25,186 nucleotides of DNA from a virus, in the IMG/VR virus record IMGVR_UViG_3300031631_000021, positions 1 to 25,186 of that record; one strand, given 5' to 3'. A program made the position numbers and the translations under genes. Positions 1 to 25,186 of this stretch are shown one piece after another (the stretch's first letter is position 1; the number at the start of each line of letters is the position of its first letter). Under the pieces are notes generated by a model that saw only the letters and a program-made list of their open reading frames with translations, ran no database searches and was not told the origin of the DNA.

Positions 1-239
1 AAGATCAGCTTGGTGTGTTCCACATGATCGATGTCAACGGCACAAGTGCCGCTGGCCCCATGAAGCAAGCCCACGTTGTGCGTTGGGTTCTGCTCGTAAT
101 ACAGACGCGCTTTTTCTGGATCAGACAGTGCCTGCTCTGGCTTCTGCCATCCAAAGCGGGTTGGGCCTTTAGTCCCTGCTGGGATTGTGACCAAGAAAAA
201 ACCCATCTTCTCGCAATACTCTTCCACTTTTATTGTCAT
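1..239 (-). CDS. Primase-polymerase (Prim-Pol) domain protein, N-terminal fragment
   Basis: Partial gene reading leftward off the window edge; 79 codons are visible. It starts at ATG 239-237, preceded by AAGAGG (254-249) at good spacing. The translation has an N-terminal helix (TIKVEEYCEKMGF), then a PAGTKGP-TRFGWQ segment, NVGLLHGASGTCAVDID and H. The GLxxG-x-SG...DID pattern is the signature of the bifunctional DNA primase/polymerase N-terminal domain, in which the two Asp residues of DxD bind the catalytic metal. Known role of the family: primer synthesis in phage and plasmid replication, often fused to a helicase domain that would lie outside this window. It follows the HTH gene by 13 nt in the same direction, so the two are probably co-transcribed. 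Family fairly certain; domain composition downstream unknown. Confidence 0.8.
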   Translation of the reverse strand, partial: MTIKVEEYCEKMGFFLVTIPAGTKGPTRFGWQKPEQALSDPEKARLYYEQNPTHNVGLLHGASGTCAVDIDHVEHTKLI

Positions 240-252
240 TTTTTTTGACCTC

Positions 253-432
253 TTATTTATAGACGGTCAGATATTCTGACAATTTTCTCCAAGTGTTCAA
301 ACTGATTCGTTCGTTGCCCTGCTGCACGGCCTTTACGGTGGGGTGCGACAGCCCAGATTTCTGTGCGACAACGGTCAGCCTGCGATCTTGCAGTGCGTCC
401 CGTATGGTCTCAAGAGGTATCATATCGTCCAT
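253..432 (-). CDS. Small helix-turn-helix (XRE-like) regulator
   Basis: A 59-residue protein starting MDDMIPLETIRDALQ. The segment RRLTVVAQKSGLSHPTVKAV fits a helix-turn-helix: helix 2 (VVAQKSG), turn (LS), recognition helix (HPTVKAVQQG), followed by SLNTWRKLSEYL, a typical last helix of Cro/XRE-type domains. The start at 432 is preferred because GGAG (442-439) lies 6 nt upstream; an in-frame ATG at 444 would add four residues but has no ribosome binding site. It sits next to a cluster of TTTACA/TGTAAA half-sites (445-474) that separates it from the rightward operon, so autoregulation and control of the divergent early genes is the natural inference. It could be a Cro/CI-like switch protein, but no lysogeny gene is visible here. 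Confidence 0.75.
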   Translation of the reverse strand: MDDMIPLETIRDALQDRRLTVVAQKSGLSHPTVKAVQQGNERISLNTWRKLSEYLTVYK

Positions 433-444
433 TTTTCGCTCCAT

Positions 445-474
445 TTTACATTTGCTGTAAAAAGAGCTTTACAG
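445..474. promoter_or_regulatory. Putative operator with three half-sites in the divergent intergenic region
   Basis: TTTACA (445-450), TGTAAA (456-461) and TTTACA (468-473) form two overlapping inverted repeats with 5- and 6-nt spacers; the second is CTGTAAA/TTTACAG (455-461 and 468-474), perfect over 7 bp. The region lies between the minus-strand HTH gene and the plus-strand early operon. TTTACA also resembles a -35 hexamer (TTGACA), with a weak -10 candidate TAAACC at 491-496. Seen: the palindromes and their position. Inferred: binding by the adjacent HTH protein. Confidence 0.55.
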
Positions 475-548
475 TCTGAAACTTTAGGAGTAAACCAATT
501 TCTGTAGAAAATGTGAATGAATGAATGAAAACGAAAACGGAGAACGAA

Positions 549-932
549 ATGGACAATATCAATGTCGATATTCTTGCCACCGATTGGCTGGCAATTAAGG
601 CAGAAGAAAAGGCGCTGACAGCAAAGCGCCACGCGATTGAAGAGCAGATCGCAGCGGCCCTAGAAGTCAAAGACGAGGGGTCAATCTCCCACAAATTGGA
701 CGGCCATAAGATTACGCTGACACAGCCTGTCAGCCGTAAAGTTGATGCCATTGTGTGGGACAAACTCAGCCGTAAAATTCCAACTAGCCTACACCCTGTG
801 AAACACACAATCAGCGCAGATGCCGCTGGTTGCCGCTACTTGTTGGCTAATGAGCCAAAGTTGTGGGCCAAGATCGCGCCTGCCTTTGAAACCAAGGCTG
901 GCAAGATTGGCGTCAAGGTGGAGGCGCTTTGA
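549..932 (+). CDS. Conserved phage protein of unknown function (early operon leader gene)
   Basis: A 127-residue protein starting MDNINVDILATDWL. The ATG at 549 is chosen because GGAG (539-542) lies 6 nt upstream; an upstream in-frame ATG at 525 lacks a ribosome binding site. The N-terminal third (residues about 10-45) is charged and helical (AIKAEEKALTAKRHAIEEQI), probably a coiled coil, followed by a compact region with SHKLDGHKITLTQPVSRKVD and a C-terminal KIGVKVEAL strand. The general look (a helical start and then a small beta fold) recalls small phage proteins found next to Sak4/DUF669 recombination genes, but I recognise no named family. Its stop overlaps the next start (TGATG at 930-934), implying translational coupling. 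First gene of the rightward operon, facing the operator region. Confidence 0.8.
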   Translation: MDNINVDILATDWLAIKAEEKALTAKRHAIEEQIAAALEVKDEGSISHKLDGHKITLTQPVSRKVDAIVWDKLSRKIPTSLHPVKHTISADAAGCRYLLANEPKLWAKIAPAFETKAGKIGVKVEAL

Positions 933-1084
933 TGCGCCTGACTGATGTCGAGCTTGAGGTGCTGATCGCTGCTCTGGACGCTATCGTTGTGATGGACGGC
1001 CAAAGCAAAAGCCCAGACCAAATCAGGTTAGAGCGTAAATTAAATCGGTGGCGCGACCACCCAGACTTGGAGTTTGCAGAATGA
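932..1084 (+). CDS. Small hypothetical protein, 50 residues
   Basis: Starts at the ATG overlapping the previous stop (TGATG) and ends MDGQSKSPDQ-IRLERKLNRW-RDHPDLEFAE. Two amphipathic helices are predicted by eye: TDVELEVLIAALDAIVV and PDQIRLERKLNRWRD. The first has regular leucine/valine spacing consistent with a helical hairpin or dimer. No known family is recognised. Support for reality: the coupled start, an uninterrupted frame in line with dense operon packing, and the next gene beginning within its stop (ATGA at 1081-1084). It could be a small binding partner of neighbouring early proteins; that is speculation. Confidence 0.6.
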   Translation: MRLTDVELEVLIAALDAIVVMDGQSKSPDQIRLERKLNRWRDHPDLEFAE

Positions 1085-1146
1085 ACCGCAGCATAGATGA
1101 AATTTTGGACGAGGTATTCGCCAAAGTATTTAAGGGAGATTGGTAA
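1081..1146 (+). CDS. Very small overlapping ORF, 21 residues
   Basis: ATGA overlap at 1081-1084 with the preceding stop and TAATG overlap at 1144-1148 with the next start. Encodes MNRSIDEILDEVFAKVFKGD-W, one amphipathic helix. Upstream Shine-Dalgarno is weak, so translation would rely on coupling. It may be a genuine micropeptide or only a relay that keeps ribosomes moving to the next gene, whose ribosome binding site (AAGGGAGA, 1132-1139) lies inside it. Confidence 0.4.
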   Translation: MNRSIDEILDEVFAKVFKGDW

Positions 1147-1367
1147 TGGGATTTAAGATCGAAAAGGGGGTGCCAATGACGGCACCATCGCGGGACAGAT
1201 CGGGCAAGTGGAAAGATTTGCTGGGTAAAATGGACGTTGGAGACAGCGTTGTGGTCGATGAGCAGTCGCAAGCCACATCAATTCGCAACACGGGAAAACG
1301 CATGGGAATGCTGGTGCGTTGCCAACAGCAGGACGATGGCAGCTTTCGGGCATGGAGGATTGAGTAA
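1146..1367 (+). CDS. Small phage protein with C-terminal RAWRIE motif (DUF7303-like)
   Basis: A 73-residue protein. Start at 1146 is supported by AAGGGAGA at 1132-1139; an internal ATG at 1176, also preceded by a G-rich site, would give 63 residues. Pattern: FKIEKGVPM at the N-terminus, then MDVGDSVVVD, SQATSIRNTGKRMG and the end GSFRAWRIE. This order (IEKG.P...VGDS...GK..G...G.R.WR.E) matches a family of small phage proteins that I recall under the label DUF7303; the name is from memory. No function is known to me; predicted fold is a small beta barrel-like domain after a short N-terminal strand. It lies in the early operon with a TAATG overlap to the next gene (1365-1369). Confidence 0.72.
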   Translation: MGFKIEKGVPMTAPSRDRSGKWKDLLGKMDVGDSVVVDEQSQATSIRNTGKRMGMLVRCQQQDDGSFRAWRIE

Positions 1368-1627
1368 TGGCTTGTTTGGTTTTTTTGACAACAAAAATTA
1401 TGGAAAAGACAAAACAAATCCTTGTCAATTTAGATCACGTTAAAATGATAGAAAAATTTGTCAGTGATGATGAAGACTTGGGTGGCAATCAATCAATGTT
1501 GATCTTTACTCAAGACGATAGTGGGTATGACATTTTACACGTTGTTGATGATCAACAGGAAATTATACAAAAAATGTTGTGGCGTACGGACAGGCAACCA
1601 ATGTGGAGGAATAATGATGGCGATTGA
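1367..1627 (+). CDS. Hypothetical acidic small protein
   Basis: An 86-residue protein. The start at 1367 has GGAGG (1354-1358) 8 nt upstream and overlaps the previous stop by 1 nt; an alternative ATG at 1400 lacks a ribosome binding site. Visible: a hydrophobic start (MACLVFLTTK), then VNLDHVKMIEKFVSDDED, SMLIFTQDDSGYDILHVVDD and QQEIIQKMLWRTD. The alternation of strands and helices suggests a small alpha/beta fold. No family is recognised. The gene is visibly more A+T rich than its neighbours, which is compatible with recent acquisition. Its last 11 nt overlap the following ATPase gene. Confidence 0.65.
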   Translation: MACLVFLTTKIMEKTKQILVNLDHVKMIEKFVSDDEDLGGNQSMLIFTQDDSGYDILHVVDDQQEIIQKMLWRTDRQPMWRNNDGD

Positions 1628-2372
1628 TCTTAAAACACTGAGCAAGCCATCGGGCCAGCGTCCGATTATAGCGACCATTTTTGGTGAAGGCGGGATGGGA
1701 AAAACAACACTGGCTTCTATGTTCCCGAACCCGGTTATAATTCGCACGGAGGACGGCACGGCCAGCCTGACGGGCAATGACAACGTCAGCCTGTTCCCAC
1801 TGTCCACATCCAGCCAAGATGTGCTGGACGCAATCGAGGCGCTTGCCACGCAAGACCACAATCACAAAACATTGGTGATTGATTCGATCACTCAGTTAGC
1901 GACGATAATTGAGTCAGAAATCGTAAATGCAGATGGTAAGGCCAAGTCGATTAATGCGGCGGCGGGAGGTTTTGGTGCTGGTCAATCTGCGGCGGCTGAA
2001 AAGCATCGCCAGATCAGAGACTGGGCTGGATCACTGGCATACGAAAAGGGCATGAATATAATCTTCATTGCCCATGCCGATACAGAACACTTGGAGCTAC
2101 CGGATAGCGATAGTTACTCAAGATACACGCTGCGGTTGCATCGTAAATCTTTGGCAAACTATACAGACAACGTCGATCTTGTGGCGATGATCAGGCTGAA
2201 AACTTTCGTCAGAAATGGCGAGGGCGACAAGAAACGTGCAATCAGTACGGGTGAGCGCGAAATCATCTGCCATCCGCAGGCGGCATCTATCACCAAAAAT
2301 CGTTTTAACATTAGTGAGCCGCTGCCGTTCACTTTTGACCGCAACCCTTTCGCAGACTTTTTAACAGAGTAG
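1617..2372 (+). CDS. AAA ATPase, Sak4-like single-strand annealing / RecA-like protein
   Basis: A 251-residue protein. Walker A is GEGGMGKT (residues 23-30), Walker B TLVIDS (85-90), and IIFIAHADTE (148-157) fits the position of a sensor strand. The layout (short N-terminus, P-loop within 30 residues, VIDS(I/L)T, then a C-terminal region with RLHRKSLANYTDNVDLV) matches the AAA_24 / Sak4 family of phage RecA-like proteins. Known role: ATP-dependent strand annealing or exchange, usually with a phage single-strand-binding protein. Starts at 1614 and 1617 are both ATG; GGAGG (1605-1609) is best spaced for 1617. The DUF669 gene follows 8 nt downstream, the usual pairing. Cytoplasmic. Annealing activity itself is inferred from family and context. 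Confidence 0.85.
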   Translation: MAIDLKTLSKPSGQRPIIATIFGEGGMGKTTLASMFPNPVIIRTEDGTASLTGNDNVSLFPLSTSSQDVLDAIEALATQDHNHKTLVIDSITQLATIIESEIVNADGKAKSINAAAGGFGAGQSAAAEKHRQIRDWAGSLAYEKGMNIIFIAHADTEHLELPDSDSYSRYTLRLHRKSLANYTDNVDLVAMIRLKTFVRNGEGDKKRAISTGEREIICHPQAASITKNRFNISEPLPFTFDRNPFADFLTE

Positions 2373-2380
2373 GAAAAGCA

Positions 2381-2845
2381 ATGGACTTTAGCAATATTAA
2401 CTTCGACGCCGTGGAAGTGGCACCATCTTTCGAGCCGCTCCCAGCAGGCAATTACAAGTGCGTGATTACTGACCGTGAGCAGAAGCCTACCAAAGCGCAG
2501 ACTGGATCATATCTTCAACTGAAAATCGAAGTGATTGAGGGCCACTACACTGGCCGTGTGGTGTTCGACAGATTGAACCTTGAGAACCCAAACGCCACCG
2601 CCGTTGAGATCGCAACTCGTACTTTGAAGTCGATTGGCGCGGCCTTACAGGTTCCGCTGCATAATTCAGAGGAATTGCTCGACAAGCCGCTGATGGTCAA
2701 GCTGGCGGTACGACCAGCGTCAAATGGCTATGACGCCAGCAATGACGTTAAGGGATACGCAAGCGCGGGTGCAGCCACAGCGGCTCCACAGGCGGCTCCA
2801 GCGGCGGCTCCACAGGCTGCCGCCGCCCCACCTTGGAAGCGATAA
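2381..2845 (+). CDS. DUF669-family single-strand DNA-binding protein
   Basis: A 154-residue protein. The N-terminus (MDFSNINFDAVE...PLPAGNYKCVITDREQKPTK) and the core (YLQLKIEVIEGHYTGRVVFDRLNLENPN) are hallmarks of DUF669, phage proteins that act as single-strand DNA-binding partners of annealing recombinases. DLLDKPLMVKL-like sequence (ELLDKPLMVKLAV, about residues 97-109) completes the beta-rich domain. The C-terminal tail (after about 125) is a flexible Ala/Pro run, AAPQAAPAAAPQAAAAPPW, ending KR; SSB tails often mediate protein contacts, although here the tip is basic rather than acidic. Ribosome site AGGAAAA lies just upstream. It follows the Sak4-like gene and precedes a hairpin at 2856-2879. 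Confidence 0.85.
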   Translation: MDFSNINFDAVEVAPSFEPLPAGNYKCVITDREQKPTKAQTGSYLQLKIEVIEGHYTGRVVFDRLNLENPNATAVEIATRTLKSIGAALQVPLHNSEELLDKPLMVKLAVRPASNGYDASNDVKGYASAGAATAAPQAAPAAAPQAAAAPPWKR

Positions 2846-2855
2846 CTATTTTGCG

Positions 2856-2882
2856 ATGGGGTGGCTTTCGCTGCCCCATTTT
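2856..2882 (+). terminator. GC-rich hairpin followed by four T (terminator or attenuator)
   Basis: ATGGGGTGGC (2856-2865) pairs with GCTGCCCCAT (2870-2879) over 10 bp with two G-T wobbles and a TTTC loop, followed by TTTT (2879-2882). It lies 10 nt after the DUF669 stop and 20 nt before the nuclease start. The T-run is short, so it may give partial termination or protect the upstream mRNA end. Confidence 0.55.
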
Positions 2883-2902
2883 ACAAATAGAGAGGAGCCG
2901 AG

Positions 2903-3820
2903 ATGAACCTTGAAAAATACATGCAGCCTACGACAGTGCAGGCCATTTACGAACACTACGAGGCCAGCCGCGATAACGGCCACAGGCCGCATCTTGGGGG
3001 GAGCCAGATAGGCAACCCGTGCAGTCGGGCATTGTGGTATCAGTTTCGACACGCAAGTACGCAGAGATTTGAGGGGCGTATGCTGCGCCTGTTTGAAACG
3101 GGTGACCGCGAGGAGGAGCGGATCGTGGCAAACCTTCGGGCGATTGGTGTCGAGGTGTGGGAGGTCGATCCAGAAACGGGCAAGCAGATTAATTATACGG
3201 CCTGCGGGGGTCACTTTGGATTGAGCCTAGACGGCATTGGAATTGGGTTTCCAGAAAGCGCAGAGCCGCACACTTTGGAATTTAAAACGATGAACGACAA
3301 GAGCTTTGCTCAGACCAAGATGAAGGGCGTCAGGATCAGCAAGCCGATCTATTGGGCGCAGTGCCAAGTTGGAATGCATCTGGCCGAAATTGATCGTTGC
3401 TATTTTTTCGCCGTGAATAAAAATAACGATGAGATTTACGCAGAGCGGATCAAGCGGGATCGGGCAGAGGGTGAGATGCTAATCAGCAAAGCCAGCAATA
3501 TCATCTTTGACGAAAAGCCACCCAGCAAAATCAGCCACGACCCGTCCAAGTTTGCCTGTAGATTTTGCAATTATATTCCGATTTGTCACGGCGGTGAATT
3601 GCCAGAAGTTAATGATCGGACGGACGCACACAGCACTCCAGAGCGGGACGGCACTTGGAGCCGCAAGGAGGGCGCGGGGGGCCACCTGTTTAATCCGTTT
3701 ATGGTGCCTGACGATTGGGAGATCATAGACGCTGGCGATGATTTTGTTGAGTATCAGACCCCACAGGGCGTCATTCGTAATCAAGACAACAGCGAAGAAT
3801 TGAGAGAACGGTTTTCGTGA
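2903..3820 (+). CDS. Cas4-like PD-(D/E)XK exonuclease with Fe-S cysteine signature
   Basis: A 305-residue protein. Nuclease motifs are visible: HFGLSLDG with Asp110, LEFK with Glu126-x-Lys128, and a helix YWAQCQVGMHL (150-160) that supplies the usual Gln. Cysteines C40 (GNPCSR), C219, C222 and C228 (CRFC...IC) match the one-plus-three arrangement that holds a 4Fe-4S cluster in Cas4/AddB-type nucleases. Known role: 5'-3' or 3'-5' resection of double-strand ends to feed an annealing protein. Placed directly after Sak4 and DUF669, so it probably provides the exonuclease of this recombination set. The C-terminus (after 240) is an extra domain rich in acidic residues with unknown role. Ribosome site GAGAGGAG is upstream. 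Its stop overlaps a 13-codon ORF. Confidence 0.82.
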   Translation: MNLEKYMQPTTVQAIYEHYEASRDNGHRPHLGGSQIGNPCSRALWYQFRHASTQRFEGRMLRLFETGDREEERIVANLRAIGVEVWEVDPETGKQINYTACGGHFGLSLDGIGIGFPESAEPHTLEFKTMNDKSFAQTKMKGVRISKPIYWAQCQVGMHLAEIDRCYFFAVNKNNDEIYAERIKRDRAEGEMLISKASNIIFDEKPPSKISHDPSKFACRFCNYIPICHGGELPEVNDRTDAHSTPERDGTWSRKEGAGGHLFNPFMVPDDWEIIDAGDDFVEYQTPQGVIRNQDNSEELRERFS

Positions 3821-3861
3821 TGGAAAACTGGTGGGAAGATCAAGCTGGAGAAAAACAATGA
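3820..3861 (+). CDS. Possible 13-residue coupling ORF
   Basis: TGATG at 3818-3822 starts MENWWEDQAGEKQ, and its stop (TGA 3859-3861) overlaps the next start (ATG 3858-3860). It carries the ribosome binding site (GGAG 3847-3850) of the following gene. It may be a translational relay rather than a functional peptide. Confidence 0.25.
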   Translation: MENWWEDQAGEKQ

Positions 3862-4235
3862 CCGAGGATGAATTCTTTAAAATGTTAAACAAAAGCCGTT
3901 TGGGGAAAAAGTGGTTAAGATGGCACAATTTAAACCCTGAGTTTTACAGGTTGTTTGAACGATACACGCTTCAAGCCATTTACAGGGGGCATTTAAGACT
4001 AAGCGGGTGGCTAATTGCTAACCGAGTACGATGGGAAAGCTCTATCGTGACAAAAGGGGATGATTACAAAATATCTAACGACTTTATTGCCCTGTTTACA
4101 CGCCTGTTTATGATAAACAATCCGCAATACATTGGGTTTTTTGAAACGAAACAAATGAAAAGATTAGCCCACGAACCCGCGCTGTTTCGCACAGCGGCCT
4201 TGGGTGATTTGTTTGATGAAGAAAAGTCAACGTGA
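3858..4235 (+). CDS. Conserved phage protein of unknown function
   Basis: A 125-residue protein starting MTEDEFFKMLNKSRLGKKWL; GGAG lies 7 nt before the ATG. Notable segments: NLNPEFYRLFERYTLQAI, LSGWLIANRVRWESSI, KISNDFIALFTRLFM and NPQYIGFFETK. The sequence is rich in aromatic residues and mostly helical. Similar proteins (aromatic helices, RW..S, K.SNDF...F.RLF, P...GFFE) occur in many phages and prophages near replication genes, but I know no function. The DNA is more A+T rich than its neighbours. It sits between the exonuclease and the helicase, so a role in DNA metabolism is possible; that is inference from position only. Confidence 0.72.
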   Translation: MTEDEFFKMLNKSRLGKKWLRWHNLNPEFYRLFERYTLQAIYRGHLRLSGWLIANRVRWESSIVTKGDDYKISNDFIALFTRLFMINNPQYIGFFETKQMKRLAHEPALFRTAALGDLFDEEKST

Positions 4236-4249
4236 AGAAAGAGTTTCCC

Positions 4250-5905
4250 ATGACCTTTGAATTACGCGATTATCAAAAAGAGGCCGTCGATAGCTTGTAC
4301 AACTATTGGGCGAGCAAGTCGGGAGATAATCCATTGATCGTGGCCCCCACTGGATCGGGCAAGACGGCTATCATAGCCCAGATCGTAAAGGACGCGATGT
4401 CATTTGCTGGCACCCGTGTGATGATTGTGACGCACGTCAAAGAGCTTTTGGAGCAAGGATCGAAGGGGCTGCTGGAATTGTATCCAGAGGCTGATTTCGG
4501 GGTCTACAGTGCGGGTCTAAAGCAGAAGGTCTTAGACCGCCCCATCACATTTGCTGGCATCCAGTCGGTCTGGGAACGCGCCTATGACATCATTCCTGCT
4601 CCAGACCTGATCTTGATCGATGAGGCGCATATGCTGCCCAAAAACACTGAGACGCGATATAATCGCTTTATTGCCGATCTGAAAGTGTGCAACCCCGCGA
4701 TTAAAGTGGTGGGGCTGACAGCGACACCCTATCGATTGGACACAGGATATTTGCACAAAGGTGCAGGCGCTCTGTACGATGGCATAGCCTATGACATCCC
4801 TGTGTCGATGCTGATGGAGCAGGGCTACCTGTCGCCTGTCATATCGAAGGGCGGTCTGAACCAGATCGATCTGACCAACGTAAAGAAGCGGGGCGGTGAG
4901 TTTATTGAGAGTGACCTCGCAACGGCTGCGTCCGATCCCGAACTGGTGCGGAAGACGGTTGCTGAGATTGTGGAACTGAGCGCGGATCGCAAAAGCTGGC
5001 TGGTGTTTGGCTCTGGCGTCAATCATGCGTTCATGCTGAAAGATGAATTTGAGGCGCACGACATTGATGTCGGTGTGGTGACAGGTAACGACAGCAGCGC
5101 CGTGCGGGAGCAAACGATTGCCGATTTCAAAAGCGGTGAGCTTAAATGCTTGATAAATGTGAACGTGCTGACCACTGGATTTGATCACCCTGCCGTGGAC
5201 GTTGTTTGTTTGTGCAGAGCAACCGCAAGTTGTGGCCTCTATATCCAAATGGTTGGGAGGGGTACGAGAGTAGCCGAAGGCAAGACTGATGCCCTCGTTC
5301 TTGATTTCGGAGCCAATGTTCAGCGTCATGGATTTATTGATAGGGTAAAACCCAAGGATAAGTCGGCAGGGGCAGGCGAGGGTACGGCACCAGTGAAGCA
5401 GTGCGAGGCTTGCCAGACCATGTGCTTTGCGGCGGCACTGCAATGCCACGTCTGCGGCCATGAGTTCCCGCCACCCACTTTGAACCATAATTCAAACAGC
5501 TACAGCGGGGCTATGTTATCCAGTCAGGTACAGGCCGAATGGGTGGACGTGGACAGTGTTCTTTATCATCGACACCGAAAGGCGGGGAAGCCTGATTCGG
5601 TTAAGGTCACGTACTACGCTGGACTGCGAAGCGTAAACGAATGGCTCTGCCCAGATCACGGGGGCTATGCGGCCAGTCGATATCAGGCGCGGCGGTCACT
5701 GCTGTCTTCGGGGGCTGATACAACCGACGAGGCGATGGATGAATGTCATTTTTGGAACTGGCCCAGCCGCATTAAAATAAAACCCTCGACACACAACCCG
5801 AAATATTTTGAGGTTGTGCAGTTTGACTATACAAAAGTGGAGAGAAAAATTGAAAATCAAGAAGGGCGATACGTTGATTGGGGTGCAGAAGACATACCGT
5901 TTTAA
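4250..5905 (+). CDS. Superfamily 2 DEAH-box DNA helicase with zinc-finger-like insert
   Basis: A 551-residue protein from ATG 4250 (an in-frame GTG at 4232 overlapping the previous stop would add six residues). Motifs in order: Q-like LRDYQKEAV (5-13), motif I APTGSGKT (32-39), Ia VTHVKEL (60-66), II IDEAH (123-127), III LTATPYR (156-162), V LTTGFD (307-312), VI QMVGRGTR (333-340). After the helicase core, C385-x2-C388 and C399-x2-C402 form a probable zinc ribbon. Resembles the UvrB/RecG-type DEXH family (ResIII plus helicase C) that phages use for replication-fork or branched-DNA unwinding. C-terminal 140 residues are unassigned. It overlaps the VRR-NUC gene by 56 nt; helicase and VRR-NUC genes are often adjacent in phages, suggesting joint action on branched DNA. 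Confidence 0.92.
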   Translation: MTFELRDYQKEAVDSLYNYWASKSGDNPLIVAPTGSGKTAIIAQIVKDAMSFAGTRVMIVTHVKELLEQGSKGLLELYPEADFGVYSAGLKQKVLDRPITFAGIQSVWERAYDIIPAPDLILIDEAHMLPKNTETRYNRFIADLKVCNPAIKVVGLTATPYRLDTGYLHKGAGALYDGIAYDIPVSMLMEQGYLSPVISKGGLNQIDLTNVKKRGGEFIESDLATAASDPELVRKTVAEIVELSADRKSWLVFGSGVNHAFMLKDEFEAHDIDVGVVTGNDSSAVREQTIADFKSGELKCLINVNVLTTGFDHPAVDVVCLCRATASCGLYIQMVGRGTRVAEGKTDALVLDFGANVQRHGFIDRVKPKDKSAGAGEGTAPVKQCEACQTMCFAAALQCHVCGHEFPPPTLNHNSNSYSGAMLSSQVQAEWVDVDSVLYHRHRKAGKPDSVKVTYYAGLRSVNEWLCPDHGGYAASRYQARRSLLSSGADTTDEAMDECHFWNWPSRIKIKPSTHNPKYFEVVQFDYTKVERKIENQEGRYVDWGAEDIPF

Positions 5906-6245
5906 GCACTCTGAGCATTCGGAACAGGTGGGTTTTGTAAACTGGTTTCGGGCCAAATATCCGCACACTTTGATTTTTGCGATCCCCAATGGTGAGAAGC
6001 GCAGCATATCTGTGGCGACACGGCTGAAGGCCGAGGGGGTCACCAGAGGGATACCCGATCTTTATATCCCCTCCTGCAATCTTTGGGTCGAAATGAAGCG
6101 TGTCACGGGCGGCAGACTTTCCCCCGATCAGAAAAAAGTTATCGAATATCTGAGATCAGTGGGCCACACTGTAATTGTGGGAAAGGGCGCAGGCGATGCG
6201 TCGAAGCAAGTGTTGGAGTTTTTGGATGAAAGAGGAAACCAATGA
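5850..6245 (+). CDS. VRR-NUC domain nuclease
   Basis: A 131-residue protein. Core signatures: SEHSEQVGFVNWFRAKYP (21-38), FAIPNGEKR (43-51), GVTRGIPDLYIP (63-74) with Asp70, and LWVEMKR (78-84) with Glu81-x-Lys83, then GGRLSPDQKKVIEYLRSVGHTVIVGKG. This is the small standalone PD-(D/E)XK VRR-NUC type, Holliday junction resolvase-like or structure-specific. No ATG fits: the TTG at 5850 is chosen because GGAGAG (5839-5844) is 5 nt upstream and it leaves the domain whole; GTG 5883 is the alternative, starting just before the domain. The gene overlaps the helicase end by 56 nt, an unusually long overlap in this window. Confidence 0.88.
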   Translation: MKIKKGDTLIGVQKTYRFKHSEHSEQVGFVNWFRAKYPHTLIFAIPNGEKRSISVATRLKAEGVTRGIPDLYIPSCNLWVEMKRVTGGRLSPDQKKVIEYLRSVGHTVIVGKGAGDASKQVLEFLDERGNQ

Positions 6246-6412
6246 CCAAATGGAGGCTGGATAAATTGATACACCGCGATGAATATCAGATGGTGATCGA
6301 ACACAACAAACGCTTGGAGGCTGACAATGCTGGCCTCAGAGAACAGATTAAATTTTACCGCAAGAAGCTGCTGAAGGAGAGGCTAAATGAAGAAACTAAC
6401 ACCAGCGCATGA
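6242..6412 (+). CDS. Small coiled-coil protein, 56 residues
   Basis: ATGA overlap with the VRR-NUC stop (6242-6245), with GAGGAAA just upstream. Encodes MTKWRLDKLIHRDEYQ then VIEHNKRLEADNAGLREQI and KFYRKKLLKERLNE, a nearly continuous charged helix with leucine heptads typical of a short coiled coil. No family is recognised. It overlaps the next gene by 26 nt, whose ribosome site (AAGGAGAGG) lies within it. It could be a small adaptor for a DNA enzyme; unknown. Confidence 0.6.
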   Translation: MTKWRLDKLIHRDEYQMVIEHNKRLEADNAGLREQIKFYRKKLLKERLNEETNTSA

Positions 6413-6569
6413 CGCTGAATTGCGCCATTTGAGGGGCCAAGTGGATCGTCTGGAGCGAGAGGCTTATCGAAATAGTCCAGTGCCAAATTCACAGAACGAT
6501 CTCTGGATGGCGAGACAGGAACTGAAAAACTTTGTCAGCGGATTGCGACAGAACGAATACAAAATCTGA
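6387..6569 (+). CDS. Small hypothetical helical protein, 60 residues
   Basis: Starts MKKLTPAHDAELRHLRGQV after AAGGAGAGG at good spacing. The body is helical and charged (DRLEREAYRNSP, NDLWMARQELKNFVSGL). Two helices with a Pro-rich break (NSPVPNSQ) suggest a helical hairpin. No family recognised. It overlaps the upstream coiled-coil gene in another frame and precedes the winged-helix-like gene by 12 nt, so the three probably make one small transcription/translation unit. Confidence 0.65.
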   Translation: MKKLTPAHDAELRHLRGQVDRLEREAYRNSPVPNSQNDLWMARQELKNFVSGLRQNEYKI

Positions 6570-6581
6570 GGGAGAGAGCAG

Positions 6582-6974
6582 ATGAAAAGAGCCAAAACAA
6601 GACTAGAGCATCTCGCATATGAAAATACTTATGCCCGTTGCATACTGAAGCTGGAGAGATTTTACGCGAAAACTAAGGCTCAGGACGGCAAAATGCTTCG
6701 GCCACCGCTGCCGTGCGATATGGGAGAGCCAAGGACGAGCCGCACGGATACTGGCGCGTTTACTCCGATCTTGAGGGCGTTAGCAAAACACGGCCCAATG
6801 ACCAGTAGAGACTTGGCGCGGCTGTTAAAACAAAACTCACACAATGTTTGTGGCACAGTTCGCCACGCCGTGACGGCTGGATTAGTTGATCAGACCCCTC
6901 ACTCTATCCCAAGAGAAGAAGATGATAAAAAAAACGGCCATATGGACTGCTGGCTGTATCATCTCGCGGCATAA
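6582..6974 (+). CDS. Putative winged helix-turn-helix protein
   Basis: A 130-residue protein with GGGAGAGAG upstream of its ATG. N-terminal half is basic and helical (MKRAKTRLEHLAYENTYARCILKLERFYAK). Residues about 60-115 read TPILRALAKHGPMTSRDLARL then SHNVCGTVRHAVTAGLVDQTP, the pattern of a winged HTH (helix 1, T/S-R-DLA helix 2, recognition helix NVCGTVRHAV, then a wing). It could be a transcription regulator of the accessory region that begins 170 nt downstream with the repeated leaders; that link is inference. Last gene before a terminator-like hairpin at 6983-7012. Confidence 0.65.
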   Translation: MKRAKTRLEHLAYENTYARCILKLERFYAKTKAQDGKMLRPPLPCDMGEPRTSRTDTGAFTPILRALAKHGPMTSRDLARLLKQNSHNVCGTVRHAVTAGLVDQTPHSIPREEDDKKNGHMDCWLYHLAA

Positions 6975-6982
6975 ATTTCATC

Positions 6983-7018
6983 GGGGGAAAGTCGCCCATT
7001 TTGGCTTCCCCCTATTTT
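6983..7018 (+). terminator. Strong hairpin ending the early operon
   Basis: GGGGGAA (6983-6989) pairs with TTCCCCC (7006-7012), with an inner GCC/GGC pair (6994-6996 with 7003-7005) and an AGTC bulge; TATTTT follows (7013-7018). It lies 8 nt after the stop at 6974 and upstream of leader copy 1. Probably a terminator or a transcript-end stabiliser; the T-run is short. Confidence 0.55.
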
Positions 7019-7040
7019 CCCCCTATATATTTCCTCTATA

Positions 7041-7121
7041 TATTAATTAAATGTATTTAGTTTGTATTTTGCTATTGTATCTCCGATCAGAATGCCTATA
7101 TGTATTATGTAAGATCAAAAA
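7041..7121 (+). promoter_or_regulatory. Repeated leader/promoter, copy 1
   Basis: TATTAATTAAATGTAT at 7041-7056; -35-like TTGTAT at 7075-7080; 16-bp spacer; TATATG at 7097-7102, then TATTATGTAAGATCAAAAA to 7121. Copies at 7827 and 8371 share this order. GTATTTTG (7064-7071) can pair with CAGAATGC (7088-7095) with two wobbles around the -35. It precedes the gene at 7143. Promoter function is inferred from the conserved spacing. Confidence 0.7.
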
Positions 7122-7142
7122 CTCAAAAAATGGAGATACCCA

Positions 7143-7445
7143 ATGAGCATCGAAACCAAAAACCTTACTGCCAATCAAGTGAATGCCATGACTGCCTTAA
7201 TCAAAAGTTGCCTTGGCAACATGGGCGGTTCAACCCTCGCTGATTTAGAAGATGATCCGTTTACTTGGGTTGATGCCTCTGATCTCGTTGAAGCTGGCTG
7301 GGGCCAAAAAGAAGCTGAAGGCACATTCGGCTCATTGGTCGCTGCTGATTTAGTTTATCTTTATGACCAACGCTCGGCTGGCGATGGAGGTAACTTATAT
7401 TCGCTGGCAGCAGACTGGGACGTTCTTAGAAAATTTCACTCATAA
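7143..7445 (+). CDS. Hypothetical accessory protein behind leader copy 1
   Basis: A 100-residue protein, ATG 21 nt after the leader core, with GGAG in between. Sequence features: LTANQVNAMTALIKSCLG (helix), DLEDDPFTWVDASDLVEAGW, EAEGTFGSLVAADLVYLYD and GGNLYSLAADW. The GTFGSLV..DLV...D.....LYSLA pattern looks like a winged-helix fold (helix, helix, beta wing), but the DNA-binding helix is not basic, so it could instead bind protein. No family is recognised. It is followed by a TTCG-capped hairpin at 7453-7468 and then a second gene without a full leader of its own. Confidence 0.65.
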   Translation: MSIETKNLTANQVNAMTALIKSCLGNMGGSTLADLEDDPFTWVDASDLVEAGWGQKEAEGTFGSLVAADLVYLYDQRSAGDGGNLYSLAADWDVLRKFHS

Positions 7446-7452
7446 TCCAACG

Positions 7453-7468
7453 GGGGGCTTCGGCCCCT
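7453..7468 (+). terminator. TTCG-tetraloop hairpin after the first accessory gene
   Basis: GGGGGC (7453-7458), loop TTCG (7459-7462), GCCCCT (7463-7468), with a terminal G-T wobble. The C(TTCG)G tetraloop is exceptionally stable in RNA. There is no T-run, so it is more likely an mRNA-end stabiliser or attenuator than a full terminator. It lies 8 nt after the stop at 7445 and 28 nt before the next start. Confidence 0.5.
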
Positions 7469-7496
7469 CATCCAACGATCTAGAAAGGATCAAAAA

Positions 7497-7823
7497 ATGA
7501 AACTCTACACCAACGCAAAAGGCCAGTGGGTCGGAACCCAAGCCGAAGCCAAGACAATTGGCGCGGAGCAGACTGAAGTTCCCACTGACAAGCCCAGCCT
7601 GCTGGCGTGGCTCAACAACAGGACAGAGGCTGCAAATGCCCTTGGCCTGCCAGCGGAGCCAATGCCAGCCCCAGTGGTCACTGAGAGGGTGACAAGCCAC
7701 CCACAGGGCCGACCACACCCTTGGGTGACCATCAGGGAGTGCGCTGAGAAAGCGGCTCTGAAAGACCTCTCTGTGGCTCTAGCCGTTTACATGAACAGGG
7801 TCGATGAGGCGCTGGACGAGTAA
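7497..7823 (+). CDS. Hypothetical small protein, 108 residues
   Basis: Starts MKLYTNAKGQWVGTQAEAKTI after AAAGGATCAAAAA (7483-7496); the part GATCAAAAA echoes the end of the repeated leader. It contains a Pro-rich centre (GLPAEPMPAPVVTERVTSHP) between an N-terminal strand/helix part and a C-terminal helix (CAEKAALKDLSVALAVYMNRVDEALDE). The N-terminal QWVGTQAEAKTIGAE resembles short phage proteins that sense or modify other proteins, but I recognise no family. Two predicted structured ends joined by a flexible linker suggest a bridging or inhibitory role; this is speculation. Leader copy 2 begins 4 nt after its stop. Confidence 0.65.
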   Translation: MKLYTNAKGQWVGTQAEAKTIGAEQTEVPTDKPSLLAWLNNRTEAANALGLPAEPMPAPVVTERVTSHPQGRPHPWVTIRECAEKAALKDLSVALAVYMNRVDEALDE

Positions 7824-7826
7824 AAA

Positions 7827-7898
7827 TATTAATTAAATGTATCTGGGGGTATTGTATTCCCAGATATACTCCTTATATGTATTAGGTAAGATCAAAAA
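7827..7898 (+). promoter_or_regulatory. Repeated leader/promoter, copy 2
   Basis: TATTAATTAAATGTAT at 7827-7842, identical to copy 1; -35-like TTGTAT at 7852-7857; 16-bp spacer; TATATG at 7874-7879 and TATTAGGTAAGATCAAAAA to 7898. The -35 lies in the loop of a perfect 8-bp inverted repeat TATCTGGG/CCCAGATA (7840-7847 and 7859-7866), a possible operator. It precedes the gene at 7921 by 22 nt. Confidence 0.75.
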
Positions 7899-7920
7899 TC
7901 AAAAATCAGGAGACCATCCA

Positions 7921-8367
7921 ATGCTTCCAAGAACTGCCCAAGCCCACACCCCGCTCCGCGCCAGCAAGAGCCTCCGTACATGGTGTGGCCCATACGCCGT
8001 TGCTGTGTTTCTGCGTCAGCACTATGACGCCGCCTATGACGCCTGCCTGCAATTTACATATCGCGGCAAGATCACGGGCATGAGCAACAGCCTGATGAAA
8101 GTTGTAATGGGGGCCAACAACGTCGAGATGACGTTTCACTACAAGCGCGAGATCGGTTCGTATGCCAGAGACAATGCCACGCTGGCAGCTTGGCTCAAGA
8201 CCCGTGACCGCAAGAAGACCTATCTGGTCAACATCACGGGCCACTACATTGTGGTGTCGGGCGACAAGACCATCGACAACCAGTCTGGCGAGTGGCACAG
8301 CGTCCGTAAATCCAAGCACCGCCGCAAGCGTGTGGCCTACGCTTGGGAAATAAAAGCACCCCATTGA
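7921..8367 (+). CDS. Papain/C39-like cysteine peptidase candidate
   Basis: A 148-residue protein. Start ATG 7921 follows CAGGAGACC. Motifs fit a papain-like (C39-type) peptidase: Cys22 in RTWCGPYAVAVFL at the start of a helix, His108 in YLVNITGHYIVVSG on a strand, and Asp119/Asn120 in KTIDN just after it, giving the order Cys-His-Asp/Asn. KITGMSNSLMKVVMGANN (50-67) resembles the helix that follows a peptidase core. The C-terminus (SVRKSKHRRKRVAYAWEIK) is strongly basic. Known family roles: proteolysis, isopeptide or toxin-maturation cleavage; the substrate here is unknown. A pseudo-enzyme or a non-peptidase with the same fold is possible. It sits behind leader copy 2, suggesting an early host-directed function. 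Confidence 0.6.
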   Translation: MLPRTAQAHTPLRASKSLRTWCGPYAVAVFLRQHYDAAYDACLQFTYRGKITGMSNSLMKVVMGANNVEMTFHYKREIGSYARDNATLAAWLKTRDRKKTYLVNITGHYIVVSGDKTIDNQSGEWHSVRKSKHRRKRVAYAWEIKAPH

Positions 8368-8370
8368 TAA

Positions 8371-8435
8371 ATTAATTAACAATACCCCTTGATATATCTT
8401 GGGGTATCACTATATGTATTAGGTAAGATCAAAAA
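8371..8435 (+). promoter_or_regulatory. Repeated leader/promoter, copy 3
   Basis: ATTAATTAA at 8371-8379; -35-like TTGATA at 8389-8394 (5 of 6 to TTGACA); 16-bp spacer; TATATG at 8411-8416 and TATTAGGTAAGATCAAAAA to 8435, identical to copy 2 over the core. The -35 again lies in the loop of a perfect inverted repeat, ATACCCC/GGGGTAT (8382-8388 and 8401-8407), with arms unlike those of copy 2. It precedes the gene at 8460 by 24 nt. Confidence 0.75.
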
Positions 8436-8459
8436 TTCAAAAATCCAAGGAGACAGAAA

Positions 8460-8627
8460 ATGACCATCAAAATACTCAAAGTTGGACGCCACACATTGTC
8501 GCTTATCCACTCGCCATCCAGTAAATTGTTTGCAATTAAATCCAACAAAAACGCTTATGGCGATAGACTGGTTGCATTGCATTTGGGAAAAATCGGTGGC
8601 TGGTATTGCTACCGACCCCGTGCCTAA
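8460..8627 (+). CDS. Small hypothetical protein, 55 residues, behind leader copy 3
   Basis: Starts at ATG 8460 with AAGGAGACAG just upstream. The protein reads MTIKILKVGRHTLSLI, HSPSSKLFAIKSNKN and AYGDRLVALHLGKIGGWYCYRPRA. It is basic and looks like a small beta barrel or three-stranded sheet, such as an SH3-like fold, but no family is recognised. A hairpin (8634-8651) follows its stop. Evidence that it is real: leader, ribosome site and consistent codon use. It could be an inhibitory peptide acting on a host target; unproven. Confidence 0.65.
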   Translation: MTIKILKVGRHTLSLIHSPSSKLFAIKSNKNAYGDRLVALHLGKIGGWYCYRPRA

Positions 8628-8633
8628 TCAACA

Positions 8634-8651
8634 GGGGGCCATCGCGCCCCC
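8634..8651 (+). terminator. GC hairpin between small genes
   Basis: GGGGGC (8634-8639), loop CATCGC, GCCCCC (8646-8651), a perfect 6-bp stem. It is followed by ACCAACCAAGGAGAG, the ribosome site of the next gene, with no T-run. Likely an mRNA-stabilising or attenuating hairpin, like those at 2856, 6983 and 7453. Confidence 0.45.
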
Positions 8652-8670
8652 ACCAACCAAGGAGAGAAAA

Positions 8671-8871
8671 ATGGCACGTAGTTTTAAAATATTTGGAATT
8701 AAAGATGGTGGCTCAGAGGAGTGGGTCGATACTGTCAGCAGCCCAAAAGCGGGAAAGGCGGTACATGAGGCAATGAAGACGCAAGGCTATTTTGATTACA
8801 TCCGTTGCCGCGATTGCTTGGGCGGTTTGCGCTTTGAATACAATTTGAAAACTGGAAGGAAGACAGCATGA
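8671..8871 (+). CDS. Small hypothetical protein with CxxC
   Basis: A 66-residue protein. ATG 8671 follows GGAGAGAAAA. Sequence: MARSFKIFGIKDGGSEEW, VDTVSSPKAGKAVHEAMKTQ and GYFDYIRCRDCLGGLRFEYN. C-x2-C in IRCRDCLGG could be half of a zinc site, perhaps completed by a partner. Strand-helix-strand layout. No named family recognised. It is coupled to the following zinc-ribbon gene by an ATGA overlap (8868-8871), so the two cysteine-containing proteins may work together. Confidence 0.6.
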   Translation: MARSFKIFGIKDGGSEEWVDTVSSPKAGKAVHEAMKTQGYFDYIRCRDCLGGLRFEYNLKTGRKTA

Positions 8872-9029
8872 CTATCCCCTGCCCAGAATGCGACCACACC
8901 GATTATCACGGCAAGGTCGAAAAGGAAGTCCACCAGAGATTTGGTGGCACACTGGAGCCTGTTGGCGAATGGGTCGATTGCGATTACTGTAATGGCAGTG
9001 GCGAAGTGGAGGATGAAGACGATGGGTGA
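8868..9029 (+). CDS. Small zinc-ribbon protein (DnaJ-like CxxCxGxG)
   Basis: A 53-residue protein starting MTIPCPECDHTDY. Cys5-x2-Cys8 near the N-terminus and Cys38-x2-Cys41 in VDCDYCNGSGEV give a four-cysteine zinc ribbon; the second half CDYCNGSG matches the DnaJ zinc-finger repeat CxxCxGxG. The tail (EVEDEDDG) is acidic. Such tiny zinc proteins in phages can bind RNA polymerase or chaperones, but the target is unknown. The gene has an ATGA overlap with the gene before and overlaps the next one by 8 nt. Confidence 0.65.
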   Translation: MTIPCPECDHTDYHGKVEKEVHQRFGGTLEPVGEWVDCDYCNGSGEVEDEDDG

Positions 9030-9153
9030 TAAAACAGTAGTTGAATTTCCATCTGTGTCCGATTTGGATCGGCAGTTTGAGGAGCTTGAAAGGCAGCGTG
9101 AATTGATCAGGGAGCAGGCGCGACAGCTTGCTGCTGTTCACAAGCCCAAATAG
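9022..9153 (+). CDS. Small coiled-coil hypothetical protein, 43 residues
   Basis: ATG 9022 lies inside the previous gene with GGAGG (9008-9012) 9 nt upstream. The protein is MGDKTVVEFPSVSD followed by LDRQFEELERQRELIREQ and ARQLAAVHKPK, a charged amphipathic helix with leucine/phenylalanine heptads, consistent with a short coiled coil. No family is recognised. It is the last of the small accessory genes before the promoter-like element at 9158. Confidence 0.55.
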   Translation: MGDKTVVEFPSVSDLDRQFEELERQRELIREQARQLAAVHKPK

Positions 9154-9157
9154 CCGC

Positions 9158-9183
9158 TATAATGCCCCTATTCCATTTAGGGG
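9158..9183 (+). promoter_or_regulatory. TATAAT box and hairpin upstream of the membrane-protein gene
   Basis: TATAAT at 9158-9163, with no good -35 at the ideal distance (TGTTCA at 9135-9140 is weak), followed by CCCCTA (9165-9170) and TAGGGG (9178-9183) pairing around a 7-nt loop. The ribosome site of the gene at 9194 follows. This could be a promoter with a hairpin at the transcript start, or simply a hairpin ending the upstream mRNA. Confidence 0.35.
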
Positions 9184-9193
9184 GTGATGACCC

Positions 9194-9670
9194 ATGATCG
9201 ATCCAATCACAGCATTTGCTGCCGCTAATGCGGCCTTTAAGGGTGTTAAATTGCTGGTCGGCGCTGGCCGTGAGATACAGGACGTTAGCCAGCAGCTTGG
9301 CGCGTGGTACGGCGCAGTGGCTGATATTACTCGCGCCGAATCACAGCGCAAAAATCCGACATGGCTGGATAAAAAGACTTTAGGCTCTGACAACATAGAG
9401 CAAGAAGCTATGGACATCGTAATTCGCAAAAAAACTTTGGCTGAAAAGGAAAAAGAGATTAAGTTCATGCTGGATTATCGTTTCGGATTAGGTACTTACG
9501 ACGAAATGCTTGGCATGAGACGCAAGATCAGGGCCGACAGGGAGCGCACGGTATACGCCGCAATGGAGAGCAAGCGCCAAATGGCAAACAATCTTGCAAT
9601 CACGGGATTGGCTCTGGGCATTGTGTCCGTGCTGGGCGGTGGTATTTACCTGATTGCGCTTGCACTATGA
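9194..9670 (+). CDS. Conserved phage membrane-associated protein of unknown function
   Basis: A 158-residue protein starting MIDPITAFAAANAAFKGVKLL. The N-terminus is Ala-rich and helical; residues 40-130 are charged helices (NIEQEAMDIVIRKKTLAEKE, RFGLGTYDEMLGMRRKIRAD) and residues 133-157 (NLAITGLALGIVSVLGGGIYLI) form a C-terminal transmembrane helix. The combination MxDPIT-A.A..A...(V/L)K, a NP-TWLDKKT segment and a C-terminal anchor is one I recall in a family of marine phage proteins of unknown role. It overlaps the next gene by 4 nt (ATGA), hinting at a membrane/periplasm pair. A spanin-like role is possible but the anchor is at the wrong end for a typical inner-membrane spanin. Confidence 0.72.
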   Translation: MIDPITAFAAANAAFKGVKLLVGAGREIQDVSQQLGAWYGAVADITRAESQRKNPTWLDKKTLGSDNIEQEAMDIVIRKKTLAEKEKEIKFMLDYRFGLGTYDEMLGMRRKIRADRERTVYAAMESKRQMANNLAITGLALGIVSVLGGGIYLIALAL

Positions 9671-9936
9671 TTAAAGTTTTATTGATGTCCGTAACACTGG
9701 CTGGTGTTGCCAATCCCACGCACGTACCGTGCAGCTTGTGGAAGCGGATTACTGACAAAAATACTGGTCAGAAAATTTGCGTCTATCGCTTCTCAGCGGG
9801 ATTTGGGGGGCTTGGATATCACTATCCAACGCTATCGTTCTCCGAATGCCCCCGTGTTTTTCAGTGCGTCTATGAGAAGAAAGACAAGCGCCCCACGCTC
9901 AGTGAGATATTGGATGGCTTAAAAGACGGCTTCTGA
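9667..9936 (+). CDS. Small secreted cysteine-containing protein
   Basis: An 89-residue protein. MIKVLLMSVTLAGVANPTH resembles a short signal peptide, with possible cleavage after Ala15. The mature part has Cys22, Cys38, Cys61 and Cys67 (PCSLW, KICVYRF, ECPRVFQCVY), enough for two disulfides in the periplasm. No lipobox is present, so it is unlikely to be a lipoprotein. Coupled by ATGA to the membrane protein before it. Small secreted proteins with an ICVY...CP pattern occur in other phages as far as I recall, without known function. It is the last plus-strand gene; the late operon converges after 1 nt. Confidence 0.65.
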   Translation: MIKVLLMSVTLAGVANPTHVPCSLWKRITDKNTGQKICVYRFSAGFGGLGYHYPTLSFSECPRVFQCVYEKKDKRPTLSEILDGLKDGF

Positions 9937-9937
9937 G

Positions 9938-12061
9938 CTACCGAGCAGCCTCTCGTACCTGTGCCGCTGTGTCAGGCGTTAAGCTCTGTATAATTGAATT
10001 AGCCGCAGGAGACAGGCCAATTTCGGCCTGTGGTGCTTCATCTGTCTTGTTGTCTTCCACCGCCATATTATTAATATCTACTAATGCTGATCCAAACGCA
10101 TTAACATATTCCATTGCATCTTCTCTAAATTGCGAGTCTCTTGATGAAATCTCCATTAATCTGCCCAAATGAAATTTGGCATTATTTGGATTTTTCCCCA
10201 TCTGAGGCCCAGCTTTGACAAGCCATTTAATAAACTCAGGCTTTGTTAAAAGTCTGGCTGAGACATATGGGGTGAGTAGCGCCCCCACCATCCCAGATGC
10301 CGCTGTAGAAGCTGCTCCTGCAATATTTGATGGGTCTGTACCAATCATATACAGACCACCAATTAGGGGGCTAACAGTTGCCACTGTCCCAATGCTTTGC
10401 CCAGTGCGGCTATTATTTGCAAATGCATCTGCTGATTTTATGTCATCAAACATTGCAACCAAATTATCTAAGTCTTTTCTGTTAGAGCTTTTGCCAAACA
10501 AAACATCTTTTGCACTGTCAGATAATTTTGAATAATTGGTAATAAACTTAGCAGTTGAGAAATCTTCAATGGCATCTTGTCCAGCGGGATTTGTCATACC
10601 CAGCCTGCTTAATATTGATGCTTGTATGTCGCCTCTTTCTGCGGCAGGAATATTTCGCAATATTTTCTTTAATTTTGCGCCACCTTCCTTTGTGCCTTGC
10701 ATCAAAAACGTAAACGCTTGCACTTCATTTTTTTTGTCTCTGTGAAGTTGGTCATATACTGGTTCAACATCAAATTTCTGTCTGTTCTTAGTGTATGTGT
10801 CTGCCTTGCTTAATGCTTTTACTGCGTCTTCACCGCCATAATTTACAACGGCTTCATTCATATCGTTAGTCAAAGACTTATAAACAGTTTTTAAATAGCT
10901 GACAGCATCGCCGCCGCCTTGCTGCGTCATGCCATCTGTTTTACGGCGAAGATTTGTTCTTAATTGCCTAAGTGTTGAAAGTTCAACGCCACCGCCGCTC
11001 ATAGAATCTGCGATCAATCTTTCGACTTCATCTAAAGCCGCCTTCATAGACGGCAATAAAGATTCTGGGGCTTTGGATAAATCATCCATAAGTTTAGCAC
11101 GTAATTCTATAACATTGTTTAATCGACCAGTCGCATTCGGAGCTAAATCATACGCAGTATCATATAATTTGGTTTGATCTCTTCTGAATTTTGCAAGACC
11201 TTTTTCAACGCCTGTTTGCAAAATACTTCCAATTTCTCCACCCTCTTGAACAGGACGCCCATACTTGGATGCAATATCTTGTGCAGCTTGTCCTGCCTGT
11301 GTTCTAAAGGCATCAAATTTTTCAAATATCATCGGGGCGCTTGTCGGGAAATCGTTTAGTCTTTGCTCCAAAAACATTAAAACTGGAGACTGTGACGCGG
11401 TTCCAGCAGAAGGCAATTTTATACCAAATTTTGCCGCCTCTGCTAATCTTTCTTGTGCAGTGGCTTGGCGTTTTTTTCCAATACCAGCAACAGTACGGGT
11501 AACCGCACCGGGAATGCCCTTTACAGCATCAATTGTTTTTTCAGCAATTTTACCGCCAACAATTTCCATCCCAACATTTGTCGCGGCTTTAGACGTTTGC
11601 TCGACAGGCCCACCACGACTTACCGAAAATGGGTCAGGTAAAAACGCATCCACAGCCCTGTCGTATAATTGACCTCCAGCTTCAGACGCAAGTGCAGCCG
11701 CTGCTGGGACTGTGACCGCTTCTTCTGGAGTTGCGATTTGCGGCCCCAATTGACCAGCAACCAATGCTGATGTCCCGCCTATACCGCCAGATATTGTTGA
11801 TACAATATCCCTGCCAACAGAAACAACATCTCCAAAATCTAATCCTTTTGGGTTATAAAGAGTTTTTTGACCTGTTGATGGGTTTGTATAAATAAAATTA
11901 TCTTCGCCCATTGGGCTTCCAGCAGTTGAAACTGCGTCTGGATAAAATTGTTTTATTGCTTCCAGTCTTCGATCTGGGTCATCAAAATTCCCGACAATTG
12001 CACGAACTTTTTTTGGTGCGCCAGATGTTGTATCAATAGTTTTAAATGTAGAGCCTGCCAT
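9938..12061 (-). CDS. Large internal (ejection) virion protein candidate
   Basis: A 707-residue protein starting MAGSTFKTIDTTSGAPKKVR, the last gene of the minus-strand late operon. GGGGGCAGAATAA lies before the ATG. The N-terminal 60 residues (GNFDDPDRRLEAIKQFYPDA...SPMGEDNFIYTNP) look like a short structured region; residues about 85-140 are Gly/Ala-rich (GGIGGTSALVAGQLG) and could interact with membrane; the rest is mainly long helices (TLRQLRTNLRRKTD, RLGMTNPAGQDAIEDFS). This fits proteins stored in podovirus heads and ejected with DNA. No catalytic motif is seen. Role inferred from position after other virion genes, size and composition. Stop is 1 nt from the early operon's last stop. 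Confidence 0.65.
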   Translation of the reverse strand: MAGSTFKTIDTTSGAPKKVRAIVGNFDDPDRRLEAIKQFYPDAVSTAGSPMGEDNFIYTNPSTGQKTLYNPKGLDFGDVVSVGRDIVSTISGGIGGTSALVAGQLGPQIATPEEAVTVPAAAALASEAGGQLYDRAVDAFLPDPFSVSRGGPVEQTSKAATNVGMEIVGGKIAEKTIDAVKGIPGAVTRTVAGIGKKRQATAQERLAEAAKFGIKLPSAGTASQSPVLMFLEQRLNDFPTSAPMIFEKFDAFRTQAGQAAQDIASKYGRPVQEGGEIGSILQTGVEKGLAKFRRDQTKLYDTAYDLAPNATGRLNNVIELRAKLMDDLSKAPESLLPSMKAALDEVERLIADSMSGGGVELSTLRQLRTNLRRKTDGMTQQGGGDAVSYLKTVYKSLTNDMNEAVVNYGGEDAVKALSKADTYTKNRQKFDVEPVYDQLHRDKKNEVQAFTFLMQGTKEGGAKLKKILRNIPAAERGDIQASILSRLGMTNPAGQDAIEDFSTAKFITNYSKLSDSAKDVLFGKSSNRKDLDNLVAMFDDIKSADAFANNSRTGQSIGTVATVSPLIGGLYMIGTDPSNIAGAASTAASGMVGALLTPYVSARLLTKPEFIKWLVKAGPQMGKNPNNAKFHLGRLMEISSRDSQFREDAMEYVNAFGSALVDINNMAVEDNKTDEAPQAEIGLSPAANSIIQSLTPDTAAQVREAAR
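10012..10031. other. Perfect inverted repeat near the convergent junction
   Basis: ACAGGCC (10012-10018), AATTTC loop, GGCCTGT (10025-10031): a perfect 7-bp hairpin inside the C-terminal coding part of the 707-residue protein, 75 nt beyond the plus-strand stop. It lacks a T-run on either strand, so terminator function for the early operon is only a possibility. Confidence 0.35.
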
Positions 12062-13900
12062 TTATTCTGCCCCCGCTTCAATTGTACGACCATCTGATAG
12101 CTGCTTGTATCTAACACCATTTAACACAAATTCCTCAACAACAGTTACAACGGTTTTAGCTTCACTACTTTTTTGCATTGCTACACCATCTAACGGCATC
12201 CCATGTAGATCATCATTATAATATCCAAGTGCTAAATTATTCCTATCTGCTTCTGGAACCGTTGGGTCATAAAGAAGTTTTCCCTGCGACAGAAGTTGAT
12301 TTGTATCTTGAAAATATTGTGCCAATACGTTCAATTTATTTCTGGCTTGTTCTGCATTGTCAAAAGTTGATGGAAAATACAAGTTCATGTAATTATTGAC
12401 TTCTGAATCTGGCACAGCCGCACCTGATCGTGCGCGAAGCAAAAGTTCAATCGTTCTTTTCATGGCTTGGTATGCAGTTCTTGAATCTCCCGTTAAACTA
12501 CCTGACGGCCCTGCACCACCACCCGGTAGTATATTTGATGCTATGACAATTCCTTTGTTGAATACACCCTTTGGGAATATAAGATTAGAAGCTATTTGAA
12601 TGTCCTTTATACCACCACGGGCATCAACAATTGCTTGGGCTGCTTCTTTTGGTATATTTTTAGGTGCAGAGCTAAAGATTGTATATTCTTTGCCAGCTAC
12701 AACAATAGTTTCAAATAAAGGCTTTTTATCATCACCATCACCATCACCATCACCATCATCATCATCATCATCAACAGTTTGTGTTGCAATGTCTCTAATT
12801 GAAATTGCAACGGTTTCGCCATATGCCTGTTCAATAATGTCATATGCGTCTTTACCCGGATTGGTCGCAGTTTTTGAAACTCCATCTTCAACAAAAGTAA
12901 TAGTTTCAGTTTTAGCCATGTCTTTTACATCACTAATAAACTGTGCAAGCTGTCTACTATCGACTATCCCATCGCTTCCAATAAAAGTATCTACAAAGTC
13001 AAAAACTCTACTTGTCATGCGCTCTGGCGCTGAACCCTGTGGCCCTGCATCAGCAGGCTTTTCGGGCGACCAACCACCTGTTTCGCCTATCGCAGTGTTG
13101 TAATCTTCTTCACTATAAACTGTTAATTCTCGACCATCTTTATAGACAGTTCTTTTGAACTGAGCAGTCGATCCTGCCGCTGGTTTTGTTCTTGACCAGC
13201 CACCACCGCCCTCTCCAATAAGCGTATCAAGCTCCGTCTGTGATCGCGCCACTCTTGAGCTACCATCATCTTTATACACCGTCACGTTATCAAAATCATC
13301 TGTCTTGACACGTCCATAGCCAGCACTGGTTGCAGTCTGTTCCTGTGCATCACTATACACATCTATTGTGGAGCCGTCAGGTTTATACAAAGTGCGTTTT
13401 GTAAATTTAGTGCCAGTCTTCGGCAAACTGGTAACTCTAACACTGCCAGCTTCTATTTGTGGACGCAGTTCAGCGAAATCTTTTGCTGTTAGTGGCGTCT
13501 CGACTGGAGTAGTGAAACCACCCTTTCCATCTGCTTTAGAAACCATATAAAAATCAGGCTTACCATAAGTTGCTTTACCAGCCTTCGGCTTCAGCGATGG
13601 CGCAAGGCTAAACGCCGTAGAGGCCACTTTCTGGTCTCTGTCGCGCTTCTCTTTCTTTTTGGCGGCAAGATAGTCGAGCGGCACAAGGCCAGCCCCAACA
13701 GCCGACCCAAATACTGTAGCGCCGGGCTGTGATGCCTGCTTGCCCATTTCCAAAAAGAACCGCAGGGAAGCCTCCCAAGGATTAACCTCTTCAACGGGGG
13801 CGTACATGGCGCTGGCTGCGTCAAAGGCTTTCTGCGCTCCAGCCTTACTGCCAGAAAGCATTCCCAATGCACCCATCATTTTGTCAAATTCAACGGCCAT
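12062..13900 (-). CDS. Large virion protein with tandem YK-DG repeats and Asp-rich linker
   Basis: A 612-residue protein starting MAVEFDKMMGALGMLSGSKAG. Residues 1-105 are helical and Ala-rich (FFLEMGKQASQPG, FGSAVGAGLVPLDYLAAKKKEKRDR). Residues about 166-282 hold three repeats of roughly 35-38 residues: KRTLYKPDGSTIDVYSD, NVTVYKDDGSSRVARSQTE and KRTVYKDGRELTVYSEED, the last two ending GGGWSRTKP and GGWSPEKP. A 15-residue Asp/Gly run follows (codons 12772-12728). The C-terminal third is mixed helix (GYYNDDLHGMPLDG, VEEFVLNGVRYKQLSDGRTI). Probably an internal or tail-associated structural protein, by composition and position; no enzyme motif. Adjacent to the 707- and 346-residue proteins in one operon. 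Confidence 0.65.
   Translation of the reverse strand: MAVEFDKMMGALGMLSGSKAGAQKAFDAASAMYAPVEEVNPWEASLRFFLEMGKQASQPGATVFGSAVGAGLVPLDYLAAKKKEKRDRDQKVASTAFSLAPSLKPKAGKATYGKPDFYMVSKADGKGGFTTPVETPLTAKDFAELRPQIEAGSVRVTSLPKTGTKFTKRTLYKPDGSTIDVYSDAQEQTATSAGYGRVKTDDFDNVTVYKDDGSSRVARSQTELDTLIGEGGGGWSRTKPAAGSTAQFKRTVYKDGRELTVYSEEDYNTAIGETGGWSPEKPADAGPQGSAPERMTSRVFDFVDTFIGSDGIVDSRQLAQFISDVKDMAKTETITFVEDGVSKTATNPGKDAYDIIEQAYGETVAISIRDIATQTVDDDDDDGDGDGDGDDKKPLFETIVVAGKEYTIFSSAPKNIPKEAAQAIVDARGGIKDIQIASNLIFPKGVFNKGIVIASNILPGGGAGPSGSLTGDSRTAYQAMKRTIELLLRARSGAAVPDSEVNNYMNLYFPSTFDNAEQARNKLNVLAQYFQDTNQLLSQGKLLYDPTVPEADRNNLALGYYNDDLHGMPLDGVAMQKSSEAKTVVTVVEEFVLNGVRYKQLSDGRTIEAGAE
12728..12772. repeat. Trinucleotide microsatellite (ATC/ACC)15 in a coding region
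   Basis: Fifteen consecutive codons built from ATC and ACC on the plus strand, read as GAT/GGT on the minus strand, encode an alternating Asp and Asp-Gly run in the 612-residue virion protein. The unit length is a multiple of three, so gains or losses by slippage would keep frame. On the plus strand the same bases would read His-rich, but no gene is there. Confidence 0.85.
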
Positions 13901-13903
13901 TTT

Positions 13904-14944
13904 TCACCTATCTTTCAACAAATTATACGCGCTCACGCCAGTCCCAAGTGCCGACAGTGCCTGCCCGTATACGCTTGGGTTTGCCGTCATTTGCGTAGAT
14001 AAATCATAGCCGCGACTGGTGGTGGAATACGGGGTCTGGCTTAGTGCTGCGGATGCAGCGTTAAGTTGCTCCATAGGATAATCACGCTGATCAAGAAAAT
14101 CAGCGTATGCCAAGTCAACCGCCCGTTGATCCAGCAATCTTTCGGCCTCGCCAGCAGTAATAAGACCCTGCGCCGTTTGCGCCTGTAGGTCTGTCGCCAT
14201 GTTTCCAGCCGCCTGAATGGCATCCATTTTGCCAAGACGCGAAGCCTCGTCTGTCTCGTAGCCCATTCGCATTTTATCTTCAGCCAGAAACCGCGCAGTG
14301 CGGTCTGTGTCGTAGCGACCAGCGGCAAAGTCTAAGCCCTCGCGCCCTGCCTTTGCTCTGAGGTCTCCAGCGGCCTGTGCGCCCTCCCCAGAGGCCACAC
14401 CCTCCATAATGCCCAGACGTGATCCAAACGAACCACCCCCCATTGCAGCGCGTTCCCGCGCATCCATTTGAGATCGTATTGTCTGCTCTTGGATTTCACG
14501 CACGGCAGGGTTCATGGCGTCTTGGTAAATGTCCATAAACGGCTGCGCCGTGTCCATACTAAACGGATCGCCCAGAAGAGCTTCACGGGTTGAAGCCCCA
14601 TACCCAAGGCCCAATCCCTCTCGCGCAGCATCGTAATCATCCAAGTAAGGCTGGAACGTGTCATCAAGACTGCCAAGTATTCCCAAGCCCTCCTGCTCGG
14701 AGGTGGTCAGTTTGTTGTTGCCGTCCGTGATAAATGATCCATCTTCGCCAACGGCAGGATTGAACGTATCGTATGTCGCAAGCCTGTCACCCTCATACAC
14801 TGGGTATGGAGTTTTTGACAGTTCAGACACATTTTCAAAGATATCTCGCCCAGCGGTGGACATCCACGTTGGTATTTCGTTTGCGCTGTATGTGTCAGAC
14901 GTTGACGGTAGCGTGGAATATGTCGGTGTAAAGATATCGACCAT
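13904..14944 (-). CDS. Internal virion protein candidate (helical, Ala-rich)
   Basis: A 346-residue protein starting MVDIFTPTYSTLPSTSDTY. After a Ser/Thr/Tyr-rich N-terminus (to about 60), residues 100-300 form charged, Ala-rich helices: EGLGLGYGASTREALLGDPF, QTIRSQMDARERAAMGGGSFG, SRLGIMEGVASGEGAQAAGD and VDLAYADFLDQRDYPMEQL. The motif GGGSFGSRLG and the DFLDQRDYP.EQLN.A segment are ones I recall from phage structural proteins of marine podoviruses and siphoviruses that sit in the capsid or tail lumen. No enzyme motif. Neighbours: a Met-rich protein upstream (18 nt away) and the 612-residue protein downstream (3 nt). Confidence 0.72.
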   Translation of the reverse strand: MVDIFTPTYSTLPSTSDTYSANEIPTWMSTAGRDIFENVSELSKTPYPVYEGDRLATYDTFNPAVGEDGSFITDGNNKLTTSEQEGLGILGSLDDTFQPYLDDYDAAREGLGLGYGASTREALLGDPFSMDTAQPFMDIYQDAMNPAVREIQEQTIRSQMDARERAAMGGGSFGSRLGIMEGVASGEGAQAAGDLRAKAGREGLDFAAGRYDTDRTARFLAEDKMRMGYETDEASRLGKMDAIQAAGNMATDLQAQTAQGLITAGEAERLLDQRAVDLAYADFLDQRDYPMEQLNAASAALSQTPYSTTSRGYDLSTQMTANPSVYGQALSALGTGVSAYNLLKDR

Positions 14945-14962
14945 TTGTTCAGCCTTTCAGTT

Positions 14963-15298
14963 TTAGCCCATGCCGCCCAGTGCGCCCATCTGCTCTGGAG
15001 CAGCCCTTTGAGCCATCTGTCGGGGGGCTGGAGCCTGTTGACCACCGCCTGCGCCACCCTCTATCGCCGCAATAAGCTCTGCAAGCTCTGGAAGCAGCTT
15101 CATAAGCACTGACGCCACTTCTGGGCTGATAACGCTGTCGAGCATTGCAAGTTCCTGCTCAGACATTGATCCAAGACGCTGAACAAGAGCAGCCGCGATT
15201 TCTGGCGATGCCTTGCCCATATCTTTTTGTGGGCGTTTTTCCTGCCGCATATTAGCGCCACGCATTTCGGGCATTTCGGGCATTTGATCGGGTTCCAT
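14963..15298 (-). CDS. Small Met/Ala-rich virion-associated protein
   Basis: A 111-residue protein starting MEPDQMPEMPEMRGANMRQE, with unusually many Met and Pro in the first 15 residues. Residues 28-82 are helical (ASPEIAAALVQRLGSMSEQELAMLDSVI, PEVASVLMKLLPELAELIAAIEGG), forming two amphipathic helices with Glu/Leu heptads; the C-terminus is Gly/Gln/Ala-rich and flexible. The start overlaps the previous stop by 1 nt (TAATG). No family is recognised; similar Met-rich helical proteins lie between internal virion genes of other marine phages. It may be a chaperone or a linker of ejection proteins. Confidence 0.65.
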   Translation of the reverse strand: MEPDQMPEMPEMRGANMRQEKRPQKDMGKASPEIAAALVQRLGSMSEQELAMLDSVISPEVASVLMKLLPELAELIAAIEGGAGGGQQAPAPRQMAQRAAPEQMGALGGMG

Positions 15299-16404
15299 TA
15301 TATTTCCTTCGCTTTATATAGCACAGACCAGTCAGTTTTTTCGCAGAAGAAGCCAACCGACCAGCAAATTGGTTCCAGAATTTTTCGATAAATCTTGCCC
15401 AAGTAGTCGGGCTTGTCGCGCTTGCCATAGATAAATGCAATTTCGTTGGCTCTGTGTTGGGCCAAGTGCCGCCACAGCTTTACGCCTCGGCCCTTACGCA
15501 TTTGTTTTACAACGTGTACGGCCCATACGTGATATCCATTGACGTGCTGTGGCGTCAGGTGGTCTTTTGTAAAGCGATAGTCCAGCAATACGTCCTGCCT
15601 GCTCATTACGCCCTGACGCTGTAGTTCGTTGCAGATCACACGGCCACCAAGCGATGCTCCAATAAATCCACCAATACCGGGCAAAATCATGTTGCCAATT
15701 GCAGCACCAACGCCAGCCTTTACGCCGCCCTTTGCCGCATCTTTAAAATCTTCCCCCGCCAAAAGACCACCAATGGCCCGACCAGCGCCGTATCCATATC
15801 CTACGTTTGCGCCTGCTGCTTTAGGAGCCTTTGCCCCGCCAAACATTGACTTACCCGCTGCGGCGAAAGATTCAGCGGGACTTAATCCTTCTATGAGTTC
15901 AACGCCTTTACTTGCATCTCTTCCCAACATAAAGCGCCCGACATTACCGCCGAAATATGTTCCAATGTCTCCACCAGCAGCAATAGCTGCGGCCTTCATT
16001 GCGGCGGCACCGTTGTCTCCCTGATTAAAGTCAGTATTTGCTGCCGTCCCAAACGGGGCGTCTTCACCCTCAAATGTCACTCCAGCAAAATCTGTTTTGT
16101 CGGGGAATGTGACGGTGCGCGTTGGCACACGATTAAAGAAATCATACATTGGCGCTGCGCCAGTACCGTAAACGTCCTGCAATCGCACCCCCGCTTCAAG
16201 CTCTGGAAGCTCTGTCTGCTCAAGCTGATAAAGCTGCAACGCATTCATGCCGTCCTCAGTAGTTAATCCACCAAGGCTACCGAGAGGGTCTGCAAGAGCA
16301 ACGCCGTTCTCATCTGTTATCGCCACGCCGTTTTCGTCATACTGAACGCCACTCATCCTGATAGCTCCACTTTCAATCAGAAAATCTATAGGTATTCTTG
16401 CCAT
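15298..16404 (-). CDS. Virion protein with C-terminal VICNEL domain
   Basis: A 368-residue protein starting MARIPIDFLIESGAIRMSG. Residues about 20-40 hold two short repeats NGVAITDENGVALAD. The middle (130-250) is Ala/Gly-rich with helical hydrophobic stretches (IGNMILPGIGGFIGASLGGR), suggesting a membrane-active segment. The C-terminal domain, from RVICNELQRQGVMSRQDVL to KILEPICWSVGFFCEKTDW, has conserved-looking Cys and Trp residues (VICNEL, GYHVWAVHVVKQMRKG) and matches a domain I recall at the end of internal virion or ejection proteins in marine phages. The transition from low-complexity to this basic, aromatic domain suggests a fusion. It overlaps the genes on each side by 1 nt. Confidence 0.68.
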   Translation of the reverse strand: MARIPIDFLIESGAIRMSGVQYDENGVAITDENGVALADPLGSLGGLTTEDGMNALQLYQLEQTELPELEAGVRLQDVYGTGAAPMYDFFNRVPTRTVTFPDKTDFAGVTFEGEDAPFGTAANTDFNQGDNGAAAMKAAAIAAGGDIGTYFGGNVGRFMLGRDASKGVELIEGLSPAESFAAAGKSMFGGAKAPKAAGANVGYGYGAGRAIGGLLAGEDFKDAAKGGVKAGVGAAIGNMILPGIGGFIGASLGGRVICNELQRQGVMSRQDVLLDYRFTKDHLTPQHVNGYHVWAVHVVKQMRKGRGVKLWRHLAQHRANEIAFIYGKRDKPDYLGKIYRKILEPICWSVGFFCEKTDWSVLYKAKEI

Positions 16405-16733
16405 CAGGTTATCTCCAATAGTGAGGCCACAACGTGGAGCCGATTTCCATTTGCCGCCGTAACTTTAAGTATTTCGCCCTCCTGCACAGTGAGGGGCTGC
16501 GTTAAAAGCTCTAACGTAGCATTAGCACCTATTGCTGTCGTTTTGAAGAGGCTAAAAATAGCAGGCGATGCGGCGGCGTCTGTCAGCGTCACCGTGAGCG
16601 TATCTGCATTGCCGCTGTCCTCCGATACTAAGATCGACTTCACCAAGGCAGTTGTTGCGCTGGGCGCGGTGTACAAGACGGTCACGCCCGTTCCCGTCAG
16701 ATCAACTTTTGCATTTTTATATTTATTAGCCAT
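16404..16733 (-). CDS. Small beta-rich virion protein
   Basis: A 109-residue protein: MANKYKNAKVDLTGTGVTVLY, then TAPSATTALVKSILVSEDSG, NADTLTVTLTD and TLELLTQPLTVQEGEILKVTAANGN, ending HVVASLLEIT. Alternating polar and hydrophobic residues show a beta-sandwich. Such short proteins in phages are decoration, head-fibre or tail-tip proteins; the YTAPSATTALVKSILV(S/C)....ADTLTV pattern is common in marine phages as I recall. Its start follows the next gene's stop with no gap, and its stop overlaps the next start (TGATG). Function inferred from fold and location. Confidence 0.7.
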   Translation of the reverse strand: MANKYKNAKVDLTGTGVTVLYTAPSATTALVKSILVSEDSGNADTLTVTLTDAAASPAIFSLFKTTAIGANATLELLTQPLTVQEGEILKVTAANGNRLHVVASLLEIT

Positions 16734-16919
16734 CTAAGAAATAAACCACGCTGTTGCTTCGGCCTGTTGTACCGCCGTGTTTAAGCTGGAAGAATTGGCA
16801 AAATATGTCGCCTGTTTTTCAAGCTCTAGAGTGCTGGTGAGACGCGCCATGTATCCCTGCTGATATTGTGCGGGTGGCGATGGCAGGCGCAAGACTGCGA
16901 GGGGTGCGGTTCCACTCAT
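16734..16919 (-). CDS. Small virion-associated protein, 61 residues
   Basis: MSGTAPLAVLRLPSPPAQYQ then QGYMARLTSTLELEKQAT and NSSSLNTAVQQAEATAWFIS. Pro-rich start followed by a helix. A P..QY...Y...L...L.......N pattern is seen in many short phage proteins near tail genes, unnamed to my knowledge. It overlaps the nozzle-like gene by 4 nt (ATGA, 16919-16916) and abuts the beta-rich gene, so it is translationally tied to both. Function unknown. Confidence 0.65.
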   Translation of the reverse strand: MSGTAPLAVLRLPSPPAQYQQGYMARLTSTLELEKQATYFANSSSLNTAVQQAEATAWFIS

Positions 16920-19105
16920 CTCAGGCCAGCCATTTTTGTATCAATCCGCAAGTCGCCAAGCTGCCACTCATCCTGAGTGCCTGTGCTTTGGAACTTCAAC
17001 GCAATCTGGCGACCCTTGACGCGAGTGCTGATTTTTTCTGTTGTCGATGTAATGTTAAACGGCCCCTTCACAGTTTCAGCGCCATTGGGGTATTTTCGTG
17101 TATTCATAAACAGCGATAAATTGCTGTTCGCGCCCATTGTTGCGTCAGGAATAACGCGATCCACCATGTACAGATTTTCGCCTTCGGCTGTAATTTCACG
17201 GGGCGATGCCTCAATGAAACAATTCATAGCCGCGCCATCGTCACTTGTGCCTGTCTCTTGATTGTATAGGAAGCCCTCTGAAGAAAATGCAAATGGCTTT
17301 TCCCGCGCCCCAAACGCATCGTTCCACACAGTTCGATCCATTTCTCCAACCGCCCACGCCTGCTCATTGTAGTTGTATGTGACGTATGCATCTGGCTCTG
17401 GATTTGTGGTGGCCGTGTTTTGATCTGACACATAAAACCAAATAATTTCGCTAAATTCTACATTATGTCCGACCACAGTTTTACCGATAAAGGCCGTCTG
17501 CATACGGTCAAAGACAAAATGTTTTAATGGACATGGAATTTCTTTAACCACACCGTCATAAACGTAAAACGACTTTGGCCCCATCCAAAATGCATTGCCA
17601 TCGATTGCAATCATGGAGTTTATCCCCACGGCTCCAACCCCAGTCGCAAGTAGTCTAAACGAAAATATAAACGGATCACCCACAAATGTCATTCCATAGA
17701 CAGCCTCATCCGTACTGATGATTGTCTCTTCGCGGCTGTTGACCATTGCAACAATTTTTGTGCCAACCTCTAATCTTTGATCGCCAGCAGTATTTAGTGT
17801 GGTGGGCGCAAACTTGGCAAATTCTTCCTGCGATGACCAGCGAACCAGCATGGGGTCAAACGGCCCAGAGCTACCATTGGTTTCATATTTGCTTGCCCCA
17901 GCCACAATAAAGTGTCGGTCTGGAAACGATACCGTACTTATTCTGGCTACTTCTGGGACGCTTGCAGCGTTGGCTATGCTGGAAACCAATACGGCCCTCG
18001 TTGCCACGCCAGCAGACGTGTCCCAATAATAAATTTTTCCATTTCTCAAAGTGGCAATAACATCATTGTCCCAAATATTTATGCTCCACGAAGAGTTCTC
18101 AAGGTGTATTGTTGAGTCAGCCACGGTTGCTGGGCTGCTAAATCCACTAAGATTTGTTCCTGAGAAATTTGATGCGCTTGTAAGATCAATTTCTTTTTCA
18201 GTTGCATCCAGTGCTTCAGCTAATGTTGTTGTAAGGCCGAAATGTCTTAGAGTTACTGTGGCACCATTATTATGCGTTGTAGCTGGGCCTCCCGGCCCCG
18301 GATCATTATCAAATCCGCGAGTGCAGCCCGTCAGTGTATTCGATGTTATTCCAGTGTATTTTATTATTTCTGTTCCAATAATAATTTCGCCATTATTTGT
18401 AGTTCCAGCCTTGCCACCAATGCCATCTCCACCCCAACCGCCAACGCCCCAGCCAAGGGCCGCAACAGAGCTTTGTATTCCAAGGTTTTCTGCCTCTCCA
18501 ATTAAATATTTTATATCAATTGTGGTGCCGCCGCCTGTCGCCGTGCTGCTTGCCGCAGTCGGTGATTGAATTTTGTATGTGTTGGCACTAACAAGCTCTA
18601 CTTCATAGCCAGACATTCTATTGAGCGTGTCGGCTGGAATGCCGCCTGTCGCCGTTGCAGAATTAATGACAACAAAGTCGCCTGTTTGTACGCCGTGACC
18701 GTTATCCGTGACAGTAATTTCTGTGCTGCCGTTTGCTGTGGTGATCGGGTTCGTGAGATTTGAAGTTGTTTTCCGCAGCGGCGTGATGTCGTACAGCGCG
18801 TCATTCTCAATGATATACAAATGATTGCTTGTGCCAACCGCGATCCTGTCAACGCCATCGGTTACGCCACGCCACGATGACATTTGCCTGCATATGCCAG
18901 ATATCGATGTCTCAGTGCTGTTAGGATCGCCGTCTGGATCAATCGAATAAATTGCGCTTTTTTGCCAGCCACCAAATTTTTCTGGGTATCCGTTTACAAA
19001 TCTCACCAGTTGGCTGTCCACCCAAAACGGGCCGTTCTTGCCAGCAGAATACTCTGTGGTGTCCTTGACGATGCCAGCGTTGTATTTCAGCAATTGCAGT
19101 GACAT
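16916..19105 (-). CDS. Tail nozzle / P22 gp10-like stabilisation protein
   Basis: A 729-residue protein starting MSLQLLKYNAGIVKDTTEYS. The N-terminal pattern GI-K-TEYSAGKNGPFWVDSQLVRFVNGYPEKFGGW is the signature of large phage tail proteins compared with P22 gp10 and the nozzle of SU10-like podoviruses. The rest is beta-rich with repeated VxRISTVSFPDRHFIVAG and DEAVYGMTFVGDPFIFSF segments, suggesting a beta-propeller. An insert at about residues 205-230 holds LGWGVGGWGGDGIGG, similar to the WG motif of the neck protein. Known role of the family: closing the tail channel below the adaptor after packaging. The adaptor gene lies 4 kb upstream in the same operon. Start overlaps no gene; 1 nt separates it from the endolysin stop. 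Confidence 0.78.
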   Translation of the reverse strand: MSLQLLKYNAGIVKDTTEYSAGKNGPFWVDSQLVRFVNGYPEKFGGWQKSAIYSIDPDGDPNSTETSISGICRQMSSWRGVTDGVDRIAVGTSNHLYIIENDALYDITPLRKTTSNLTNPITTANGSTEITVTDNGHGVQTGDFVVINSATATGGIPADTLNRMSGYEVELVSANTYKIQSPTAASSTATGGGTTIDIKYLIGEAENLGIQSSVAALGWGVGGWGGDGIGGKAGTTNNGEIIIGTEIIKYTGITSNTLTGCTRGFDNDPGPGGPATTHNNGATVTLRHFGLTTTLAEALDATEKEIDLTSASNFSGTNLSGFSSPATVADSTIHLENSSWSINIWDNDVIATLRNGKIYYWDTSAGVATRAVLVSSIANAASVPEVARISTVSFPDRHFIVAGASKYETNGSSGPFDPMLVRWSSQEEFAKFAPTTLNTAGDQRLEVGTKIVAMVNSREETIISTDEAVYGMTFVGDPFIFSFRLLATGVGAVGINSMIAIDGNAFWMGPKSFYVYDGVVKEIPCPLKHFVFDRMQTAFIGKTVVGHNVEFSEIIWFYVSDQNTATTNPEPDAYVTYNYNEQAWAVGEMDRTVWNDAFGAREKPFAFSSEGFLYNQETGTSDDGAAMNCFIEASPREITAEGENLYMVDRVIPDATMGANSNLSLFMNTRKYPNGAETVKGPFNITSTTEKISTRVKGRQIALKFQSTGTQDEWQLGDLRIDTKMAGLR

Positions 19106-19106
19106 C

Positions 19107-19931
19107 TTATTCTCCGATCAAGGCAGCATAAGTCTTAGGGCCGACTATCCCATCTTCAGTCAAGTCATTTCTTTTCTGCCAATCCATGACAGCCGCCTTG
19201 GTCATTAGCCCAAAGACGCCATCAGCGTCCAGATTAAGCGCCCCCTGCACTTTAGTGACCTCTGGGCCTCTAGAGCCAACCTTGAGCAGCACAGGGGCTG
19301 TCTGGGGCTTGTATGAGCCATCTAGTATCGACATTGCGCGGTGGTAATGATGCTCCCGATCAGACAGGCCATTATAGCCGCCGTTGATCCGCTTGGTTGC
19401 GCCCTTGATGTCGCCGTTGTCGCAGTATTTATTTAGGCCGTTTGTATTCCAGAACCAGCAGGCACTTTCCAGTGCGCCGTCCTTGGTGCCTAAATATTTA
19501 ATTGTCGCATCTTTGTCCCTGCCTATGGCCTCTGCGAATAAACAATAGTTGTGCGCCCCAGTAAGCTGGATGACGCCACGCCCTCTGTGCATCCAGCCTT
19601 CTCCGCTAGATGTATCGCCATTACCCATACGATCAGCATAGACCACATTAGCGATACGCTCACTATCGCGGTGATACATCGCTGCGTCACGTCCTGCGTT
19701 TTTGAAGTATTTCGGGAATACTGCATTCAAGCCCTTTGCGGAGTAATTTAGATTTTCTTCTAGTACCGTAAAGTTCAGGCTTTCATGCCCACACTGGGCG
19801 ATAAACATTGCAATTCGCTGGGGCGTGTTGATCTGGTACTCGGCAAGAATTTCTTTGAGAGGCGTCTCCCAAGCCTTCCAGTCTTTGTTGCCATGCAGTA
19901 GCTGCTCAATTTGCCCCGACGATAATATCAT
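19107..19931 (-). CDS. GH19 endolysin with C-terminal peptidoglycan-binding domain
   Basis: A 274-residue protein. The catalytic domain (about 1-205) is of the glycoside hydrolase 19 (chitinase-like lysozyme) type: AQCGHES with catalytic Glu50, a second acidic pair Glu58-Glu59, GRGVIQLTGAHNY (117-129) and TKRINGGYNG (179-188), all diagnostic. Residues 213-272 (VLLKVGSRGPEVTKVQGALN, LDADGVFGLMTKAAV, DGIVGPKTYAAL) form a peptidoglycan-binding type 1 domain. Cuts glycan strands of peptidoglycan to release progeny. No signal peptide, so it depends on the holin-like gene upstream, which overlaps it by 4 nt. AGGA precedes the ATG. Confidence 0.93.
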   Translation of the reverse strand: MILSSGQIEQLLHGNKDWKAWETPLKEILAEYQINTPQRIAMFIAQCGHESLNFTVLEENLNYSAKGLNAVFPKYFKNAGRDAAMYHRDSERIANVVYADRMGNGDTSSGEGWMHRGRGVIQLTGAHNYCLFAEAIGRDKDATIKYLGTKDGALESACWFWNTNGLNKYCDNGDIKGATKRINGGYNGLSDREHHYHRAMSILDGSYKPQTAPVLLKVGSRGPEVTKVQGALNLDADGVFGLMTKAAVMDWQKRNDLTEDGIVGPKTYAALIGE

Positions 19932-20386
19932 TTCTGTCCTGCGTATTTACTGATTGCCCGATTTCCGAACCAGAATGCCAAAGTTGCCGAAAATAGTCCT
20001 TGAGTTTCTGGGTCGAATAGAAGCTCTGACGCCTGCATCCAGTCTCCATCCGATTGAATCACTTTAACCATGATCACGACTTTTGTGGATACGAATAAAG
20101 CAAAAAACATATAAGTGATAACGGGGCGAACGGACCCACGCAGGGCGTTGATAAAGCCTCCAGCGTCGATAGAACTGTCATGTGCATACAACCCCTTCGT
20201 CTCTTCGATGTCAGCTTGCTTATCTAGCTCGACCAGCTTCATCTCGGAACGCTTTTGGGCAAGCTCTGTCTCGATTTGCATCATTTCGATGCGGTGTTTC
20301 TGTTGTTGGTTAGCTTTGAAGTAATCAAGCACTGACGGCAGAAAAGATGATCCGAAGCCCAGCAGACTTCCCAATAAAGCCATCAT
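19928..20386 (-). CDS. 3TM holin-like protein
   Basis: A 152-residue protein. Hydrophobic segments: residues 3-21 (ALLGSLLGFGSSFLPSVLD), 88-108 (PVITYMFFALFVSTKVVIMVK) and 128-143 (TQGLFSATLAFWFGNR); residues 24-66 form a charged, Gln-rich coiled coil. GGFINALRGSVRPVITYMF is characteristic of the three-transmembrane holin family (linked to gene-transfer-agent release). Known role: timed permeabilisation of the inner membrane to release the endolysin. It overlaps the endolysin start by 4 nt (ATGA) and the previous small membrane gene by 4 nt, so it is part of one lysis unit. Confidence 0.85.
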   Translation of the reverse strand: MMALLGSLLGFGSSFLPSVLDYFKANQQQKHRIEMMQIETELAQKRSEMKLVELDKQADIEETKGLYAHDSSIDAGGFINALRGSVRPVITYMFFALFVSTKVVIMVKVIQSDGDWMQASELLFDPETQGLFSATLAFWFGNRAISKYAGQK

Positions 20387-20592
20387 GGCTTTTCACCATT
20401 GATGAAGATGCCAAAGCAACCCGTCAAAGCACCCATACAGACACTGACAAGCCCTGCTTGGGCGTTGGTGACAAGATCGGGTGGAATGGACATGAACCAG
20501 TGGACTGATTGATATGTAAGCACCGTGACAGCCAACATCATTAATCTCGGTAATATTTTGAGTTTATCAAACGTCTCTGGTGTCATATTCAT
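20383..20592 (-). CDS. Small two-TM membrane protein (lysis cassette)
   Basis: A 69-residue protein starting MNMTPETFDKLKILPRLMML. Two hydrophobic helices: about 14-31 (ILPRLMMLAVTVLTYQSV) and 42-64 (LVTNAQAGLVSVCMGALTGCF). A Pro-bounded loop between them (SIPPDL) puts both ends on the same side. Similar small proteins (TPETFD.LK..PR) occur beside the 3TM holins of marine phages, as I recall, and may be a second holin or antiholin. Overlaps the holin-like gene by 4 nt. Confidence 0.72.
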   Translation of the reverse strand: MNMTPETFDKLKILPRLMMLAVTVLTYQSVHWFMSIPPDLVTNAQAGLVSVCMGALTGCFGIFINGEKP

Positions 20593-20596
20593 TTCA

Positions 20597-20794
20597 TCAC
20601 CCCATTTTAGTTAGCACCGCCAAGAGCATTAAGATGATAGCGCCACTAGCACCAATCATAATCGCCTCTAAACGCTTCACCCTCGTAAACAGTTCTTTGT
20701 GTTGTATGGTCACCTCTGTGCGTAAAGATGCAGAAGTGACGTTCAGATCATCAATTCTGCTGTGTGCAGAGGCCACTGTGCGCTTATCCATCAT
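20597..20794 (-). CDS. Small coiled-coil membrane protein, XhlA-like
   Basis: A 65-residue protein: MMDKRTVASAHSRIDDLN, TSASLRTEVTIQHKELFTRV, KRLEAIMIGASGAIILML and LAVLTKMG. A charged coiled coil (about 8-40) is followed by one C-terminal transmembrane helix (46-62), the layout of hemolysin XhlA-type proteins that assist holins. ATG 20794 and 20791 are alternatives; TAGGTG is just upstream. First gene of the lysis cassette, 4 nt before the two-TM gene. Confidence 0.65.
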   Translation of the reverse strand: MMDKRTVASAHSRIDDLNVTSASLRTEVTIQHKELFTRVKRLEAIMIGASGAIILMLLAVLTKMG

Positions 20795-20836
20795 TACACC
20801 TATTTACTACAAAACCACACTCATTCATATCTGCCA

Positions 20837-21118
20837 TTAGCTAGGCTCAACGGGCCAAGTCACATTTGTGGGAAATCCTTCTTGCGCTGGTACGTCCCTA
20901 AGAGAAGACCTGTAGGAGACCCACTCAGAGGACAGGGTAAGGTCGCTAGAAGCCATCCAATCAGTTTCAGCTAATTTGGCGTCACGATCTTCACGAACAT
21001 ATACAGCAGCCCTGTCATTTGCTCCGTCAGACCATGCTTGCTCCTCTGCATCACGGACAGTCTCTTCTTCTGCTGTAAACTGCACCATTTCGCCGTCTAT
21101 GTTGTGAAATCTTGGCAT
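20837..21118 (-). CDS. Tail assembly chaperone-like protein
   Basis: A 93-residue protein starting MPRFHNIDGEMVQFTAEEET. AGGGGA lies before the ATG. The C-terminal half, RDAKLAETDWMASSDLTL then SSEWVSYRSSLRDVPAQEGF and PTNVTWPVEP, is the hallmark of the phage tail assembly chaperone/tail-fibre assembly (APC) family: R..L..TDW...D.......W..YR..LRD.P.Q..FP..V.WP. Known role: small proteins that assist tail or fibre folding, encoded next to the fibre. It directly follows the tail fibre gene (10 nt) in this operon. Confidence 0.8.
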   Translation of the reverse strand: MPRFHNIDGEMVQFTAEEETVRDAEEQAWSDGANDRAAVYVREDRDAKLAETDWMASSDLTLSSEWVSYRSSLRDVPAQEGFPTNVTWPVEPS

Positions 21119-21127
21119 GTTAGTCCC

Positions 21128-22669
21128 CTATGCGTTTTTGATGCCGTACATTGTAACTGTTCCTGATACCATATTTGTATTATAAAATTTCATCCTAATA
21201 GCATTTACATCTTCGGCGGATTTTCTTGTAATCATATGCATCGATATAAGTGGCCAACCGTAATTTTGCATCATATAACCAGTATTACAAAGCATACGTG
21301 TGTATTGATTAAGGTGTGGGCCAAATATCTGTAAAGTACCAGATACCCCACCTTCCTGTCCTGTAGCTGCACCAACATTCCTGCATAATTCTCCATAGGT
21401 TATAGAAGCTGAAGACATTGACGCTGCTAGTGAGGTAGACCGAATTTGTGCCCATTGATAGACATAATCTCCGCTGCTATCATCATAATTACTACCGCCA
21501 TCAGTGCTTGTGTAGAGTTGAAGAAACGCATTGGTAGTTCCGGGGGTGACGTTTGCAAAATAAAAAATATAATTGTCATACTTGCTAGAATCAAACCCTG
21601 TAAAAGAAAGAGTAGCTGAATTGCTAGCATCTAATGAAGCAATAAACTCTGTACCACCGCCAGCAGCAGCAGCAGCAAATGACAAATCAGTGCCATCAGA
21701 AGTTAAAAATGTTCCCGCACCACCAGCGGCTAAAGCAGATGACACACCAGAGCTATTTCCAACATCAATAGAGCCGCGTGTCAGGGCGCGTGTAACAGTG
21801 CTGTTGAACGTAGCCGCACCAGCAGCAGACATATCGAGTGTCAGAGCAGTAATTTCTGTGCCTCCGTCATCACCTTTCAGCAAGATGTCTTTGTCTTGGA
21901 CATTAGATTTGATGACAAGGTCACTGGATGCGTTGGTTATAGTTCCAATGGCTGTGCCGCCATCTTTAAATATTACATCTGCCCCATCAGCATCAAGAAT
22001 AATATCGCCAGCACTGTCTAAAGTGATAGTTGTTCCTGTAGCAGTAAATGTGCCATCAGCCGTGATTGATATGTTTGCTGCGGCTGCGGCTGCGTCTGTT
22101 GTGGCGATTGCCAAGGCACCATCAGCCGCGACAGTCAGCGTTGCCGTGTCGCCTGACGATCCAGTCATCGTAATGACTTTGCCATTTAAATCGATATCAT
22201 CAACAGTGGCTTGGTTCGCAGTGATAATGTCAGTCACCGTTGTTCCAGCCAGATTTACGTCTGTCAAAAGATCGTAGACTACCGCGCCTGTTCCTGCGCC
22301 GTCTGTGGCGATCATTTTGACCTGACCAGCAAGCACCGCAACATTGGCCCCAGAACCTTGGCTAAATGTCAGAGTTGCAGACGTTGCATTTTCAATCAAC
22401 CAAACTTTTGAGACAGTGTTGGGCAAAAATGTTACTGTGCAAGCCTGACCACCACCACTCAATCTCAAATACATACTACGGTCAGCGTCCAGTGCGCCAT
22501 CCGCAAGTGTTATGGTGTCTGAGGAGGCGTTGGCAATAACACGTGTGCCGTAGCTGAACGCCTCCGCAATCATTTCTAAGTTTAGGTTCGTGACCGTACC
22601 CCATGACCCACTGTTATCTCCAGTGCCTTGCTCATTGAGGCGTAAGTCGTTGTCATAGGATGAAGCCAT
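21128..22669 (-). CDS. Tail fibre protein
   Basis: A 513-residue protein starting MASSYDNDLRLNEQGTGDNSGSWGT, an N-terminal attachment motif (LRLxE.GTGDNSGSWG..TN.NLE.I) I recall from marine phage tail fibres. The middle (150-300) has degenerate beta repeats, ITADGTFTATGTTITLDSAG, DIILDADGADVIFKDGGTAIG and NVQDKDILLKGDDGGTEITA, typical of trimeric beta-helix shafts. From about 340 (GGGTEFIASLDASNSATLSF) the sequence changes to a globular C-terminal domain of about 170 residues with Tyr-rich strands (YDNYIFYFANVTPGT), the likely receptor-binding tip. AAGGATCG precedes the ATG. Followed by the chaperone-like gene. Confidence 0.85.
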   Translation of the reverse strand: MASSYDNDLRLNEQGTGDNSGSWGTVTNLNLEMIAEAFSYGTRVIANASSDTITLADGALDADRSMYLRLSGGGQACTVTFLPNTVSKVWLIENATSATLTFSQGSGANVAVLAGQVKMIATDGAGTGAVVYDLLTDVNLAGTTVTDIITANQATVDDIDLNGKVITMTGSSGDTATLTVAADGALAIATTDAAAAAANISITADGTFTATGTTITLDSAGDIILDADGADVIFKDGGTAIGTITNASSDLVIKSNVQDKDILLKGDDGGTEITALTLDMSAAGAATFNSTVTRALTRGSIDVGNSSGVSSALAAGGAGTFLTSDGTDLSFAAAAAGGGTEFIASLDASNSATLSFTGFDSSKYDNYIFYFANVTPGTTNAFLQLYTSTDGGSNYDDSSGDYVYQWAQIRSTSLAASMSSASITYGELCRNVGAATGQEGGVSGTLQIFGPHLNQYTRMLCNTGYMMQNYGWPLISMHMITRKSAEDVNAIRMKFYNTNMVSGTVTMYGIKNA

Positions 22670-22670
22670 T

Positions 22671-23111
22671 TTAGTCGATCCTTACAATTGCATTGTTTGC
22701 AGTTGCTGCTGGGAATACAATTTTAAAAGTACCACCAGAAACAGAGAAGTCACCGCCAAAATCAAGAATTGCGATTGCACCTCTTGCGTTTGAAGATGCA
22801 TCACCCAATGTTTTGTTGTAAATCAAAGCACCACGGGCAGTGAATGTTGCGCTTGTCCATTCTGGATCAGCCGCATCAAAAACACCGCTAGTGCTGTTTT
22901 CTGTTACTGCCTTACTTGCCAAAGCAACACCGCCAGTGGTGTAGCCACTGCCGTTGGCAACTTCATTACTGGTTATATAACCATCCGTTGCCGCGCTCAG
23001 TGTCGCGCTGCTAGTATACAGCGCAATATAAATACTGTCACTGTCTAGATGATGGTCGCCCAACATCACGTCTTTTTTAAAGAGCGTACTCATTGCCTGT
23101 GATATAGCCAT
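22671..23111 (-). CDS. Small structural protein upstream of the tail fibre
   Basis: A 146-residue protein from ATG 23111, preceded by GGAGG at 8 nt; longer readings overlap the adaptor and are rejected. Sequence: MAISQAMSTLFKKDVMLGDHH, DSIYIALYTSSATLSAAT, NGSGYTTGGVALASKAVT, TSATFTARGALIYNKT and AIAILDFGGDFSVSGGTFKIVFP. Alternating strands with a GNGYT.GG and a TFTARGA.IYN segment match a family of phage virion proteins that I recall beside adaptor and fibre genes; function is unnamed to me, probably a small tail or head-tail joining component. The gene is 1 nt from the tail fibre and from the adaptor. Confidence 0.75.
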   Translation of the reverse strand: MAISQAMSTLFKKDVMLGDHHLDSDSIYIALYTSSATLSAATDGYITSNEVANGSGYTTGGVALASKAVTENSTSGVFDAADPEWTSATFTARGALIYNKTLGDASSNARGAIAILDFGGDFSVSGGTFKIVFPAATANNAIVRID

Positions 23112-23112
23112 A

Positions 23113-23739
23113 CTATATGCCTCCGTTGTATTCTGCTGCGTAGTCGCGTTGCATCTCTTGTACAGTAAGTTGGACGGCTTCGTCAAACTGGGTTTTATAC
23201 AGAGATAAAGTTTCTGGCGCTTTTAAGAACGCAGAAGCCTCGTACAGAGCCGCAGCAAGAAGAACTGTGGAGGCGTTAGTGTCAATCCAAGTATTGGGAT
23301 TGGCATTACTTAGCCCCGTCTCAGGGGCGATGAAATCTACGCTGTAGGCCAAGGCCGCAGAGGGCGTGGGAGCCAGTGTAATGACCGTTCCAGACGTTCC
23401 TGCGCTATCTGTGCTGTACATGCGTGGGGTGCCTTGTGTCACCGCATTGGGCCAGTAATCTCGGATGTAAGAATCCACCCTGTGGTCGAGATACGTCACA
23501 ACATTTGTGTCGGTAATTGATACCTGTCGGATCATTCTCGCCGTGGGAATTGTGTATGACGCCGTACCTTGCACAAGATTAGCCGCAGCAGATGTCGAGC
23601 GGAAGCACGGCATATTTGGCAGGCGCTGAAAAACCATTTCTTCAGCCTGCGCTATGATCGTGTCAATAGACGCAACAAACTCTGTCGAGTCATCTTCCAA
23701 AAATTCTTGGATATTGGCTTTTAGTGTTGTGTAGCTCAT
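23113..23739 (-). CDS. Head-tail adaptor protein, SU10-like
   Basis: A 208-residue protein starting MSYTTLKANIQEFLEDDSTE. The start at 23739 is 1 nt from the preceding stop; in-frame extensions lie inside the neck gene. The pattern (TTLKANIQEFLEDDS...F, IIAQAEEMVFQRLPNMPCFR, SYTIPTARMIRQVSI, IRDYWPNAVTQGTPRMYS, ITLAPTPSAALAYSVDFI, LAAALYEASAFLKAPE) is that of the phage adaptor family named after Escherichia phage SU10: a helical bundle with a beta insertion that joins portal to tail. This is the best evidence for a short-tailed phage here. Confidence 0.82.
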   Translation of the reverse strand: MSYTTLKANIQEFLEDDSTEFVASIDTIIAQAEEMVFQRLPNMPCFRSTSAAANLVQGTASYTIPTARMIRQVSITDTNVVTYLDHRVDSYIRDYWPNAVTQGTPRMYSTDSAGTSGTVITLAPTPSAALAYSVDFIAPETGLSNANPNTWIDTNASTVLLAAALYEASAFLKAPETLSLYKTQFDEAVQLTVQEMQRDYAAEYNGGI

Positions 23740-23740
23740 A

Positions 23741-25186
23741 TTATTCGCCCCATCCATCTTCTCCCCAGCCAGCATTGCCCCAGCCAAGTATATCTATGCT
23801 TTCATTTCCAACGCCACCCGTGCCACCAACGCCAGTCTCTACTTTTTCAAGCTGCACTGTTTCTGCACCTACATCGCCGTCTCCAGCCACTCCAGCAGCG
23901 TCTTCTGTGCCTTCTTCGGTTATTGTGCCAATTGCACCTGTGCCACCAACGCCAGTTTCAGAAATTGATAGCTCCAGTGCCTCTGTGCCAATTGCACCTG
24001 TGCCACCAACGCCAGTCTCTGTCACTGTAATTTCTAATACTTCAGCACCGACTGCGCCCGTTCCAGAAACACCCGCTTCTATTATTTCAAGCTGAATAAT
24101 TTCTGGCCCAATTTCGCCATCACCAGCCACTCCAGACTGAGGCTTGGTTAATTCAAAGCTAGACGCTCCAATTGCACCAGTTCCAGCAACTCCAGTAGGC
24201 TCAACTGTTAAATCAGCAACGTATGTTGGATTGCCGATTGCACCTGTGCCGCCAACACCAGCTTCATCAATTGATATTTCAAGAGCCTCAACGCCAACCG
24301 CGCCAGCCCCTCCACCACCAGAAACTCCGCTTGGATGCGCGACAGGAATTTCAACACCGACATCACCGCTTCCAGAAACTCCAGATTGAGTTTTGGTTAA
24401 TTCAAAGCTAGATGCTCCAACACCGCCATTGCCAGCCAGCCCAGAAACAGCTTCTGACATTTCTGGAGTTTCTGCGCCGATTGCTCCTGTCCCAGAAACA
24501 CCAGTCGCATTTTCTGTGCCTTCTTCGGTTATGTTTCCAACCGCCCCTGCGCCACCAACACCATCTTCTGCTATTGATAGTTGAATAGTTTCAGAGCCTA
24601 CATCACCATTTCCAGATACACCATTTGGCGTTGGCATAACTGATGGGGTCTCGACCCCAACGTCTCCTGCGCCACCGCTTGCAGAAACACCTGTCACAAA
24701 TGCCGCAGGGATTTCATCCCCAACGTCACCATCACCAGCCACACCAGATTGAGGCTTGGTTAATTCAAAGCTAGACGCTCCAATTGCACCAGTTCCAGCA
24801 ACACCAGCTTCTATTATTTCGAGCTGAACAATTTCATCCCCAATTCCTCCTGAACCACCAACGCCATTTACATCAAAATTTGTGTTAATAATTAAAGATG
24901 AAAGTCCAGAAAACGCTGTACCAGCAATCCCAACATTAGTTGTTAATTTGCGATCAGCAAATATGTCGAAATTAAAACCAATAAATACCTCTACATTTTC
25001 GGGATCGTTATCGGGCCGTGGATTAAACAGGGCGGTAGCGTCAACGACATTTTTTGCAGGCGTTAGCTGTGGGTTTTTGGGTTCCCAATCTTCTGGCGAT
25101 ACGCGCAGGCCGTCCCAAGTCGTTTTTAATTGCGTATAGGGAACCCGAAGGCCACTTCTATCGCTAATCGCTTGAGATTTTTTGCC
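23741..25186 (-). CDS. Neck/tail protein with expanded Gly-rich repeat array (5' end missing)
   Basis: Open on the minus strand to the right edge: 481 residues visible, start outside. N-terminal part GKKSQAISDRSGLRVPYTQL then KTTWDGLRVSPEDWEPKNPQL resembles a known phage structural protein with SDRSG..(F/V)PY.....W.G..V...(D/E)(W/F)EPK.PQL. After about residue 105 there follow about 18 units of about 20 residues with the core GV(G/A/S)GTGAIG, such as AGVAGTGAIGASSFELTKPQ and TGVGGTGAIGTEALELSISE. The end is DILGWGNAGWGEDGWGE, a WGxxGWGxxGWG motif. The array could be a fibrous spacer or surface appendage; role not established. Located before the adaptor, so it is neck or tail associated. Confidence 0.75.
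   Translation of the reverse strand, partial: GKKSQAISDRSGLRVPYTQLKTTWDGLRVSPEDWEPKNPQLTPAKNVVDATALFNPRPDNDPENVEVFIGFNFDIFADRKLTTNVGIAGTAFSGLSSLIINTNFDVNGVGGSGGIGDEIVQLEIIEAGVAGTGAIGASSFELTKPQSGVAGDGDVGDEIPAAFVTGVSASGGAGDVGVETPSVMPTPNGVSGNGDVGSETIQLSIAEDGVGGAGAVGNITEEGTENATGVSGTGAIGAETPEMSEAVSGLAGNGGVGASSFELTKTQSGVSGSGDVGVEIPVAHPSGVSGGGGAGAVGVEALEISIDEAGVGGTGAIGNPTYVADLTVEPTGVAGTGAIGASSFELTKPQSGVAGDGEIGPEIIQLEIIEAGVSGTGAVGAEVLEITVTETGVGGTGAIGTEALELSISETGVGGTGAIGTITEEGTEDAAGVAGDGDVGAETVQLEKVETGVGGTGGVGNESIDILGWGNAGWGEDGWGE
23800..24870 (-). repeat. Tandem 60-bp-class coding repeats in the neck protein
   Basis: About 18 in-frame units, most exactly 60 bp (20 codons), each with a core encoding GVxGTGAIG. 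24121-24190 and 24733-24802 match at 68 of 70 bases, and 33 bases at 23924-23956 recur exactly at 23984-24016. High identity between distant units points to recent duplication or conversion. Confidence 0.85.

Follow-up and report, generated by a model that had tools for sequence, protein, structure and literature searches.

Between two divergent early operons of the virus record IMGVR_UViG_3300031631_000021 lies a cluster of TTTACA half-sites beside a gene for a small helix-turn-helix (HTH) protein, and the question that it raises is whether these half-sites are read by that protein, by RNA polymerase, or by both. The window analysed here is the whole of this virus record, 25,186 bases. The first-pass annotation had seen in the cluster two overlapping palindromes, TTTACA-N5-TGTAAA-N6-TTTACA, whose common middle half-site would make the binding of HTH dimers mutually exclusive and so create a switch. 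The pattern itself is present exactly (TTTACA at 445-450, TGTAAA at 456-461 and TTTACA at 468-473, with spacers N5 and N6), ending at 473 where 474 had been given. It is unique in the 25,186 bases when up to 3 mismatches are allowed (2 of 100 dinucleotide shuffles held one), and TTTACA as such is over-represented in the window, with 25 sites against a shuffle mean of 13.8 and a shuffle maximum of 21. Fifteen bases beyond the third half-site there is a fourth, overlooked in the first-pass annotation, at 489-494 (plus strand AGTAAA, minus strand TTTACT). Followed in the direction of the regulator gene, the region thus reads H4 TTTACT (494-489)-N15-H3 TGTAAA (473-468)-N6-H2 TTTACA (461-456)-N5-H1 TGTAAA (450-445), GGAG, ATG 432. 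H1 (445-450, minus strand), directly upstream of the HTH Shine-Dalgarno sequence, and H2 (456-461, minus strand), the half-site formerly regarded as shared, make up the N5 dyad; H3 (468-473, plus strand, TTTACA) and H4 (489-494, minus strand, TTTACT) make up what we call the H4/H3 core. An extra half-site between H4 and H3, considered by eye, was dropped as its register was not fixed.

The placing of this region between an HTH/primase operon and a recombination operon agrees with the gene matches (PHROG 18104, PF09250, Sak4-like, Cas4-domain): it separates a leftward HTH/Prim-Pol operon from a rightward DUF7173/Sak4/SSB/Cas4-exonuclease operon. The gene for the small XRE/Cro-like HTH regulator (253-432, minus strand; 59 amino acids counted from the ATG at 432) matches PHROG 18104 ('transcriptional regulator'); its likely start is this ATG, with GGAG at 442-439 ahead of it, and not 444, an arrangement shared with many relatives. 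Next in the same direction is the start part of a Prim-Pol DNA primase/polymerase gene (3-239, minus strand; PF09250, E=5e-11), which is cut by the end of the record. The rightward operon is led by a DUF7173 gene (549-932, plus strand; start placed by GGAG at 539-542, with a longer frame from 525), and its recombination genes (1521-3820, plus strand) encode a Sak4-like annealing protein (AAA_24), a DUF669/SSB protein and a Cas4-domain exonuclease. The DUF7173 leader contains a short tandem repeat of the ATGA type at 511-528, which by eye is present in some relatives and absent from others. At the far end of the record a long open frame of glycine-rich repeat units (GVGGTGAIG-like; 23741-25186, minus strand) is likewise cut.

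The reading we favour, which we place somewhat on the probable side of even, is that H4 and H3 are the -35 elements of superimposed, back-to-back sigma-70-type promoters and that a separate candidate HTH operator would serve Cro-like autorepression. The relatives on which this draws came from a search with the HTH protein, which gave at least 80 viral loci, a profile search that added more (at least 80 among the matches listed) and a search of a genome collection, which gave 2 loci. The resulting 238 sequences, many of them one contig repeated, included 203 with the HTH gene, and these reduced to 67 distinct 190-base upstreams. One roseophage-type locus, L237, sits in a contig labelled as a Gammaproteobacteria MAG, and is perhaps a phage contig binned with the MAG. 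The nearest cultured phages among the matches listed are the Roseobacter phages CRP-901 and CRP-902 (OQ401623, OQ401624), which have the same gene layout and order and HTH proteins 63% and 68% identical to that of the window. Their genes labelled 'oxidoreductase' (L162 3904-4848, L163 4070-5014) are about 63% identical to the window protein that matches PHROG 1990, the Cas4-domain exonuclease, and this public label looks wrong. The core, as TTTAC-N17-GTAAA with the same spacing, is found in 66 of the 67 distinct upstreams among the matches listed, the sole exception being the distant L079, which stands outside the core-selected profile. Taken as 86-base segments, these 66 give 49 distinct forms, which fall into 20 clusters at 85% identity; H4 appears as TTTACA in 22 of the 49, as TTTACT in 18 and as TTTACG in 9, and H3 as TGTAAA in 43, with AGTAAA in the other 6. 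Within the window the core occurs at 1 exact place and at 1 place with 1 mismatch (15907-15933; 17 of 100 shuffles have two or more), and of 10 records 8 have it, each at a single place, among them the whole genomes of CRP-901 and CRP-902, where it has the form TTTACA-N15-TGTAAA. A regulon built on the core was rejected, as none of the 10 records has a second core place; the relaxed N5 dyad occurs once each in 3 of the same 10.

The strongest competitor holds that all four half-sites are HTH operators, with dimers on H2/H1 and on the two-turn H4/H3 pair, perhaps cooperatively, so that a -35-like sequence doubles as operator and both promoters are repressed. The hexamers at the four sites are indeed nearly identical, the H4 and H3 centres are 21 bp, or two helical turns, apart, and H4/H3 shares its inward orientation with H2/H1. 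Against this stands the behaviour of the core in other lineages. A search with a distant HTH relative gave 39 loci. In what we term group B, TTTACA-N15/16-TGTAAA is present in 25 of 25 loci (N15 in 18, N16 in 7) beside HTH proteins with the recognition helix HRNTIAAIR and near forms, which differs from the helix of the window regulator; six of these proteins are identical to the latter at 17/54 to 21/52 residues (31-40%). In group C together with L270, with the helices HRNTIAHLR and HRNTITAIR, the core is instead TTGACA-N20 to N22-TGTCAA in 8 of 10 loci, L245 and L246 being the two that did not match. L238, L242, L273 and L275 were excluded from these counts, and L275 shows no core. Six of these loci have a divergent gene order of the same kind, their ORFs being identified by eye, and superimposed -35 elements also occur in XX1924 and MW202867, where the neighbouring HTH protein seems to be of a different type. 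Since the same core occurs beside different helices and different cores beside similar ones, the H4/H3 core does not behave like an operator tied to the HTH regulator. A spacing of 15 or 16 bases in one group and of 20 to 22 in another also breaks the phasing expected of bound dimers, and this difference of about half a helical turn suits two independent promoters rather than one dimer site. On balance we find the all-operator reading doubtful.

A more sceptical alternative is chance or shared ancestry, by which AT-rich intergenic repeats would have been kept through recent descent as a pattern with no regulatory role. Many of the relatives are close, and the promoter score of the window is at shuffle level. 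The perfect conservation of the core letters in the 49-segment profile is moreover a product of construction, the profile having been chosen for the core, and was not counted; the same applies to the first rank of H4/H3 among long-arm dyad centres (9.44 against 4.60 for the next of 116 centres), which results from segment choice. Conservation was for this reason determined again from the full set of 67 upstreams (22 clusters), aligned with MAFFT and not selected for the core. Here mean information is 1.73 bits in H4 and 1.82 in H3, 1.55 in H2 and 1.19 in H1, as against 0.81 in the 15-base spacer between H4 and H3 and 1.08 over all upstream columns. That the two hexamers are kept while the spacer varies, together with the recurrence of the H4/H3 pair in distant groups, makes an origin without function improbable.

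The likeliest operator of the HTH protein is the N5 dyad H2/H1 (445-461, 17 bp, half-site centres 11 bp apart), an assignment drawn from conservation that could go either way. AlphaFold2 predicts the protein to have four helices (mean pLDDT 84), consistent with a small all-helical HTH fold. It has no Pfam family at E 0.001 and no Foldseek match at E below 0.001; the Foldseek matches are XRE-type folds (HipB, Aca11, AcrIIA15, restriction controller proteins and 434 Cro), the best being HipB, Aca11 and AcrIIA15, all with E above 0.02. The dimensions of the N5 dyad are in keeping with binding by XRE-type dimers. In the profile of relatives, H2/H1 comes first among 124 short-arm dyad centres (7.84, the runner-up having 4.94), and its conservation is also the most mirror-symmetric (r 0.93). 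It is the sole N5 dyad in the window at up to 1 mismatch, but 46 of 100 shuffles also hold one. The dyad ranks first, yet H2 is degraded even beside an HTH protein identical to that of the window. In CRP-902 and CRP-901 the pair differs from that of the window, being TTTGCA-N5-TGCAAA and TTTGCA-N5-TATAAA, respectively. Group B loci show no downstream dyad comparable to H2/H1 (19 distinct forms among the 24 loci used, L257 being left out for its short flank). One of them, L272, has a TTGTGCA-N4-TGCACAA dyad just upstream of the regulator gene, possibly an operator for its different recognition helix.

The palindromes of the first-pass annotation therefore fare unequally: the N5 pair does look like a dimer site, with its first rank and mirror-symmetric conservation, but the N6 pair (H3/H2) ranks only eighth of the 124 centres. 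Of the half-sites sought at the equivalent place in relatives, H3 is kept and H1 mostly so (TGYAAA, that is TGCAAA or TGTAAA, in 39 of the 49 distinct segments), but the supposedly shared H2 is TTTACA or TTTGCA (TTTRCA) in only 20 and degraded in 29 (TTTTGA in 21, TTTGTA in 5, TTTTGT in 3). An HTH protein identical to that of the window accompanies 4 of the distinct segments, and even of these 3 have TTTTGA or TTTTGT in place of H2. The exact triple survives in 3 of 49 segments; a version relaxed to purine/pyrimidine, which is the best that can be said for a shared H2 beyond the exact pattern at 445-473, occurs in 15 of 49 and in 11 of the 20 clusters. As the half-sites face inward in the N5 pair and outward in the N6 pair, one dimer should not be able to read both. 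We consequently reject, on conservation and dyad ranking, a switch in which HTH dimers exclude each other through H2, and consider it very improbable. Scarcely credible is control at the RNA level by alternative H3:H2 and H2:H1 hairpins in the HTH leader beside the Shine-Dalgarno sequence, which we also reject: H2:H1 can pair as UUUACA/UGUAAA and is compensated in CRP-902 as UUUGCA/UGCAAA, but shuffled sequences fold as well as the three leaders examined (z -0.92, -0.07 and -0.82), H3 would fall outside the predicted leftward transcript, upstream of its start, and among the 49 distinct segments pairing is kept by TTTACA/TGTAAA (4), TTTGCA/TGCAAA (3) and TTTGCA/TGTAAA (4), with an A-C mismatch in TTTACA/TGCAAA (4) and further breakage in most other combinations.

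We return to the superimposed promoters, whose activity we infer from the following features. A rightward, recombination-ward promoter is quite probably present with H3 as its -35 and TAAACC (491-496, plus strand) as its -10, separated by a 17-bp spacer and with a predicted start near 503. A leftward, HTH/primase-ward promoter, a little less surely but still likely, would have H4 as its -35 and TAAAGC (466-471, minus strand) as its -10, again over 17 bp and with a predicted start near 459. TTTACA-17-TAAACC and TTTACT-17-TAAAGC occupy the same bases, each -35 overlapping the opposite -10. At the predicted rightward start is a TGTAGA hexamer (503-508, plus strand) with high information in the profile of relatives; several loci of group C have a resembling CTCTACA, on the opposite strand, ahead of their core. 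Both proposed -10 elements are weak, without the final T (position -7), and TTTAC is without the G of TTG; more than 60% of alphaproteobacterial sigma-70 promoters are without T at -7 in a survey of mapped starts (PMC8407463). A simple promoter scan called no promoter at this place, and the superimposed-promoter score of the window alone is 15 against a shuffle mean of 14.8 (p 0.70), with CRP-901 and CRP-902 likewise not above shuffles (p 0.46 and 0.42). The score being at chance in the window, the case for promoters rests on comparison among lineages.

This comparison gave mixed results for the score and clearer ones for the pattern. In the first scored set, p was above 0.05 in 15 of 21 sequences and 0.002-0.006 in L080, L245, 1N2-2, XX1924, MW202867 and, with the pair in a different register, L247; the best-scoring pair lies off the core in L237, and in L069 just one member of it falls on the core. 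All 8 of the second scored set had p above 0.05 (RSU-F4K5, Sf11, SECphi27, Rogue1, H40/1, C7, and the lambdoid controls MPK9 and K242). L283, L285, L286, L287, L288 and L292 stand outside the final scored tests, and L299 repeats L297. Near-consensus superimposed pairs are seen in Idiomarinaceae phage 1N2-2 (TTGACT-17-TATGAT / TTGACA-17-TAGATT) and Alteromonas phage XX1924 (TTGACT-17-TATTGT / TTGACA-17-TAAATT), as well as in L080 and L245 of group C and in MW202867. Across 14 modules a recombination-ward TT[T/G]AC.-N17/18-TA is present in 13 against an expected 0.59, and mirror, that is fully superimposed, pairs in 8 against 0.21, figures that are post hoc, the pattern having been picked after most modules had been seen, and that come from modules not all independent, C/D, E/F, J/K and L/M looking related. 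With the pattern fixed, seven further modules showed the recombination-ward promoter in 6 (expected 0.28, P 2e-9), or in 5 of 6 without phiHSIC, whose sequence had been inspected before, and a mirror pair in 1 (RHEph05; expected 0.08, P 0.08); the promoters of KL1, and also those of RSU-F4K5 from the second scored set, are back to back and do not coincide, and AH2 has neither pattern. These seven are heterogeneous: 1) the first leftward gene is annotated as an endonuclease in RcTitan and as a primase in RHEph05; 2) it is unnamed in Halfdan and phiAxp-1; and 3) the gene past the HTH gene of phiHSIC lies on the opposite strand. VaS_L1, a near copy of phiHSIC, was omitted from the tally. Pseudoalteromonas phages C7 and H40/1, which have this same layout, carry TTTACA and TTGACG respectively before an identical 17-TAAAGT, an exchange that supports TTTACA as a -35; in these two and in Sf11 the HTH gene is not immediately followed by the primase on its strand. 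As a general rule for the module, superimposed promoters hold only in part; the predicted superimposed geometry is a property of some lineages, that of the window included, and not of the whole module.

On the favoured reading, host RNA polymerase would use the H4/H3 core in one orientation or the other but not in both at once, because the -35 of each promoter overlaps the -10 of its partner. Any real mutual exclusion would hence lie between two orientations of the polymerase. The HTH protein on 445-461, covering the first bases of the predicted leftward transcript, would lower transcription of its own operon, and the leftward shut-off would free the shared core for transcription of the recombination operon. 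We infer this binding and this switch logic as well, and the overlapping promoters are the firmer part of the proposal.

Among known systems, the nearest is that of the Bacillus subtilis plasmid pLS20, described as having coincident divergent promoters Pr and Pc beside the regulator gene, with boxes that would coincide (PMC4207663). In both, the regulator gene and the main operon diverge, and in the window, too, the proposed -35 and -10 coincide with the opposite -10 and -35, though its score has p 0.70; by these coinciding boxes the region is probably of the Pr/Pc type. They differ in that for pLS20 the starts and regulator binding were measured and DNA looping between two operators is described, whereas the present region is from a phage and known from its sequence; half-site pattern searches of the window found no second operator region. 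Bidirectional promoters of Escherichia coli (Warman/Grainger) are described as pseudo-symmetric DNA on which RNA polymerase takes two mutually exclusive orientations, with shared -10 bases and possible polymerase competition (PMC12825309). The window region is not of this class, since its proposed -10 elements are separate (466-471 and 491-496) and overlap the opposite -35 instead. CRP-901 and CRP-902 are described as strictly lytic and without lysogeny genes, and a term search of the main text of that paper found no mention of a promoter or repressor (PMC10149686). Among the titles and abstracts listed by searches of an open library for overlapping divergent phage promoters and for Sak4/primase, none gives a description of this region. 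In cro-repressor immunity regions of the lambda/P22 type a small Cro/XRE-like protein stands beside divergent early promoters. The window resembles these in that such a protein adjoins its predicted divergent early promoters, but its opposite operon starts with DUF7173 and Sak4 and not with a repressor, and in place of several similar operators in one orientation it has a single N5 dyad at up to 1 mismatch. The region would appear to be a conserved example of an already known kind of control region.

A broader proposal, which we put forward only tentatively, is that this is a recurrent phage device in which one mirror-image stretch of DNA drives both the HTH/primase and the Sak4 operons, the orientation of the polymerase decides between them and the HTH protein biases the choice by closing one side, the geometry having been kept or re-created across phages of several host groups despite exchange of the regulator type. 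Natural superimposed promoters that differ in strength and regulator would be useful for learning how polymerase orientation is chosen. The locus also indicates that a palindrome beside an HTH gene need not be the operator of that protein, and, for phages akin to the marine roseophages CRP-901 and CRP-902, it may provide a site at which control over the timing of early genes can be tested.
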